Source of the DNA: Thalassotalea ponticola
Lineage (GTDB): Bacteria; Pseudomonadota; Gammaproteobacteria; Enterobacterales; Alteromonadaceae
Length of the DNA: 64,000 nucleotides
Direction: 5' to 3'
NCBI RefSeq assembly: GCF_041379045.1
Contig: NZ_CP166871.1
Span: forward strand, 2,170,001 to 2,234,000
Position numbers and translations under genes: made by a program. Shown in pieces: positions 1 to 64,000 of this stretch (its first letter is position 1; the number at the start of each line of letters is the position of its first letter). A model generated the notes under the pieces. That model searched no databases. It was not told the DNA's origin and saw only the letters and a program-made list of their open reading frames with translations.

Positions 1-617
1 ATTTTTCGCCAATCACTACCGCCCTCAGAGATTGCGTAAGCAGCCAGAGAGCCGTCTTTTGAAAAGCTAATTGACGACATTGATGTGGTGCCATCTTCGC
101 TAAAAGTATTTGGGTCGAGAAATACTTGTTCATTGCCTTCTGCATCTTGGCGATACAGGACGTATTGGTTTTGAAGACCGTCGTTCTTATAGTAGTACTG
201 ATAATCGCCTTCGATAAATGGGCTACTGACTTTTTCGTAGTTCCACAGCTCTTGTAAACGTTGTTTCAGTTGCTCGCGATATGGAATTTGTTCAAGGTAA
301 TCAAAGGTTACCTCGTTTTGCGCTTTTACCCAATTACCGGTTTCAACACTGCGATCATCTTCTAACCAACGGTACGGATCGGCCACTTCGGTGCCGTAGT
401 ACACATCAACCACTTCACCTTTGCGGGTTTCTGGATATTTAAGGGCAAAGGCTTTACCAACAGAGCTAGCACTTGCTTGCTGAGAATCTTGATTGTCTTG
501 TTTTTGCTCTACGACTTGTTCGCTGGCCTGCGTTTGTACGTTGTTTTGTTGCTTGTTATTGTCACCGCAAGCAGCCAAAAGCGCGGCACTAACGGATAAA
601 GCTATATATTTTTTCAT
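1..617 (-). CDS. Prolyl oligopeptidase family (S9A) lipoprotein, partial (N-terminal part)
   Basis: The reading frame is open from an ATG at 617 to the left edge, giving the first 205 residues. The protein begins with a lipoprotein signal: a short Lys-rich start, a hydrophobic stretch and an LLAAC lipobox, so Cys17 should be lipidated. A Gln/Asn-rich linker of about 45 residues follows. Then comes the N-terminal part of an S9A propeller, with DPYRWLED and the Tyr-rich YYYKNDGLQNQYVLY segment. Family members are serine peptidases that cleave after proline in short peptides. The catalytic alpha/beta-hydrolase domain lies outside the window, so activity cannot be judged. It is probably envelope-anchored and periplasmic. 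Confidence 0.9.
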   Translation of the reverse strand, partial: MKKYIALSVSAALLAACGDNNKQQNNVQTQASEQVVEQKQDNQDSQQASASSVGKAFALKYPETRKGEVVDVYYGTEVADPYRWLEDDRSVETGNWVKAQNEVTFDYLEQIPYREQLKQRLQELWNYEKVSSPFIEGDYQYYYKNDGLQNQYVLYRQDAEGNEQVFLDPNTFSEDGTTSMSSISFSKDGSLAAYAISEGGSDWRK

Positions 618-1022
618 CGGTATAATTTATATCGTTATGGATGGTGGTAACAGAATATAACTGATTGAAACAAATGTCTAACCAAGTGTATAACACCAAC
701 TAACATCTGAGTAACAAGCATTGTGTGTTCGCGGTGTCATTTTTATCTTCTTTATGCGCGACCTTTGTTGTTCGTTAGTATTTGTTTTTATTTTACTTTT
801 AAATTACTACCGTTTTTTTCACACTAGGTTACTAAAAGTATACTGATTGATAAATCCGCAGACCTTCCTAGTATTTAACACAGCTTTGATGGCATAAATG
901 TTCGACGATGGAGTAAGTTTTTTTCTATCGACAACCGATAAACGAGCTGACTCCCTATACACAGAAAAATGACTATAAACGCTTTTAGGCGATCGTTAAT
1001 AAACACTTTTTATGGAGATATC
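618..1022. other. Intergenic region between divergent genes
   Basis: About 400 A/T-rich bases lie between the leftward S9A lipoprotein and the rightward redoxin. Promoters for both must lie here. I see no RNA gene, no repeat and no convincing small ORF. An in-frame upstream ATG at 969 would add 18 residues to the redoxin, but it has no Shine-Dalgarno sequence. Confidence 0.5.
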
Positions 1023-1565
1023 ATGACTGCAGATTTCACCAACAAATTGCATGCGGGATCTGACTTTCCCATTATTGAGGCGACACTGCTAAGTGGCGAA
1101 GTGAGAACGCTATCAACGCCGGAAAATGGCTTAGACTGGACTATGGTGGTTGTTTATCGAGGTCAACATTGTCCGCTGTGCACTCGATATTTAAACCAAC
1201 TCGAAAGCTTAAGGGAAGATTTTGCCAATACTGGTGTTGATCTAATTGCCATATCAGGCGACAGCAAGGAACAGCTGGAAAGCCATATGGAAAAACTCAA
1301 TATTAGCTTTGCTATTGCTTATGGCTTAACACTTGAGCAAATGAAGGCGCTTGGTTTGTACATTTCAGATCCGCGATCGCCACAAGAAACAGATCACCCG
1401 TTTGCAGAACCTGGGTTGTTTGTGGTTAATAACGAAGGCAAGGTTCACGTGGTTGATATATCCAACAACCCCTTTGTTAGACCCGAGTTGACGGCGTTAG
1501 CAAATGGCTTAGCTTGGATTCGCAACCCAGATAACAATTACCCCATTCGGGGTATGCACAAATAA
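1023..1565 (+). CDS. Thioredoxin-fold peroxiredoxin-like protein (AhpC/TSA-type redoxin)
   Basis: A 180-residue protein with a thioredoxin fold. The strand-loop VVVYRGQHCPLCTRYLNQL carries a CPLC motif around residues 45-48, where AhpC/TSA redoxins hold the catalytic cysteine. An IAISGDS strand and a G-L-F-V-V-N strand before a KVHVVDISNNPF segment complete the fold. The start at 1023 is chosen because GGAGA lies 6 bases upstream; the longer frame from 969 lacks a ribosome site. Cytosolic peroxide reduction or thiol-disulfide exchange is likely by family, but the substrate is not known. It stands alone, with the next gene convergent. Confidence 0.8.
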   Translation: MTADFTNKLHAGSDFPIIEATLLSGEVRTLSTPENGLDWTMVVVYRGQHCPLCTRYLNQLESLREDFANTGVDLIAISGDSKEQLESHMEKLNISFAIAYGLTLEQMKALGLYISDPRSPQETDHPFAEPGLFVVNNEGKVHVVDISNNPFVRPELTALANGLAWIRNPDNNYPIRGMHK

Positions 1566-1656
1566 AAATAAACAAACGCAATGCGTTTTATATCCACTGT
1601 GACCAGAATGAAAATAATCCCCTTACGACATGGTGGATATCCGTGTATTTAAACAG

Positions 1657-2148
1657 TTACAGTTGATTTACCTGTTTAGTCGCGCTGTTGTTAATGTTAA
1701 ATCGAGCCATCCAATTGAACACTGCAACCCAAATAATTGGTAATATTAAAATTTCAAAAAACACACCAACCGCGCCCACATCGCCATTTATTAATGTTTG
1801 CTCAATGAATCTGAGCAGACCATATGGAGAGAGAGGCATTGCGTTAATATTGCCGTGAAACATCATAGAAAACATAACCGTCAACGCAAGGCACAGCCAT
1901 TTTCTTGCTACTTCGTAGTGATAAATCAATAATGCAGGGATCAAGGCGGCGATACCAAGAGCAAAGAAGTTCTTGATAATATGGATTACATGGCTATTAA
2001 CACCCATCTTAAGCCACGCTGTAGCATCAACCGTTGCGGTTATACCGATAGCCGTGATTGAAAATGCGTAATAACACATGCCGATACAAAGACTGAATAA
2101 TATTAACTGGATAAACGGCAGTACTTTTAAATTGCTGTATCTATTCAT
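1657..2148 (-). CDS. Small polytopic membrane protein, unknown function
   Basis: A 163-residue hydrophobic protein with about four predicted membrane segments, near residues 9-33, 58-77, 83-100 and 125-145. AGAAGAGATGA just upstream of the ATG at 2148 supports the start. No catalytic motif is recognised. The final 15 residues are polar and Asn-rich. It is transcribed convergently with the redoxin, and the gap between them holds a possible weak hairpin of about 8 bp. Inner-membrane location is inferred; no function is assigned. Confidence 0.65.
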   Translation of the reverse strand: MNRYSNLKVLPFIQLILFSLCIGMCYYAFSITAIGITATVDATAWLKMGVNSHVIHIIKNFFALGIAALIPALLIYHYEVARKWLCLALTVMFSMMFHGNINAMPLSPYGLLRFIEQTLINGDVGAVGVFFEILILPIIWVAVFNWMARFNINNSATKQVNQL

Positions 2149-2303
2149 TCATCTCTTCTTTGGATATTCACCGACATTTGCACCCTTACCGGTATGGCAT
2201 CAACATTTTATGGCGCCGCTTAAAACGATATTTTAGGTGCCTTGTGGATTTTTTCGTTGGTGATAAAGCTTTCTGTCACCGAACTTATGACCACTAAATG
2301 TTG

Positions 2304-2774
2304 TTATATCAGTTTGTCTTGCAAATGTCTTGTCATGAAGTGACTATGCGGATCGTGTTTATAGTGTGCAAATGGTCCGCAATAAGTGAAACCGAATTTT
2401 TCGTACAGGTTTCGGGCCGGTCGAAAGAAGTCTTGAGTTCCCGTTTCCAAACTGACTTGCCGATATCCCCGTTCAATAGCCACATTTAGCGCGTGCGTTA
2501 AAAGCTTAGTAGCAACACCCGATTGACGAGCAGAGCTCGATGTTCTCATCGATTTCAATTCGATGTGATCCGGGGTTAGTTGTTTTATCGCAACACAACC
2601 TTGTAGTTCACTGCCAAACCAACCACTAAAAAAGGTAATGTTAGGTGACTTCAGGGCATCAATATCCAAAGCATGGACGCTTTCGGGTGGTGATGTTGCG
2701 TACATATCAGCTAAGTGTTCTTCGAGTAGCTTGATCACCTCGCCACCCGATAAATCATCAATCTTTATTTCCAT
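2304..2774 (-). CDS. GNAT family N-acetyltransferase
   Basis: A 156-residue single-domain GNAT protein. The acetyl-CoA-binding region is visible as IELKSMRTSSSARQSGVATKLLTHAL (about residues 71-96), a variant of the RxxGxG/A loop. It is followed by LETGTQDFFRPARNLYEKFGFTYCGPF, the usual strand-helix end of the fold. The N-terminal half matches the small-molecule and amino-acid acetyltransferases of the YsnE/PA4866 type. The acceptor is unknown. AAGG about 9 bases before the ATG fits as a ribosome site. It is a single-gene unit, with a strong terminator-like hairpin upstream at 2962-2989. Confidence 0.85.
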   Translation of the reverse strand: MEIKIDDLSGGEVIKLLEEHLADMYATSPPESVHALDIDALKSPNITFFSGWFGSELQGCVAIKQLTPDHIELKSMRTSSSARQSGVATKLLTHALNVAIERGYRQVSLETGTQDFFRPARNLYEKFGFTYCGPFAHYKHDPHSHFMTRHLQDKLI

Positions 2775-2961
2775 ATATTGAAACCTTGTTTTATTGTCAG
2801 ACCTATTTATGGTTGTGACATAGCTGAGTAAATTTTACTCACCCTAAGCGAGCGTATGCCGCTTTCCTCTAGTCATCCTAATGCTATCTAAGGCAAAGTC
2901 AAATAGCGCTGCGCATAGAACAATAAGCGTCGTTTTAGCTAACTAGTTTCCCTACAATTAA

Positions 2962-2989
2962 AAAAGGACCTAACGTGTTAGGTCCTTTT
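2962..2989. terminator. Bidirectional intrinsic terminator-like hairpin
   Basis: A 13-bp perfect stem (AAAAGGACCTAAC with GTTAGGTCCTTTT) and a 2-base loop, A-rich on one side and T-rich on the other. It is placed to stop leftward transcription from the DUF2999 gene. Confidence 0.8.
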
Positions 2990-3062
2990 ACATTTACAAC
3001 AGCTACAGCGCTGTGCTCTTGTGATTGGTGCTGGCCAGACGCCATAACGCCATGAGCCAAGG

Positions 3063-3320
3063 CTAGCGCGGCTGTTGCAGTGTCTGCTTGGCTTTTTCTA
3101 ACGCTTGCTCATCTAATCCCAACTCTTTCACAGCGTCACTGATAAGGCTAGGGTTGGTCATTACTTGCATCATGACAGGTTGCAGTTTTTCTTGTTCGAT
3201 GCCCAGCTCCGCAATGCTCGCCATTGCCATTAGTGGGTTTTGAGTCATCTGCTCGAATAACGCAGCGATTTTTTCGTCGCTGATATTTTCTTGTTTAAGT
3301 AAGGCAATAATAGGATTCAT
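3063..3320 (-). CDS. DUF2999-like small protein
   Basis: An 85-residue, Met- and Gln-rich, all-helical small protein beginning MNPIIALLKQENISDEKIAALF. It resembles the DUF2999 family of Alteromonadales and Vibrionales, recognised from memory of the family and not by a search. It has no signal peptide, no membrane segment and no known catalytic motif. GAGGAATAGTT precedes the ATG at a good distance. It lies downstream of sucD in the same direction but is separated from it by a terminator-like hairpin, so it is probably transcribed separately. Function unknown. Confidence 0.7.
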   Translation of the reverse strand: MNPIIALLKQENISDEKIAALFEQMTQNPLMAMASIAELGIEQEKLQPVMMQVMTNPSLISDAVKELGLDEQALEKAKQTLQQPR

Positions 3321-3348
3321 AACTATTCCTCAATTTAACAAAAACAAA

Positions 3349-3373
3349 AGGCCGCTAATGCGACCTTTTTAAA
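3349..3373 (-). terminator. Putative terminator after sucCD
   Basis: Read leftward, AAGGTCGC-ATTA-GCGGCCTT forms a hairpin with one mismatch and is followed by TTGTTTTTG. It sits about 60 bases after the sucD stop codon. Confidence 0.6.
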
Positions 3374-3433
3374 ACAGTATGCTATAGGTTGCTAACCACC
3401 ACAGTAATCATCAACCTATGCGCGGTAATCAAA

Positions 3434-4306
3434 TTACCAACCTGTTTTCTCTTTTAGTGCAGAACCGATGTCAGCAAGAGAACGTACAGTTTTAACGCCT
3501 GCCGCTTCTAGGGCTGCGAATTTCTCATCAGCAGTACCTTTACCACCAGCGATGATAGCGCCAGCATGCCCCATGCGCTTACCTGGAGGAGCAGTAACAC
3601 CAGCGATGTAAGAAACTACCGGCTTAGTTACATTTTCTTTAATGTATTCTGCTGCTTCTTCTTCAGCCGTACCACCAATTTCACCAATCATTACGATTGC
3701 TTCAGTTTGTGGATCGTTTTCAAACATCTCTAGTACGTCGATGAAGTTAGTACCTGGAATTGGGTCACCACCAATACCAACACACGTTGATTGACCAAAA
3801 CCAGCATCGGTAGTTTGCTTAACCGCTTCATAAGTAAGCGTACCTGAGCGAGATACGATACCTACTTTACCTGGCTTGTGGATGTGACCTGGCATGATAC
3901 CAATCTTACATTCGCCTGGCGTGATAACACCTGGACAGTTTGGACCAATCATGCGAACGCCAGTTTCTTCTAGCTTAACTTTAACGTCAAGCATGTCTAG
4001 CGTAGGGATACCTTCAGTGATGGTAACGATTAACTCGATACCCGCATCGATAGCTTCTAAGATCGCATCTTTACAGAAAGGTGCTGGAACGTAGATAACA
4101 GTCGCTGTAGCGCCAGTTGCTTCAACCGCTTCACGAACGGTGTTGAATACAGGAAGACCTAAGTGCTCTTGACCGCCTTTACCTGGTGATACACCACCAA
4201 CCATTTGCGTACCGTAAGCAATCGCTTGCTCTGAGTGGAAAGTACCTTGACCACCAGTGAAACCTTGACAGATTACTTTGGTATCTTTGTTAATTAATAC
4301 AGACAT
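3434..4306 (-). CDS. sucD: Succinyl-CoA synthetase alpha subunit (ADP/GDP-forming)
   Basis: A 290-residue alpha subunit, nearly the same length as E. coli SucD. It has the N-terminal CoA-binding Rossmann domain ([15 protein letters not shown]) and a ligase domain with [12 protein letters not shown]. The phosphohistidine loop is [18 protein letters not shown], whose His is phosphorylated during the interconversion of succinyl-CoA and succinate with nucleotide triphosphate formation. Its ATG overlaps the sucC stop by one base (TAATG), so the two subunits are translationally coupled. The product is cytosolic and part of the TCA cycle. Confidence 0.97.
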
Positions 4307-5472
4307 TATTTGCCCTCCGCAGCAGCAACAACTTTCTCAGCCGCGTCAGTTAGAGACTCAGCAGCGATTACGTTTACGTCAGAGTTAGCTAGAACTTCAC
4401 GACCAGCTTCTGCGTTAGTACCTTCAAGACGCACAACAACAGGTACTTTAACACCAACTTCTTTAACAGCAGCGATGATACCTTCAGCGATCATGTCACA
4501 ACGAACGATACCACCAAAGATGTTTACTAGTACTGCTTTTACGTTGTCATCAGAAAGGATGATTTTGAATGCTTCTGCTACACGCTCTTTCGTTGCACCA
4601 CCACCAACATCAAGGAAGTTAGCTGGCTTACCGCCGTGTAGGTTTACGATATCCATGGTACCCATCGCAAGACCAGCGCCGTTAACCATACAACCAACGT
4701 TACCGTCTAGGGCTACGTAGTTTAATTCCCACTGAGCTGCGTGTGCTTCACGCTCGTCTTCTTGTGAAGGATCGTGCATTGCACGGATTTTTGGTTGACG
4801 GAATAAGGCGTTTGAGTCAACACCAATTTTGCCGTCTAAACAGTGTAAGTTACCTTGCTCAGTGATCACTAGCGGGTTGATTTCTAGTAATGCGAAATCG
4901 TGATCGATAAACATGTTACCTAAGCCCATGAAGATTTTTACAAATTGCTTCATTTGCGTTGGGTTAAGGCCTAGTTTGAAACCTAACTCACGCGCTTGAT
5001 ATGCTTGTGGACCAACTAATGGGTCGATAGCAGCTTTGTGAATTAAGTGAGGCGTTTCTTCTGCAACGGTTTCGATGTCTACACCACCTTCGGTTGAAGC
5101 CATAAATACAACACGACGAGTCGCGCGATCAACAACTGCACCTAGGTATAATTCATTAGCGATATCAGTACAGCTTTCAACTAAGATTTTTGCTACCGGC
5201 TGACCATTTGCATCTGTTTGGTAAGTAACTAAGTTTTTACCTAACCAGTGTTGTGCAAACTCTTTGATTTCTTCTTTCGAGCTAACTAGCTTAACACCGC
5301 CAGCTTTACCGCGACCACCTGCGTGAACTTGAGCTTTAACAACCCACATATTACCGCCGATTTTATCAGCAGCCTCTGCAGCTTCTTGAGGGGTATCGCA
5401 TGCGAAACCTTCAGAAACTGGTAAACCATATTCAGCGAATAATTGTTTCGCTTGATACTCATGCAAATTCAT
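4306..5472 (-). CDS. sucC: Succinyl-CoA synthetase beta subunit
   Basis: 388 residues from [18 protein letters not shown], exactly the E. coli SucC length, so I place the start at 5472 and not four codons upstream. It has the ATP-grasp nucleotide-binding half ([19 protein letters not shown]) and the C-terminal flavodoxin-like CoA ligase half ([34 protein letters not shown]). It binds the nucleotide and succinate and pairs with SucD. In most relatives sucCD follows sucAB directly; here the pair has its own upstream region and is about 10 kb from sucB. Confidence 0.97.
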
Positions 5473-5830
5473 GGTGTTTCCCAATTGCTTTTTTGAAATG
5501 AACTAAGTGCCTAACCTGAAGTTAAAATACAAGGCTCGCACTTAACGACTATAATTTTGGCGCTGATTATATAGAGAAACGACATTAGTTTAAACCCCCT
5601 TGTTACAGTTTCCTCAGCATCTGTTACAAAGCGGACAACACTAATACAAACGAAGGATTCATCGCATTTAGCTGGCCTTTATACTGGCGGGTTAATAAGC
5701 TACCCCCTGCGCGTTGAGTACAGCTAATTTGATAAATTTAACGTTAAAACAAAACCCAATACTTGCGCTAAGATGTGATTACCATTACCTTGGGCGATGC
5801 ATAATTACCAATAAGAAAGGAAGCTAATCA
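5473..5830. other. Divergent intergenic region, sucC / outer-membrane barrel gene
   Basis: 358 non-coding bases that must hold a promoter for the detached sucCD pair and another for the barrel gene. I see no RNA gene or repeat. No operator can be assigned by eye. Confidence 0.5.
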
Positions 5831-6385
5831 ATGAAACCCCTATTTTACTCACTTCTAACCTGTGCAGCGTTATCGTCTTTTACCGCGACCGCTGAGCCAA
5901 CAACTCAACATCAGCCAATATATGACGCATCATGGGCAGTAGGGATTGGTAGCTATGGTTTGACCATAGAGCCCGATGACAATGACTATGCAGAAGATGA
6001 ATTTTACGGCTATAACCTATCACTGACTTATGCGTCAGTTGATCACATCGCTGTTAGAGCGGCCCTTTACGATACTGAACACGATGATTTGTCTGATCTT
6101 GAGTTATCGGGTCTCGAACTGCAACTTCTCGCTGGTACTGGTTTGCGAAACAACGGTTTTAAAGCCTATGGTTTGCTTGGCTTTTATTCGGAGACAATGG
6201 AACTTGCGTCTTTTGAAGAGGATTTTAGCGGCTTTCAACTGGGCGGAGGAATTGGCTATCACTGGCCACAGGTGAGTCTCGATTTAAGTGTCGCGTTTCG
6301 CTCAACGTCTGATTATGAAGACTTCGCCGAGCTAAATGATGTAATGGCAACATCATCTTCTTTAAACATCGCCTATCGCTTTTAA
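5831..6385 (+). CDS. Outer-membrane beta-barrel protein (porin-like, small)
   Basis: A 184-residue protein with a signal peptide (cleavage after about residue 21, TATA-EP). It has alternating amphipathic strands and ends in a C-terminal Phe (IAYRF), the usual BamA recognition signature. Acidic loops (EPDDNDYAEDE, EHDDLSDLE) lie between strands. The length fits an eight-stranded barrel of the OmpA/OmpW-like type. AGGAAG precedes the ATG. It stands alone and is followed by a long perfect hairpin. Function is not predictable beyond outer-membrane location. Confidence 0.75.
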   Translation: MKPLFYSLLTCAALSSFTATAEPTTQHQPIYDASWAVGIGSYGLTIEPDDNDYAEDEFYGYNLSLTYASVDHIAVRAALYDTEHDDLSDLELSGLELQLLAGTGLRNNGFKAYGLLGFYSETMELASFEEDFSGFQLGGGIGYHWPQVSLDLSVAFRSTSDYEDFAELNDVMATSSSLNIAYRF

Positions 6386-6409
6386 CTCTAGACAATTGAG
6401 CCTTCTATA

Positions 6410-6473
6410 ACAGCATGACTAAATAAAACGGCACTAGGATTTAACTCAGTGCCGTTTTATTTAGTCATGCTGT
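6410..6473. terminator. Long bidirectional terminator (26-bp perfect stem)
   Basis: The arms at 6410-6435 and 6448-6473 are perfectly complementary (26 bp) around a 12-base loop. The inner AAAACGGCACT/AGTGCCGTTTT part is a standard bidirectional terminator between two convergent genes. The outer CATGACTAAAT arms make it unusually long. Confidence 0.85.
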
Positions 6474-6526
6474 ATTATCCCTCGCAACATTATAAGCGGT
6501 AGTAATGTCTGCGATAACTTACCGTA

Positions 6527-6811
6527 TTATTTACTCAACAAGTTTTTCAGTATACCGACGATAGCTAATAACACACCACCACCGACGCCACCACTCGCAA
6601 CACTGCCAATGATACTGCCAAGATCCATACCGCCGGATCCTGTCGCCATACCAAGCATCGCTAAAATTTGCCCGCCTAAACCACCGCCAACAATACCGGC
6701 AAGTGAATTACCTAGCGTGCCGAGCGATATGTTTTTAAATAAGCCACCGGCAACGTTACCGCCAACGGCACCACTTATGAGCTGAATAATTAATGGTAAT
6801 AATGTTTCCAT
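6527..6811 (-). CDS. Small glycine-rich hydrophobic protein, unknown function
   Basis: A 94-residue protein made of hydrophobic segments rich in Gly (GAVGGNVAGGLF, GIVGGGLGGQIL, SVASGGVGGGVLLAIVGIL) and almost free of charge until the C-terminal KNLLSK. GAGGAAAC is well placed before the ATG. The composition resembles bacteriocin-like or holin-like small membrane proteins and glycine-zipper proteins, but no specific family is claimed. It is monocistronic and convergent with the barrel gene. Confidence 0.6.
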   Translation of the reverse strand: METLLPLIIQLISGAVGGNVAGGLFKNISLGTLGNSLAGIVGGGLGGQILAMLGMATGSGGMDLGSIIGSVASGGVGGGVLLAIVGILKNLLSK

Positions 6812-7195
6812 CTTTGTTTCCTCTTAATCAAAAACGAATCGATGCAAACGCACAACATGCACCTTCAATATCACGGTTTCACTGTGTCCCGTAACCTTTG
6901 TGAAAGCTAACGCTGTAATCAGCACACATTTTACTAGGCTCTGTGCTAACTGGCTTTAATACTTAATAAAATTCCCTTAACCACCGTACTAAAAGGCTAG
7001 TCGCGATGGCAATAAAATCAACTTTTATTAAAAATTAAGCGATAAAAACAAGCATCTATGGGCAGGAAACCTGTGCTTTGTTGAGGAATAAACCACAATT
7101 TGGTTCTATAGACGGACCTTTAACGGCGCAGGGCGCAACAATCGGCCAATTAGATGTTAGAGACGATATAGCCAATTCAATCGATAGCAATTACC
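6812..7195. other. Intergenic region without a supported gene
   Basis: 384 bases between two leftward genes. A short hairpin (CAGG-AAA-CCTG) occurs near 7061. An open frame from 7078 runs rightward only because it is antisense to the small DUF2986 gene. Nothing else is recognised. Confidence 0.45.
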
Positions 7196-7363
7196 CTAAG
7201 CGCCTTGCTCGTCAGAATTTTGGCGCTCAGCATCTTGCTGTTGGGCGATTTTTTCGCGCTCAGCTTTTGAAATATATTTGGGTTTATTGCGTTTGTGTAA
7301 TTTTGCGTTAGCTTTTTTCTGTTTCGCTAACAGCGTTGATTTAATCTTCTTTTTTCGATTCAT
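7196..7363 (-). CDS. DUF2986-like small basic protein
   Basis: A 55-residue ORF from ATG at 7363 to TAG at 7196. It starts MNRKKKIKSTLLAKQKKANA and contains KRNKPKYISKAEREKIA, then an acidic/Gln tail. The Lys-rich N-terminus and the KPKYISKAER motif are those I associate with DUF2986 of gamma-proteobacteria. GAGAGCAGATA lies directly before the ATG as a ribosome site. It is strongly basic and probably helical; RNA or ribosome association would be a guess. An antisense frame (7078-7311) across it is a shadow. Confidence 0.75.
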   Translation of the reverse strand: MNRKKKIKSTLLAKQKKANAKLHKRNKPKYISKAEREKIAQQQDAERQNSDEQGA

Positions 7364-7395
7364 TATCTGCTCTCACGCGTCTGCTACAGCGGTGA

Positions 7396-8175
7396 TTATA
7401 ACTTTGGTTTGTTGTTCTTTGGCTCGTCTACGGGCTTGCCTTTGATAAATTTTTCGCCGTTAATCATCGCTGAAACGATACCATTTTTTTCTTTAAATTC
7501 ACTAATAACAACAGCAACGATATGCATTGTAATGGCGATTAACAACAAATAAAAACTGAACACATGGATGGAAATAATGGGCTTGCGCCACTCTCGCATT
7601 CGCGCGTACGCGGCTTGATCAACCCCTTGCTTTGAGCCGGGAACCAAGCCCTCAAGCGCTTGGTGGTCTTCGCCAGAATTTGTGACCTGCTCTGCTATTT
7701 CGTGACCAAATGGTGGTAAATACAAATCCGTACCAGCTAATATAAGACCGGTAGATGCCTGCGTGATCAGCAAGACAAACAGTACACTAACCATGATTTT
7801 TGCCAGTGGATTGTGACCTGCATAGCTAGGCGCTTTACCTTCGCTAAGCTCGTTGATATAGGATGTCGTTTCCCTTATCGCACCTTTATGCACCGGTATT
7901 ATCGAAGACCACTTAGCGTAATGGCTGCCAATAAATCCCCAAATCAAACGCCAAATAAGGTTAACAACAAAGACATAGCCGATGTAGACATGTATGGTTT
8001 TCAGTAAAATTTTGCCGTCAGCACTCACGCCAAAGCTTTTGCTGTTTAATATCATTAGACCGATAAATATCAGCCCCAAAATACACAGTACATTTAGCCA
8101 ATGAAAGATTCTGACGTGCCTATCCCACACTTTGTACGAAGTGAGTTTAGGTTGATTATCCGGTTGTTCGTTCAT
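7396..8175 (-). CDS. Cytochrome b561-family membrane protein (Ni/Fe-hydrogenase-type b subunit)
   Basis: A 259-residue four-helix di-heme cytochrome b. Candidate heme-ligand histidines are visible in RIFHWLNV, KTIHVYIGY, ISIHVFSFYL and TMHIVAVV. The typical W-D-R-x-V-R-I-F-H-W start follows a short cytoplasmic tail. An approximately 60-residue loop lies between helices 3 and 4. The start at MNEQPDN (8175) has AAGG upstream. A longer frame to 8355 adds a Cys/Arg-rich stretch and an extra hydrophobic segment atypical of the family. It probably passes electrons across the inner membrane; the partner is unknown, though the periplasmic protein gene just upstream may belong with it. Confidence 0.85.
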   Translation of the reverse strand: MNEQPDNQPKLTSYKVWDRHVRIFHWLNVLCILGLIFIGLMILNSKSFGVSADGKILLKTIHVYIGYVFVVNLIWRLIWGFIGSHYAKWSSIIPVHKGAIRETTSYINELSEGKAPSYAGHNPLAKIMVSVLFVLLITQASTGLILAGTDLYLPPFGHEIAEQVTNSGEDHQALEGLVPGSKQGVDQAAYARMREWRKPIISIHVFSFYLLLIAITMHIVAVVISEFKEKNGIVSAMINGEKFIKGKPVDEPKNNKPKL

Positions 8176-8404
8176 AGCTTCTAACCTTGTCAACGCCGTC
8201 AATAACATCGTCATACTCAATAGAAGTATAATGAGGACATGGCGATTACACAAAGCCGTGGGCATGCCAGCACTCTCTTGTAACGAGCACTGAACTAATG
8301 TGCTAGGGCGACACATGACGCCGTGCTGAATTCTCCTGAGGGTTAATTCAGGCATTTATCACTCTGCGTCCGGTGTGCTATAACAGCTTTAAGGCGTTAA
8401 GGTA

Positions 8405-8713
8405 TTAGTGCTTTAATATTTCAACAATTTCTTTGCTGTGTTCCATCAAGCGAACCCATTTTCCATCGACTTCAATGGTGATAATGCCATCCCTACTGCG
8501 CTCAACGATAACGCCTTGTTCATAAATTTCAGGTTCTATAACCGTGCCAACTTGCAATTTCTTTTGCCAGCCCGGTGGCAACGCTTTGCCCTTAGCAACT
8601 TTTTTCTGTAGCCCAGGTGGCAGTTGCTTGTGTTCATCTTTTTTGGCGTAAACAACCTGACTTGCCAATAAGGATATAATCGGGATACATAACATAACTA
8701 GATGATTGCGCAT
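8405..8713 (-). CDS. Small periplasmic RcnB/CigR-like protein
   Basis: A 102-residue secreted protein with a signal peptide (MRNHLVMLCIPIISLLASQVVYA, then KKDEHK). Two Pro-Gly repeats follow, LPPGLQKKVAKGKALPPGWQKKL, typical of the RcnB/CigR-like periplasmic family. The remainder is a small beta domain (IITIEVDGKWVRLM). AGAGAG lies a few bases before the chosen ATG at 8713; a start 10 codons upstream is possible. It is upstream of and co-directional with the cytochrome b561 gene and may be co-transcribed. The role is uncertain; metal sensing is known for RcnB itself but not shown here. Confidence 0.65.
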   Translation of the reverse strand: MRNHLVMLCIPIISLLASQVVYAKKDEHKQLPPGLQKKVAKGKALPPGWQKKLQVGTVIEPEIYEQGVIVERSRDGIITIEVDGKWVRLMEHSKEIVEILKH

Positions 8714-8885
8714 ACAGACTCTCTTTTTAATTTTAATGTTCAAAGTTAACTTACTGACTGTAGGCTAACGCGCGGTAATGATGACACAGTCGTGTTGCTA
8801 TTTCTAGCTGACGCCATAACTCGAGTACCAGAATCGATTGATGCTAGCTACACTTAAAATCACATAAATCAATTAGAGGCCTGTC

Positions 8886-9566
8886 ATGCTCAAGCTAGGT
8901 TTTGTTTTACTGTTCGTCATTGGTGCATGGGGCTGTACCGCGTCTCCCACAACTGATCACCAAATATATTGGGTCAACAGCTACAAAGCCAAATGTGTCG
9001 GCGTTGCCCCTCGGTTGTGCTTGCAAATACAACGCGGCGACACCTTAACTGACGATGGATGGCAGTTGTTTTACAACACCATACATGGCTTTGATTATGA
9101 ACTCGGCTATCTCTACAAAATAGAGGTGAGCAAACAACCCGTTTCCCCTGATAAAATCCCCGCCGATGGCTCTTCGATACGCTATACACTGCGCCGCGTT
9201 TTAAGCAAGCAATTCGACAGCACCATAAGACTTAACGATATATGGCTATTAGAGCGCATCAATACCAGTGTAACTGAGCTCAACGGGGAGCCATCGCGGC
9301 CGACGATGGAAATTGACTTACAACTTATGCAAATATCCGGTAATGATGGTTGCCACAATTTCACTGCTGATATTATCGCTGTTAACGCAAAACGCATAAC
9401 GTTCGGCCCAATAGCATCGGCTGACCAAGCCTGTATGAATAAGCACATTGCTCACCAGCTGATAACACACATTCGCGCTACCCAGAGCTATACCCTTAGC
9501 GATATGCAATTGTCATTTTTTGATCAGCAAGGTGTTGAGCTATTGCGCTTTAAAAAAATAGACTAA
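8886..9566 (+). CDS. Lipoprotein with DUF4377 and META (HslJ-like) domains
   Basis: 226 residues. The lipoprotein signal ends in a GAWGC lipobox (Cys17). A DUF4377-type domain follows (YWVNSYKAKCVGVAPRLCLQIQRGD through about residue 105), with two Cys likely forming a disulfide. The C-terminal part from IWLLERINTS is a META/HslJ-like domain (NDGCHNFTADI, GPIASADQACM). META domains occur in heat-inducible and envelope-stress lipoproteins. AGAGG precedes the ATG. It is a stand-alone gene, probably anchored in the envelope. Confidence 0.8.
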   Translation: MLKLGFVLLFVIGAWGCTASPTTDHQIYWVNSYKAKCVGVAPRLCLQIQRGDTLTDDGWQLFYNTIHGFDYELGYLYKIEVSKQPVSPDKIPADGSSIRYTLRRVLSKQFDSTIRLNDIWLLERINTSVTELNGEPSRPTMEIDLQLMQISGNDGCHNFTADIIAVNAKRITFGPIASADQACMNKHIAHQLITHIRATQSYTLSDMQLSFFDQQGVELLRFKKID

Positions 9567-9616
9567 CCACGGGTTGTCGTTACAGCAAGGTTGCCCCAAG
9601 AAGATTGAACCGGCTT

Positions 9617-11179
9617 TTAATTAGCGTCCAACGCCTGTGTTAATTGTTGCTGGTAGTGGCGCCAAAAACCGACAGATTTAGCCGTTATCCCATCTCGAAC
9701 TTGCGCCGCACTTGCCGTCGCGACTGGTGCGCGATTATGTTGTAAATCAAGATAGAGCGGTTGCCAAGTTTCACCAATAAAATCAAACAATTTAGGCGCT
9801 TCAACAGCGGGATTATGGACAAAGCTTTCATAGTTGAGGCAATAAATATTGTTAGCAAACAGCTGTTGCCAATAGCCCATCAGTTCGGTGAATAAATGAT
9901 AATAGCTTTGGCAATCATTGATATCATAGCTGTACTGATAAAACCAAAAGTCTGAGGCAAATAACTGCCGATAGTTACTGATTATCGTATCCTGCTCAGA
10001 CCGCTGCAAACAAATAACTTTCGCCTTAGGTAAGGCCTGCAAAATAAAGCCAATGTACAGGAAGTTGGTTGGCATTTTATCGATAAAGCGCGGCGTATGC
10101 CCGGTGATCGACCGCGTTTTGGCAAGGTAATTACCACCCAGTTGTCGCCAGTCAATACTGTGCGCCGCGTTAATGGTCGCCTCATCAAGTAGCGCAGGCG
10201 ACGTCACCTGAGTCTGTTGTTTTAGCGCTATAGCAAAGTGTTGCATTTCGCCAGCGGAAAAAATATTGTTCGATTGTGTCAGCAAGCGCTCGATCACCGT
10301 AGTCCCGGTGCGAGGCATTCCGACAATAAAAATCGGTTCGTCACTATCACAGCCAGAATCGAGGTTAATTGAGCTCTTATTGAAACTCGCCTTTAACGCT
10401 GAAAACAGCTGTTGATCACGGCTAATGTGATAACCGCACTGTGCTTTTTTGCGTTGCTTGGGTTTAGTTAGCAGCTGCCAAGCCTTGGCAAAATCACCCT
10501 GATGTTCATATTGCCGAGATAAGCTGTGGGCTAGGTACAAGGTATCATCAGCGTCTGTCGCATGCTGTAAGTACCCCGTTAGTCGTCCTATATCACCAGC
10601 AAGTTGGCTTTCGGGCATGCTCGCTAGCCCCCAATACGCCGAATAGAGCTTAGGGTCTTGCGCCAAGGCGCGTCGGTAACTGGCAATGGCTTGTTCAAAT
10701 TGGCCGTTGAACTTATAAGCCGCCGCTAGATTAACGCAGAGCTGGGCGTGTTGTGGCGTTTGTGGAAGTTTGGCTAGCGCCTGCTCGGCTTGTTCGAAAC
10801 AGCGAATCGCTTGGAAGTGATCGCCCATTTGACTGAACACAACCCCTAAATCATCCCACTCGGCATAGGTCAGAGCAGCGAGCGTTAGCGCCTGCTGCGC
10901 CACGTATTTTGCTTTTACGTGATCGTGCAAGCGCAAATACAATTTTGCCTGCAATACCAGCGGTGCGCCTTGCTTGCTCAGCTGACTGGCTTTTTCGGCA
11001 AGCTCTATCGCTTTGACTACATTGTGGTGATCACTGGCTATAATCGCCAGTAAATAATACGCTCTAGCAAACTGTCTATCTTGCTTAAGGATTGTCAACA
11101 GGCAGTGATGTGCCTGCTGATATTGCTTCTGCTCGACCAGTGTTAACGCTTTTTGGTACAGGGCGTTTAGTTCAGTCAT
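9617..11179 (-). CDS. TPR-repeat sulfotransferase
   Basis: About 520 residues. The N-terminal half consists of tetratricopeptide repeats (segments such as FARAYYLLAIIASDHHNVVKAIELAEKA and LCVNLAAAYKFNGQFEQAI). The C-terminal half is a sulfotransferase fold with the PAPS phosphate-binding loop IFIVGMPRTGTTVIERLL near residue 285, then FIDKMPTNFLYIG and KVICLQRSEQDTIISNYR, matching the second PAPS motif. The acceptor is unknown. The start is ATG at 11179 or GTG at 11185; the latter overlaps the upstream amidohydrolase stop, so the two are tightly coupled. This gene type is often found beside TonB receptors and peptidases in marine proteobacteria. Confidence 0.85.
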   Translation of the reverse strand: MTELNALYQKALTLVEQKQYQQAHHCLLTILKQDRQFARAYYLLAIIASDHHNVVKAIELAEKASQLSKQGAPLVLQAKLYLRLHDHVKAKYVAQQALTLAALTYAEWDDLGVVFSQMGDHFQAIRCFEQAEQALAKLPQTPQHAQLCVNLAAAYKFNGQFEQAIASYRRALAQDPKLYSAYWGLASMPESQLAGDIGRLTGYLQHATDADDTLYLAHSLSRQYEHQGDFAKAWQLLTKPKQRKKAQCGYHISRDQQLFSALKASFNKSSINLDSGCDSDEPIFIVGMPRTGTTVIERLLTQSNNIFSAGEMQHFAIALKQQTQVTSPALLDEATINAAHSIDWRQLGGNYLAKTRSITGHTPRFIDKMPTNFLYIGFILQALPKAKVICLQRSEQDTIISNYRQLFASDFWFYQYSYDINDCQSYYHLFTELMGYWQQLFANNIYCLNYESFVHNPAVEAPKLFDFIGETWQPLYLDLQHNRAPVATASAAQVRDGITAKSVGFWRHYQQQLTQALDAN

Positions 11180-11184
11180 GATCA

Positions 11185-12453
11185 CTATTGCTTATAAATA
11201 ATACCGTCTTTCATCACAAAGCTGACGTTTTCAAGGCTGGTAATATCCTCTAAAGGGTTGCGGTCAACGGCAATCAGATCCGCCAACATACCGGCTTTAA
11301 CTTGACCTAGTTTGTCACTCCATTTTAATAGTGCCGCCGAGTTAATGGTTGCCGCTTGTATCGCTTGTAACTCTGTCATGCCAAATTGAGTCATGCGACT
11401 GAGTTGTTTGGCATTATCACCGTGCGGATAAATACCCGCATCGGTGCCCAATACAATTTTGGCTCCCGCTGTTACCGCATTGCGAAAGCTTTCGCGTTGG
11501 CGAGTGCCAACTTGCTTCTCTTTATCGATATTCTCTTGTGGCACGCCATTTTTAACACCTTCGCTCAACGTATACTCGGTATTGTAAATATCCATCGATA
11601 AGTAAGTGCCGTACTCCTTAGCTAAGGCGATGGTTTGCGGTGTTAAATAGCTGGCGTGCTCAATCGAGTCTACGCCAGCTTTAATGGCAAACTCGATACC
11701 TTCTGTACCGTGCGCATGAGCCGCTACCGTGCGACCGTGAGTGTGTGCTTCGTCAACAATCGCCTGCATTTCTTCTAAAGTGTATTGACGTTGACCCACT
11801 TTAGTGCCTTTTGAAAAAACACCACCAGTGGCGCAAAATTTAATGACATCAACTTGATACTTTACATTTTTTCGCACTTGCTGGCGCACTTGCCACGGTC
11901 CATCGGATACACCGTCGCCTCGCTCTTCAAAGCGATGATTTAGCGAGTTGCGGTCGCAGTGACCACCGGTGATACCAAGCGATGGGCCCGAAACCGCCAT
12001 GCGAGGCCCCGGTATTTCATTGGCATTAATCGCATTGCGCAACGCCACATCCATATAGTCGGCGGCGCCGACATTGCGAATTGTGGTAAACCCCGCCATA
12101 AGGGTCTTTTCTGCGTTAACTACGCCACCGATAGTCGCCCGATGTGGCGACTGAAAATAGCGATCGTGGAATTGTTTCGACAAATGACGCACCACATGGG
12201 TGTGCATGTCCATAAGCCCGGGAAGGACGTATTTGTGCTGTAAATCTATTTGCTCTGCCGACGGCGCTGGATTGTTTTTGGAAATGGATAAAATTTTATT
12301 GTCGCGAATCAAAATATACTGGTCTTTTTTGATATCGCCATTGGTTACGTCCAATACAAAACCGGCTTTGATCACCTGTTCCGCGGCCCACGCCGACATA
12401 CTTGAGGCGCTGGTCACTGCGGCTAAAATGGTTGCTTTAATTAGTGTTTTCAT
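11185..12453 (-). CDS. Secreted metal-dependent amidohydrolase (imidazolonepropionase/prolidase-like)
   Basis: 422 residues with a signal peptide (cleavage after AWA, near residue 23). Metal ligands of the amidohydrolase superfamily are visible: H84 and H86 in MDMHTH, a probable carboxylated lysine K205 in VIKFCATGG, H246/H248, H266 in SIEHAS, and D338 in LGTDAG. The family includes periplasmic enzymes that cleave N-acyl or X-Pro/X-Arg dipeptides. The substrate cannot be read from the sequence. It lies between the TonB receptor and the TPR-sulfotransferase, all leftward. A hairpin separates it from the receptor gene, so it may have its own promoter. Confidence 0.88.
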   Translation of the reverse strand: MKTLIKATILAAVTSASSMSAWAAEQVIKAGFVLDVTNGDIKKDQYILIRDNKILSISKNNPAPSAEQIDLQHKYVLPGLMDMHTHVVRHLSKQFHDRYFQSPHRATIGGVVNAEKTLMAGFTTIRNVGAADYMDVALRNAINANEIPGPRMAVSGPSLGITGGHCDRNSLNHRFEERGDGVSDGPWQVRQQVRKNVKYQVDVIKFCATGGVFSKGTKVGQRQYTLEEMQAIVDEAHTHGRTVAAHAHGTEGIEFAIKAGVDSIEHASYLTPQTIALAKEYGTYLSMDIYNTEYTLSEGVKNGVPQENIDKEKQVGTRQRESFRNAVTAGAKIVLGTDAGIYPHGDNAKQLSRMTQFGMTELQAIQAATINSAALLKWSDKLGQVKAGMLADLIAVDRNPLEDITSLENVSFVMKDGIIYKQ

Positions 12454-12496
12454 TAGCTACTCTGCTTGCCTTTATTGGTTATTTTACTGGGTACAA

Positions 12497-12534
12497 AAAA
12501 ATAAGGTACCATACACTGTACGATACCTTATTTT
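12497..12534 (-). terminator. Terminator after the TonB receptor gene
   Basis: An 11-bp stem of AAAATAAGGTA and TACCTTATTTT, with T runs on both strands. It lies 15 bases after the receptor stop codon. Confidence 0.7.
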
Positions 12535-12548
12535 TCATTGCCATTTAA

Positions 12549-14999
12549 TTACAGATCAAATGCGTAATTAAAGCGTAAGCCAACAGTTCTAGGCTTGGTA
12601 ATGTAATGTCCGTAAACCCGTCCTATTTCTGGTAAGTTCTTGTTTTCTGATTCAAATTGAGCCATACCAGCCCATGACTTATCACGGCGTGTTGCGGTAT
12701 ATGCATACTTGTTAAACAAATTGTCGACATAGAAAGTAACCGACCAAAGATCCCCTGATAGTTTGGCCGATAGGTTGCTTAGCGCATAGCCTGGTAACAC
12801 TTCGCCATCGGCTTTTAGTCCGACTTTGGTGATCACGTCGCTTTGCGCGGTTAAGCCGTAATAAATATTAAGTAATTTGTCATCGAACACGTCGGTTTGA
12901 TAATCAACCCCCATCGAAAACTGATGCTCTGGTGCACCTGGTAGGCGGTCGCCGTCTTCACCATCATAAAAGTCTTGAATAGCGCTGCCCTGCTCACCTT
13001 TAATACCAAATAAATATGGCGCGTCTGATGTCAACTCTGCTTTCGCATACGAGTAATTGGCATACGCGGTAATGTTATCGCTGAGCACCGAGCGCACCGC
13101 CAATTCAACCCCTGTCGAATTTGCTTCACCGGCATTGGCGGTAATAATTTCTTGGCCATTGACTGTGGTGGCTTGAATTTGTGCATCTTGCCAGTCAACG
13201 CTAAACAGCGCAGCATTGAGGTGCAGACGATTTTGCAACCACGAACTTTTAACACCTAACTCGTAGTTGGTGGTTAAGTCCGGTTTGTAATCCATCTCAT
13301 TTGGCAAAGCACAGACTTGAATCGAACCATCATCAGAGCACGGCGTTATGCCATTTGAGCCACCAATGCGATAGCCCTCGCTGACAGTAACATACGTCAT
13401 CACATCGTCATTAAATTGATAGCTCGCGTTTAACTTAAGCAAGTTGCCATCGTCTTTGGCGTTGCTTGACGACAAGCCGATTTCATTGCTCGAGCTGATT
13501 TCACCATTCCAAAACGGCGCCCAGTTCCCCGATTCTGAGTCGATGTCATATTGATAAACTCGGGCTCCGGCGGTGACTTGCAGTTTATCGGTAAGTTGAT
13601 AAGAAAGCTCACCAAAAAGCGCTGATTCTTCAAGCTTTTGCTTGTTTAAGGCGATGTATTCTAAATCGTACTCAATGTTCGCATACGGCTCATCGCCAAA
13701 CCAATATTCCGTTAAACCTGGGGTGTATTCGCGGTCATCCGACTGCGACTCGAGTTGGTTGTAGTAATAACCAACAATCCATGAAAACGCCGACTCGCTC
13801 TTTGACACAATACGCAATTCTTGGGTAAACGATTGCTCTTCACCTGTGTCTAAGGTGTAGGCGGTAAACGCTGGAAAATCTGCGTAACCAGCCCAAATAT
13901 CGCCAAACAGCAGATCGGTTTGATCGCGTTGACCACTCTGTTCATACTCAGACCATCCTGACGCCGAAACCAAATCAGCAAAACCTAAATCGAGCTCCAT
14001 TTCCAAACTCAACAGTTCGTCTGTCTTTTCATTTGGCTCAGCCACGCGGTAAGCCGAATCGTACTTACCGACCAACTCGCTTAATGGATTTTCTTGTGCA
14101 ATAGACTTGTACTGAACAATCGAGTTACCACCATGAGTCTGGTTTTGATGGAAGTACGTTAAGGTGGCGTCAAACCAATCATTCGGGTTCCAACGCAACG
14201 CCACGCGCGAAGTAGTGATTTGCTCATCATTGACATCCTGAAGACCACAGATGTTTTGCTCAACAGCACTCGCATCACTCCAATCAGGATCGGGTAAAGA
14301 CACTCCAGGCTCACATACCGCAACACTATAATCTACATAGCCCGGCGCACTGTAGTGATTTACGTTTACCCGCACCGCTAGCTCATCTTCAATCAATGGT
14401 GTATTGAATACAAAGCCCGCTTCGCCACCTAAGTCCTCACTCTCACTCAAGCTAAACACGTCACCGGTGATCGAGCCCTCGGTAATATCAAGCTCAGCAT
14501 CGTTTAAGATATAGCGTATCGCACCACCGAGTGTACCGGCGCCGTACAGTGTGCCTTGAGGTCCGATCAACACTTCGACTCGTTCAACATCTTTTAAACG
14601 CAAGTCAACCAACATTGGGATTTCGCCGACATAGGTTGCCACTGTGCCACCATCGGCACTGCGCTCAGAAGAGTTGGTATTAAGACCGCGGACAATAATT
14701 GACGCCCCCTCTCGACCACCTTGATCAGCAATGGTGAGACCGGGTACCCAGCGAGCAACATCTTCCGCTGATGAAATATTTTGATTGAGCATCACATCGG
14801 CATCTAATGCAGAAATATTCATTGGCGCTTCTTGTACGGTCGACGAACGGCGTGAGCCCGTCACCTGAATACGCTCTATAGCAGCAACTGCTTGCGCCTG
14901 TGTGTCTTGAGCTAACGCCATTGTCGGTAGTGAAAAAGCACTACTTAATGCCAGATACAGTGCCGACTTAGCAAATACGTGTTTAGAATTCGATGCCAT
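12549..14999 (-). CDS. TonB-dependent outer-membrane receptor
   Basis: 816 residues. A signal peptide ends at MALA near residue 30. A TonB-box-like segment and the plug domain follow (IERIQVTGSRRSS, ISALDADVML, GGREGASIIVRGLNTNS, RVEVLIGPQGTLYGAGTLGGAIRYI). The rest is a 22-strand barrel that ends in an aromatic strand (TVGLRFNYAFDL). This type imports large or scarce substrates using TonB energy. Asp/Glu-rich loops carry paired Cys. The start at 14999 is set by AGGAGA and the Lys-containing signal peptide; a 9-codon extension is possible. With the amidohydrolase and sulfotransferase it suggests uptake and processing of a peptide-like or amide-bearing compound, which is inference. Confidence 0.95.
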   Translation of the reverse strand: MASNSKHVFAKSALYLALSSAFSLPTMALAQDTQAQAVAAIERIQVTGSRRSSTVQEAPMNISALDADVMLNQNISSAEDVARWVPGLTIADQGGREGASIIVRGLNTNSSERSADGGTVATYVGEIPMLVDLRLKDVERVEVLIGPQGTLYGAGTLGGAIRYILNDAELDITEGSITGDVFSLSESEDLGGEAGFVFNTPLIEDELAVRVNVNHYSAPGYVDYSVAVCEPGVSLPDPDWSDASAVEQNICGLQDVNDEQITTSRVALRWNPNDWFDATLTYFHQNQTHGGNSIVQYKSIAQENPLSELVGKYDSAYRVAEPNEKTDELLSLEMELDLGFADLVSASGWSEYEQSGQRDQTDLLFGDIWAGYADFPAFTAYTLDTGEEQSFTQELRIVSKSESAFSWIVGYYYNQLESQSDDREYTPGLTEYWFGDEPYANIEYDLEYIALNKQKLEESALFGELSYQLTDKLQVTAGARVYQYDIDSESGNWAPFWNGEISSSNEIGLSSSNAKDDGNLLKLNASYQFNDDVMTYVTVSEGYRIGGSNGITPCSDDGSIQVCALPNEMDYKPDLTTNYELGVKSSWLQNRLHLNAALFSVDWQDAQIQATTVNGQEIITANAGEANSTGVELAVRSVLSDNITAYANYSYAKAELTSDAPYLFGIKGEQGSAIQDFYDGEDGDRLPGAPEHQFSMGVDYQTDVFDDKLLNIYYGLTAQSDVITKVGLKADGEVLPGYALSNLSAKLSGDLWSVTFYVDNLFNKYAYTATRRDKSWAGMAQFESENKNLPEIGRVYGHYITKPRTVGLRFNYAFDL

Positions 15000-15597
15000 A
15001 ATGATTACTTCTCCTACTACGATCATTTTTTATCTATTACTCGAATAATCTCTGCCGATGCGAGTGTTTGTCTATTACGCGGTTTATCCGTCACACCATC
15101 TTCGCCAACACAAGGCGAAGCACAGTAAAAGCGAACCGATAAGCGCATAATCATTCGAGTAGATAATGCGTGAACACCGCCGATGAGCTTACATACATGA
15201 TGGGTACAACGCCGTCGCGTTGCGACATATCTCGTCAGCAGCTATCAGCCTAAATTACCTATAGGTAAGTAAATACAGGCATTTATCACTGGCGCTAACA
15301 CAAAACATATCGCCTTATGTGGCTCGTACCAAAATCAAGGTGCGCATTTATATCACAGATAATTATTCACAAACAAGGATTTTTTATTCAAAAAGTAGAT
15401 GTTTTTTATCGATGGGGTAAATAGAGCACAAAACAACAGCTCTCGTGCCCAAGAGAATCTAGCTACCTAACACACATAGTCGGGTGATCTGATAGGTACT
15501 CAGCTATCAAGCGAGATTGAGAATAGACCTGAAGACAACAAATAATGGACAAAAAAAAACGCGCTCAATGAGCGCGTTTTACAACATTCGTTATCGC
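15000..15597. other. Long upstream region of the TonB receptor
   Basis: About 600 non-coding bases separate sucB from the receptor gene. An inverted repeat of about 10 bp (CTATTACTCGAAT near 15033-15046 and ATTCGAGTAG near 15151-15161) is separated by about 105 bases and could be a paired operator. The sucB terminator lies at the right end. No RNA gene or ORF is supported. Confidence 0.45.
15556..15580 (-). terminator. Terminator of the sdhCDAB-sucAB unit
   Basis: A perfect hairpin AAAACGCGCTC-AAT-GAGCGCGTTTT, flanked by long A and T runs, 18 bases beyond the sucB stop. It ends the TCA operon here, before the unrelated receptor gene and not before sucCD. Confidence 0.9.
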
Positions 15598-17085
15598 TTA
15601 GATATCCAACAATAAGCGCGCTGGATCTTCTAATAGTTCTTTAATGGTTACTAAGAAGCCTACTGACTCTTTGCCATCGATTAAGCGGTGATCGTAAGAC
15701 AATGCCAAGTACATCATCGGACGAATTTCGACTTTGCCATCAATCGCTACTGGACGGTCTTGGATCTTGTGCATACCAAGAATAGCCGTTTGCGGTAAGT
15801 TGATGATTGGCGTTGAAATCAGTGAACCAAATACACCACCGTTAGTGATTGTAAAGTTACCACCTTGCATGTCGTCCATGGTTAGCTTGCCATCGCGACC
15901 TTTGATCGCTAAGTCTTTAATGCCCTTCTCAATGCCAGCCATGCTTAACGTATCTGCATCACGTAGTACTGGTGTTACCAAGCCGCGAGGAGTCGATACC
16001 GCAATCGAGATATCGAAGAAGTTGTGGTAAACGATATCGTCGCCATCAATTGACGCGTTAACTGATGGAAAACGCTTCAATGCTTCAGTTACGGCCTTCA
16101 CGTAGAACGACATAAAACCTAAGCGCGTATCGTGGGTCTTTTCAAACAAGTCTTTGTATTGCTTGCGAAGATCCATGATTGGCTTCATATCCACTTCATT
16201 AAACGTGGTAAGCATTGCCGTTGAATTTTTCGCTTCAAGTAAGCGGTTAGCAATGGTTTTACGCAAACGCGTCATTGGTACGCGTTTTTGGCTACGCTCG
16301 CCAGATGCAACAACAGGTGCTGTTGCAGGTGCAGCTGCTTTTGGTGCTGCCGCTGGTGCTTTAGCTGCTGCAAGGTGTGCTTCAACGTCTTCCTTGCTGA
16401 TGCGACCGCCTTTACCAGTGCCTTTTACTTGGCTCGCTGACAAACCATTCTCAGTAAGCATACGACGTACCGATGGAGAAGCAACGTCATCACCTGATTG
16501 TTCGTCGCTTGCTGCGCTTTCATTACTCGGCGCCGAAACAGCACCCGCGTTTAACTGACCAATAACTTGCTCACCCAACACAGTTTCGCCTTCAGCGTGG
16601 GTGATTTTACCGATCACACCGTCGTCTTGGGCGACAACTTCAAGCACGACTTTATCGGTTTCAATATCAACTAAGTTTTGATCGCGAGTTACCGTTTCGC
16701 CTTCGGCCACATGCCAAGTTGAAATCGTTGCATCAGCAACAGATTCTGGTAATACCGGTACAACGATATCGATCACTTTCGCCGCTGCCGTTGGTGCTGA
16801 TTCAGTTTGGCTTGCCTTGCTAGGCTCTGCACTTGGTGTGGCAGTATCTGCGTCATCAAGGATAGCAATAACTTGCTCGCCTAATACAGTTGCACCTTCT
16901 TCTTCACTGATCGCAGTGATAACACCAGCAGCAGGCGCTGGCACTTCAAGTACCACTTTGTCAGTTTCGATATCGACTAGCACTTGGTCGCGCTCTACCT
17001 TATCACCAACTTGAACATGCCAAGTAGCAACGGTTGCATCGGCTACTGACTCTGGTAATACAGGAACCTTAATTTCAGTTGTCAT
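15598..17085 (-). CDS. sucB: 2-oxoglutarate dehydrogenase E2 (dihydrolipoamide succinyltransferase), two lipoyl domains
   Basis: 495 residues, about 90 longer than E. coli SucB. Two N-terminal lipoyl domains are present, each with the ETDKVVLE lipoylation motif (K43 and K145), joined by an Ala/Ser/Thr linker. A peripheral-subunit-binding domain follows ([27 protein letters not shown]), then a Pro/Ala linker and the catalytic domain ending in [15 protein letters not shown] with the catalytic His and Asp. It transfers succinyl groups to CoA in the cytosolic OGDH complex. It lies 23 bases after sucA and is followed by a strong terminator. Confidence 0.97.
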
Positions 17086-17108
17086 TTTTATTCCTCAAGA
17101 AAATCTTG

Positions 17109-19907
17109 TTAAAACGTTAGTGCATCATTCACTAATGCTTGTTGTTCTTTCACGTGCAAAGACATATAACCACATGCTGGTGCTGCAGCTGCCTTGCGGC
17201 CGGCATAACGCAATGTGCCCTGCTCGCCAATCGCTTCTCTAAAGTGATGCTGTGAACAGTACCACGCGCCTTGGTTTTGTGGCTCTTCCTGACACCAAAC
17301 AAAGTCTTTGGCATTAGGGTATTGGGCAATCACATCCTTCAATTCGGCTTCAGGGAATGGGTATAGCTGTTCAATGCGAACAATGGCGACATTATCCTGC
17401 TCATTCTTACGACGCTGTTCCAATAGCTCATAGTAAACTTTACCAGAACACATAACAACGCGTTCAACCTTATCGGCTTTGATGTCGTCAATCTCGCCAA
17501 TCACATTGTGATAAGTACCTTCTGCTAGTTCATCTAACGACGATACCGCTAACGGATGACGCAACAGAGATTTAGGTGACATTACAATCAATGGACGGCG
17601 CATTGGGCGAACCACTTGACGACGCAACATATTGAATACTTGCGCTGGCGTTGATGGTACACACACCTGCATGTTGTGATCGGCACACAGCTGCAAGAAA
17701 CGCTCTAAACGAGCCGATGAGTGCTCAGGACCTTGACCTTCATAGCCGTGTGGCAATAACACGGTCAAACCACATAAGCGGCCCCACTTTTGCTCGCCTG
17801 ATGACAAAAATTGGTCAAACACCACTTGCGCACCGTTGGCAAAATCACCAAATTGAGCTTCCCAAATGGTTAAACCACTGGGTTCGGCTGTTGCGTAGCC
17901 GTATTCAAATGCCAGTACCGCAACTTCTGATAGCACTGAGTCATAAACTTCAAATGGTCCTTGCTTATCGCTAATGTGTTGCAACGGCAAATACGTGCTT
18001 GCATCGTCTTGCCCATGCAATACCGCGTGGCGGTGGAAGAAGGTACCACGACCCGCGTCTTGACCGGTAATGCGCACGCGCTCACCGCGATCAACGATAC
18101 ACGCATAAGCGAGGTTTTCAGCGAAACCCCAGTCTAATAACTTTTCACCGCTGGCCATTTTCTTGCGATCATCGTAAATCTTCTTCACTCGTGAGTGAAG
18201 CTTGTGATCTTCTGGGTAGCTTGCAATCGCGTTCGCTAGCTCTTTAAGTCGCGCTGAGTCAATGCTGTGATCATAGGCATCATCCCAATCGTGACCCAAA
18301 TACGGCGTCCAGTCTACTGAATGCTCGGTCATTGGGCGCCATTGCTCAACAGTACACTGGCCTTCGTCGAGTAATTTTCGGTAGTAGTTTACGAATTCTT
18401 TGTTTTCGCTTTCTGAAACCACGTTTTCACGTGCCAGTTTTTCAGCGTAAATGGCTCGTGGCACCGGATGTTTCTTAATTTTTTGATACATCAACGGCTG
18501 CGTCGCGTTTGGTTCGTCGGCTTCGTTGTGACCATGACGACGGTAACAAACCAAGTCGATAACCACATCGCGTTTAAACTTATTGCGAAAATCTACTGCG
18601 ATTTGTGAAGCTAACACAACCGCTTCTGGGTCGTCTGCGTTGACGTGTAAAATTGGTGCCTGGACCATTTTAGCAATGTCAGTACAGTATTCGGTCGAGC
18701 GAGTATCTTCTTGTTTTGACGTGGTAAAACCAACTTGGTTATTGACCACGATACGAATCGTTCCACCAACTTTGTACGCTCGCGCTTGCGACATGTTAAA
18801 GGTTTCTTGTACCACACCTTGACCAGCAATTGCCGAATCACCGTGAATGGTTATTGGCATAACCAAATCGCCTTTATCACAATCGCGACGGTCTAGACGC
18901 GCGCGCACTGAACCGATAACCACTGGGTTAACGATCTCTAAGTGCGACGGGTTAAACGCCAACGCTAAGTGTACGTTGCCACCAGGGGTAACAAAGTCTG
19001 ACGAGTAGCCTTGGTGGTATTTCACGTCACCAGAACCAATTTGTTCAACGTTACCGGCAAATTCATCAAATAACTTGCTTGGGTTTTTACCCATCACGTT
19101 AACAAGCACGTTCAAACGACCGCGGTGCGCCATACCCAGCACCACTTCTTTACTGCCGTGCTCACCGGCGCGAGTGATGATTTGCTTAAGCATTGGGATT
19201 AAGCTGTCGCCGCCTTCAAGTGAGAAGCGCTTGGCACCAGGGAATTTTGCCCCTAAATACTTTTCTAAGCCATCAGCCGCAATCAAGTCTTTAAGGATTT
19301 CTTTTTTCAGGTCGTTTGAAAAGTTCGCCTTAGAACGCACACTTTCAAGACGTTGTTGCAACCAACGCTTTTCAGTGGTCGAGGTGATGTGCATGTACTC
19401 AGCACCAATCGCACCACAGTAGGTATCTTTAAGCGTTTGGTAGATATCACCTAACTTCATGCACTCTTGACCTACGGCCAAAGAGCCCACGTTAAATTCT
19501 TTATCAAATTCAGATTTTGATAGATCGTGGTGAGATAACTCCAAGTCACGCACGCGCTCACGCTGCCATAATCCCAGTGGATCTAAATTGGCATTTTGAT
19601 GTCCGCGGAATCGATACGAGTTGATCAACTGCAAAACGCGTACTTGCTTGGCATCTGCTTCACTGCTCACCGCAACGTGCTTAAAGCCTTCTTTTGCTAA
19701 TTGACGAAATTCATCTCGAATCACCGAGTGATTGGTTTCAACTTCTACACCATCTACTTTAGGAAGCTCATCAAATATCTTACGCCACTCATCAGACACC
19801 GAGTGAGCGTTTTCAAGATACATTTCGTAAAGCTCTTCAATATAAGCGGCGTTGTTACCGCTTAAATGGGAAGACTCTAACCAAGTCTTCATTACACCTT
19901 CTGGCAT
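17109..19907 (-). CDS. sucA: 2-oxoglutarate dehydrogenase E1 component
   Basis: 932 residues, matching E. coli SucA (933). The N-terminus MPEGVMKTWLESSHLSG aligns one-to-one with family N-termini, so I keep the upstream ATG although an internal ATG at 19892 has a good AAGG. The thiamine diphosphate region contains GMAHRGRLNVL and HGDSAIAGQGVVQET, with NNQVGFTTS. A transketolase-like pyrimidine domain follows (ITGQDAGRGTFFHRHAVLH). It decarboxylates 2-oxoglutarate and feeds SucB. It is 205 bases downstream of sdhB in the same direction. Confidence 0.97.
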   Translation of the reverse strand: MPEGVMKTWLESSHLSGNNAAYIEELYEMYLENAHSVSDEWRKIFDELPKVDGVEVETNHSVIRDEFRQLAKEGFKHVAVSSEADAKQVRVLQLINSYRFRGHQNANLDPLGLWQRERVRDLELSHHDLSKSEFDKEFNVGSLAVGQECMKLGDIYQTLKDTYCGAIGAEYMHITSTTEKRWLQQRLESVRSKANFSNDLKKEILKDLIAADGLEKYLGAKFPGAKRFSLEGGDSLIPMLKQIITRAGEHGSKEVVLGMAHRGRLNVLVNVMGKNPSKLFDEFAGNVEQIGSGDVKYHQGYSSDFVTPGGNVHLALAFNPSHLEIVNPVVIGSVRARLDRRDCDKGDLVMPITIHGDSAIAGQGVVQETFNMSQARAYKVGGTIRIVVNNQVGFTTSKQEDTRSTEYCTDIAKMVQAPILHVNADDPEAVVLASQIAVDFRNKFKRDVVIDLVCYRRHGHNEADEPNATQPLMYQKIKKHPVPRAIYAEKLARENVVSESENKEFVNYYRKLLDEGQCTVEQWRPMTEHSVDWTPYLGHDWDDAYDHSIDSARLKELANAIASYPEDHKLHSRVKKIYDDRKKMASGEKLLDWGFAENLAYACIVDRGERVRITGQDAGRGTFFHRHAVLHGQDDASTYLPLQHISDKQGPFEVYDSVLSEVAVLAFEYGYATAEPSGLTIWEAQFGDFANGAQVVFDQFLSSGEQKWGRLCGLTVLLPHGYEGQGPEHSSARLERFLQLCADHNMQVCVPSTPAQVFNMLRRQVVRPMRRPLIVMSPKSLLRHPLAVSSLDELAEGTYHNVIGEIDDIKADKVERVVMCSGKVYYELLEQRRKNEQDNVAIVRIEQLYPFPEAELKDVIAQYPNAKDFVWCQEEPQNQGAWYCSQHHFREAIGEQGTLRYAGRKAAAAPACGYMSLHVKEQQALVNDALTF

Positions 19908-20045
19908 TGCCTAATCCTATGTATTGGTAGACTAAATCGCATCAACATAACGTGATGCCATGTTCATAAGAGTTCGCGTGTTTACATTCTGTTAATTGAC
20001 ATATAAAAAAATGTTATTCGCTAACTCAGAAAAACGAAAATGCCA

Positions 20046-20074
20046 GGTCCACTTGCGCGGACCCGGCGATATAC
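20046..20074 (-). promoter_or_regulatory. Hairpin in the sdhB-sucA intercistronic region
   Basis: Read leftward, GCC-G-GGTCC, loop GCGCAAGT, then GGACC-T-GGC forms a G+C-rich stem without a run of T. It lies between sdhB and sucA, where partial termination or mRNA processing could set the sdh/suc ratio. Confidence 0.5.
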
Positions 20075-20112
20075 CTTAACCACAAGCAACGCTTGTAGCA
20101 CGAGTGGTCGGG

Positions 20113-20823
20113 TTATACCGCTCTTTGCAATAGCATCGATTTGATCGAACCGATTGCTTTGGTTGGGTTCAATCCCTTAGGACAAACGTCAACACAGTTC
20201 ATGATGCCGTGACAACGGAATACGCTGTACGCATCTTGTAAATCGTCTAAACGCTCATCAGTCGCCGTATCACGGCTATCAATTAAGAAGCGATAGGCGT
20301 GTAACAAACCCGCTGGACCGATAAACTTGTCAGGGTTCCACCAAAATGATGGACACGATGTTGAACAACACGCACACAAGATACACTCGTATAACCCGTC
20401 TAACTTGTCGCGTTCTTCAATTGACTGAAGGTGTTCACGCGCTGGCTGTGCTTTACCATCGTTGATTAAGTACGGCTTGATCTTCTCGTATTGCGTGTAG
20501 AACTGGGTCATATCAATAATCAAGTCACGTACAACCGGTAAACCTGGCAATGGACGTAAAACGATTTTGCCGCCCTTTAACTCAGATAACGGGGTGATAC
20601 ACGCGAGACCGTTTTTGCCGTTCATGTTCAGACCGTCTGAACCACACACACCTTCGCGGCATGAGCGACGGAATGACAATGTTGGATCTTGTTCTTTTAA
20701 CAAGATAAGCGCATCAAGCACCATCATGTCTGAGCCTTCAGAGATCTCTAGCTCGTAGTCCTTCATGTAAGGTGCATTGTCTACATCAGGGTTGTAGCGA
20801 TAAATCGAAAACGTTTGTTTCAT
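20113..20823 (-). CDS. sdhB: Succinate dehydrogenase iron-sulfur subunit
   Basis: 236 residues. The N-terminal [2Fe-2S] ferredoxin domain shows CREGVCGSDG and a downstream Cys in GLACI. The C-terminal domain has CILCACCSTSCP and CHGIMNCVDVCPKGLNP for the [4Fe-4S] and [3Fe-4S] clusters. It carries electrons from SdhA FAD to the membrane quinone site. It begins 12 bases after the sdhA stop. It lies on the cytoplasmic face of the inner membrane in complex II. Confidence 0.98.
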   Translation of the reverse strand: MKQTFSIYRYNPDVDNAPYMKDYELEISEGSDMMVLDALILLKEQDPTLSFRRSCREGVCGSDGLNMNGKNGLACITPLSELKGGKIVLRPLPGLPVVRDLIIDMTQFYTQYEKIKPYLINDGKAQPAREHLQSIEERDKLDGLYECILCACCSTSCPSFWWNPDKFIGPAGLLHAYRFLIDSRDTATDERLDDLQDAYSVFRCHGIMNCVDVCPKGLNPTKAIGSIKSMLLQRAV

Positions 20824-20835
20824 CGTTAATGCTCC

Positions 20836-22608
20836 TTAGTAAGTACGTGCTTTCGGTGGGAAAGCTTCACGGTGAACTGGTTTCATGTTCACATCGCGTT
20901 TTGACATTTCTTCGTTACCCGGTGTGTAAATCGTGTGACACAACCAGTTCTCATCATCACGATCAAGGAAGTCTTCACGTGAGTGAGCACCACGAGATTC
21001 GGTACGGAAGTTCGCAGCTTTTGCCGTACAGTAAGCTGTTTCCATTAAGTTATCTAACTCTAAACACTCAATGCGTTGGGTGTTGAACTCTGATGACTTA
21101 TCGGCAAGGTGGGCATTTTGCAGACGCTCACGAATTTCCGTTAACTCTTTCATACCTTGAGCCATGGCTTCACCTTCGCGGAATACCGAGAAGTTAAGCT
21201 GCATACATTGCTGTAGGTCTTTGCGAATTTGTACTGGGTCTTCACCACCAGTTGAGTTTTCCCAACGGTTGTAACGAGCTAGTGCCGCTTCAAGGTTAGC
21301 GTCGTTTGCATCGCGAGATGTATCGGTTTCTGCAAGGTACTTACCAAGGAAGTTACCCGCCGCGCGACCAAATACCACTAAGTCAAGCAATGAGTTACCA
21401 CCTAAGCGGTTAGCGCCGTGCACTGATACGTTGGCAATTTCACCAACAGCAAACAAACCTTCAATGATTTTGTCTTCACCCGTTTCTGGGTTGAACTCAA
21501 TTGCTTGGCCATTGACGTTACAAGGAACACCACCCATTTGATAGTGACAGGTAGGAATAACTGGAATTGGCTCTTTTGCCGGATCAACGTGTGCGAATGT
21601 TTTTGACAAGTCACAAACGCCTGGTAAGCGCAGATTTAGTGTTTCTGCACCTAAGTGGTCAAGCTTCAACTTGATGTGCTTACCAAATTGCGGGTGATCA
21701 CAACCGCGACCTTCGCGAATTTCGGTCATCATTGAACGCGCAACAACGTCGCGGCCCGCCAAGTCTTTGGCGTTTGGCGCGTAGCGTTCCATGAAGCGCT
21801 CGCCGTCTTTATTCAGCAGGTAACCACCTTCACCGCGACAACCTTCAGTAACAAGTACACCCGCACCGGCGATACCGGTTGGGTGGAACTGCCACATTTC
21901 CATATCTTGCATTTGTACGCCAGCACGCAGTGACATACCAACACCATCACCCGTGTTGATATGGGCGTTTGTTGTTGATGCGTAAATACGACCAGCACCA
22001 CCTGTCGCTAATACCGTTGCACGTGCCTTAAAGTACACAACTTCACCGGTTTCGATACAAATTGCCGTACAACCAACAACATGGCCGTCGTCATTTTTTA
22101 CTAAGTCTAATGCATACCACTCAGAGTATACATTGGTTTGATTTTTAACGTTTTGTTGGTACAGACAGTGTAGCAACGCATGACCGGTACGGTCAGCCGC
22201 TGCCGCTGTACGAGCCGCTTGCTCACCACCGAAGTTTTTCGACTGGCCACCAAACGGACGTTGATAAACTTTGCCGTTTTCAAAACGAGAGAACGGCAGA
22301 CCCATGTTTTCTAATTCGATAATCGCTTCAGGGCCTGTTTTACACATGTACTCGATCGCATCTTGATCACCGATAAAGTCAGAACCTTTAACGGTATCGT
22401 ACATGTGATATTCCCAGTTATCTTCATGGGCATTACCCAACGCAACGGTAATACCACCTTGAGCAGATACCGTGTGCGAACGGGTTGGAAATACTTTAGA
22501 AATCAAAGCACAGCTTTGACCTGATTCAGAGATAGCTAAAGCGGCGCGCATACCTGCGCCACCAGCGCCAATTACAATGGCATCAAATTCACGAACAGGA
22601 ACGCTCAC
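20836..22608 (-). CDS. sdhA: Succinate dehydrogenase flavoprotein subunit
   Basis: 590 residues. The FAD-binding GxGxxG motif is near the N-terminus ([16 protein letters not shown]), followed by the covalent-flavin His in [11 protein letters not shown]. Substrate and active-site motifs include [28 protein letters not shown] and [13 protein letters not shown]. It oxidises succinate to fumarate. It follows sdhD immediately and precedes sdhB, which is the usual sdhCDAB order. Confidence 0.98.
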
Positions 22609-22956
22609 TTATACACCCCACACTGACAACAATACCGCTGCAACATAAACAAACAGGGTAATAGTAAATAAAAATTGTAAAACACCACGCAAAAATGTTG
22701 CTTTAACGTAATCTGTCAACACTTGCCAAATACCAATCCACGCGTGAAACAGTACGGCGACTACCGCTAATACGGTAAAGATTTTCATGCCCAGGTTAGA
22801 GAACAAACCGGTCCACGCTTGATACGTCACCTCGGGTGTCATCACAAACCAAGCCATCATAAATACGCTGTATAAAGCTAAAACAATGGCACTTGCGCGA
22901 AGAAGAATAAAGTCGTGAACGCCACTTCTACCTAGCGTTGCTGCGTTGTTTACCAT
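22609..22956 (-). CDS. sdhD: Succinate dehydrogenase membrane anchor subunit SdhD
   Basis: 115 residues from MVNNAATLGRSGVHDFILLRAS, with three transmembrane helices. The conserved R-A-S region and the His of LFHAWIGIWQVLTDYVK (heme b/quinone region) are present. The start at 22956 is chosen because GGAG lies 8 bases upstream and because the family begins this way. The first codons overlap the sdhC stop by 7 bases, showing translational coupling. Confidence 0.93.
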   Translation of the reverse strand: MVNNAATLGRSGVHDFILLRASAIVLALYSVFMMAWFVMTPEVTYQAWTGLFSNLGMKIFTVLAVVAVLFHAWIGIWQVLTDYVKATFLRGVLQFLFTITLFVYVAAVLLSVWGV

Positions 22957-23324
22957 ACCCAAGCTCCTGCTAATACTGCTAATACAACCCAAAGAGCAAT
23001 AGCGATACGAGCGCTAGTTTGACCAGAGCCTTTCTCTTCAAGGTGACCTAAATCCATAATCAGGTGGCGAATACCACCAACGAAATGATATGCAAGGGCG
23101 GTAATAATACCCCACGCAACAAATTTACCCAGTGCACCAGTAAAGCATTCTTTAACCGATGCAAAACCTTCTGGAGAAGATAGCGACACAGAAAGTGCCC
23201 AAATTAGGATACCCACGCCGAAGAACATCACCACACCACTTACGCGATGCAAAATTGATGCTTTTGCGGCAGCCGGTAACTTGATTGTTGTTAAATCAAG
23301 ATTTACAGGTCTTTGTTTTTTCAC
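22950..23324 (-). CDS. sdhC: Succinate dehydrogenase cytochrome b556 subunit
   Basis: 124 residues: a short basic N-terminus (KKQRPVNLDL), the signature SILHRVSGVVMF, three membrane helices, and AYHFVGGIRHLIMDLGH containing the heme-ligand His. With SdhD it binds heme b and ubiquinone. It is the first gene of the sdhCDAB-sucAB unit, so the promoter lies in the divergent region shared with gltA. Confidence 0.96.
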   Translation of the reverse strand: MKKQRPVNLDLTTIKLPAAAKASILHRVSGVVMFFGVGILIWALSVSLSSPEGFASVKECFTGALGKFVAWGIITALAYHFVGGIRHLIMDLGHLEEKGSGQTSARIAIALWVVLAVLAGAWVW

Positions 23325-23870
23325 AGTTATCTTGCCTAATACGTTATTTTTCTAACAACATCTACCAAGTTTCACGTCGCAGTAACATACGTTAATGAAG
23401 AGCACACAGTTCAATGTGATTACGTCAATGCGCTCGCCACAAAGCCGACACCTGCTGATTGAGCTTGGTAATAAAATGTTTCTTACCCACTTTCGGATCG
23501 TCGGGAATTATATCCATGTGGATCAAAAATTACAATTTTATCGACGGTTTATTTAAACTTGGTTAGAGTATTTGCACAAAATATCAACAAATGTATGTTT
23601 TTCTATCATTTGCTAAACATTTAAATTGACTTTGCACCCCGCTTTTGGAGTAGAATGTTGTCACTTTTTCGTCGCTGGTTATCGACAAAACATGCATGAC
23701 CCATGCATAACTTTGTGTTTACAGCCCATTACAAAGCGCTGTTGTATACAAATAAAACATGCTTTTTTGCATAGTTATTTAAGCGCCGTTACACCCCGTA
23801 ATAAGCGTTATCAAATGTGATAGTCGGCATTTAAGACATACAGAAATTGAAAGAATATAGAGGAAGAACT
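23325..23870. promoter_or_regulatory. Divergent control region between sdhC and gltA
   Basis: 546 non-coding bases. A candidate rightward promoter is TTGACT at 23626 with TAGAAT at 23651 (19-base spacer), which would give gltA a leader of about 210 bases. A very A/T-rich block (23520-23625) lies upstream of it. Catabolite or redox regulators commonly act here in relatives, but I cannot assign a site with confidence. Confidence 0.5.
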
Positions 23871-25166
23871 ATGGCTGAGAATAAAGCCACTCTGAGCATT
23901 AATGGCAAAGAGGTTGCTGAACTACCCATCCTATCAGGTACTGCAGGAAACGATGTTATCGACATTCGTACACTAGGTAGCGCTGGCTATTTTACCTACG
24001 ACCCTGGCTTCCTAGCAACAGCGTCTTGTGAATCAGAGATCACCTTCATCGACGGCGCCAAAGGTGTATTACAACACCGCGGTTACGCTATTGATGATTT
24101 GGCAAAAAACGCTGACTACTTAGAAACGTGTTACATTTTGTTGAACGGTCAGGCGCCGACGCAAGAGCAATACGACGAGTTTGTTAACGTTATCACCAAC
24201 CACACCATGGTACACGAAAAGTTAGTTAACTTTTTCCGTGGATTCCTACACAACGCGCACCCAATGGCGATGGTATGTGGTGTCGTTGGCGCATTATCGT
24301 CATTTTATCACTCAGACCTAGATATCAATGACCCAGCTCAACGCAAGCGTTGTGCACATCGTTTAATCGCGAAAATGCCGACCATTGCCGCTATGGCGTA
24401 CAAATACAGCTTAGGTCAACCGTTCGTATACCCGCGCAACGACCTTTCGTACTCTGAAAACTTCTTACACATGATGTTTTCTGTACCTGCTGAAGAATAC
24501 AAAGTGAACCCTATCCTTGCTAAGGCAATGGATCGCATCTTTATTCTTCACGCTGACCACGAGCAAAATGCATCAACGTCAACCGTTCGTTTAGCGGGTT
24601 CATCTGGTGCTAACCCATACGCGTGTATCGCTGCTGGTGTTGCGTCGTTATGGGGGCCTGCACACGGTGGTGCCAACGAAGCGTGTTTAAACATGTTAGA
24701 AGAGATTGGCGACGTAAGCCGCGTTGACGAATTCGTTGCTCGCGCTAAAGACAAAAACGACCCGTTCCGTCTAATGGGCTTTGGCCACCGCGTTTACAAG
24801 AACTTCGACCCGCGCGCAACGGTTATGCGTGAAACCTGTCATGAAGTTCTCAACGAGCTAGGCATCAAAGATCCACTACTAGATGTGGCTATGGCACTTG
24901 AAAAAGTGGCGCTTGAAGACCCGTACTTCATCGAGAAGAAACTTTACCCTAACGTAGACTTCTACTCAGGTATTATTCTTAAAGCCATCGGTATTCCGAC
25001 CAATATGTTTACCGTTATCTTTGCCCTATCTCGCACCGTTGGTTGGTGTGCACACTGGGATGAGATGTTAAGTCAGCCAGGACAAAAAATCGGTCGTCCT
25101 CGTCAAAACTACACCGGTGAGTTGAACAAAGAGTTCACGCCGTTAAAGCATCACGACAAAGATTAA
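23871..25166 (+). CDS. gltA: Citrate synthase (type II)
   Basis: 431 residues from [19 protein letters not shown]. The start at 23871 is fixed by AGGAAG 6 bases upstream. Family motifs and catalytic residues are visible: [39 protein letters not shown] and VDFYSGI with the catalytic Asp. It condenses acetyl-CoA and oxaloacetate in the cytosol. The length and motifs match the hexameric, NADH-sensitive type II enzymes of gamma-proteobacteria. It is monocistronic, with its own terminator. Confidence 0.98.
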
Positions 25167-25194
25167 TACCGAAGCGTATTCGTCTTCACTCGTT

Positions 25195-25221
25195 AAAAGC
25201 CAGCGTATGCTGGCTTTTTTA
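25195..25221 (+). terminator. gltA terminator
   Basis: AAGCCAGC-GTAT-GCTGGCTT followed by TTTTATT, about 30 bases after the gltA stop codon. Confidence 0.9.
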
Positions 25222-25453
25222 TTGCAGGTCACTTTATTGGCGTAAGTAACGATTGGTTGCTCTATTTGTCCAGTTAATACTCACTCAAATACCCCTGCCA
25301 TAGCCAAGCAAGCGATTGCGTTTTGCTTTAGCTGTTAGCAAAAATGCGTGGCAGCAGTGATTTGTTCAAACGCGTTGCTGCACTTGCATTATCGCAATTT
25401 TACCTTAAATTTAAGAGAGTTATTTTGCCGATATAGACAAGGTTTTTAAACGC

Positions 25454-26524
25454 GTGACTGATGCAGATAAACCGACCATACTCGTTGTCGATGACGAGCC
25501 GGCTAATATCGACTTAGCCGCTGCTCTACTAAAAGATAAGTATCACGTCAAAGCGGCTACACACGGTAAAGTGGCGATAAAAATTGCCCAGTCAAACCCG
25601 CACATCAGTCTCATTTTACTTGATATTATGATGCCAGATATGGACGGCTACCAAGTGTGTGAACAGCTCAAAGCCGATGCTCAAACCCAAGCTATACCAA
25701 TTATCTTCCTCACTGCTCGCGCTGACATTGCAGACATCACCCGAGGTTTTCATTTAGGTGCTGTTGATTACATTACCAAACCATTACAACCCGACGTATT
25801 GCAAGCGCGGGTAAAAACCCATATCACCTTGCGACAAAGCCAACTGGCACTTGAAAATCAAGTTGAGACACTGAACGAAAATATACGTCTTCGAGAGGAT
25901 ATTGAAAACCTAACCAAGCACGACTTAAAAGGGCCGCTTGGCGTGGTGTTATTCGAAACGGCAAAGCTCGAAGACCGGGCCATAGCAGAGTCCATTGAAG
26001 AGTCGGTGAACAACGTGATTAACATGCTCAATAACACCCTCGATGTATTTAAAATTGAGCAAGGTCGTTACCCGTTTTCCCCCGATATGGTGGATTTGAC
26101 AAGATTAGTGGACAAGGCGATTAAATCGGTGTCGCGCTTGGCGAATAAAAAGGCGATTTCATTCGACGTAAACACCGACCGCAAGCCCACATATATCGAT
26201 GCAGAAGAGTTGCTGTGTTTATCCATTTTTAATAATTTGATCAAAAATGCGGTCGAGGCTTCGCCTGATCACCATTCAATCCAGATCGACATCATAGAGC
26301 AAGATGAGTGGGTTGAGTTTCGGATAAAAAACACAGGCGTTATCCCCACTCAATTGCGCCCCACCCTATTTGATAAGTACGCCTCATCGAATCATCAACG
26401 AGGATCCGGGCTCGGTGCGTATTCGGCTAAACTGATGACCGAGGCGCAAAATGGGCGTATTGAATTTCGTATCATCGATGAAACCTTCACCGAGTTTAGG
26501 GTACAGTTACCCGCCTACAAATAA
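25454..26524 (+). CDS. Receiver domain fused to a histidine-kinase-like module
   Basis: 356 residues. Residues 7-125 form a response-regulator receiver with D13/D14, phospho-acceptor D57 (LLDIMMPDMDG), T87 and K109 (DYITKP). A coiled linker (about 125-150) leads to a dimerisation/phospho-acceptor helix with H156 in LTKHDLKGPL and then an HATPase domain: N-box NNLIKNAVEA, G-box GSGLGAYSAKLM. The receiver-first order is that of sensory proteins lacking a periplasmic input domain. The start is GTG at 25454 with only a weak upstream AAGG. No partner gene is adjacent. It lies at the distal border of the integron array and reads toward it. Confidence 0.85.
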   Translation: MTDADKPTILVVDDEPANIDLAAALLKDKYHVKAATHGKVAIKIAQSNPHISLILLDIMMPDMDGYQVCEQLKADAQTQAIPIIFLTARADIADITRGFHLGAVDYITKPLQPDVLQARVKTHITLRQSQLALENQVETLNENIRLREDIENLTKHDLKGPLGVVLFETAKLEDRAIAESIEESVNNVINMLNNTLDVFKIEQGRYPFSPDMVDLTRLVDKAIKSVSRLANKKAISFDVNTDRKPTYIDAEELLCLSIFNNLIKNAVEASPDHHSIQIDIIEQDEWVEFRIKNTGVIPTQLRPTLFDKYASSNHQRGSGLGAYSAKLMTEAQNGRIEFRIIDETFTEFRVQLPAYK

Positions 26525-26583
26525 GCGACATTTACAAAGCAGACGTCGTGTTACGCCTTAATCAGCCAACGCTTTACATTAAT
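26525..26583 (-). repeat. Possible degenerate terminal attC site
   Basis: Just after the metallo-beta-lactamase stop, read leftward: GTAACAAATTAAT, a short spacer, then ATTAAGGCGTAAC. The AAC...TTAAT/ATTAA...GGCG layout recalls the other attC sites of this array. However, the R' core GTTA is replaced by GTAA and the central arm is missing. It could be an attC remnant or chance. Confidence 0.35.
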
Positions 26584-27298
26584 TTGTTACAGCTGATTTG
26601 GCGAGGTCTATCGTATGATCTAAGATATCAGCCTGACCAACCGTGCCGTGCCCCGGAACCACCATGTTAATGTCGTAATTTTTCGCTTTAATGTTTTCAA
26701 TTGAATCAGCCCAAGAAATAATTGAGGCATCACCCACGTAACCCAAGCTTTCCCATTCATGGCTTCTCACTATGCAGCCACCAAAAAGTATTTTGCTTTT
26801 AGGTAGCCATGCGATGATGTTGTCCTCGGTATGGCCCGCGCCCGGATAGTAAAGTTCAACAAGACCATTTCCTAATGAAAACTCACTACCGTTAAAAGTA
26901 TGAGTTGGAATGGGTTTTCCGCCCTGAACAAGAAGCTCCTTAGTTAATTCAGATGTGTAAGTTTGAATCAACCGTGAATTCAGTAGCTTGATCCCAGCAG
27001 TGCGGTCCGCGTGTGAGTGAGTAGAAATGCTGGCCTTAGCCTGATAACCATTATCCGCAATCCAAGTCAGCAGAGTTTCTGTGTCATCTTCTGACCAAGG
27101 CGTATCAATAATATAAGCTTGATTGGCATCTACAACGATTAACCCATTCGAATCAACTAGCCCATAGCCTTCGATGTTTTTGAAGGAAGTATGAAGATAT
27201 ACCCCCTCAGCTATCTCACTAATTTTCAACGACGTATCTTTTTGCGCCATAGCTGGTAATGCCATAATGGTGACGATAAATGTTAATATAAATTTCAT
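26579..27298 (-). CDS. Subclass B1 metallo-beta-lactamase, integron cassette
   Basis: 239 residues with a signal peptide (MKFILTFIVTIMALPAMA). All six B1 zinc ligands are present: H94, H96 and D98 in STHSHADRTAGI, H156 in YPGAGHTEDN, C175 in LFGGCIVRS, and H217 in VPGHGTVG. Segments such as NSRLIQTYTSELTKELL and LPKSKILFGGC read very like IMP-type enzymes. R178 lies where IMP has Lys224 and VIM has Tyr. The IMP Asn233 position appears to be Tyr. Family enzymes hydrolyse penicillins, cephalosporins and carbapenems in the periplasm; activity here is not shown. The ATG lies 14 bases after attC site 27312-27412, the normal position of a cassette gene. Confidence 0.88.
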   Translation of the reverse strand: MKFILTFIVTIMALPAMAQKDTSLKISEIAEGVYLHTSFKNIEGYGLVDSNGLIVVDANQAYIIDTPWSEDDTETLLTWIADNGYQAKASISTHSHADRTAGIKLLNSRLIQTYTSELTKELLVQGGKPIPTHTFNGSEFSLGNGLVELYYPGAGHTEDNIIAWLPKSKILFGGCIVRSHEWESLGYVGDASIISWADSIENIKAKNYDINMVVPGHGTVGQADILDHTIDLAKSAVTN

Positions 27299-27311
27299 TG
27301 GCTGCCCTGAC

Positions 27312-27412
27312 TTCTAACACCTCATTAAGAGGTAATTTTTAGTTAGCCATAATGTTCAACGCAGTAGAAAACAGCCAACTGTAAATTTACTTGCTTTAAT
27401 GACTTGTTGTGT
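27312..27412 (-). repeat. attC site of the 27413-28042 cassette
   Basis: Read leftward: ACACAAC core, then AAGTCATTAA, a palindrome-like centre, TTAATGAGGTGTTAG. The AACA and ATTAA arms pair with TTAAT and GTGTT with the usual asymmetry. Length is about 101 bases. Confidence 0.85.
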
Positions 27413-28042
27413 TTACATGATCACCACTGGTATATTCCAGTTTGTTTGATCGCTACCTCCAATCCCTTGATATTTTGCATCGTCATCAACACCTTTAACT
27501 ATGCTTGATGTATCAATATTTGGATGTTTTTTAGAAAATATATCGAGATCAATTTCAGACTGGTCACTATAGTTGACCTGTACCCCTGTAACAGTAAGCC
27601 CCAAACTATCAGTTTCAATAAAGTCAAAGTTACCTAAATATGTTGCTTTGCCTGACTCTATTTGAAACTCAATTGAGATAGGATTTACAGGCTTTATATG
27701 TGCATAACCACTATGGACTCCCCACCGCCATACTTTGTAATTCCCGGCTGGTAATTCAACTGCAAAAACCTCTCCTTTACGGTTTAAATGAGAGAAGTCA
27801 CCTTTAGGAGGAATTGGGAGTAAAGCAACCCCTTCACCAAATTGAATTTGCCCGCGAACATCATTATTTAATCCATGATAAAAAAATGAATAGCCAGCAT
27901 AGCTTCCTTTATAACTAACCGAAGAAATTAATACACCATTACCAGACTTTTGGTTAAGCGCATAATCACTCTTAATAGTTTTAGTTGAAGCACACCCGGT
28001 TAAAACTAGAGACATTAAAATTAGGCTAAATAATTTCTTCAT
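27413..28042 (-). CDS. Cassette-encoded lipoprotein, unknown function
   Basis: 209 residues from MKKLFSLILMSLVLTGCAST, with a clear lipobox (LTGC). The start at 28042 is preferred because the longer frame (28081) would run into the upstream attC site. The mature part is beta-rich: GNGVLISSVSYKGSYAGYSFFYHGL, then VFAVELPAGNYKVWRWG, a motif common in small DUF2846-like lipoproteins with a P-A-G-x-Y turn. No catalytic residues are recognised. It is bounded by attC sites on both sides, so it is a complete cassette. Probable envelope location; role unknown. Confidence 0.75.
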   Translation of the reverse strand: MKKLFSLILMSLVLTGCASTKTIKSDYALNQKSGNGVLISSVSYKGSYAGYSFFYHGLNNDVRGQIQFGEGVALLPIPPKGDFSHLNRKGEVFAVELPAGNYKVWRWGVHSGYAHIKPVNPISIEFQIESGKATYLGNFDFIETDSLGLTVTGVQVNYSDQSEIDLDIFSKKHPNIDTSSIVKGVDDDAKYQGIGGSDQTNWNIPVVIM

Positions 28043-28063
28043 ATAAACTCTACTTGATTGTAA

Positions 28064-28167
28064 ACATAACGCCTTGCTCAAGAACGCATAACTGCTTGGC
28101 TAAAATTAGCCAAAAAATGAGAGCCAGCCAAGCTGTAAGGCGTCCATTATTAAACAGCTTGTTAAGC
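28064..28167 (-). repeat. attC site of the 28172-28963 cassette
   Basis: Read leftward: GCTTAAC core, AAGCTGTTTAAT, then long central arms (CAGCTTGGCT ... AGCCAAGCAG), ending GAGCAAGGCGTTATGT. The length (about 104) and the GGCGTTATG end are VCR-like. Confidence 0.88.
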
Positions 28168-28171
28168 GCAT

Positions 28172-28963
28172 TTAGCACGGAACTAGCGCCCCAGCATGCC
28201 CAACTGCTGATAATAACCCATTAATTATTTTTGTAGTGACTCTAGCTTTATTAAAAACGATATCGCAGAGTATTGCGAAAACAACCATTAAATAAACAAC
28301 GAAGCCTAAACCTGTGTAATTACTATACAGGACTGTATAGAACCAATTCTGCTCAAATAAGTAAAAATAGGAGCAGATTACGGTAGAAATGAATAGCAAT
28401 GTACTTGGCAAAAATAAGTGGTTTACTGCTCTTGGCTTAAAGAACGAAGCCATGAAAAAGACAATAAAAACCAGAGAATTTGTACCAAGGAAAATTCTTA
28501 CATCAAGTGTAAGCTTGTGCACAATTTCCATATATTTTGTTTGAGTAAATTGAGCTAGCTTACTCTTTGCCTCCTCGACAGATTCAATTCGTGAAAGTAG
28601 AGACTTAGTAAGTCTTTCTTTCCATTTCTGCCTGCACTCACAATCTAAGTTGCGCACTTCAGCTATACGCTTAGCGATAATAGCAGGTGCATCGTTTTTC
28701 AATTGTTGTTTGTAAAATTCTAGCTCTTTCTTTGCTTCCGAATGAAGCGCTGTGGCTCCTTCTCCGAGTACTTTTTCCAGAGAAGTATTTTTAGGAATAT
28801 TAACGGAATCTATCTTTTCAAAGACTTCTTGCTTCACTCGCCATTCGATAAATGATTTTCCTGATTTCTCGACTAACTGCGGATCAGCGAACGTAAATAG
28901 GAATAATGGCAAAAATAGTAGAATGCCAAAAAGTCCAAATCCTCTTAATGTACGAGTTTTCAC
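28172..28963 (-). CDS. Cassette-encoded membrane protein, unknown function
   Basis: 263 residues. There is an N-terminal membrane anchor or signal (GLFGILLFLPLFLFTFA), a charged helical region of about 120 residues with coiled-coil character (SLEKVLGEGATALHSEAKKELEFYKQQL), a CxC pair in NLDCECRQKW, then about four membrane segments from residue 150 to 240. The stop codon lies 5 bases before the attC core. No family is recognised. It is shared as one unit with the small lipoprotein gene upstream, because the attC between them is incomplete. Confidence 0.65.
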   Translation of the reverse strand: MKTRTLRGFGLFGILLFLPLFLFTFADPQLVEKSGKSFIEWRVKQEVFEKIDSVNIPKNTSLEKVLGEGATALHSEAKKELEFYKQQLKNDAPAIIAKRIAEVRNLDCECRQKWKERLTKSLLSRIESVEEAKSKLAQFTQTKYMEIVHKLTLDVRIFLGTNSLVFIVFFMASFFKPRAVNHLFLPSTLLFISTVICSYFYLFEQNWFYTVLYSNYTGLGFVVYLMVVFAILCDIVFNKARVTTKIINGLLSAVGHAGALVPC

Positions 28964-29020
28964 TTCACTTCCTTATGTGCTTAATGCGCTTGTTATATAT
29001 ACACTGTAAAATAATTTAAG
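28964..29020 (-). repeat. Truncated attC (R''/L'' half only)
   Basis: Only 57 bases separate two cassette ORFs. Read leftward, ATATAACAAGCGCATTAAG resembles the left half of the neighbouring attC sites, but no matching GGCGTTA half follows before the next ATG. The site is probably dead, fusing two cassettes. Confidence 0.55.
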
Positions 29021-29266
29021 CTACTTTTTAATAACGCAATTATTTTTAATTTTCCCTTCTGAATCAATACATATATTTTTGTCTTTCTTTACGCAATCAT
29101 ACTCAGGATCCTGTGTAACTGCATTTAGACCACCCAAAATAACGGCTGTTAAAGCATCAGAACTTCCTTCCGCTCCTTCTACAACATTACAACTGTGTTG
29201 CTCAAAGTTGTTGGAGCTACATGCAGATAAAAATAAACTGATGAAAAATAGATATCGAGTGTGCAC
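29021..29266 (-). CDS. Cassette-encoded small lipoprotein, unknown function
   Basis: 81 residues with a lipoprotein signal (MHTRYLFFISLFLSACSS). The mature part is short with four Cys (HSCNVVE, YDCVKKDKNICID, NNCVIKK), suggesting disulfides. A GLNAV stretch lies in the middle. The start at 29266 is only about 20 bases from the IS1111-type element, which separates it from any promoter in the attI region. Expression may therefore depend on the IS or be lost. No family is recognised. Confidence 0.6.
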   Translation of the reverse strand: MHTRYLFFISLFLSACSSNNFEQHSCNVVEGAEGSSDALTAVILGGLNAVTQDPEYDCVKKDKNICIDSEGKIKNNCVIKK

Positions 29267-29384
29267 TACTATGCCTTCTATGTATAGACATAATGACTCC
29301 CCACGAGGTGCTAGCCTCCAATCGTGGGTTAGCTTAAAGCCAGAGCCATAATTAGTTTGTTAAATAACTAAAGCGGAGGCTAGC

Positions 29385-30539
29385 ATGAATAAACATAACA
29401 TACTTTTCATAGGGTTAGATACTCATAAAGAATTTTCTCAAGTCGCACTACTTGAAGATGGGCGTGGTGTGAAAGCTGTTAATTACGGCAAAATAAAAAG
29501 CACCAAACAATCCTTTATTAAACTCGCTAGAACACTTCAATCAAAATACCCAAGCGCAACACTTCATTTTGTTTATGAAGCAGGTCCCTGTGGCTATTGG
29601 GTTTATCGGTTATTAACAAGCCTTGGACACTGTTGTTATGTGGTAGCCCCTTCTCTCATTCCCAAAAAACCTGGCGAGCGAATTAAAACCGATAAACGCG
29701 ATGCACTGAAATTAGCTAAATTACTCAAAGATGAAGAGCTAACCGCTATCTATGTGCCTGAACCAGATGATGAAGCTATCCGCGACTTATCTCGCGCAAG
29801 AGACCGCGCTATGAACGATTTAAAAGATGCCAAATATCAACTTAAGGCGTTGTTTCTGCGCAATCATATTCAATGCAAGGTTAATGATAATTGGAGCAAT
29901 CAACACTTACGTTGGTTAACCGAATTGGTTCTGCCTCACCCGAGTCAGCAAATCGTCCTAACAGAATACATTGGCACCATTACTGAACGCTTAAAGCGAC
30001 TACAGAGGCTAGATAACGAATTGCACAATCAAATCAAAAACTGGCGCTTCTATCCTGTAGTAAAAGCCATTCAAGCTATGCGAGGTATTCGCATTGTTGC
30101 CGCCACTGGGATCATTGTTGAGCTTGGCGACTTACGCCGCTTTGATCATCCACGAAAATTAATGGCCTACTTAGGTCTTGTTCCATCAGAGCATACCAGC
30201 AGCGACAAGCGAAAACTTGGTAGCATTACCAAAGCTGGAAACATCCGCGCAAGGCGCTTATTGGTGGAATGCGCGCATTCCTATAAACACAAACCAAACG
30301 TATCGACAGAGCTTAAAAAACGGCAAGAATCCATCAGTAAAGAAGTTAATGATATCGCTTGGCAAGCTCAATTACGTTTATGCCGTCGATACCAACGATT
30401 GATGGCAAGAGGCAAACACCGAAGTGTGGTGGTAACGGCTATCGCCAGAGAGCTGATTGCTTATATTTGGGCAATATCTAGGGAAGTCGCCGTAGCGCCA
30501 GTAAAACCTGAACTGCGTATTTCTAGGGTTCCGGCATGA
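29385..30539 (+). CDS. IS110/IS1111-type DEDD transposase
   Basis: 384 residues. The N-terminal RuvC-like DEDD domain shows D12 (FIGLDTHKE), E65 (FVYEAGPCGYW), and D103/D106 (RIKTDKRDALKLAKLL). The C-terminal Transposase_20 domain has IQAMRGIRIVAATGIIVELGDLRRF and PRKLMAYLGLVPSEHTSS with the conserved Ser. These enzymes move DNA by a Holliday-junction-like, RNA-guided or site-specific route, with no DDE chemistry. AGCGGAGG lies just before the ATG. The frame is intact, so the element may be active. Confidence 0.95.
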   Translation: MNKHNILFIGLDTHKEFSQVALLEDGRGVKAVNYGKIKSTKQSFIKLARTLQSKYPSATLHFVYEAGPCGYWVYRLLTSLGHCCYVVAPSLIPKKPGERIKTDKRDALKLAKLLKDEELTAIYVPEPDDEAIRDLSRARDRAMNDLKDAKYQLKALFLRNHIQCKVNDNWSNQHLRWLTELVLPHPSQQIVLTEYIGTITERLKRLQRLDNELHNQIKNWRFYPVVKAIQAMRGIRIVAATGIIVELGDLRRFDHPRKLMAYLGLVPSEHTSSDKRKLGSITKAGNIRARRLLVECAHSYKHKPNVSTELKKRQESISKEVNDIAWQAQLRLCRRYQRLMARGKHRSVVVTAIARELIAYIWAISREVAVAPVKPELRISRVPA

Positions 30540-30833
30540 TAGAAAGATTTGAGATAGCACATTGGATCAAGCATCGGCTGTGGCACAACTCCCGAGGGCG
30601 TTAGGCTGGCAGGGTTAAGTCATTAACCTTGAACCGCGAACATAGACTGAAGCACGGTGCCACGACGAAACAAGTAAGGTAGGCTCTGTTAATCAACAGA
30701 TTAATAATCCACGAATACCAGCAAGATAACCGACGAAATTACTGGCTTCATTCAATGTGTTAACTCATTTATTTGAAAGTAAATAAGCAATGGCGTGAAA
30801 ATAAATGCTAGGGATCAGTGTGATTTTTCTTGA
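30540..30833 (+). ncRNA. Right-end non-coding region of the IS110-type element
   Basis: 294 bases without an ORF follow the transposase stop inside the element. In IS110-type elements a non-coding end can encode a structured guide RNA that pairs with target and donor DNA (bridge RNA); IS1111-group members carry it downstream of the transposase. The position and length fit. I have not derived a fold, so the call is by location. Confidence 0.4.
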
Positions 30834-30845
30834 CGTGGGGAGTCA

Positions 30846-30917
30846 TACCAACGCCGCGCTCTGCGGCAAATTTGGAGCGCAGCGGAAAATTTGTCCGACA
30901 GCAGCGCCTTGTTAGCC
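30846..30917 (-). repeat. attC site of the 30912-31502 cassette, abutted by the IS
   Basis: Read leftward: GGCTAACAAGGCGCTGC, arms around AAATTTTCC...GGAAAATTT-like centre, then GCAGAGCGCGGCGTTGG. About 72 bases. The last bases of the R' core touch the IS inverted repeat. Confidence 0.88.
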
Positions 30918-31502
30918 ATAACTACTACCATCTGGAAATTCACGTCGGAAAACCTCAGCAAAGGAAGACTTGTGCCAAATTAACTTTCTAGCCAATAGCG
31001 GATTCCCATTCATTCTTTCAGGACTTAGAGTTCCTGATTTGTAGAGTCGCTTGTGCATTCTATATGCATATACCTCATCAATTTTGGGGTGAGATTGAGA
31101 TGTAATATGCTGATAGAAAATAAAATACGCTGGATTATCCAGCGAAATTTTACGAATCTCATTTAAAAAATCGCTATCCTCGTAGGATCCGTTTATTTTC
31201 TTCCCAAGGTAGCTATCTGAATACCTTTTTGTTCCATGCCAGCCACGTTTAAACCTAACTTCAATTCCTTCCTTTCTCGTCACCTCGCCAATTTTAATGA
31301 AAGGAGAACTATCATTTTTAAAACGATAAAAGTAAGTCCCAATGGCAGATGAAAGCCCTTCGTTAGTGAGAGCAGATAACACAGGATTGTTTTCGCCATT
31401 TAAAATGTCGTCGGGGGACGTAAGCAAGCAAGATATGACCTTCTCTTGACCTGAGCCTCTACCCGAGTCTGCATCATATTTTTTACATAAATAGCTGCTC
31501 AT
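30912..31502 (-). CDS. Cassette-encoded protein, unknown function
   Basis: 196 residues, soluble, no signal peptide. A central segment FYRFKNDSSPFIKIGEVTRKEGIEVRFKRGW recalls the Y-x-I-x ... IKIG-x-T ... R layout of GIY-YIG-type domains, but the catalytic set cannot be verified. The N-terminus has two Cys and a Gly/Ser stretch. AGGAAAAG lies before the ATG. The stop codon lies inside the attC core, as is common in cassettes. It is the second cassette from attI. No confident family. Confidence 0.6.
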   Translation of the reverse strand: MSSYLCKKYDADSGRGSGQEKVISCLLTSPDDILNGENNPVLSALTNEGLSSAIGTYFYRFKNDSSPFIKIGEVTRKEGIEVRFKRGWHGTKRYSDSYLGKKINGSYEDSDFLNEIRKISLDNPAYFIFYQHITSQSHPKIDEVYAYRMHKRLYKSGTLSPERMNGNPLLARKLIWHKSSFAEVFRREFPDGSSYG

Positions 31503-31515
31503 ACTTTTCCTGGTT

Positions 31516-31619
31516 GGCTAACGCCCTGTTAAGGGGCTGATCAATGTTTGGCTAAAATGTGAAGCGAAGCGAAACTGAGCCAAACTTTAGCAGTTCCGCA
31601 CTTAAACAGCTTGTTAGGT
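31516..31619 (-). repeat. attC site of the first cassette
   Basis: Read leftward: ACCTAACAAGCTGTTTAAG, arms AGTTTGGCTCAG ... TTAGCCAAAC, then CCCCTTAACAGGGCGTTAG. About 104 bases. The right end resembles the Vibrio cholerae repeat (CCCCTTAG...GGGCGTTA). Confidence 0.92.
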
Positions 31620-31630
31620 ATACTTTTGAC

Positions 31631-32002
31631 CTATTTCTTTTGTGAACGATATAACCATAAACCACCAAGCCATGACAAAAAAATTGGCAAAGGAAGCATA
31701 ATTAAAAAGTACCCTACGTTAATTTGAACTAGAAAATGACTAAGCCCAATAAGAACCCCCAAAAGAACCAAGTTTTTATTAGGCAAATTTACCTTGTTTG
31801 ATGATATTCTTGTTAATGCAAAGCCAATGTAGCCCAAAATATTCCAAACTAAAACATAGGTACAAAATAGAGTGAACAGGCTAAAACAACCTAAATGAAC
31901 ATCGCAGTTATCAAATCCGTAGATACTAATTAAATAAATACAAAATGCAGGTATGGATGAACATATAATAAATATGAAAAACCGTTTCAACTTACTCTCC
32001 AT
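31631..32002 (-). CDS. First cassette: small four-helix membrane protein
   Basis: 123 residues with about four hydrophobic segments (residues 8-27, 37-62, 77-95, 97-117) and a basic N- and C-terminus (MESKLKRFF, YRSQKK). Several Cys lie in the first loop (GFDNCDVHLGCFSLFTLFC). It directly follows the attI junction and so is the cassette most likely to be expressed from an integron promoter. No family recognised; inner-membrane location inferred. Confidence 0.65.
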   Translation of the reverse strand: MESKLKRFFIFIICSSIPAFCIYLISIYGFDNCDVHLGCFSLFTLFCTYVLVWNILGYIGFALTRISSNKVNLPNKNLVLLGVLIGLSHFLVQINVGYFLIMLPLPIFLSWLGGLWLYRSQKK

Positions 32003-32015
32003 AGCCAGCGTGTAT

Positions 32016-32022
32016 ACCTAAC
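32016..32022 (-). other. attI / first-cassette recombination core
   Basis: GTTAGGT on the minus strand, fitting the GTTRRRY core. The same GTTAGGT (as its complement ACCTAAC) recurs in the R'' of the first attC, as expected for an integrated cassette. Confidence 0.75.
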
Positions 32023-32032
32023 AATTTAATAG

Positions 32033-32177
32033 TGCGCAAATCGCGCATATTTCTGATTTGCAATCGCGCACTTTTCTCAATGGATTAGTTTTAACAAAGT
32101 TGATAACTAGTTACCAGCGTTATTAAAAATATCTGTTGCTAATTTTTTGAGAAAGATAAAAGTGCGCAATTTGCGCA
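32033..32177. repeat. Three copies of a palindromic TGCGCAAnTTGCGCA motif in the attI region
   Basis: TGCGCAATTTGCGCA is a perfect 15-base palindrome at 32163-32177. TGCGCAAATCGCGCA at 32033-32047 differs at one arm position and the spacer. A shorter version lies at 32059-32070. The copies sit between the attI core and the intI promoter. Confidence 0.7.
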
Positions 32178-32209
32178 TTTTCTTGAATATGGGGGAAACC
32201 ACATTATAA

Positions 32210-32225
32210 CTGTATACATATACAG
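32210..32225. promoter_or_regulatory. LexA (SOS) box upstream of intI
   Basis: CTGTATACATATACAG matches the CTGT-N8-ACAG consensus of gamma-proteobacterial LexA boxes with an A/T-alternating centre. It ends 19 bases before the intI ATG. Many integron integrase genes are LexA-controlled. Confidence 0.9.
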
Positions 32226-32244
32226 CCCCAATACAGAGGCGTTT

Positions 32245-33214
32245 ATGAAAACACGCTCACCGTTTTTGAACTCTATTGCTGATTACATGTTAAGTCGGCA
32301 TTATTCGCTTAGAACCGTTGAAACCTATTTAAAATGGATAAGTTCTTATATTCATTTTCATGATAAACGTCATCCTGCGTCAATGGGGAATAATGAAGTG
32401 ACGACTTACCTGGATCATATAGTACTCAAAGGTAATGTCTCACCTCGGACTCAAGCAACGGCATTGAATGCATTAGTCTTTCTATACAAACACATCATCA
32501 AAATGAACTTTCGTTAAATTTGGATTTTGTCCGATCTAAAAAGCAGCTCAAATTACCGGTTGTTATGACACCAGATGAAGTAAAGCAACTTATGAGTCAT
32601 TTATCCAAACGATACTACCTAATTGCAGGGTTAATGTACGGTAGTGGCTTGCGGGTCATGGAAGCTGTGCAACTTAGGGCAAAGGACATTGATTTTGACT
32701 ATAAATGTATTCAAGTCTGGAATGGAAAAGGCAATAGCATCGAATTGTTACACTAGCTAGTGAATTGATCCCATTACTTAGGAATCAAATTATGCAGGTG
32801 GAAGAGTATCTAAAGTTGGATTTACACAATGAGCAATATGCCGGTGTTTGGATGCCCAATGCATTAGCTCGCAAATACCCATCGGCCAACAAATCATTGG
32901 CTTGGCAATATTTATTCCCGTCTTATAAATTAAGTGGTGACCCAAAGACAGGCGAGATACGGCGTCATCACTTTCATCATACTTGTGTTAGAAAAGCGGT
33001 AAAAAAGGCGCTTAAGCAGACTAATATTACTAAGCTTATAACGCCTCATACCTTTCGCCATTCTTTTGCTACACACCTGTTACAAAGTGGGGCGGATATA
33101 AGAACTGTGCAAGCTCAGTTAGGTCATTCAGATGTTAAAACCACTCAGATTTACACTCATGTTTTACAGCAAGGCGCGAACGGTGTATTGAGCCCTTTGA
33201 GCAAAATTTTCTAG
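32245..33214 (+). pseudogene. intI: Integron integrase intI, two frameshifts
   Basis: Three consecutive open segments (32245-32517, 32520-32756, 32765-33214) together give a full IntI tyrosine recombinase of about 320 residues. The first break lies in the AAAA run near 32500-32503, where one extra A would restore the frame into ELSLNLDFVRSKKQ. The second lies near 32737-32745, where one base is missing before [12 protein letters not shown]. The catalytic parts remain readable: Arg in [35 protein letters not shown]. The IntI-specific insert (ALARKYPSA...WQYLFPS...RRHHFHHT) is also present. Cassette movement by this copy is presumably lost. Confidence 0.92.
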
Positions 33215-33239
33215 CTTGTTTGTGCAGCGCAAAAGTGAG

Positions 33240-33710
33240 TTAGCCAATTTCGAGACGTTTTTCCATGACATACTGAGTCAGCACTTGACCGCGAATGTTT
33301 ACTGTTTGTTGCTTAACTTGGGTGAAGCCAAAGTGCTCAAAAAACGGTTTTGCGGTAATGCTTACATGAGAATATACACGCCGGATACCGTTGTGTTGCG
33401 CCGTTTTGAATATTTCGTTGATCAGCGCTTTGCCAATACCTTTGCCCTGATAATTGCAATGACAAAAAAAATGATCAATATATCCATTGTCTTGAATATC
33501 GGCATAGCCGACGAGTTGATCGTTTAACACGGCCACAAATGGATTAATCTCACTCATGCGTTTGTTCCATTGATGCGGGTCGTACTTTGCGGGAGCCCAA
33601 GCTTGAACCTGTGCTTCTGAGTAGTCTTTAATGTTCACATGTCGAATGGTATTGAAAAATATGGCTCTTAACGCCAACTCATCACCTTGTTGAAATCTTC
33701 TAATGCGCAT
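33240..33710 (-). CDS. GNAT family N-acetyltransferase
   Basis: 156 residues. The typical GNAT N-terminus is MRIRRFQQGDELALRAIFFNTIRHV, then VAVLNDQLVGYADIQDNGYIDHFFC. The acetyl-CoA loop is YQGKGIGKALINEIF (QGxGxG) and the C-terminal strand-helix HVSITAKPFFEHFGFTQV. The acceptor is unknown; the architecture matches YafP-like proteins. It ends 26 bases from the end of the broken intI and is convergent with it. It has no attC, so it is chromosomal and not a cassette. Confidence 0.9.
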   Translation of the reverse strand: MRIRRFQQGDELALRAIFFNTIRHVNIKDYSEAQVQAWAPAKYDPHQWNKRMSEINPFVAVLNDQLVGYADIQDNGYIDHFFCHCNYQGKGIGKALINEIFKTAQHNGIRRVYSHVSITAKPFFEHFGFTQVKQQTVNIRGQVLTQYVMEKRLEIG

Positions 33711-34012
33711 TACCGTCTCCCTTTTTAAGTTAAGTCGTTATGTGTGCGACACGCTAACCGGTGCAAGTTAGCATCTAGCGAAACACTGGTTTGCCGTATT
33801 TTCTCCACAAGTAGACTGTAAAGGTTTCGACAAGAGCCAAGCAATCATCCAATAAAAAATCCCATAGGTCCTGCGTTGAGTATGCAGAACGTATGGGATC
33901 TTTACGTTGATGTGTGCCATTAACCTTAGTGATCGGTGAATGGTTTGCGCCATCGAGCGTTTTGCTTTTTGTTTTAGCCTGCGTTTATGCGCTGTGCGCC
34001 GCAGTCACTTAT
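33711..34012. other. Intergenic region with the bamC terminator
   Basis: 302 bases between two leftward genes. The stem ATCCCATA (33859-33866) with TATGGGAT (33892-33899), followed leftward by TTTTTTATT, fits a terminator for bamC. An inner CTGC/GCAG pair extends it. A weak open frame at 33768-33953 is not supported. Confidence 0.55.
33853..33899 (-). terminator. Putative bamC terminator
   Basis: Nested hairpin with a T-rich tail on the minus strand, about 115 bases after the bamC stop codon. Confidence 0.6.
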
Positions 34013-35092
34013 TTAGCGAAACGACAATCCCGGCTCGAGTGATTCAAAGTTTTCTTTTAACACTTGTTCACCCACGTTGTTGTTGTCTTTGTCGGTGATC
34101 AGCAAGTCGGTTTTACCGTCTCGCTCAACAAGCTTAAAGCGATAATCGCCATCAGCTAATGTTAACACTGGTTTGTCATCACCCCACATTGTCTGCCACA
34201 CGCTGTTGTCAGCTTGGGTGTATTGCACGTCGTAGATAAAATTTGATTCGTCTAAATCAGTTACCGTAAAGTTATACTGCTCAAAGAAACCCGGTAAATA
34301 CGTCCACAGTTGATCGCGTTTAAAATCAATCGATAATGCAGGCTCGCCGTTTGCCGTATCGGCAAGTGTGACAATTTGCATGTTGGCTCGGGCGATTGCA
34401 TCGTCGCGACGGTTTAATCGATACAAATAACCTAGCTCAGAGGTAACGCTATTTAACATTTCCATTTCAACGCGATTTTTCTCCAGCGCCGATAGCGTAG
34501 TGCTGGTACCTTGTTGATCTTGCTTAAAGTACTCGACGAGTTCAACATTTAAGCCGATACTGCGACCATGAGGTTTGGTGACCAACGAGTATGCAAAGCG
34601 CCATTTCTCGATCGATTCAACGTCTTTGAACGGTCCAATACCACTTTCTTGTTCGGTTGTGAACCAGCCCGACTCAAAGCGATTACCGTCATCAGATTGT
34701 TCAACAAATTCAACGTTCTCGTCCTTGGCAACATTTTTAATTGCGCTAACCACCACGGTTTTTAAATCGCGGTTATCATCTACCTTGTCATACCAAATTG
34801 CCGCACTTTTATCGAATTCATCAACGCGACTACCACTGGCTAGCGGTAACACTTGCGATGGCGCACGAATATCAAGGGCAGCGCCTATCACACCATCAGT
34901 TTGTTGTAGTTGCGGTATTTGATAGCGATTTGACTGAGCCGGTGGTGTCATACTTTCAGGTACGTTCAACTCAGCACTTGGTTTGATGTTGACGTAATCG
35001 AAGTCCCCTTTGGCTTGCTTGCGTGTTTCAACACTTGAACACGCACTCAGCGCTAAGCCTAGTAGAGAAATATAAAAAATTCGGCGTTCCAT
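34013..35092 (-). CDS. bamC: Outer-membrane assembly lipoprotein BamC
   Basis: 359 residues from MERRIFYISLLGLALSACSS, with a clear lipobox; E. coli BamC is 344. The unstructured N-terminal region (YVNIKPSAELNVPESMTPPAQSNRYQIP) is the part that contacts BamD in the family. Two helix-grip domains follow (RLNRRDDAIARANMQ... and FEQYNFTVTDLDESNF...). AGGAGTATTC precedes the ATG at 35092; the frame is open 55 codons further up but without a ribosome site. It is part of the BAM complex that folds barrels. In E. coli it follows dapA; here no dapA is present. Confidence 0.93.
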   Translation of the reverse strand: MERRIFYISLLGLALSACSSVETRKQAKGDFDYVNIKPSAELNVPESMTPPAQSNRYQIPQLQQTDGVIGAALDIRAPSQVLPLASGSRVDEFDKSAAIWYDKVDDNRDLKTVVVSAIKNVAKDENVEFVEQSDDGNRFESGWFTTEQESGIGPFKDVESIEKWRFAYSLVTKPHGRSIGLNVELVEYFKQDQQGTSTTLSALEKNRVEMEMLNSVTSELGYLYRLNRRDDAIARANMQIVTLADTANGEPALSIDFKRDQLWTYLPGFFEQYNFTVTDLDESNFIYDVQYTQADNSVWQTMWGDDKPVLTLADGDYRFKLVERDGKTDLLITDKDNNNVGEQVLKENFESLEPGLSFR

Positions 35093-35433
35093 GAATACTC
35101 CTGAGGGAAATGCCAATTTGTCATTCGAGGTCGCTGTCAGCCACCTGGGTAAACAAATAGGTTTTGTTGCTATTCGACTGAGCAACTGCTTGTTAGTTGC
35201 CTGTAACTCACTATTTATCATTGTTGTATCGGAGTTATGGCGATATTTATTGGTCATTAATGTTACTTGCCCTGTCTGTTAAACACAAGCACTCAAGTTT
35301 AAATGTGATGAAAATTTTAGTTCAATAAATAGGGACGATTAGATTCGTCTCTTGCCACCTACAAATTTGTGTAAAAAAGCAGTAAAATAAATCGATTAAC
35401 CGCATTTACAGCAAGTAATTTTGAGTAGCTTCT
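35093..35433. other. Divergent intergenic region bamC / gcvR
   Basis: 341 bases, A/T-rich, with promoters for both genes expected. This is where dapA lies in E. coli and many relatives; I find no dapA remnant in either strand. The rightward open frame 35091-35282 has no ribosome site or family and is rejected. Confidence 0.5.
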
Positions 35434-35961
35434 ATGTCCGAATATCTGGTCTTTACCGCAATTGGCAGTGATCGAACTGGCATTGTCAGTGAAATCACCC
35501 AACTCGTCAGTACCTTTGGTTGTAATATAGATGACTCTCGAATGGCGATATGGGGTGAGGAATTTTCGTTAATCATGCTGGTTAGTGGTTCAAAAAGCGC
35601 TATTAATCAGCTCGAAGTGCGCTTGCCACTGCTGGCTCAATCTCTACAACTATTAACGGTTTGCAAACGCACTCAAGCCAACGATAAATATCGTATTCAC
35701 CAGTGTTTGCAAGCCACCTTTCGCGCCCCTAACGCGCCGGGGCTACTGCATAAAGTAACCCAGTTTTTTGCCGAAAAAGGCATTGACCTGTCGTCGTTAA
35801 AAACCTTGCCCGATGAAGAGTCCAACGAGGTTGCTATTCACATGTTGATCAACCTGCCAAAGCACATCGACAAAGAGGTGCTGATTGATCAATTTCAACA
35901 ATTGTGCCGTTTACTCAATGTTTATGGGCAAATAAGCCCACCGCAAAAACACATTTTTTAA
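35434..35961 (+). CDS. gcvR: Glycine cleavage system regulator-like protein, two ACT domains
   Basis: 175 residues with two ACT domains. The first is YLVFTAIGSDRTGIVSEITQLVSTFGCNIDDSRMAIWGEEFSLIMLV and the second LQATFRAPNAPGLLHKVTQFFAEKGIDLSSLKTL. In E. coli GcvR binds GcvA and mediates glycine-dependent repression of gcvTHP. It has no DNA-binding domain. Length and order match GcvR. bcp begins 8 bases after its stop, the conserved gcvR-bcp pair. Confidence 0.9.
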   Translation: MSEYLVFTAIGSDRTGIVSEITQLVSTFGCNIDDSRMAIWGEEFSLIMLVSGSKSAINQLEVRLPLLAQSLQLLTVCKRTQANDKYRIHQCLQATFRAPNAPGLLHKVTQFFAEKGIDLSSLKTLPDEESNEVAIHMLINLPKHIDKEVLIDQFQQLCRLLNVYGQISPPQKHIF

Positions 35962-35969
35962 GGAGCATC

Positions 35970-36443
35970 ATGAATACATTACAAGTCGGTGACAAAGCAC
36001 CGCTATTTTCACTGCAAGATCAACACGGTAATAGCGTTAATCTACAAGATTACCTAGGTAAGAAACGGGTGTTAGTTTATTTTTATCCCAAAGCGATGAC
36101 GCCCGGCTGTACCGTTCAAGCGCAAGGGTTGCGCGACAGCAAGGACCAACTCGAAGCACTGAATACCGCAGTATTTGGTATTAGTCCAGATCCAGTGAAA
36201 AGACTCGATAAGTTTTGCGTGCGCGACGAATTAAACTTCACCTTGTTATCCGATGAGGACCATCAGGTTGCCGAGCAATTCGGCGTTTGGGGTTTGAAAA
36301 AGTTCATGGGTCGCGAATACGACGGCATTCATCGCTTGAGCTTTCTCATTGGCTTAGATGGCAACATTGAGCACGTATTTAATAAGTTTAAAACCAAAGA
36401 TCACCACCAAGTTGTTTTAGATGTTATCAACCAATTAGGGTAA
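35970..36443 (+). CDS. bcp: Thiol peroxidase Bcp/PrxQ family
   Basis: 157 residues (E. coli Bcp is 156). The start at 35970 is set by AAGGAGCATC. The active site is KAMTPGCTVQAQGLRDS with the peroxidatic Cys. The second Cys five residues later (Cys50 in E. coli, CGLRD) is Gln here, so it cannot form the usual intramolecular disulfide and may act as a 1-Cys enzyme with an external thiol. It is co-directional with gcvR and probably co-transcribed. Confidence 0.93.
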   Translation: MNTLQVGDKAPLFSLQDQHGNSVNLQDYLGKKRVLVYFYPKAMTPGCTVQAQGLRDSKDQLEALNTAVFGISPDPVKRLDKFCVRDELNFTLLSDEDHQVAEQFGVWGLKKFMGREYDGIHRLSFLIGLDGNIEHVFNKFKTKDHHQVVLDVINQLG

Positions 36444-36512
36444 CACTCGCAAGTATTATCAGTACTGCGCTAGGGTCTGTTAGTACTCAGACCCTAGCAG
36501 CCATAACGGCTA

Positions 36513-37595
36513 TTACGAGTCAGGTTGAGCCTCTTGAGCGTCAGATGAGCTTGGCCACGCATTAATTACCGCCTTGACTAGGGTCGCTAATGGAATGGCG
36601 AAAAACACTCCCCAAAAACCCCACAATCCACCAAACACAATCACAGCGATAATTATCGCCACAGGGTGTAAATTGACCGCTTCAGAAAATAACAACGGCA
36701 CCAGAATGTTACCATCAACAATCTGAATCACCGCATACGCCAACATCAGATACCAAAACTCAGGCGAAATGCCCCACTGAAACAATGCCACTAACATAAC
36801 CGGCACGGTAACCACAGTTGCGCCGACATAAGGAACCAATACCGATAAACCGACTAAAGCCCCCAACAACACAGCGTAGCGCAAGTCTAGGATCCAAAAC
36901 GTCAGCATCGACATAACACCGATGATCACAATTTCAACCACCTTACCGCGAATGTAGTTGTGAATTTGCTGATGCATTTCCTTGCCCACTTGCGATGTTA
37001 ATCGACTTTCTTTTGGCAAAAAGCGAATCGCACCGTCAACTAACATGACTTTATCTTTAAGAAAGAAAAAAACCATAATAGGTACTAATATCAGGTAGAT
37101 AATTAGTGCTACAACATTTGAAATCGAGTTTAGCGAGGCTTGTAAAATAGCTTGACCCATAGAGATCAACTCACCGCGAATTGAAGCGATCATGGCATCG
37201 ATTTGCTCGGCCTTGATAATATCGGGGTATTTTTCAGGTAGCGTCAGTAAAAACGCATTGCCCTTAACCAACATATCCGGTACTTCGGCAACCAAGTTAC
37301 TGGTTTGTTGCCACAGTAATGGCAATAACCCAAACAGCAAAGCAAGGCTTAGTCCGGTAAACATCAGCATCACTAATATCACCGACTTGTTGCGATTTAA
37401 GCCAGTTCGCCCCAAATTGCGTACCGAGGGTTCAAGTAAAAAAGCTAACACCAAGGAAATAATGATCGGCATTAACAAATTGCCAAAGAAGGTGAGGATT
37501 AAAAAGCTCAGCGTCATTAGCAAGGTTAAACTCACCACATGAGGGTCAGAAAACTTGTTTTGATACCAGCTTTTTAAATAATTAATCATCGGCAT
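36513..37595 (-). CDS. perM: AI-2E/PerM family membrane permease
   Basis: 360 residues with about eight membrane segments. The family motifs are visible: FLLEPSVRNLGRTGLNRNKSV near the N-terminus and the C-terminal region VGLSVLVPYVGATVVTVPVMLVAL, ILVPLLFSEAVNLHPVAIIIAVIVFGGLWGFWGVFFAIPLATLVK. Members export or exchange small ions or solutes (some are Na+/H+ antiporters); the substrate here is unknown. Its ATG overlaps the stop of the upstream SirA/TusA-like gene by one base (TAATG). Confidence 0.9.
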   Translation of the reverse strand: MPMINYLKSWYQNKFSDPHVVSLTLLMTLSFLILTFFGNLLMPIIISLVLAFLLEPSVRNLGRTGLNRNKSVILVMLMFTGLSLALLFGLLPLLWQQTSNLVAEVPDMLVKGNAFLLTLPEKYPDIIKAEQIDAMIASIRGELISMGQAILQASLNSISNVVALIIYLILVPIMVFFFLKDKVMLVDGAIRFLPKESRLTSQVGKEMHQQIHNYIRGKVVEIVIIGVMSMLTFWILDLRYAVLLGALVGLSVLVPYVGATVVTVPVMLVALFQWGISPEFWYLMLAYAVIQIVDGNILVPLLFSEAVNLHPVAIIIAVIVFGGLWGFWGVFFAIPLATLVKAVINAWPSSSDAQEAQPDS

Positions 37596-37822
37596 TACTC
37601 TTTTGTTATCGTTAGTGTGACGCTGTTGTCTTGGCGCGTAATTTGTTCAACACGCACGCATTGCGTTGCTAGCCACGCAGGAATGTCCCTAAGCGAGCCA
37701 GCATCTTTTAAGTGCACCACAAGCTGTCCGTCACAAGTGAGTTGTTTTAACAACACCTTGGTTTTCACCAGTGGTAGCGGGCATTTATCTGCACGCCCGT
37801 CGTAAACATCAATTTTTGGCAT
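37595..37822 (-). CDS. TusA/SirA-like sulfurtransferase-fold protein
   Basis: 75 residues from MPKIDVYDGRADKCPLPLVKTKVLLKQL. The CPLP motif holds the conserved Cys of the TusA family, which accepts and passes sulfane sulfur. The rest is the two-layer alpha/beta fold ending in VTLTITKE. The start at 37822 is used because the family starts just before this strand; an 8-codon extension is open. It is translationally coupled to perM. The sulfur acceptor and pathway are unknown. Confidence 0.85.
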   Translation of the reverse strand: MPKIDVYDGRADKCPLPLVKTKVLLKQLTCDGQLVVHLKDAGSLRDIPAWLATQCVRVEQITRQDNSVTLTITKE

Positions 37823-38043
37823 GGCGTTTAACGCGCAATAACACAATGAAAAAATGATACCAAGAGCACTGGGTAATGGGAATAAAAATATCGTTCAAGG
37901 GCATAAGCTTTCGCCGTTATCGTTACCGCACGGTACTTTACCTTGCTAATGACCTTGCTAATGGACGCTATTTAATTCAATATAACTTGAGCAAAGACAA
38001 CAACTCGTAACGAGTTTGACACGAGTTAGAATGTCGAGTTTAT

Positions 38044-38071
38044 GCAACTTACCGAACAAATGACCATCTAA
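38044..38071 (+). promoter_or_regulatory. Candidate sigma-E promoter of bepA
   Basis: GCAACTT at 38044-38050, a 16-base spacer and TCTAA at 38067-38071. This is close to the GGAACTT-N16-TCnAA consensus of extracytoplasmic stress sigma factors. It lies 44 bases before the bepA ATG; bepA is a sigma-E gene in E. coli. Confidence 0.65.
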
Positions 38072-38114
38072 TGGTTTTATTATCAAATGTGATGTCCCCT
38101 AAAGTTGGAGTTAG

Positions 38115-39578
38115 ATGAACACAGTTGTAAGGGTAAAACCCATCTTGGCGGCGTTGATGTCGACTAGCCTGCTATTTAGCGCCACGGCTTCGACCAATAG
38201 CGACAATCGCAATGCCTTGCCTGAAATTGGAAAATCGGCGATAAGCACGCTCGCCCTTGACAAAGAGCTGCAATACGGTAGTGCGATGATGAAATCTATT
38301 CGGGCATCGCAACCGATCATTCACGATCCGGTGTTGGTTGAATACATTAACGATCTGGGAAATCGGTTAGTAAAAAATGCCGAGGATGTGCACTACAAGT
38401 TTAACTTTTTCCTGATCAATCAAAGTGAAATCAACGCCTTCGCGTTTTTTGGTGGCAATGTCGGTATTCATGCTGGTTTATTAACCGCCGCCGACAACGA
38501 AAGCGAACTCGCCTCCGTTTTGGCCCATGAAATTGCCCACGTAACTCAACGCCACCTCGCTCGACGTTTAGAAGCGCAAACCCGCAATGTGCCGCTGACC
38601 ACTGCCGCGATTATTTCGGGTATCTTAGTCAGCTTGGTCAATCCTCAAGCCGGTATGGCCGTGTTGCAGACGTCTATGGCGGCAAGTCAGCAAGCGGGTA
38701 TTAATTACACCCGTAATAATGAAAATGAAGCCGATAGAGTTGGCATGGACATTCTCGTTAACAGTGGCTTTGACGCCAATGGCGCGCCTAACTTTTTTAG
38801 AAAGCTCGCCAGTAAATACCGTTACACCTCAAAACCACCGGCAATGCTGATGACGCACCCGTTGCCAGAGTCGCGGATTACCGATTCTCGCCTGCGAGCC
38901 AGTCGTTACCCAAACAAGTTACTCGCGCCGTCGCTGCCGTTTGAGTTGGCAAAATCTCGACTCAGATCGCGATACAAAGGTGACCCAGAGCAAAATATTG
39001 CGATATTTGAAGATGAAATTCGCTTGTCAAAGTACAACATTAAAGAGGCGGCACAATACGGTTTAGCCCTGAGCTACTTTGCCGCAAAAAAATACGACAA
39101 GGCATTGGATTTGTTACTCGAGTTACGCAAATCAGATGCTAAAAACCTCTTTTACGTTGACGCCTTAGCCGATGTGTACATTGAACAACAGGCGTTTGAC
39201 AGCGCGGAGTCGATGTTGCAACAACTCGCGCTTATTATGCCTTACAACCCAGTGGTCACACTTAATTACGCCAACGTGTTGTATCACGCTAAGAAATTCA
39301 AGCAGGCTGAAACCCTATTGCAAGACTTTTTGCTGATTGATAGCCAGCACTTTATCGCCAACGACTTACTCGCCGACGTTTATCTAGCACAAGAAAAACT
39401 GGCTCCGCATCACATACAACGCGCTGATGTACTGGCCCTAATGGGACAATACAGTAAAGCCATCGACCAATTGCACACCGCGTATAACAACACGGAAAAA
39501 AATTCCTTGATGCAAAAGAAAATAAAAGCGAAAATTTTACAATTCCAAGAACAAGACAACCAATTAAAGCGTTTGTAA
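38115..39578 (+). CDS. bepA: Periplasmic M48 metalloprotease/chaperone BepA
   Basis: 487 residues, as in E. coli BepA (487). There is a signal peptide, then the M48 domain with H138-E139-xx-H142 (LAHEIAHVTQRH), E203 in NNENEADRVG and H248 in MLMTHPLPESR. These are the four zinc-linked positions at a constant offset of two from E. coli. The C-terminal half is TPR repeats (AAQYGLALSYFAAKKYDKALDLL, NPVVTLNYANVLYHAKKFKQAETLL). It repairs or removes stalled LptD and other barrels at the BAM complex. It is first in a bepA-arsC-DUF2069 unit. Confidence 0.96.
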   Translation: MNTVVRVKPILAALMSTSLLFSATASTNSDNRNALPEIGKSAISTLALDKELQYGSAMMKSIRASQPIIHDPVLVEYINDLGNRLVKNAEDVHYKFNFFLINQSEINAFAFFGGNVGIHAGLLTAADNESELASVLAHEIAHVTQRHLARRLEAQTRNVPLTTAAIISGILVSLVNPQAGMAVLQTSMAASQQAGINYTRNNENEADRVGMDILVNSGFDANGAPNFFRKLASKYRYTSKPPAMLMTHPLPESRITDSRLRASRYPNKLLAPSLPFELAKSRLRSRYKGDPEQNIAIFEDEIRLSKYNIKEAAQYGLALSYFAAKKYDKALDLLLELRKSDAKNLFYVDALADVYIEQQAFDSAESMLQQLALIMPYNPVVTLNYANVLYHAKKFKQAETLLQDFLLIDSQHFIANDLLADVYLAQEKLAPHHIQRADVLALMGQYSKAIDQLHTAYNNTEKNSLMQKKIKAKILQFQEQDNQLKRL

Positions 39579-39613
39579 ATGATGGCGCTTGAAGTAAAAA
39601 ATAGAGAGTAACT

Positions 39614-39964
39614 ATGTCTGCATTAACCATTTATCACAACCCGCGCTGTTCAAAGAGCCGTCAAACATTACAATTAATTAACGACGCGGGTAAAGACGTC
39701 ACAATTGTTGAATACCTCAAAACGCCGCTGAACAAAGCGCAACTAGCCCAGCTTCAACAACTGCTTGGCGTTGAGCTACGCCAAATGATGCGGGTGAAAG
39801 AAGCTGAATACAAAGAACAAGGCTTGCAAAATGCCTCTGACGAGGAATTGTTACAAGCGATGGTCGATACGCCCAAACTGATGGAACGTCCGATTGTTGT
39901 GAACGGCGAGTCTACGCAAGCGATTATCGGTCGCCCACCTGAAAATGTGCAAACCTTATTTTAA
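39614..39964 (+). CDS. arsC: ArsC/Spx-family glutaredoxin-like arsenate reductase
   Basis: 116 residues with a thioredoxin-like fold. The N-terminal ITIYHNPRCSKSRQTLQLI holds the single active Cys of the ArsC family, and RPIVVNG near residue 92 the conserved Arg-Pro. It corresponds by position to E. coli yfgD next to bepA. Arsenate reduction with glutaredoxin is the family activity, but chromosomal YfgD-type members have no proven arsenic role. It follows bepA by 35 bases. Confidence 0.88.
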   Translation: MSALTIYHNPRCSKSRQTLQLINDAGKDVTIVEYLKTPLNKAQLAQLQQLLGVELRQMMRVKEAEYKEQGLQNASDEELLQAMVDTPKLMERPIVVNGESTQAIIGRPPENVQTLF

Positions 39965-39984
39965 TCGACAAGCAAATTAAAAAC

Positions 39985-40425
39985 ATGTCAAAACAAAGAT
40001 TTAGTACATCAACATTGCGTAAAATGGCAACCTTTGGCTATCTCGGCTTACTTGTCTACATGCCGCTGTGGTTGTTACTCCTCTCACCGAGCGAAGCACT
40101 ATCACCAACCTTGGCATTTGTCATGTTTGTGGTACCGTTGCTATTGCCGATAAAGGGCATTTTACAAGGCAATCCGTACACGTTCGCATGGGCAAATTTC
40201 ATCGTCTTGATTTATTTTCTGCACTCGCTAACAACACTTTGGGTTGCTCCTGAAGAAACGTGGTTTGCGTTAATTGAGCTGGCCTTGGCGAGCTTGATGT
40301 TTTTTGCCGGTGCGTATTATTCAAAGTATCGAGGACAAGAGCTCGGTCTAAAGATACGCAAACTCAAAGAAGACTTAAAAGACGAGCGAGACGCATTTGA
40401 GAAAAACGAAAATAGCGACAAATAA
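39985..40425 (+). CDS. DUF2069 membrane protein
   Basis: 146 residues with four hydrophobic segments, then a charged C-terminal helix of about 35 residues (LKIRKLKEDLKDERDAFEKNE). The pattern GYLGLLVYMPLWLLLLSP and LLLPIKGILQGNPYTFAWANFIVLIYFLHSL fits DUF2069, a small inner-membrane family of gamma-proteobacteria often found beside arsC/yfgD. Function unknown. It follows arsC by 20 bases and is last in the unit. Confidence 0.85.
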   Translation: MSKQRFSTSTLRKMATFGYLGLLVYMPLWLLLLSPSEALSPTLAFVMFVVPLLLPIKGILQGNPYTFAWANFIVLIYFLHSLTTLWVAPEETWFALIELALASLMFFAGAYYSKYRGQELGLKIRKLKEDLKDERDAFEKNENSDK

Positions 40426-40444
40426 AGCGACTCATTAAACGAAG

Positions 40445-40490
40445 AAGCGACGCGAGATCAAATGTAAGCTGAAAAAACGCGTCGCTTTTT
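40445..40490. terminator. Terminator after DUF2069 gene
   Basis: AAGCGACGCG pairs with CGCGTCGCTT and is followed by TTTTT, between two convergent genes. Confidence 0.75.
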
Positions 40491-40585
40491 TTCAGCTTGT
40501 TTCAGCGAAACCTTGTCGATAAAAAGAGTCAGGTTGCCCGATCGGGGATGACGTTCACTGGCTGCAGGAAACGCTCAGCGTTTAC

Positions 40586-42040
40586 TTATCGCAATTTGCG
40601 CACCCGAAAGTTTCGACCTTTCATTTTCCCTTCACTGATAGTTTTCAATGCCAGATTGGCAATGGCGGTATCAACGGCGACAAAGGCCATGGTCGCTTGT
40701 ACCTTTATTTTGCCTATCTGCTCACCGCGAATTTTGGCGTTGGCGGTAAGCGCACCTAAAATGTCACCGGGGCGCAATTTACTTTTTTTACCACCGTCAA
40801 TTTGCAAGGTGACCATCGTTGCTGGCACGGGCTTGTTGGGCAAGGTCGACTCGCTGGGCAGTTCGACAGTATCTATTGCTTGACCTTGGTAGTCTTCCAA
40901 TCGAATGACCTTATGCGCTTCTTTGTGACTGATCAACGAGCAAGCTACGCCTTGCTTACCTGCTCGACCGGTTCTGCCAATGCGATGCAAGTGCACCTGT
41001 GGGTCGTGAGCAAGGTGAAAATTAATCACTAAATCGACATCGTCAACATCAATGCCTCTGGCGGCCACGTCGGTGGCAACCAGAACCGTTAAACTTTTAT
41101 TGGCAAACTGGATCAGTGTTTTGTCGCGATCTTTTTGCTCTAAGTCGCCGTGCAACGCCGCGCTATCAAAGCCGCTGTCACGCAACCTATCTGCCAGTGT
41201 TTGACACTGAGCCTTAGTATTACAAAATATCACTGCCGAGTGCGGTTGAAAGTGCATTAACAAGCGTTTGCTGGCATCGATGCGTTGCTGCTCGTTATCA
41301 ACTTGATAGAAATATTGGTCGATTTTGTCGTGATCTCGATTGGCATCAACCGTTACCCTTTGTGCGCCAGTCATGATATGTGCGGCAAAGCGCTCTATTT
41401 TTTCCGGAAAGGTAGCGCTAAACAACAAGTTTTGGCGCACCTTAGCGCAGTAGTCAACAATGGTATTTAACGATTGCTCAAAGCCTATTTCCAGCATTCT
41501 ATCCGCTTCGTCAAGAACTAAGGTGTTGACATTATCGAGTGATAAACGACCTTTTTTAAGGTGCACCTCTACTCTACCAGGAGTTCCGACCACGATGTGC
41601 GCGCCGTGCTCTAGCGAGCCAATTTGGGGGCCCATTGGTTGCCCGCCACACAAGGTGAGTACTTTGATGTTGTGAATATTACGCGCCAGCTTGCGTATTT
41701 CTATGGCCACTTGATCGGCGAGTTCTCGAGTCGGACACAGCACTAAACTTTGTACTCGAAAACGACGCACATTCAAGTTGTGTAACAGGGCTAATGCAAA
41801 AGCACAGGTTTTACCAGACCCAGTTTGCGCCTGTCCGATGACATCTTTGCCCTCTAGCATTAGCGGTAAAGATTGCGCTTGAATGCGAGTCATTGTGTGG
41901 TAACCCAATGACGCCAAATTTTCCACTAGGGCTGATTCGAGATTAAGCGAGCTAAAATCAGCTTGCCCTGATTTTTCTGCTGTAGCGATTGTTTGATTTT
42001 CAGCGCCTGCGCGCGAAGAGGTATGAGACACAGTAGTCAA
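40586..42040 (-). CDS. dbpA: ATP-dependent RNA helicase DbpA
   Basis: 484 residues. The DEAD-box core motifs are Q motif region TRIQAQSLPLML, motif I AQTGSGKT, PTRELADQ, motif II DEAD (VLDEADRMLEIGF), SAT (LFSATFPEK) and HRIGRTGRAGK. The C-terminal RNA-binding domain (MVTLQIDGGKKSKLRPGDILGAL...MKGRNFRVRKL) is the DbpA-specific one that binds hairpin 92 of 23S rRNA, so the protein acts in 50S assembly. The N-terminus is about 25 residues longer than in E. coli and rich in Ser/Thr; a later start is possible. Confidence 0.95.
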   Translation of the reverse strand: MTTVSHTSSRAGAENQTIATAEKSGQADFSSLNLESALVENLASLGYHTMTRIQAQSLPLMLEGKDVIGQAQTGSGKTCAFALALLHNLNVRRFRVQSLVLCPTRELADQVAIEIRKLARNIHNIKVLTLCGGQPMGPQIGSLEHGAHIVVGTPGRVEVHLKKGRLSLDNVNTLVLDEADRMLEIGFEQSLNTIVDYCAKVRQNLLFSATFPEKIERFAAHIMTGAQRVTVDANRDHDKIDQYFYQVDNEQQRIDASKRLLMHFQPHSAVIFCNTKAQCQTLADRLRDSGFDSAALHGDLEQKDRDKTLIQFANKSLTVLVATDVAARGIDVDDVDLVINFHLAHDPQVHLHRIGRTGRAGKQGVACSLISHKEAHKVIRLEDYQGQAIDTVELPSESTLPNKPVPATMVTLQIDGGKKSKLRPGDILGALTANAKIRGEQIGKIKVQATMAFVAVDTAIANLALKTISEGKMKGRNFRVRKLR

Positions 42041-42456
42041 CTTTTTAAGGTAAAGGGTAAGTATAACAGATCGGGGTTTGCGAGTTTAGTCAAAGTCTCC
42101 CCCGCTGCCGTCGATGCTTTGAACATGCGTATATTAAGTAACTACACGGTACACTGTAACTACACGGTAAACTGCTGTAGCGCCGCTTAACTCCGCTAAT
42201 CTAGTACTTCTAGTGCTTCTAGTGCTTCAATCTAGTATTCCAATCTCGCTCGCCAAGCGCTGTACTCTAACGGCGACGAGTAGCCGATGTATTGTTTGTG
42301 ATCAGAGTTTGTGGCGGTCAATGACGCCGGCGATAATCTGTTTTTACTTTCGCCTCGTAACTAAATAGTATACTTTGTATGATGACTACCATATCTAGGT
42401 TGTCATACTAAAAACGATATATGTCAATGAATTACTTAAAGGTGCGAGAACTCAGT
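42041..42456. other. Divergent intergenic region with short tandem repeats
   Basis: 416 bases. GTAACTACACGGTA is repeated imperfectly in tandem near 42138-42170. TAGTACTTC/TAGTGCTTC is repeated three or four times near 42200-42230. No ORF or RNA gene is supported. The right end carries the promoter of the lipoprotein gene. Confidence 0.5.
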
Positions 42457-44373
42457 ATGAAAAAACGTGTAGCCCTGTTAACTTTGTCGTCAGCGTTCAC
42501 CTTGTTTGCTTGTGGTGGCTCAGGTGACAACAATGACGGTAGTCAAACTAACCCAGACTTAATTAACGACAATGGTATTGCAGGGTTCACATCATACAAT
42601 CAGGGGCAGAATGCCGATTTGCTGTTGTATCTACCTAACGACTCCGTCAGTGATATTCAATGGCAGCAAACTGGTGGCCCCAGCGTTACCTTACTCAGTG
42701 ACAACACCAAGGCCATATCATTTCACGCGACCCAGACAGGCAGTTACAGTTTTGATGTAAGCTATCAAGTTGATGGCCAATTGCTATCAGAGCAAGCCCA
42801 GTTTGAGGTCATCGCTAGCGATGCAAAAATACGATTATCCAGGGGACATGCGGTTGTGGAAACCGGCAATGTCTCATTGCGTGCGTTTGTCGATGACAAT
42901 ATCGACCCACAGACACTAGTTTGGCAACAGCTATCAGGTCCGCGCGTTGTGTTTGACAGTAACAACACCGACACTCGGTTAGCCCTGTTTAGTGCACCAT
43001 CGGTGAGCGAAGACAACATCGTTGAAATTCAAGTGAATGGGCAAACCTTTGACGGCGAAACTCACTCGGATAGCGTTCGTATCTTAATCGAAGATCGTCC
43101 TCGCATTCCAAGCGACGCCTATTTTGATGACAAACAACTTGCCAACGTGTACGTATACAACCAAAACTCGCCTTATAAAGACGTATTGGTCAATTGCGCC
43201 TACTCAAACCAACTTACCGATTCATGTCGACTCGGCGATCTGCCGCTACTGGCTCAAGATGCCAATGGCAATACGCCAACGATAGAACAAATAATGGATC
43301 GCGTTATCGTTTCTCACGACTGGATGGCAGAAAATTTCCGCCAGTTTTTACAAGCTCACGACGAGTATGATGATTTTAAAAATTTGTTGCGCGCAACCAC
43401 CGCTATCGTCTTATCATCGGACATCAGACCTTCGTTTTACTGGGCAGCGACGGGTGCCATCTACTTAGATCCCGACAATCTCTGGTTAACCGCAGCCGAG
43501 CGGGAAACCATCAATGAGGCCGCAGACTTTCGCAGTGACTTTGGCGACGATTTACAATTTGTCATCCCATGGCGCTATGTGCGCAACAACGACTACGTAT
43601 CCTTTTTATTTCCGATTGAAGATCAGTTAAACCGCAGTTTAAATGATTTAAAATACGAATTGTCGCAATTGCTCTACCACGAACTAGCACACGCCAACGA
43701 CTTCTTACCAAGTGACGAGTGGACAGCGTATTCCGCTGACACCTCATTGTTAGAGGCGGCTGTCGCCAAAAGCCAAATATCAACGAACTTAACCCGTCTC
43801 TATCCACTACAAAGTGACGAAATGCGAGGTCTGGCCGAAGTGCGCTTTGTCACCGGCGAGCCAAACGCCTTGCAACGCAGTTATCTGCCTGATGACGTTG
43901 TCGAGTTTTATCGCCCAGATAAGGCCAACGGTTTTTACAATTACACCACAGAGCGCGAAGATTTAGCCATTTTATTTGAAGAAGCCATGATGTCGTTGCG
44001 CTTTAACGTGCAACGCGATACCGCAGTCACCAGTGTTGCGGTGTTTGATAGCGATGACCAGCTGATCGAGCAAGACAGCTATATTGTTGCATGGGGACAG
44101 CGCGGTCGAGTCAGTGAAGAGCAAATCATTGATCGCGCGAAATATGTAACATCAAGGATTTTAGCGGAAGTAAATAGCGATCAACTCGATAGCTTGCCAA
44201 GTGCGGTGCCGATGATCCCTGGCAAAAACTGGTGGGATAATTTACAACTTGATCCTGGTATCGTATCTCAGTCACAACAAATTGCACCGGCCATGAACGG
44301 CCACATAAAGAAACTAAAACCCAAGCAAGGCAATAATCGACACGGTCACTTAAAACCCTTGCCAAATAGGTAA
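42457..44373 (+). CDS. Large lipoprotein with PKD/Ig-like repeats and a HELAH metallopeptidase-like motif
   Basis: 638 residues from MKKRVALLTLSSAFTLFACGGSG, with lipobox LFAC. Two Ig/PKD-like domains follow: a W-Q-Q-T-G-G-P-S-V-T-L segment and a W-Q-Q-L-S-G-P-R-V-V-F segment, the typical core of PKD-type repeats. The C-terminal half is globular and contains LSQLLYHELAHANDFLP, a zinc-peptidase-type HExxH, with acidic EEAMMSL downstream as a possible third ligand. No peptidase family is assigned. It is probably outer-membrane-anchored. The start at 42457 is chosen for the signal peptide; 12 codons upstream are open. Confidence 0.75.
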   Translation: MKKRVALLTLSSAFTLFACGGSGDNNDGSQTNPDLINDNGIAGFTSYNQGQNADLLLYLPNDSVSDIQWQQTGGPSVTLLSDNTKAISFHATQTGSYSFDVSYQVDGQLLSEQAQFEVIASDAKIRLSRGHAVVETGNVSLRAFVDDNIDPQTLVWQQLSGPRVVFDSNNTDTRLALFSAPSVSEDNIVEIQVNGQTFDGETHSDSVRILIEDRPRIPSDAYFDDKQLANVYVYNQNSPYKDVLVNCAYSNQLTDSCRLGDLPLLAQDANGNTPTIEQIMDRVIVSHDWMAENFRQFLQAHDEYDDFKNLLRATTAIVLSSDIRPSFYWAATGAIYLDPDNLWLTAAERETINEAADFRSDFGDDLQFVIPWRYVRNNDYVSFLFPIEDQLNRSLNDLKYELSQLLYHELAHANDFLPSDEWTAYSADTSLLEAAVAKSQISTNLTRLYPLQSDEMRGLAEVRFVTGEPNALQRSYLPDDVVEFYRPDKANGFYNYTTEREDLAILFEEAMMSLRFNVQRDTAVTSVAVFDSDDQLIEQDSYIVAWGQRGRVSEEQIIDRAKYVTSRILAEVNSDQLDSLPSAVPMIPGKNWWDNLQLDPGIVSQSQQIAPAMNGHIKKLKPKQGNNRHGHLKPLPNR

Positions 44374-44516
44374 CTGCTCTGTTTTTAGCTGATCGGTGCC
44401 TCAATGCGCGATTGTGGGTTTGGCCACTCGTGTATTGAGGTACAAGGCGCAACAGTAGATATTACCGTCGCTAATCACACCTTGCTAATCGTATAATCAC
44501 TCGGACTTAACGAACC

Positions 44517-45131
44517 ATGAAAATCAAACTCATCGTCCCTCTTCTTCTATTGCTCGGTTTAATGTGGTCTTTGACCGCGACAAATAGTCCGCAGTTACCA
44601 AAACTCTCATCCAATGCAAAAATTTTAGCGTTTGGCGACAGTTTAACCGCGGGCTATGGCGTTTCTAAACAGCACAGTTACCCCAACGTGCTATCTCAGC
44701 TGACAGGGTTGGACGTCATCAACGCCGGTGTATCGGGCGAAGTAACCGAGCAAGGATTGAGTCGACTGCCGCAAATATTATCGCAACACCAGGTGGAACT
44801 TATGATTTTGCTGCAAGGCGGTAATGACATTTTACGCAGTCATAACTTGGCCCAGACCAAACATCACCTCGCCGAGATGATCGACATCGCCAAGCAACGT
44901 CAGGTAGAAGTTATTTTGATTGGCGTCCCAGAAAAAAAGCTGTTTTCAAACTCAGCCCCACTATATCAAGAATTAGCCGAGCAATACGATTTGGTTTTTG
45001 ACGGGGACATTATACGTCAACTACTCACCGATCAGTCGATGAAATCAGATTCAGTCCACTTTAATCAACTGGGCTACCGACGCTTAGCTATGCGGATACA
45101 ACGACTATTGCAAGAGCATGGCGCAATCTAG
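44517..45131 (+). CDS. tesA: SGNH/GDSL lipase-esterase (TesA-like)
   Basis: 204 residues with an N-terminal hydrophobic signal. Block I is ILAFGDSLTAGYGV with the catalytic Ser42, block II Gly in NAGVSGEVT, block III GGND (LQGGNDILR), and block V SDSVHFN with Asp and His. These match the periplasmic thioesterase I/arylesterase TesA, which hydrolyses acyl-CoA and other esters. E. coli TesA is 208 residues. The usual neighbour, the YbbA ABC transporter, is not here. Confidence 0.92.
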   Translation: MKIKLIVPLLLLLGLMWSLTATNSPQLPKLSSNAKILAFGDSLTAGYGVSKQHSYPNVLSQLTGLDVINAGVSGEVTEQGLSRLPQILSQHQVELMILLQGGNDILRSHNLAQTKHHLAEMIDIAKQRQVEVILIGVPEKKLFSNSAPLYQELAEQYDLVFDGDIIRQLLTDQSMKSDSVHFNQLGYRRLAMRIQRLLQEHGAI

Positions 45132-45298
45132 CAGGTTACACCATAAATCCATAGCTGTATTTAATTTACACAGGATTGGCTGTTCTCCTGTGCGCGGGAT
45201 GTTTTTGTTGGCGGCGGGCAACTGACGTTAATTGAGCTGTTACACGGTCAACTAACGCCGTTGCGATCAGTCACGGCTTGCGATAGGTCGCCGCTGAG

Positions 45299-46000
45299 TT
45301 AAAACAAGACTTCTTTGATAAAGGGTATGGTTATTTTGCGTTGAGCGCGAATAGACGCCTTATCTAACAGATCAAGACTCTCGAGCAATGATTTCATATC
45401 ACGAGATAAGCGATTCAACAAAAACTTGACCGTCTCATCCTGCATGTCTATCCCTCGACTGCGCGCTCGCTGCTGAATTGCTTGGATTTTTTGCTCATCG
45501 GGCAAAGGCTTTACTTGCTCGGTGTAACCCCAACCAATGCGAGACACTAAATCAGGAAGCGTTATTGACAAGCTATTAGCGGCATTATTACCCGCTAAAA
45601 TGATCTTCTTGTTATTTTCGATAACGCGGTTGTACAGGTCAAAAATGCCTTGCTGCCAAGCCTCATTAGCCGCTATTAGATGTAAGTCGTCTAAGCAAAT
45701 CACGTCGACCTGTTCAAGACCGGTTAAGACTTCTACCGATAAATGGCTGATTTCGCTGAGCGATATACACAAACTCGACTTGCCTAGCCTGGACGCGTAC
45801 GAAGAGCTGGCGTGCAACAAATGCGACTTACCCACACTTTGCTGGCCAAATAAATAGAAGCCGTGATTGCTTATATCATCAGTTTCGATAAAAGCCTTGA
45901 GTTGACTGACAATGGCACCGTTATCCGGTGAGTAAAAACTGTCAAAGGTTTCATCGTCAGGTAAGTGAACCGCCAATGGCAGTTGTTCTGTTTTGGTCAT
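45299..46000 (-). CDS. hda: DnaA-inactivating regulator Hda
   Basis: 233 residues. The N-terminal QLPLAVHLPDDETFDSFY carries the clamp-binding QL-x-L-x motif that targets the beta clamp. The AAA+ part has a P-loop variant FGQQSVGKSHLLHA, Walker B ICLDDLHLI, and DLVSRIGWGYTEQV with the arginine sensor. Hda with the DNA-loaded clamp stimulates ATP hydrolysis by DnaA. Its ATG overlaps the DUF2066 stop by one base. hda near purM and arsC keeps E. coli order. Confidence 0.95.
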   Translation of the reverse strand: MTKTEQLPLAVHLPDDETFDSFYSPDNGAIVSQLKAFIETDDISNHGFYLFGQQSVGKSHLLHASSSYASRLGKSSLCISLSEISHLSVEVLTGLEQVDVICLDDLHLIAANEAWQQGIFDLYNRVIENNKKIILAGNNAANSLSITLPDLVSRIGWGYTEQVKPLPDEQKIQAIQQRARSRGIDMQDETVKFLLNRLSRDMKSLLESLDLLDKASIRAQRKITIPFIKEVLF

Positions 46001-47118
46001 TAACCTTTCCAGTAAAAGCTGACGGGTTGATTGCCCTGTTTGTCAAAATAGAGAGTGTCGTTGTTAACCATGAGGTTTTGCTCGAGACGCAATGCTTGCA
46101 TGATTGCATCAACATTGGCGTAGGTACTAATCCGAAATACGCGTTTATTACCTAGAGCATGAGTTAGTGTTACGTCGTTAACTAAGCTTAATTGACTAAA
46201 AAAGTTACTCACCGAAACAAAATCTTTCATCGATGTCACGTTGACAATTTCTATATCGACATAGGTTAAGCTATTGTCATTTAATACCACAGAGTAGTGA
46301 TCGTGTAACGCTTGAGCAACGTCAAACACAAGGCTCTCTAGTAAGCTGACCTTATCGCTCTGTTGATCGCCATCACGCAAATTGAGATCGCCGTTCCACA
46401 ACTGCCAGTCTCCCGCAAACGCAGTGTTGTTACAGTCATCAAGTGGGGCACAATATTGCGTGTTTTGAATTTCTGCATTAACCAGGGTCGAATCCGATAC
46501 CCTTAACACTAGCACAGCATCGGCCGAATAACGTTGTGACGCTTTAACTATGGTGTCTTTAAACCGCCCCCAAATATCGCTGTTTGAGGTGATCATAGCA
46601 TCGGTTAAGTCCATTAATGGAAACCGTACTGCCAAGCCTCGTTGATTAAACCAATGCTGCAGCTGCTGTTTAACTTGTTGATTTGAATCGTCAATGACTG
46701 TGCGACTTGAGCCCTGCTCATCAATCATCCACACCGCGATTAGCGGGCGGTGTTTTCCCCACACCGGGGCATTGACCTGGCGCAATAAACCGTCAATTTT
46801 ATCGACCTCGAATTCGGCCTGCAAAACAGGTTGTTCACCGATGCTATTGAAGCGGTACTCACTCAAAAATTTTGAGGGTTTACTGAGAGCCTGCTTGAGC
46901 TCGTCATTGTTGCGCACAAAATCGCGCCCAGCTAGCTTCACCAGTACCTGTTCCAATGCTTGTCGATAGGCTTTATCACGTCCGCCCTGCTCTTGTGAAT
47001 AATTCACTTTAGCCTGATAAAGATCGTCAATTTCAATCGCTTGGCTTGCAAACGATGACATAAACGAGGCAAAGGTGATACCCCAAGTTAACGGTTTAAG
47101 TATATTTGTTAATTTCAT
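46000..47118 (-). CDS. DUF2066 periplasmic protein
   Basis: 372 residues from MKLTNILKPLTWGITFASFM, a signal peptide ending near SQA. The DUF2066 N-terminal part IEIDDLYQAKVNYSQEQGGRDKAYRQALEQVLVKLAGRDF is present, followed by beta-rich domains (PLIAVWMIDEQ, DAVLVLRVSDSTL). The family is found upstream of hda in many Alteromonadales. The role is unknown; periplasmic location is inferred. Translationally coupled to hda. The start has only a weak ribosome site; a frame 10 codons longer exists. Confidence 0.82.
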   Translation of the reverse strand: MKLTNILKPLTWGITFASFMSSFASQAIEIDDLYQAKVNYSQEQGGRDKAYRQALEQVLVKLAGRDFVRNNDELKQALSKPSKFLSEYRFNSIGEQPVLQAEFEVDKIDGLLRQVNAPVWGKHRPLIAVWMIDEQGSSRTVIDDSNQQVKQQLQHWFNQRGLAVRFPLMDLTDAMITSNSDIWGRFKDTIVKASQRYSADAVLVLRVSDSTLVNAEIQNTQYCAPLDDCNNTAFAGDWQLWNGDLNLRDGDQQSDKVSLLESLVFDVAQALHDHYSVVLNDNSLTYVDIEIVNVTSMKDFVSVSNFFSQLSLVNDVTLTHALGNKRVFRISTYANVDAIMQALRLEQNLMVNNDTLYFDKQGNQPVSFYWKG

Positions 47119-47289
47119 AACGCGAATATTATCATAAAGATTAGCCATTTAGGCTAGAAAAAAAATATTTTCTGAGAAACATTTTATATCGCTCTAAGCA
47201 CTGGTAGAATACGCGCCGTGAAAAGTTCGACAAAAATTTAGGTTACACATTCTGTAAACCTAGACAGCAAAACATTTTAAGGGTTCATC

Positions 47290-48330
47290 GTGAGCGAGCA
47301 AAAACAATCATTAAGCTACAAAGATGCCGGTGTTGATATTGATGCGGGCAATGCATTAGTTGAAAACATCAAAGGCGCAGTTAAAAAAACCACTCGTCCA
47401 GAGGTTATGGGCGGTTTAGGTGGCTTTGGTGCCGTGTGCCAAATTCCTGCAGGCTACAAAGAGCCGGTATTAATTTCAGGCACCGATGGTGTTGGCACAA
47501 AATTGCGCTTGGCAATTGATCTGAAGAAACACGACACTGTCGGTATCGATTTAGTAGCGATGTGCGTTAACGACTTACTCGTACTTGGTGCTGAGCCACT
47601 GTACTTCCTAGACTACTACGCAACTGGCAAGCTTGATGTAGACGTTGCTTCTGATGTCGTTAAAGGTATCGCTGAAGGTTGTATTCAGTCTGGTTGTGCC
47701 TTAGTTGGCGGTGAAACCGCAGAAATGCCTGGCATGTACCATCAAGGCGACTACGATATCGCTGGTTTCTGTACCGGTGTTGCTGAAAAGTCAGCGTTAA
47801 TAACTGGTGATGATGTGCAAGCTGGCGATCAACTAATCGCGCTTGCGTCGTCAGGTCCTCACTCGAATGGTTTTTCTTTAATCCGCAAAGTTCTAGAAGT
47901 GAACAACACCGATACTAGCGAGATGTTAGGTGACAAGAGTATCGCCGAGCATTTATTAGAACCAACTCGCATTTACGTGAAACCTGTGTTAGCTATGCTT
48001 AAAGAGGTTAAAGCTAATGCATTGTCGCATATCACTGGTGGTGGCTTCTGGGAAAATATTCCACGCGTATTACCGCAGGGAACAAAAGCGGTGATTGATG
48101 GCAATAGCTGGCAATGGCCTGCCATTTTCAATTGGCTACAAGAGCAAGGTAATATTACTACCCATGAAATGTATCGCACCTTTAACTGTGGTGTCGGTAT
48201 GATCATTGCTGTGCCAGCTGAGCAAAAAGACAAGGCCTTAGAAATCTTAGCCGCACATGGTGAGCAAGCTTGGCATATTGGTCAAATTAACACTGCTAAC
48301 GATGGCGATGAGCAGGTGGAAATTAACTAA
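47290..48330 (+). CDS. purM: Phosphoribosylformylglycinamidine cyclo-ligase
   Basis: 346 residues with a GTG start preceded by AAGGG. Motifs: [79 protein letters not shown] and [16 protein letters not shown]. It makes aminoimidazole ribotide (AIR) in the fifth step of purine synthesis. The purN ATG overlaps its stop by one base, so the pair forms a coupled operon as in E. coli. Confidence 0.97.
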
Positions 48331-48980
48331 TGAGCTCGGAAAACAAAAATATTGTTGTTCTGATTTCTGGCAGTGGAAGTAACTTACAAGCCATTATTGA
48401 CGCCTGTGCTGACGGCAAAATAGCGGGTTCTATCACTGGTGTAGTGTCGAACAAAGCCGATGTTTTTGGATTAGAGCGCGCAGCAAAAGCCGGCATAGCT
48501 AATCTGGTGTTATCACATAAAGAATTTGAGAGTCGCGAACAGTACGACCATGCATTGATCAATAAAATCGATGCTTGGCAACCTGATTTGGTTGTTCTTG
48601 CTGGCTTTATGCGCATCTTGACTCCAGAGTTTGTTCAGCATTACAAAGGTCGGTTGTTAAATATCCACCCGTCTTTATTACCCAAATATCAAGGCTTAAA
48701 CACCCATCAACGAGCACTTGACGCTGGCGACAAAGAACATGGTGTCAGCGTTCACTTTGTCACCGAAGAACTTGACGGTGGCCCCGTTATTTTACAAGCT
48801 AAGGTGCCTATTTTTGCCGGTGATAGCGTCGCTGATCTGCAAGCGCGAGTACACGAACAAGAACACCGAATTTACCCACTTGTGGTCGATTGGTTTTGCT
48901 CTGGTCGATTATCTGTAGGCGATGCTGGTGTGACTCTTGACGGTAATGTGTTACCTGAAAACGGTTATGCTAACGACTAG
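48330..48980 (+). CDS. purN: Phosphoribosylglycinamide formyltransferase 1
   Basis: 216 residues. The N-terminal nucleotide-binding loop is VVLISGSGSNLQAIIDAC. Catalytic residues are in GFMRILTPEFVQ, NIHPSLLPKYQGLNTH (Asn, His) and HFVTEELDGGPVI with the catalytic Asp. It transfers formyl from 10-formyl-THF to GAR. The cytosolic enzyme is translated from the same message as purM. Confidence 0.97.
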   Translation: MSSENKNIVVLISGSGSNLQAIIDACADGKIAGSITGVVSNKADVFGLERAAKAGIANLVLSHKEFESREQYDHALINKIDAWQPDLVVLAGFMRILTPEFVQHYKGRLLNIHPSLLPKYQGLNTHQRALDAGDKEHGVSVHFVTEELDGGPVILQAKVPIFAGDSVADLQARVHEQEHRIYPLVVDWFCSGRLSVGDAGVTLDGNVLPENGYAND

Positions 48981-49077
48981 GTCCGCCACCGAGCGACAAT
49001 AAAACCATTGACATGGAACTAAGTTCTGCCTGTATACTCCAAAGGACTATTATCAATAGTTTAGTTAAAGGGTGTAT

Positions 49078-49842
49078 ATGGGCAGTAAACTTCTATCTCT
49101 CATACTGATTGCGTTGAGCAGTGTTGTACCATCAGCAACTGCTGAGCCTGCAGTTAACACTGATAAAGTCTCGCAACTGCCAAATTTTACCGCCCAGTAC
49201 CACATTTATCACGACGATAACACGGTCGGTAAAGCCACTCGTACACTAAAAAACCTCGCCGATAACACGGTTGAATTCAGTTACCAAACCGACATCGAAT
49301 GGCTGATCTTCTCAGATCATCGCCGTGAGGTAACCACCAATAAAATTATCGATGGCCAAGTTATTCCAATCACCTATCACTCGACTCGCAAAGGCACAGG
49401 CAAAGACAAGCGATATTCGTGGTCGTTTAATCGACAAAAGTCACAAGTGACTGACTTAAAAAAACAAAAAACCATCGATATCGACTGGCCACAAGGCTTG
49501 CAAAGTAAGCTCAGTTACCACCTTCAATCGCGCTTAAATTTACTAAACGGGATTAAACACTTCGATTTCGCCACCTTGACCACATCGGGCAATGTTAAAA
49601 ACTACACCTATGAATACATGGGTGAGGAACAAATTAGCGTGCCTTATGGCGAGGTTAAGGCGATAAAATTAAAGCGCGAAAAAAGCAACAAACAAACCAC
49701 GTATGTTTGGTTCGCGCCAGAGCTCGGCAACCTAATGGTTAAGTTGCACCAAATAGACGGCAGTTTGAAAGAATTTGAAGTGAAACTGGTCAGTGTTAAA
49801 ACCGAGAATGCGACAACAGAAAAAACACCTCTCGGTGAGTAA
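49078..49842 (+). CDS. DUF3108 secreted protein
   Basis: 254 residues with a signal peptide (MGSKLLSLILIALSSVVPSATA). The mature part has DUF3108 features: FTAQYHIYHDDNTVGKATRTL, then YSWSFNRQKSQVTDLK, a lipocalin-like barrel ending with TTYVWFAPELGNLMVKLHQ. The family is periplasmic and often located near purN. AAAGGG lies five bases before the ATG at 49078; a GTG two codons earlier is possible. TTGACA at about 49009 with TGTATA (17-base spacer) could be its promoter. Confidence 0.82.
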   Translation: MGSKLLSLILIALSSVVPSATAEPAVNTDKVSQLPNFTAQYHIYHDDNTVGKATRTLKNLADNTVEFSYQTDIEWLIFSDHRREVTTNKIIDGQVIPITYHSTRKGTGKDKRYSWSFNRQKSQVTDLKKQKTIDIDWPQGLQSKLSYHLQSRLNLLNGIKHFDFATLTTSGNVKNYTYEYMGEEQISVPYGEVKAIKLKREKSNKQTTYVWFAPELGNLMVKLHQIDGSLKEFEVKLVSVKTENATTEKTPLGE

Positions 49843-49950
49843 ACACTCACATTTGACAACAAGACCTTATGCGTATGCCACTTCGCTGCCCTGCACAGCT
49901 TACTCTAGTTACCACTAACTTAGCGTCTTGACCGTCAAATGTGTTGGCCG

Positions 49951-50811
49951 TCAGTTGACTTTATCAGCCTCAGCAGGCAAGGTTGATGGCTTGAGGTCAG
50001 ATTGTATATGCGACTTCACCTTAGGGGCTTGTAGCTGTCCACTTGCTATCAGTTGCCCGCCAATAAAGGCGCACCATTGACCGCTCTGCATTTTTGTCCA
50101 GCGCTCGTCAATAGTTAGTGGTGCTGTCGCTATTACAGTGACAATATCACGCTCGGTCGTTTCTTGGGTAAAATCAATGGTGACATCGGCGTCTTTCAAA
50201 CGAGCGGGGCCAAACGGTGCGCGACGGGTCAAGTAGTGTAAATTGTTGTAACAATAAGCAAACACAAACTCGCCATCGGATAAAATCATATTGAACACCC
50301 CAAATTGGTTAATCGCGACACACAGTTGTGCAAGGTAAGCAAAAAGCGTCTCATTGTCGGGTTTGCGGTGACCAAATTTTTCTCGCAACTGCTCTATCAG
50401 CCAAACAAAGGCCTGTTCGCTATCGGTGCTACCAATAGCTGTTAACGATGTTGTTTGCAGTGCTATGTGATAGCCATCAAGTTGACCATTGTGAGCATAA
50501 GTCAAATTTCGCCCCCACAGTTCTCGCGTAAATGGGTGAGTGTTTTCTAAATTGACGCCACCGCTGTTAGCCTGGCGAATGTGCGATATAACTGCCTCAC
50601 TTTTGATCGCATAACGACTGACCAATTGGGCTATTTCAGAGCGATAACAGGGCTGAGGATCTTTAAAGGTACGACAACCTTTACCCTCGTAAAAGGTGAT
50701 GCCCCAACCATCTTTATGGGGACCGGTTTTTCCGCCGCGTTGGATCAACCCCGCAAAACTAAAGCAGATATCTGTTGGCACATTCGCGCTCATCGCCAAC
50801 AATTCACACAT
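49951..50811 (-). CDS. Class II glutamine amidotransferase (YafJ-like)
   Basis: 286 residues. It begins MCELLAMSANVP, with the N-terminal nucleophile Cys2 exposed after Met removal. GPHKDGWGITFYEGKG, ISHIRQANSGGVNLENTHPF and LTYAHNGQLDGY are the GATase-2 active-site segments. E. coli YafJ has the same stand-alone architecture. The amino acceptor is unknown. AGGAGA lies before the ATG. It is convergent with the DUF3108 gene. Confidence 0.9.
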   Translation of the reverse strand: MCELLAMSANVPTDICFSFAGLIQRGGKTGPHKDGWGITFYEGKGCRTFKDPQPCYRSEIAQLVSRYAIKSEAVISHIRQANSGGVNLENTHPFTRELWGRNLTYAHNGQLDGYHIALQTTSLTAIGSTDSEQAFVWLIEQLREKFGHRKPDNETLFAYLAQLCVAINQFGVFNMILSDGEFVFAYCYNNLHYLTRRAPFGPARLKDADVTIDFTQETTERDIVTVIATAPLTIDERWTKMQSGQWCAFIGGQLIASGQLQAPKVKSHIQSDLKPSTLPAEADKVN

Positions 50812-51297
50812 GGTATTTTCTCCTCTATTGATCTGGTGTTACCAACACTGATTTTCTCGTATCAAATCATCGCTAACTCAGCGTGCGCTTACATTCGGCT
50901 AGGGTTTTGCCCGCCAATGAGTGGATGAGGTTGAGGTTAAATAAAAAGCTCACCGTTATTGCTCGTTAAGCTGAGCGCTATAGGCAAATTTAAACTACCC
51001 GTTTTTGGCGAAATTGGCACCATAAATTCGTAATAAATTGAGACTAAATTATACTTTATACGTATATATAAATAACTTTTGCGGCTTAAAAATGTGCTTT
51101 ATTGGCAACGTCAGCTGTAACGCGGTTGCCCAGACTCGCTGTCTACTCTCGCCATTTCTTGCCAACACTTTCTTGTATAAGGAAAAATTGTTATCCAAGT
51201 TTGCAAATAAAACATTTGAAAATGTTTTCAATTGTATTTATGCTTAGCTTAAGTGGTAAGACCTCTTACCATAATAAAGAATACAACAGGAGTTAAC
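50812..51297. other. Upstream region of fadE
   Basis: 486 non-coding bases between two divergent genes. The right half is very A/T-rich (51035-51070, 51190-51245). The FadR-like palindrome at 51254-51271 is the main feature. No ORF is supported. Confidence 0.55.
51254..51271. promoter_or_regulatory. Putative FadR-type operator of fadE
   Basis: TGGTAAGACCTCTTACCA is a perfect 8-bp-arm palindrome. Its left part fits TGGTnnGACC, the core of FadR sites. It lies 26 bases before the fadE start codon, where a repressor would block transcription. FadR control of fadE is known in gamma-proteobacteria. Confidence 0.6.
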
Positions 51298-53766
51298 GTG
51301 GAATTTTTAATTGGCTTACTCGTTTTTATCGCGGTCACGAGTTACCTAGCGTATGCTCGGGCCTCTTTAGGGTTATTTACCGCTGCCTATACTGTGTTAA
51401 TGATTGTTGGCACCGCATTCTCGAAGGTTGGCTTTTTCAGTTGGCTAGTATTCATTGCCATTGCCGCTGTATTAAACGTCACCAGTTTGCGCCGTCAATT
51501 AATCAGTAACAAACTACTCGAAATGTTCAAAAAGGTGATGCCAGAAATGTCATCTACCGAAAAAGAAGCACTCAATGCGGGTACGACGTGGTACGAAGCC
51601 GAGTTGTTTAAAGGCGAGCCTAACTGGGACAAATTACACACCTTCCCACAACCGCGCTTATCGCAAGAAGAGCAAGCGTTTTTAGACGGCCCAGTAGAAG
51701 AAGTTTGCCGTATGGTCGACGACTGGGAAGTGACTCATGAGCTAGCCGATTTACCGCCGCATATTTGGCAGTATCTAAAAGATCACAAGTTTTTTGCGAT
51801 GATCATTAAGAAGCAATACGGTGGACTCGAGTTCAGTGCTTACGCTCAATCGCGCGTACTGCAAAAGTTAAGCGGCGTTTCAATTGTATTGGCAAGTACC
51901 GTAGGTGTGCCTAACTCATTAGGCCCGGGCGAGTTATTGCAGCACTACGGAACGAAAGAGCAGCAAGATTATTACCTACCGCGTTTGGCGACTGGTGAGG
52001 AGATCCCCTGTTTTGCCTTAACCAGTCCGGAAGCGGGTTCAGACGCTGGTGCCATTCCTGATTACGGCATCGTTTGTAAAGGTACATTCAATGGTGAAGA
52101 AGTGCTCGGTATGCGTTTGACTTGGAATAAGCGCTACATTACTTTGGCACCTGTTGCGACAATTTTAGGCTTGGCCTTTAAGTTGCGTGATCCTGACAAC
52201 TTATTGGGTGATGAAGAAGACCTTGGCATTACCTGTGCCTTGATCCCAACCGACATAGATGGCGTGATCACTGGTCGTCGTCACTTCCCGTTGAACATTC
52301 CATTCCAAAATGGTCCAACCCAAGGCAATGACGTGTTCGTGCCGCTCGATTTCATTATTGGCGGTGCAAAAATGGCCGGCCAAGGCTGGCGCATGCTGGT
52401 TGAATGTTTGTCGGTTGGTCGAGCAATCACATTACCGTCTAACGCTGCTGGTGGGGTTAAGCAAGCCGCAATGGCCTCAGGTGCATACAGCCACATTCGC
52501 CGTCAGTTCAAACTGCCGATTGGCAAGATGGAAGGTATCGAAGAGGCGTTGGCGCGCATCGGCGGCAATGCCTATCTTATGGACGCAGTCACCACAATGT
52601 CGACAGGCGCTGTCGATTTAGGTGAGAAACCGTCGGTTATTTCGGCCATTTGTAAATATCACCTAACCGAAAAAATGCGTGACTGTATTAGTGATGCAAT
52701 GGACATTCACGGCGGTAAAGGCGTGTGTATGGGACCTAGCAACTACTTAGCCCGTGGGTATCAAGGTGCGCCAATTGCCATTACCGTAGAAGGTGCCAAC
52801 ATCCTAACTCGCAATATGATCATTTACGGTCAAGGTGCGATTCGCTGTCATCCTTACGTATTGGCAGAAATGGAAGCGGCAAACAACAGAGATATGGTAC
52901 AAGGTCAGCAAGACTTTGACCAAGCGCTATTTGGTCACATCGGCTTTACTTTATCTAACTTAGTGCGCTCTAAATTGTTCGGCTTTTTTGGCACGCGCTT
53001 CGTCAAAGCACCATTTAAAGATGAAACGCGTCATTACTATCGTCAAATGACCAAGTTCAGCGCTAATTTAGCTCTTCTGTCGGACCTATCAATGGCCCTG
53101 TTAGGCGGTGACTTAAAACGTCGCGAACGCATCTCAGCCAGATTAGGCGATGTGCTAAGCTACCTTTATCTCGCCTCGGCAACGTTGAAGCGCTTCCACG
53201 ATGAAGGTCGTCAAGTTGAAGACAAGCCATTGATGATGTGGGCTGTTGAAGATAGCCTGTACAAGTGCGAACAAGCGTTGAAGGATATCTGTGAGAACTT
53301 CCCAGTACCATTTGTCGGTAAAGCGTTCAAACTGATGGTGATGCCTTTTGGCCCGTCATTGACCAAACCATCAGACAAGCTTGACCACAAGGTAGCGCGT
53401 ATTTTACAGGTGCCAAGTGAGACCCGTAACCGCATTGGCCAAGGACAATACCTCGACAAGACCGATGGTAATGTATTTGGTCAACTTGAAGTGACGCTTG
53501 AAAATATTATTCAGGTCGAAGCTATTGTTGATAAAATCAACGCGGCAACATCGCAACGCCATCGCATTATCAACCTTGACCAGCTAGCCCAAATGGCTCT
53601 AGAGAAAGGCATTATTAGCGAGCAAGAAAGCGAGCTAATGATCTTAACTGAAGCACAGCGCAAAGCGGTTATTAATGTTGATGACTTTGATCCGTTTGAG
53701 TTGGTTGCTAATAAAGAAAAGCATTTAGCAAATAATAGTGCTGATAAAGACGAGCAAGCAGCTTAA
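51298..53766 (+). CDS. fadE: Acyl-CoA dehydrogenase FadE
   Basis: 822 residues (E. coli FadE is 814), with two N-terminal membrane segments. The GTG start at 51298 is supported by AGGAG seven bases upstream. Conserved stretches include [69 protein letters not shown] and [23 protein letters not shown]. It catalyses the first oxidation of fatty-acyl-CoA in beta-oxidation, at the membrane. It is a single-gene unit with a strong terminator. Confidence 0.97.
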
Positions 53767-53815
53767 AAAACACATTATCCCGTATTTTGCCTAGGTAAAA
53801 TACAGTATAATTACC

Positions 53816-53845
53816 AAGGCCGAATCAATTGATTCGGCCTTTTTG
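53816..53845 (+). terminator. fadE terminator
   Basis: AAGGCCGAATC-AATT-GATTCGGCCTT followed by TTTT, about 50 bases after the fadE stop. Confidence 0.92.
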
Positions 53846-54006
53846 TCAGCTAATGCGCAACAGCTTGCGTGCTAGTCGCTCCCTCGCCAGATAACTTACC
53901 TACACATGACAGCGGCTTTTAGCTAAAACCTTTATTGATGTTGTAGAGTGGAGATATTTAATCGCGAGCAAGTCGCAATCAAAGCGGACAACGCAAGGCG
54001 CGTTAA

Positions 54007-54444
54007 CTAATAGGCGTTTTCGACAAAATCTTTGAATAACTGCTGGTGTTTAATGGACTGCTGCTTAAACATATTTGGCATAAGAAGAGACAACACTCGA
54101 ACAAAGCCAGTGCACTTAAACTCGTTGGTACACACCCATCGAGTCCGTCCCTGTCCAAGATCGATAAATGAGTTTTCAACTAAATTCCACACATTAGCGG
54201 TTTCGTACACGGCGTTAAACGTTTGTGGCAGCGATTTTTTAGTGATCACTTCAGTCATCACGATCTCTCGCTTTCCCATTTGATAAACCAAACGCGCTTC
54301 ACTGCCCACTTTGCCAGGCGCACCACTGATTGTATCTACACTGATCAAATCTGGTTGCCAATGACGCATATTCTCACTGTTATCGAATAAATCGATAACC
54401 CGTTCAATATTGGCATCAATGTCAATTGTCACCGTGTATTTCAT
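54007..54444 (-). CDS. SRPBCC-fold (polyketide cyclase-like) protein
   Basis: 145 residues: MKYTVTIDIDANIERVIDLFDNSENMRHWQPDLISVDTISG is the typical START/SRPBCC opening (strand, helix, W in the second helix). GSEARLVYQMGKREIVMTEVI and TRWVCTNEFKC continue the sheet, with a long C-terminal helix. The fold binds hydrophobic ligands; ligand and role are unknown. GGAG lies before the ATG. It is a stand-alone gene, convergent with fadE. Confidence 0.82.
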   Translation of the reverse strand: MKYTVTIDIDANIERVIDLFDNSENMRHWQPDLISVDTISGAPGKVGSEARLVYQMGKREIVMTEVITKKSLPQTFNAVYETANVWNLVENSFIDLGQGRTRWVCTNEFKCTGFVRVLSLLMPNMFKQQSIKHQQLFKDFVENAY

Positions 54445-54678
54445 GTGGGCTCCGTAAATTGAATGCCTTCACTATAAGATAGAACCCGGTAAATACAAGT
54501 TTTACAAATTGATCGTTTGCCGGTAATTTGACCACATTTACCCGCAAAGTTGCGATATTTATCAGCCTACTTTCTCACGTAAACTGGCAATAAGTACATG
54601 TTTTCATAAACTTATCATATCCATTTAATAATCTCCCCCAGTCATTAACGCCAGTTATGACCCTTAAGGATAACAAAA

Positions 54679-55818
54679 ATGAATACGCTAGAAACCGTTG
54701 GCGATAACCTGACCGCTTTTTTTAACGTCGTTGCACAAAATTCATTACTACATACAGCCCTGGCACTGCTGCTGGCATGGATCGTCGCTTGGATTTTAGA
54801 CCGAATTGTTATTGCTTGGTTGCGTATCGTCATTGCCAAAACCAACCTTGGCTTAGACGAATCACTCATAAATTTACTGCGTAAACCCCTGTTTTATACC
54901 ATTTTTGTACTCGCCTTTATTTTTGCTAATACCTTAGTACCCATATCAAGGTTTATATCGACCATAGTGATCCCGATTTTTATTAGCCTGTTACTGATAC
55001 TTTGGACGGCATTCTTACTTAAAGTAACCAAAATTTTATTGCAGAGAATGGCCAATAACGAGAATCATTTTCCAATGTTAACTCCACAAACACTACCGGT
55101 GTTTCACAATTTGGCAATGATTGTCATATGGGTATTGTCGATCTATTACATTTTATCGAGCTGGGACATCGACATGTCGGCACTACTAGCGTCAGCTGGT
55201 ATTGTCGGTATTGCCGTAGGCTTTGCCGCTCGCGATACCCTAGCCAATTTATTTTCAGGGGTATTTATCATGGCGGATGCGCCCTACAAAATAGGTGATT
55301 GCGTCGTTTTAGAATCTGGGGAACGAGGAGAAGTGACCAACATAGGCCTGCGTAGCACACGCATACTTACCCGAGATAATATCGAAATTACGGTACCAAA
55401 CTCGGTTATTGGCAATACAAAAGTGATCAATGAATCGGGTGGCCCGAATACGACTTATCGTATCCGCTGCAAGGTTGGGGTTGCCTATGGCAGTGATATT
55501 GACCAAGTACGACAGACCTTACAATCGATAGCCGATGAAGACAACGATATATGTGATTTTCCAAAGCCAGTGGTAAGATTTCGAAACTTTGGTGACTCAG
55601 GTCTTGAGTTTGAATTAATGGGCTGGATACGAGAGCCACAATTTCGCGGACGTATCACCGACCAAGTATTGACTACCATTTATAAACGCTTTGCTGATTG
55701 CCGTATCGAAATCCCCTACTCTAAACACGACATTTATATTAAACAGCACTCAATGAGTCGTGATGATGATCTACCATCAACAGCTATGTTGCATTTAAAC
55801 CAGCAACCAAGAGAGTGA
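54679..55818 (+). CDS. MscS-family mechanosensitive channel
   Basis: 379 residues with four or five membrane segments. The pore-lining TM3 and beta-domain junction is SALLASAGIVGIAVGFAARDTLANLFSGVFIMADAPYKIGD, the MscS signature. The beta domain has VTNIGLRSTRILTRDNIEITVPNSVIGNTKVINES, and the C-terminal alpha/beta domain ends about residue 350. The extra N-terminal segments set it apart from E. coli MscS (286). AAGGAT lies before the ATG. It releases solutes during osmotic downshock by family role. Downstream are the convergent tRNA genes. Confidence 0.93.
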   Translation: MNTLETVGDNLTAFFNVVAQNSLLHTALALLLAWIVAWILDRIVIAWLRIVIAKTNLGLDESLINLLRKPLFYTIFVLAFIFANTLVPISRFISTIVIPIFISLLLILWTAFLLKVTKILLQRMANNENHFPMLTPQTLPVFHNLAMIVIWVLSIYYILSSWDIDMSALLASAGIVGIAVGFAARDTLANLFSGVFIMADAPYKIGDCVVLESGERGEVTNIGLRSTRILTRDNIEITVPNSVIGNTKVINESGGPNTTYRIRCKVGVAYGSDIDQVRQTLQSIADEDNDICDFPKPVVRFRNFGDSGLEFELMGWIREPQFRGRITDQVLTTIYKRFADCRIEIPYSKHDIYIKQHSMSRDDDLPSTAMLHLNQQPRE

Positions 55819-55864
55819 AGTTAAATTGGCGAATGAAGGGGTTTATCAGGCGACAGATACAAAA

Positions 55865-55884
55865 AAATCGCCTTGAGGCGATTT
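55865..55884 (-). terminator. Terminator of the tRNA-Asp array
   Basis: Read leftward AAATCGCC-TCAA-GGCGATTT followed by TTTT, 24 bases beyond the last tRNA. Confidence 0.85.
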
Positions 55885-55907
55885 ATGACGATACAGCTGA
55901 AGATACG

Positions 55908-55984
55908 TGGCGGAGTGGACGGGACTCGAACCCGCGACCCCCGGCGTGACAGGCCGGTATTCTAACCAACTGAACTACCACTCC
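55908..55984 (-). tRNA. tRNA-Asp (GTC), copy 5 of the array
   Basis: 77 bases including the encoded CCA. It has acceptor GGAGTGG/CCACTCC, D-loop AGTTGGTTAGA, anticodon GTC in CCTGTCACG, and T-arm GGGTTCGAGTCCC. The sequence is identical to the other four. Confidence 0.97.
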
Positions 55985-56011
55985 GCATAGGAATCTTGCA
56001 AACTTATATCG

Positions 56012-56088
56012 TGGCGGAGTGGACGGGACTCGAACCCGCGACCCCCGGCGTGACAGGCCGGTATTCTAACCAACTGAACTACCACTCC
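56012..56088 (-). tRNA. tRNA-Asp (GTC), copy 4 of the array
   Basis: Identical 77-base tRNA-Asp with encoded CCA, separated from the next copy downstream by 27 bases. Confidence 0.97.
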
Positions 56089-56121
56089 GCATAGGATATA
56101 ATGCAAACTTTTGAAAATCGT

Positions 56122-56198
56122 TGGCGGAGTGGACGGGACTCGAACCCGCGACCCCCGGCGTGACAGGCCGGTATTCTAACCAACTGAACTACCACTCC
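56122..56198 (-). tRNA. tRNA-Asp (GTC), copy 3 of the array
   Basis: Identical 77-base tRNA-Asp with encoded CCA, separated from copy 4 by 33 bases. Confidence 0.97.
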
Positions 56199-56224
56199 GC
56201 ATAGGATTTTCATGTTTATATCGT

Positions 56225-56301
56225 TGGCGGAGTGGACGGGACTCGAACCCGCGACCCCCGGCGTGACAGGCCGGTATTCTAACCAACTGAACTACCACTC
56301 C
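56225..56301 (-). tRNA. tRNA-Asp (GTC), copy 2 of the array
   Basis: Identical 77-base tRNA-Asp with encoded CCA, separated from copy 3 by 26 bases. Its 5' flank (AAGT) differs from the GC that precedes the other copies. Confidence 0.97.
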
Positions 56302-56339
56302 ACTTAGGATATAAACGACAACAACACATCAAACAAGAT

Positions 56340-56416
56340 TGGCGGAGTGGACGGGACTCGAACCCGCGACCCCCGGCGTGACAGGCCGGTATTCTAACCA
56401 ACTGAACTACCACTCC
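56340..56416 (-). tRNA. tRNA-Asp (GTC), copy 1 (promoter-proximal)
   Basis: Identical 77-base tRNA-Asp with encoded CCA, first of the five and 42 bases from the -10 box. Confidence 0.97.
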
Positions 56417-56458
56417 GCTAAGGCTTAATTCAACACGTTGTCGTTGAATGCGGGGCGA

Positions 56459-56487
56459 ATAATAAGGGTACTGTTGTCATGAGTCAA
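56459..56487 (-). promoter_or_regulatory. Sigma-70 promoter of the tRNA-Asp array
   Basis: TTGACT at 56487-56482 and TATTAT at 56464-56459 with a 17-base spacer. The discriminator is G+C-rich (TCGCCCCGC), as in stringently controlled stable-RNA promoters. Confidence 0.85.
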
Positions 56488-56594
56488 CAACTTTTTTAAG
56501 AAAAATGTTCAAGCGAACATTTGTTAATCAATCCGTTGCTTTTGCCAACACAAACCCGTTGCATTGCACATTTATTATTCACCTGAAAAATGAT

Positions 56595-57323
56595 TTAGGC
56601 GTCAAGTGTCGCCTCTTGTCTCCAGATAGTTTTTCCTGCTTTGCTCTCAATTGCGCTCAACCGCTGATCATGTGCCTCTAATTCTTGTTCAGACGCACTG
56701 ACAACGCGAAGTGGCGGTCGATTAGCGCTCAAACGACGGATACCATCTGCCTGCGTACCTTCTTGTTCTTGATGAAGTGACAACGTATTTTGATAGCGCG
56801 TCATTTCAATGTAAACGTAGGCTAGCAACTGAGCATCGATTAAAGCGCCGTGATAGGTACGGTCGACAAGCTTTTCAACACCGTAGTGTTTGGCGAGAAA
56901 ATCGAGCGTCTTTGGTGAGCCAAATTCGTCACGTGACGTTTTTAATGTATCGGTTACCGTGCAAATATCGCTGGTCATCGGCAAACCGCGACGCGTCATA
57001 GCAAATTCATGATCCATAAAACCAACGTCAAATCGAGCGTTGTGAATGACCAGTTCGCCACCTTTAATAAAATCAATAAACTCGTCAACCACTTGATTAA
57101 ACAGCGGCTTGTCCGCTAAAAACTCGTTGGTTAGACCGTGAACATTAATAACCTCTTGTTCCATGTGCATTTGCGGATTAATGTAGGCGTGGTACGTTCG
57201 ACCGGTGAACTTGCGGTTTACCAACTCGACACAACCAATTTCTACGATGCGATGCCCTTGCTTTGGATCGATACCGGTGGTTTCGGTATCGAGGACAATG
57301 AGTCGTTCTTCTTGCTGCTGCAT
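56595..57323 (-). CDS. dnaQ: DNA polymerase III epsilon subunit (3'-5' proofreading exonuclease)
   Basis: 242 residues, as for E. coli DnaQ (243). The Exo I motif is VLDTETTGI (Asp/Glu), Exo II HNARFDVGFMDHEF, and Exo III with YHGALIDAQLLAYVY (His and Asp of the DEDDh set). The C-terminal part (ADGIRRLSANRPPLRVVSASEQELEAH) is the linker and alpha-subunit-binding tail. It proofreads for the replicase. It is divergent from rnhA with about 90 bases between, the conserved dnaQ-rnhA pair. Confidence 0.96.
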   Translation of the reverse strand: MQQQEERLIVLDTETTGIDPKQGHRIVEIGCVELVNRKFTGRTYHAYINPQMHMEQEVINVHGLTNEFLADKPLFNQVVDEFIDFIKGGELVIHNARFDVGFMDHEFAMTRRGLPMTSDICTVTDTLKTSRDEFGSPKTLDFLAKHYGVEKLVDRTYHGALIDAQLLAYVYIEMTRYQNTLSLHQEQEGTQADGIRRLSANRPPLRVVSASEQELEAHDQRLSAIESKAGKTIWRQEATLDA

Positions 57324-57416
57324 AATACCTGCTAACTCAATAAATATTTAACCGTGCTATATCCTTGTCATATTACCTGATAAACTGCCTTTAAAAAACA
57401 TTCAGTGATAAACAAA

Positions 57417-57884
57417 ATGACAAAACACGTGCAAATATACACCGATGGTTCTTGCTTAGGTAATCCAGGTCCGGGTGGCTATGGGGCGATACTGATATAC
57501 AAAGACATTCGCAAAGAATTGAGTCAAGGCTATCGCTTAACCACCAATAATAGAATGGAAATGTTGGCCTGTGTCGCCGCCTTAAAAGCGCTCACGCAGC
57601 CGTGTCGCGTCACCCTAACCACCGACAGCCAATACGTGCGCCAAGGTATTACCAGCTGGATTCACAACTGGGTAAAAAACAATTGGCGCACGGCCAGTAA
57701 ACAGCCGGTCAAAAACGTTGACCTGTGGCAGCAACTATACGAACAAACCAACAAACACGACGTGCAATGGCACTGGGTGAAAGGCCACAGTGGTCACCCT
57801 GAAAACGAACGTTGTGACGAGTTAGCTCGTAACGCCGCCGAACAAAGTAACTTGTTAGAAGATAGCGGATACAAGCCAAGCTAG
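57417..57884 (+). CDS. rnhA: Ribonuclease HI
   Basis: 155 residues (E. coli is 155). Catalytic residues are visible: D in [20 protein letters not shown] in [14 protein letters not shown] in [11 protein letters not shown], and H/D in [18 protein letters not shown]. It removes RNA in RNA-DNA hybrids. The start at ATG 57417 has no strong ribosome site, and a GTG four codons upstream is open. It is divergent from dnaQ. Confidence 0.96.
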
Positions 57885-58197
57885 TAGCGGTTTATCAGTA
57901 AATAGTACGCGGCACTAATCAGGTGTGCGGTACTCGTTTTTACGGGTCACATCAAGTTTGTCAAATAACACCTTTGACTTCTATGCCAGAGTTTTTTTTT
58001 AAGCTTAATGGGCAGGGCTTGTCTAGACAGATGTTTGTCAGGTAAATGACTGCAGATTGATACTGATATCAGCAGCGACTCAGTCTCGCTTGATGCTTAA
58101 TGGTTTAAAAGTTTTTCAAGATAGTAAAAGAGGGTCTTAATAGACTAATGCCGATCAGTTAAGAAAATGATCGGTTGACCGATCTAAACGATCATGC

Positions 58198-58233
58198 AAA
58201 ATCCGTAATCAGTTTTCTGATTACGGATTTTTT
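58198..58233 (+). terminator. Terminator-like hairpin just before the IS4 transposase start
   Basis: AAATCCGTAATCAG and CTGATTACGGATTT form a 14-bp stem followed by TTTT, ending one base before the ATG. It should block read-through from outside and shield the ribosome site of any incoming transcript. Confidence 0.8.
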
Positions 58234-58234
58234 T

Positions 58235-59545
58235 ATGCAACTTTCTACCGCTCTCGACTCAATTAACCACTTTAGGCCTAGCCAAGTCGAAACATTAGCT
58301 GATTTATTACCACTTGAGTTGATTGAAGAAGCATATGAACTGACAGAAACGGTCACCTTAAGAAAACGTAAGCTCACTCTAGAGTCTATGGCGTGGTTAT
58401 TGATTGGAATGGCTATATACAACGATAAATCGATGGCTGACGTTGTAAACATGCTAGATATAGTAGATAGAGATGGAAAACCTTTTGTTGCTCCTAGCGC
58501 TTTGACTCAGCGTCGCAAGAATCTTGGCGAAGCAGCTATGAAAGCTTTATTTGACTGTACACAAAAACGTTGGAACAAAGAAGCTAAGCACCCTCATTGG
58601 AATGGATTAACCTTGCTTGGAGTCGATGGTGTTGTATGGCGGACAGACGACTCAAAAGAAAACAACAGCGCATATACGAAACCGACTAACACACAATACC
58701 CTCAAGTGAGAATGGTGTGCCAAATGGAATTAAGTAGCCACTTAATTACAGGAAGCGCGTTTGATGATTATACCGTGAATGAGATGGTATTAGCCGAGAA
58801 GCTAATAGAATCGACACCCGATAACAGTCTGACATTATTTGATAGAGGGTTTTATTCTCTTGGGCTATTGCATAAATGGCAATCTACAGGAAATGAAAGA
58901 CACTGGCTAATACCACTGAAGAAGAACCTTCAATATGACGTTATCAGAAGCCTTGGTCGTAATGACAAACTGGTTCGACTGACCTCAAATCCCAGAGCGA
59001 GGAAGCTGTGGCCAGAGCTTCCGAACGATATTGAAGTAAGGTTGATTACGCGAAAAATAAACGGCAAAAGTCAAAGTGTACTCACGTCAATGATTGACCC
59101 TATGCGATATCCTTCAGCCGATATCGGCGATTTATATAGCCATAGATGGGAGATTGAACTTGGATATCGAGAGCAAAAACAATATATGCTTGGCAATAGG
59201 TTAACGCTGAGAAGCAGGTTGCCAGAGCTTGTAAAGCAAGAACTCTGGGGAATACTTCTGACTTACAACCTAATTCGATATCAGATGGTAAAAATGTGTC
59301 AAACGCTCAAAGGGAATTACCTTCCATACCAGTTGAGCTTCAACGGAAGTTTGGCGCATGTAATGCGGCTACTCGTCGGATTACCGTACTCTTCACCAGG
59401 AGCGATTCCACGCCAGCTTAAGCACTTCTACTCCATGGCTGATAGCCTAATACTGGAGCCACGGCGGGGGAGAACATTTCCAAGAACCGTGAAACCAAGA
59501 CCAACACGGTACCCTAAAAATAAAGATGCCGCTCACCTTAAGTGA
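58235..59545 (+). CDS. IS4-type DDE transposase
   Basis: 436 residues from [20 protein letters not shown]. It is closely similar to the transposase of IS4 itself: [38 protein letters not shown], then [12 protein letters not shown] with the first Asp, [14 protein letters not shown] with the second Asp, and [17 protein letters not shown] (YREK motif) with the Glu. The start at 58235 is used because IS4 proteins begin this way and because the longer frame reads through the protective hairpin. The frame is intact, so transposition remains possible. Confidence 0.95.
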
Positions 59546-59634
59546 ACGGCATTAGTCTCAATAGACCCTCTTTTATTTAAAGGACAATCAAATCAATCCC
59601 CTTCAACAAAATATGTGTTGCTGAAAAGGCGATA

Positions 59635-62600
59635 TTATTTTGCTTGTCGGCGCAGTAACGCACTAGCGACGATCAGTAGTAACCAGTACATAGTACCACC
59701 TGACTCTGTCTCTTTATTTTTTAGCTTATCTTTGTCCTTATCCTTTTCGTACTCACAGCTACCGTCATCTTCGTTAGCATTGCTATCGTAGTTTGATGCC
59801 TCGCTATCCGTACAGCCTTTTTCAATGCCATCGGAGATCACCGTCAACATAAATGTTGTCGAAGCAAAGTCACTGGCATGCTCTATATCGCGAACCGTAA
59901 CCGTAACCATGGTTTCACCATGCGTATCAGCATCAGGGATAAGGTTGAACGTATCACCATCGATTTCTGCACTGATATTCTCACCGGTTACTTCGATAGT
60001 GTTTGGCACTTTGTTACCGTCGACATAGAAGACTTCGATACCATCAATGCGACCATTCTCGTCAACCGTCATGTCCGCGAATTCAGCAATTTTCAGGTTG
60101 CTGGAAACCGATACATTATGACTTAAAGCCACGCTGTCCTGACCTTCAAGGTCGTAGTCAAAGTTAATCGTTAAGTCTTTGCCTGTCGCTTCTGGCTGAA
60201 CCGCAACTTTGAATGACACTTCGATTTCACTTTGCTCCGGACCTACGTAGTCGAAACATACCACCAAGTCATCTTGTAAAACTTGGTCGAGGTTATCAAA
60301 ACCAAGCACTTTCCACAGATAATCATTTTTAGGACCCACATTAACGGAGAATGGAGAATCGAAACCTTCAATCATGACCACACCTTTGGCCAGATCGGCA
60401 CCGAGATTATCGTATGCGTAGATGATCTCATGCATGCCTGGATGATCGTCAATACCGCTGCGCAGAATCATTTCAAAGTCGAATTCATCACCGGTATTGC
60501 TGTCGGTCACGTTATCAAACTCAAGGAATAATAAATCTCCCAGATCTGGACGTTCCACAGCGTATTGCGATGCAATGGTTAAACCGCGAGGGTTGTCCGG
60601 ATTGCGCAGGTAATCCATGGTAAAGCTACCGCGCCAGAAAGGTGCAAGTGACTCATACAGGAAGCCTGGACCACGATGCAGGCGCATCATCCAATACGCT
60701 TGGTTAAACTGCATGGCTCCTACCGCGTGCATACGCATAAAACCACCATTTTCCTGATTGTAAAGTTTGAAGCTCGCGTCGTGATTCCAGAACAGCCAGT
60801 CAATCGGTGCATCGACGTAATTTCTGTGATCGCCCACCATCCACTCGGCGTTTGGTTGCATGCGGTATTCACCATGCAGGTCGATATAACCACCGTCTGA
60901 ATACTCATCAATCAGAGGTGTATGACACATCTCATCGGTGAGGTTAGTGGTCATGACATAGTCACGCATGACATCTCGAGTAGATAACTGCGTACCCGCT
61001 AACGTCAAGCCATTTTCATCAGCCTGAATAGCTGCTTTGATTTGCGGATTATTCGCTTTGACGGTTTCCGGTGCTAAGCGCATGCCTTCTGGTAGCGTAA
61101 TGGCGAAGTTATAATTGCGATCATCTGATTCCAGGTTTGGCTTAACCTTCATGGTAACGTCGATAACGTCCATGGATTTTGCTCTATCCTGACTGACTTC
61201 CCAGCTCACTGCGTCACCAGTGTGAGTGAAATTCAATGCAGTAAAGCCGATAGTGCCTTCAGCACCTGCGGTATTGCCTAGGTCAAAACCACCATAGTAC
61301 TTATCACCTTTCTTCGCACCCGGAATATCCCAACCGATAGTCAGCGGGTAATCACCATTTCCGTCATGCGATACTGGCGCCGTTATACTCAGCTGACCGT
61401 TGTCTGAATTGTTACCGATTAAGGCAACACCGGTATCGATGGTTGTGGACTCACCGGTTGAACCATTAATGGCCATGGTTGCTATCCAGTACGTACCTGG
61501 CGTTGGGTCAATCAGATTACAGTAATTGTTTTCTGCTTGTGAGCTCGATAAACAAACCACCTCGTCGCGGTACTCATCACGCATGTGAATACCTTCAGCA
61601 GCCTGTTCTTCGGTCGGAATAAAACTGCCATTAGCATTTTTGTCTATCCCTACGGCAATAAATGGATTAAAGCTCGCGTATCTTGGATTATCCTCCATAA
61701 ATTGATTGCTATAATCGTGAGATTGCACTTCCACCATTAAGCGTTTGGTGCCTGCCGGCACTTCAATCGCTCTAATGTCCCAGCCTTTCTCAATATTGTT
61801 ATTCGACAAGAATGGACTTACCGTGGTCAACTCTGCGCTATGAATTTCTGGCTTCACCAGACCATAGTATCTTGGCGTTAACTGGGAGTAATCATCGGTG
61901 TTAACGATAATGGTGTCCAAACCTTGCTCACGAGTGATATCGATATTGTGAGATACCGGTAACTGCGCCGCCACGTTGGCTGCAACAATAGGCATATGAA
62001 CATCCGGCGCATTGCCATTATTTTCGCTTAACACAACTTTACCGTTAAAGAATGCGAAGTTGTTTAGCTCCACTTCCCAAGGCGCTCCTGGCTCACTCGG
62101 GTCGACTTTTTGCTCAATAATGCTAGGCAGTGATGCCTTAATGATAATGCTCTGGGTTTCGCCAGCTTTCAGTGTAAAGTTGGCAGGAGAAACGCTAATC
62201 TCTACGCCCTCTTCCTGACCGATACCGGTAACCGTCCAACTGCCATCTTTGGTGGCTTTTACGGTGCGCATCCAGGTACAAGTACCTTCACACTCCATTT
62301 CTACCATAGATGGAATGTTTAACCAGTTATCAAAGCCACCGTTACGTGGGTTAGCATTGATGTAGTTTTCAATCGTTTCATCCATGACAAGGCCTGTGTT
62401 GTTGGCGCGTTCTACATTAATAGAACCGGCACCGGCCATGAAGTTGTAATAAGGCTCGAGTAGTTGATAACCATTGTTTAACCACACATCACCAGCGGTC
62501 AGCATTAATGCCGATTGGATTTCCGCCGGTGTCCAGTCTGGGTGTAACTGGCTCAATAACGTCATTGCACCTGTTACATGTGGTGTTGCCATTGAGGTAC

Positions 62601-64000
62601 CACTCATAAATGTCCAGTCGGACGCACGAGGATACATGGTAAATGGCTGGTCATCAGCGTTTGCCGCATAAATATCAACACCCGGTGCGACTAAGTCCGG
62701 AACAAGCGTGTTGTTGGTACGGCTTGGTCCCATGGAACTGAAAGTAGCCAGGTTATTGGCCTGGTTTTCATCCATGTAGTAATCGTTGGTTGCTACATTG
62801 ATGGTTGCCCGAGCGGTACCCGACGTTGAGTTCTTGATCCAATTCTCAAGTTTATATTTATGGTTAGAAGCAACATTAATACCTGGAATTACAAAGTTGT
62901 CGGCAACAGTCGCCTGACCGTATTGAGTATTAATTAATACAATACCTCCAGCGCCCCCCGCGGCAACGTTTTTCGCTTTATCAACACGAGGGATATCGCC
63001 GCGTTCACAAACAACAATTTGATCTGACGTAAATGTGTCTGCCGGGAATGGCACGTTACACGAGTATGGCGAGTACGCATCGTTTTCGTCTGGGTCTGGG
63101 AAACTGGACGCTAATACAAATTCACCGGTAATTTCTTCGGTAAAGCCTTTACCTGTAATCGGCGAGCTTGGAATGCGCCATGCTGGTGCATCACCTTCAA
63201 AGCCTGAAATAGACGTTTTACCGGCATCGATAACCCGATCATGCTTAGTGGCGCCAACGGTCGTTACCCAAGGAGATGAGTGATCTGCAGACCAATAGTA
63301 TGGGCCTGAATTACCTGCCGCAGCCGCTACGCTAATGCCCGCTTCACGAGCTGATAAAAATGCCAACTCCATTGGATCTTCCCAAGGAAAGTTTTCTGCA
63401 CCACCGATTGAAAAGTTGATCGCATCGACACCATCGGCGATGGCATCTTCAAACGCTGATAGGATCGCAGATTCTGGACAACCAGCGTATGGATCGCCCG
63501 CGCCTCCTGGCCAACATACCTGATAGGAAATAATATGTGCGCGAGGCGCTACACCGGAAGTTTTTGGAAAGTTAAATGGTAAATCGACACCATCACTGGT
63601 TTCGGTACCGTCAACGGTTTGCAGCGGTACATTTTCTACCATATTACCGGCAGTGGTACTGGCGGTATGAGAGCCGTGACCATTGTAGTCTTCGCCGTTA
63701 GCTGGGCGAATCATCTTTGACTGCCACGAATACTGTTGGAATTCTGGTGCAGAATACACGTCGGTGATTTCCGAATAGGAGCGAACACCAATCAGTTTGT
63801 CATTACAAAGCGTTGGATCTTCAACACAGTCACCAACAAAAACGCCAGGGCCGAAGGGGTTTGAGTTGGTATACTCTTCATCACTGGCAAAAGCGACGTG
63901 GTCGGTATTGATACCGGTATCTATGATACCTACCACCATGCCCTCACCTTTGGCCCCCACACCATTAGGTGCTGATGTGTCAGTCCAAGCCGCATCGGCG
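59635..64000 (-). CDS. Large secreted subtilisin-like (S8) protease with PA domain and GlyGly-CTERM, partial
   Basis: More than 1,450 residues are visible; the N-terminus is beyond the right edge. The S8 catalytic set is present: Asp in GIIDTGINTDH, His in DYNGHGSHTAS, oxyanion Asn in AAAGNSGPYYW, Ser in MSGTSMATPHVTGA. A PA domain is inserted between them (VPFPADTFTSDQIVVCERGDI...GGAGGIVLINT). Fn3/Ig-like domains and a long C-terminal region follow, then CTDSEASNYDSNANEDDGSC, a Cys-bounded Asp/Asn calcium-loop-like element. The end is an ESGGTMYWLLLIVASALLRR tail, a GlyGly-CTERM signal cleaved by rhombosortase in type II secretion hosts. It degrades extracellular protein by family role. Confidence 0.93.
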   Translation of the reverse strand, partial: ADAAWTDTSAPNGVGAKGEGMVVGIIDTGINTDHVAFASDEEYTNSNPFGPGVFVGDCVEDPTLCNDKLIGVRSYSEITDVYSAPEFQQYSWQSKMIRPANGEDYNGHGSHTASTTAGNMVENVPLQTVDGTETSDGVDLPFNFPKTSGVAPRAHIISYQVCWPGGAGDPYAGCPESAILSAFEDAIADGVDAINFSIGGAENFPWEDPMELAFLSAREAGISVAAAAGNSGPYYWSADHSSPWVTTVGATKHDRVIDAGKTSISGFEGDAPAWRIPSSPITGKGFTEEITGEFVLASSFPDPDENDAYSPYSCNVPFPADTFTSDQIVVCERGDIPRVDKAKNVAAGGAGGIVLINTQYGQATVADNFVIPGINVASNHKYKLENWIKNSTSGTARATINVATNDYYMDENQANNLATFSSMGPSRTNNTLVPDLVAPGVDIYAANADDQPFTMYPRASDWTFMSGTSMATPHVTGAMTLLSQLHPDWTPAEIQSALMLTAGDVWLNNGYQLLEPYYNFMAGAGSINVERANNTGLVMDETIENYINANPRNGGFDNWLNIPSMVEMECEGTCTWMRTVKATKDGSWTVTGIGQEEGVEISVSPANFTLKAGETQSIIIKASLPSIIEQKVDPSEPGAPWEVELNNFAFFNGKVVLSENNGNAPDVHMPIVAANVAAQLPVSHNIDITREQGLDTIIVNTDDYSQLTPRYYGLVKPEIHSAELTTVSPFLSNNNIEKGWDIRAIEVPAGTKRLMVEVQSHDYSNQFMEDNPRYASFNPFIAVGIDKNANGSFIPTEEQAAEGIHMRDEYRDEVVCLSSSQAENNYCNLIDPTPGTYWIATMAINGSTGESTTIDTGVALIGNNSDNGQLSITAPVSHDGNGDYPLTIGWDIPGAKKGDKYYGGFDLGNTAGAEGTIGFTALNFTHTGDAVSWEVSQDRAKSMDVIDVTMKVKPNLESDDRNYNFAITLPEGMRLAPETVKANNPQIKAAIQADENGLTLAGTQLSTRDVMRDYVMTTNLTDEMCHTPLIDEYSDGGYIDLHGEYRMQPNAEWMVGDHRNYVDAPIDWLFWNHDASFKLYNQENGGFMRMHAVGAMQFNQAYWMMRLHRGPGFLYESLAPFWRGSFTMDYLRNPDNPRGLTIASQYAVERPDLGDLLFLEFDNVTDSNTGDEFDFEMILRSGIDDHPGMHEIIYAYDNLGADLAKGVVMIEGFDSPFSVNVGPKNDYLWKVLGFDNLDQVLQDDLVVCFDYVGPEQSEIEVSFKVAVQPEATGKDLTINFDYDLEGQDSVALSHNVSVSSNLKIAEFADMTVDENGRIDGIEVFYVDGNKVPNTIEVTGENISAEIDGDTFNLIPDADTHGETMVTVTVRDIEHASDFASTTFMLTVISDGIEKGCTDSEASNYDSNANEDDGSCEYEKDKDKDKLKNKETESGGTMYWLLLIVASALLRRQAK

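Follow-up and report, generated by a model that had tools for sequence, protein, structure and literature searches.

A GIM-like subclass B1 metallo-beta-lactamase gene, probably a stranded cassette, at the end of a decayed chromosomal integron of Thalassotalea ponticola

Introduction

The origins of the mobile subclass B1 carbapenemases are largely obscure. In excerpts of Berglund et al. 2017 (PMC5637372), GIM is placed in the proteobacterial B1 groups, and it is noted that no known mobile B1 gene had a close chromosomal match. The excerpted text on GIM-1 (PMC7855592) describes an enzyme that hydrolyzes all tested beta-lactams except aztreonam, that sits in class 1 integrons, and whose reports were confined to Germany by 2021. 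According to excerpts of a paper on DIM-1 (PMC4599830), R224 is common to GIM-1, DIM-1, and TMB-1, Y233 is common to GIM-1 and DIM-1, and W228 is a feature of GIM-1. Ghaly et al. 2021 (PMC8352920), also seen as excerpts, used attC structure to argue that a marine clade takes in most beta-lactamase cassettes (52.9%); the name GIM is absent from the main text in that form. Given this placement, genomes that carry such metallo-beta-lactamase (MBL) cassettes are to be expected. Here we describe a GIM-like gene in a stretch of 64 kb, referred to as the window, which belongs to a single 3.35 Mb contig of T. ponticola. The locus is undescribed in the titles and abstract beginnings of the open-licence papers searched.

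Results

The gene encodes a GIM-like subclass B1 enzyme

The gene is an intact open reading frame of 239 codons.

26579..27298, minus strand: GIM-like subclass B1 metallo-beta-lactamase gene (MBL gene)

The 239-residue protein scores 259.6 bits with the NCBIfam equivalog model of subclass B1, for which the cut-off is 200, so the assignment is not due to chance. This bears out the intact subclass B1 enzyme of the original prediction, in which the strand was not stated. The best NCBIfam model is that of GIM, but its score of 431.4 bits is below the curated blaGIM cut-off of 525, and the gene is therefore called GIM-like and is not given as a GIM allele. The protein also exceeds the cut-off of the DIM/SIM/IMP group model NF012145 (302.3 bits versus 288).

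All six of the zinc ligands that had been predicted are seen, as residues His-94, His-96, Asp-98, His-156, Cys-175, and His-217 (BBL 116, 118, 120, 196, 221, and 263), and the set H116-x-H118-x-D120, H196, C221, and H263 is kept in all 25 rows of alignment A1, which includes the MBL protein. The protein also carries R224, W228, and Y233, which are present in 24, 24, and 17 of these rows, respectively. The prediction had correctly equated Arg-178 with BBL 224 and placed a tyrosine (Tyr-187) at BBL 233. It had regarded these residues as unlike IMP; the fitting comparison is with GIM-1, to which the excerpts of PMC4599830 assign all three. At position 119 there is an alanine, shared only with homologue P0003 among the 25 rows; GIM-1 has a glutamate. 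The claimed signal peptide is plausible by the look of the N terminus, which aligns with that of GIM-1.

The AlphaFold model of the protein has a mean pLDDT of 88.6. It shows the alpha-beta/beta-alpha fold of B1 enzymes, and its best 15 matches in the Protein Data Bank are all GIM-1 (TM score of 0.84–0.89 by query length). The top matches in a sequence search of solved structures are likewise GIM-1. In a plasmid collection, 760 records match the protein, and among the best 30 of these the top three are GIM-1 at 74.6% amino acid identity, followed by TMB, KHM, DIM, and IMP at 45–51%. By sequence, the closest named enzyme is GIM-1, not IMP, and the environmental relative of a mobile carbapenemase that had been proposed is thus a relative of GIM-1. 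The MBL protein is 11 residues shorter than GIM-1 (250 residues), the loss being at the C terminus, and the missing tail falls outside the region aligned to the GIM-1 structures.

The MBL gene lies at the distal end of a decayed integron

Thalassotalea is a marine genus, and it is from the genus that the integron can be called marine, as the prediction had it. The genome holds two integrons. In the other one, the integrase frame (24053-25000) runs without stops across the whole model at 459 bits, and the cassettes follow from ~25 kb on. A covariance model (R1) was built only from 10 aligned attCs of this intact integron (stretches of 89–116 nt); it contains just 7 base pairs, and its score comes mostly from sequence. 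A script that scored arm complementarity had been tried as an attC finder, did not separate the array from background, and was replaced by the covariance model. When applied to the whole window at E values up to 1, R1 gave three hits, all on the minus strand within 27312-31620. The features of the locus are as follows.

25454..26524, plus strand: chromosomal response-regulator-like gene (named by eye), distal flank
26547..26592, minus strand: degenerate attC remnant that closes the MBL cassette on its 3' side; homologous to, but shorter than, the attC of GIM-1, without a fold, no model hit
27312..27413, minus strand: attC that belongs to the preceding cassette and whose core makes the 5' border of the MBL cassette (R1, 70.3 bits, E 1.7e-10)
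27413..28081, minus strand: cassette ORF that looks lipoprotein-like by eye; its TTG start as listed, which overlaps an attC, is probably too early
28064..28168, minus strand: attC (R1, 68.3 bits)
28172..28963, minus strand: cassette ORF, membrane-protein-like by eye
29021..29266, minus strand: cassette ORF, small lipoprotein-like by eye
29281..30855, plus strand: IS110-family insertion sequence with transposase at 29385-30539, inside the attC of the 30912-31502 cassette
30846..30917, borders approximate, minus strand: larger part of the attC interrupted by IS110 (by eye; missed by R1)
30912..31502, minus strand: cassette ORF
31516..31620, minus strand: attC (R1, 83.8 bits)
31631..32002, minus strand: first cassette ORF, membrane-protein-like by eye
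32263..33205, plus strand: integron integrase gene intI, broken into three pieces in different frames, with stops; pieces searched separately
33240..33710: gene for a GNAT acetyltransferase, with the broken intI on one side and bamC on the other
34013..35257, minus strand: chromosomal gene resembling BamC/NlpB, which flanks the integron on its integrase side (above the Pfam cut-off, below the NCBIfam BamC cut-off)

On its integrase side the MBL gene has five cassette ORFs, one IS110, and the broken intI, and the next gene outward is the chromosomal response-regulator-like gene. The MBL gene is the distal-most cassette, at the end of the array where the prediction had located it. The attCs of the array share a single orientation; R1 finds none after the cassette ORF at 29021..29266. 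No intact intI is present, and the pieces are 48–61% identical to the intact integrase of the other integron. The locus is a decayed chromosomal integron with the MBL gene as its last cassette. Elsewhere in the window there are five tandem tRNA-Asp (GTC) genes (55908-56416).

In the window array, two attC stretches show 88–89% identity to sites of the other integron, among them the one at 27312..27413 (88%), and both integrons carry an IS110 that is 99% identical. From these matches the two arrays of the genome appear to have shared material. Near-full copies of the IS110 are found at window positions 29281-30855, at G000:C1:26126-27699, and at G000:C1:3206646-3208217, where G000 is the host genome. 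All three adjoin an attC, two of which were found by the model and the window one by eye; the count refers to near-full copies, and a fourth, partial match (1709501-1709665) was left out. The element may be likened to the attC-targeting IS1111 elements cited in PMC11187229, as excerpted. A further attC cluster (L194; model hits) is situated near 3.2 Mb, and none of the integrase-family hits of the genome lies near it.

The MBL gene is probably a former cassette

The ATG of the MBL gene lies 13 bases past the preceding attC, whose end is a 7-base core. The prediction had put this distance at 14 bases; the attC itself is real. The 5' border of the cassette is thus at an attC core of the array. 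On the other side, the DNA 3' of the coding region aligns with the GIM-1 attC, is ~11 nt shorter, and differs in the core. Since only this remnant stands in place of a recognizable 3' attC, the gene is a former cassette. The GIM-1 attC (~56 nt) is itself shorter than the attCs of the host and scores just 17 bits in R1, so the missing R1 hit on the remnant by itself says little.

Single-stranded DNA folding was compared with that of shuffled sequences. The GIM-1 site folds far better than its shuffles (z = -3.50). For L032, where the DNA at the 3' end of a further GIM-like gene from a metagenome-assembled genome resembles an attC, z is -2.26, whereas the remnant folds no better than its shuffles (z = +0.53). 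Two model-found host-type attCs of the window array likewise do not surpass their shuffles (z = -0.07 and -0.86). For this reason folding was rejected as a general attC test, and only the comparison with short GIM-type sites is informative. As the remnant is shorter and no longer folds, the MBL gene is probably immobile. A sequence pattern for a GIM-type attC half was found in 0 of 20 genomes behind the named loci and in 2 of 369 genomes of the class; it misses even the L032 site, the genome of which is among the 20. The pattern is too strict for its silence to mean much, and no source taxon can be named from it.

Expression and activity

The MBL protein would be exported to the periplasm and would bind two zinc ions, one through H116/H118/H196 and the other through D120/C221/H263. 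Judged by its sequence, residues, and predicted fold, it should hydrolyze penicillins, cephalosporins, and carbapenems as GIM-1 does, and a beta-lactamase activity is accordingly attributed to it as a prediction. The gene may nevertheless be silent, since a promoter scan found 14 sites against 18.8 expected, no signal above chance. A captured cassette that is silent, or that is no longer active as a beta-lactamase, is a reading we consider rather unlikely. It would gain from the missing promoter signal, from the IS110 that separates the gene from the presumed integron promoter, from Ala-119, which is rare among the aligned proteins, and from the shortened C terminus. However, all ligands, the frame, and the predicted fold are intact, and the lost tail lies beyond the part that aligns to the GIM-1 structures.

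Homologues carry translated attC tails

The C-terminal tail of GIM-1 and of many homologues is translated attC. A protein search gave 506 hits, of which the best 120 were used, or 119 when the window's own protein is excluded. Tails were counted as attC-type when they agreed at 5 or more of 13 positions with a consensus drawn from these same homologues, and 42 of the 119 have one. They are most frequent among the closest relatives: 16 of 19 at similarity ranks 2–20, 4 of 9 at ranks 21–29, 11 of 31 at ranks 30–60, and 11 of 60 at ranks 61–120. Among shuffled tails, 210 of 23,800 reached the tail score. The cassette nature of the nearest metagenomic homologues is judged from these protein tails and not from their DNA. 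The MBL protein itself is without an attC-type tail, as are GIM-like genes in genome contigs of Reinekea, Gilvimarinus, and Psychrobium/alter-6D02. In viral contigs, 13 stretches matched the search pattern, none of which encodes a relative.

A tree of 37 rows, chosen from the 64 of an earlier tree and built without the tail columns, pairs the MBL protein with P0003 (99/97), and P0002, P0004, and P0007 join this pair next (99/95). All four are tailed; the MBL protein nests among GIM-like, cassette-tailed homologues. GIM-1 is placed elsewhere with P0006, which is 94% identical to it, and the 64-row tree agrees. Tail state does not cluster on the 37-row tree beyond chance (10 changes versus a shuffled mean of 10.2), and clusters weakly on the 64-row tree (20 and 31 of 500 shuffles as low). 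This counts against any finer story, and only the rank counts and the nesting are used here.

The split from GIM-1 is old

At the DNA level the MBL gene and GIM-1 are 72.2% identical over 236 codons (511 of 708 nucleotides), with 48, 28, and 121 differences at the first, second, and third codon positions. The estimated dN is 0.165, and dS is 2.7, which is saturated. These values point to strong purifying selection; they cover the path between the two genes, and neither date nor test selection since the MBL gene was stranded. They also make the split an old one, and with dS saturated the MBL copy is not the recent source of GIM-1. Because the gene and the attC remnant are still joined, the comparison suggests that the GIM lineage was already a cassette before the split. 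The G+C content (42.7% for the MBL gene, 40.8% for GIM-1, 44.4% for the window) was also compared, as had been proposed, and decides nothing.

GIM-type and VMB-type genes in the genus

At the limits used, a B1 gene is found in 6 of 15 genomes of the genus, and a GIM-type gene in 2 of 15. One GIM-like gene is that of T. fonticola (L181 8511-9254). It was taken for a non-integron gene until the model search found an attC cluster nearby, with three strong hits at L181 11522-13421 and weaker ones nearer the gene (E values of 0.14 and 0.37). The cluster beside this gene is eroded. A neighboring gene is presumably TatD-like.

The VMB-type genes of three genomes (G004, G005, and G008; L184, L185, and L186) have host-type attCs directly on both sides, with scores of 54 to 96 bits, and the one in G008 lies ~9 kb from an integrase frame. 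A gene in G009, for which the best model is VMB at just 282 bits, has no attC hit in the stretch searched. The T. ponticola genome contains a second B1 gene (L020, G000:C1:1174184-1174951) that is 70% identical to VMB-1, and the attC model has no hit in the 13 kb searched around it. Three loci enter the VMB-1 comparison that follows.

L055 7971-8808: VMB-1-type cassette
L056 1799-2640: VMB-1-type cassette
L196 3947-4785: VMB-1-type cassette

A genomic cassette of Alteromonadaceae bacterium Bs31 shows 95.0% identity over 839 nt to the VMB-1 cassette of the Vibrio plasmid pVb1796, and this match stops at the borders of the cassette. For a genomic cassette of Glaciecola sp. KUL10, identity to the plasmid cassette is 92.6% over 843 nt. 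Between the attCs of the plasmid cassette and of Bs31 it is 96.8% over 94 nt. These matches mark a likely source lineage of VMB-1. An origin of VMB-1 in Alteromonadaceae cassettes is not stated in the excerpts of PMC9604146 and PMC12238668 or in the titles and abstract beginnings searched.

The original prediction had suggested that the MBL gene represents an ancestral reservoir, in the sense that the host lineage was where the GIM-1 cassette was assembled and mobilized. The gene is chromosomal and GIM-like, its 61% relative in T. fonticola lies beyond the end of another attC cluster, and the marine attC clade of Ghaly et al., as excerpted (PMC8352920), holds 52.9% of beta-lactamase cassettes, all of which would suit this idea. 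It is nonetheless very improbable, because identity to GIM-1 is as low as 74.6% for the protein and 72% for the DNA with dS saturated, because P0006, so close to GIM-1, is elsewhere in the tree, because the GIM-1 attC that aligns with the remnant reaches just 17 bits with R1, and because 2 of 15 genomes of the genus have a GIM-type gene. Instead, the MBL copy looks like a recipient and a dead end, given its nesting among tailed homologues, the remnant of a short attC of the GIM-1 kind, the saturated dS, and the decay of both attC and intI. The reservoir idea fits the VMB-type cassettes of the genus and of Alteromonadaceae better than it fits the GIM-type gene.

No integron at the same site in eight related genomes

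Among the 15 genomes of the genus, that of T. ponticola included, the response-regulator-like gene is present in 14 and bamC in all 15. Of the 14 other genomes, eight have these flank genes within 5 kb of each other, and in G014 they are ~80 bp apart. The comparison of flanks that had been suggested covers these eight: none has an ORF of the window integron between the flank genes, none has an attC model hit there at E values up to 0.1, and the GNAT gene was not seen there either. The remaining six are uninformative, as their flank genes are distant from each other or on separate contigs, or one of the two is missing. That the B1 gene was inherited vertically on the chromosome, with an integron inserted beside it later and a cassette look that is coincidental, is very improbable, for although GIM-like genes without attC-type tails do exist in Reinekea, Gilvimarinus, and Psychrobium/alter-6D02, the cassette begins right at an attC core, the attC of GIM-1 can be aligned with the DNA on the 3' side, and the site holds no integron ORF or attC in any of the eight informative relatives.

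Discussion

We conclude, with a probability of about 0.8, that the MBL gene encodes a GIM-like B1 enzyme that arrived as an integron cassette and was later stranded. The cassette was probably captured from a circulating pool of GIM-like cassettes. IntI would have recombined it, as the gene with a short GIM-type attC, into the second chromosomal integron, between the response-regulator-like gene and bamC. The gene is now the distal-most cassette, its attC lacks one hairpin arm and the core, and the local intI is broken. With both of these decayed, the MBL gene now amounts to an ordinary gene of the chromosome.

With this locus a GIM-like gene has a chromosomal host that is defined, and the locus shows how a cassette can become frozen into a chromosome. 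Together with the VMB-type cassettes, it points to the integrons of Alteromonadales as a place to test directly for the source of mobile carbapenemases. In a broader scheme, to which we give even odds, mobile B1 carbapenemases repeatedly arise in, and are exchanged through, the sedentary chromosomal integrons of Thalassotalea, Colwelliaceae, and Alteromonadaceae, from which VMB-1 would have left as a whole cassette (95% including the attC), among which GIM-like cassettes would circulate, and in which the MBL gene would have been caught and frozen.

Comparison with known systems

The closest known system is GIM-1, a carbapenemase of class 1 integrons in Pseudomonas and Enterobacterales in Germany. 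The MBL protein shares with it the B1 fold, the ligands, and R224/W228/Y233, and the cassettes have a similar 5' start and homologous attCs. The proteins differ at about a quarter of their positions (74.6% identity), including position 119 (glutamate in GIM-1, alanine in the MBL protein). The attC of GIM-1 folds, its protein ends in a tail derived from attC, and it resides in a mobile integron, whereas the MBL gene is chromosomal, its attC is decayed, and the tail is gone.

DIM-1, TMB-1, and IMP belong to the same B1 branch and are integron cassettes, and DIM and TMB also have R224; they are only ~45–52% identical to the MBL protein and form separate clades. VMB-1 and the second MBL of the host are B1 enzymes as well, and VMB-type genes likewise occur as cassettes in integrons of the genus. 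In contrast to the MBL gene, the VMB-type cassettes have attCs that are host-type and intact, and the identity to the MBL protein is 42%. The GIM-like gene of T. fonticola comes from the same genus and, like the MBL gene, is associated with attC sites, being situated beyond one end of a cluster. It differs in its chromosomal site, in an amino acid identity of 61% to the MBL protein, and in that it is without an attC-type tail.
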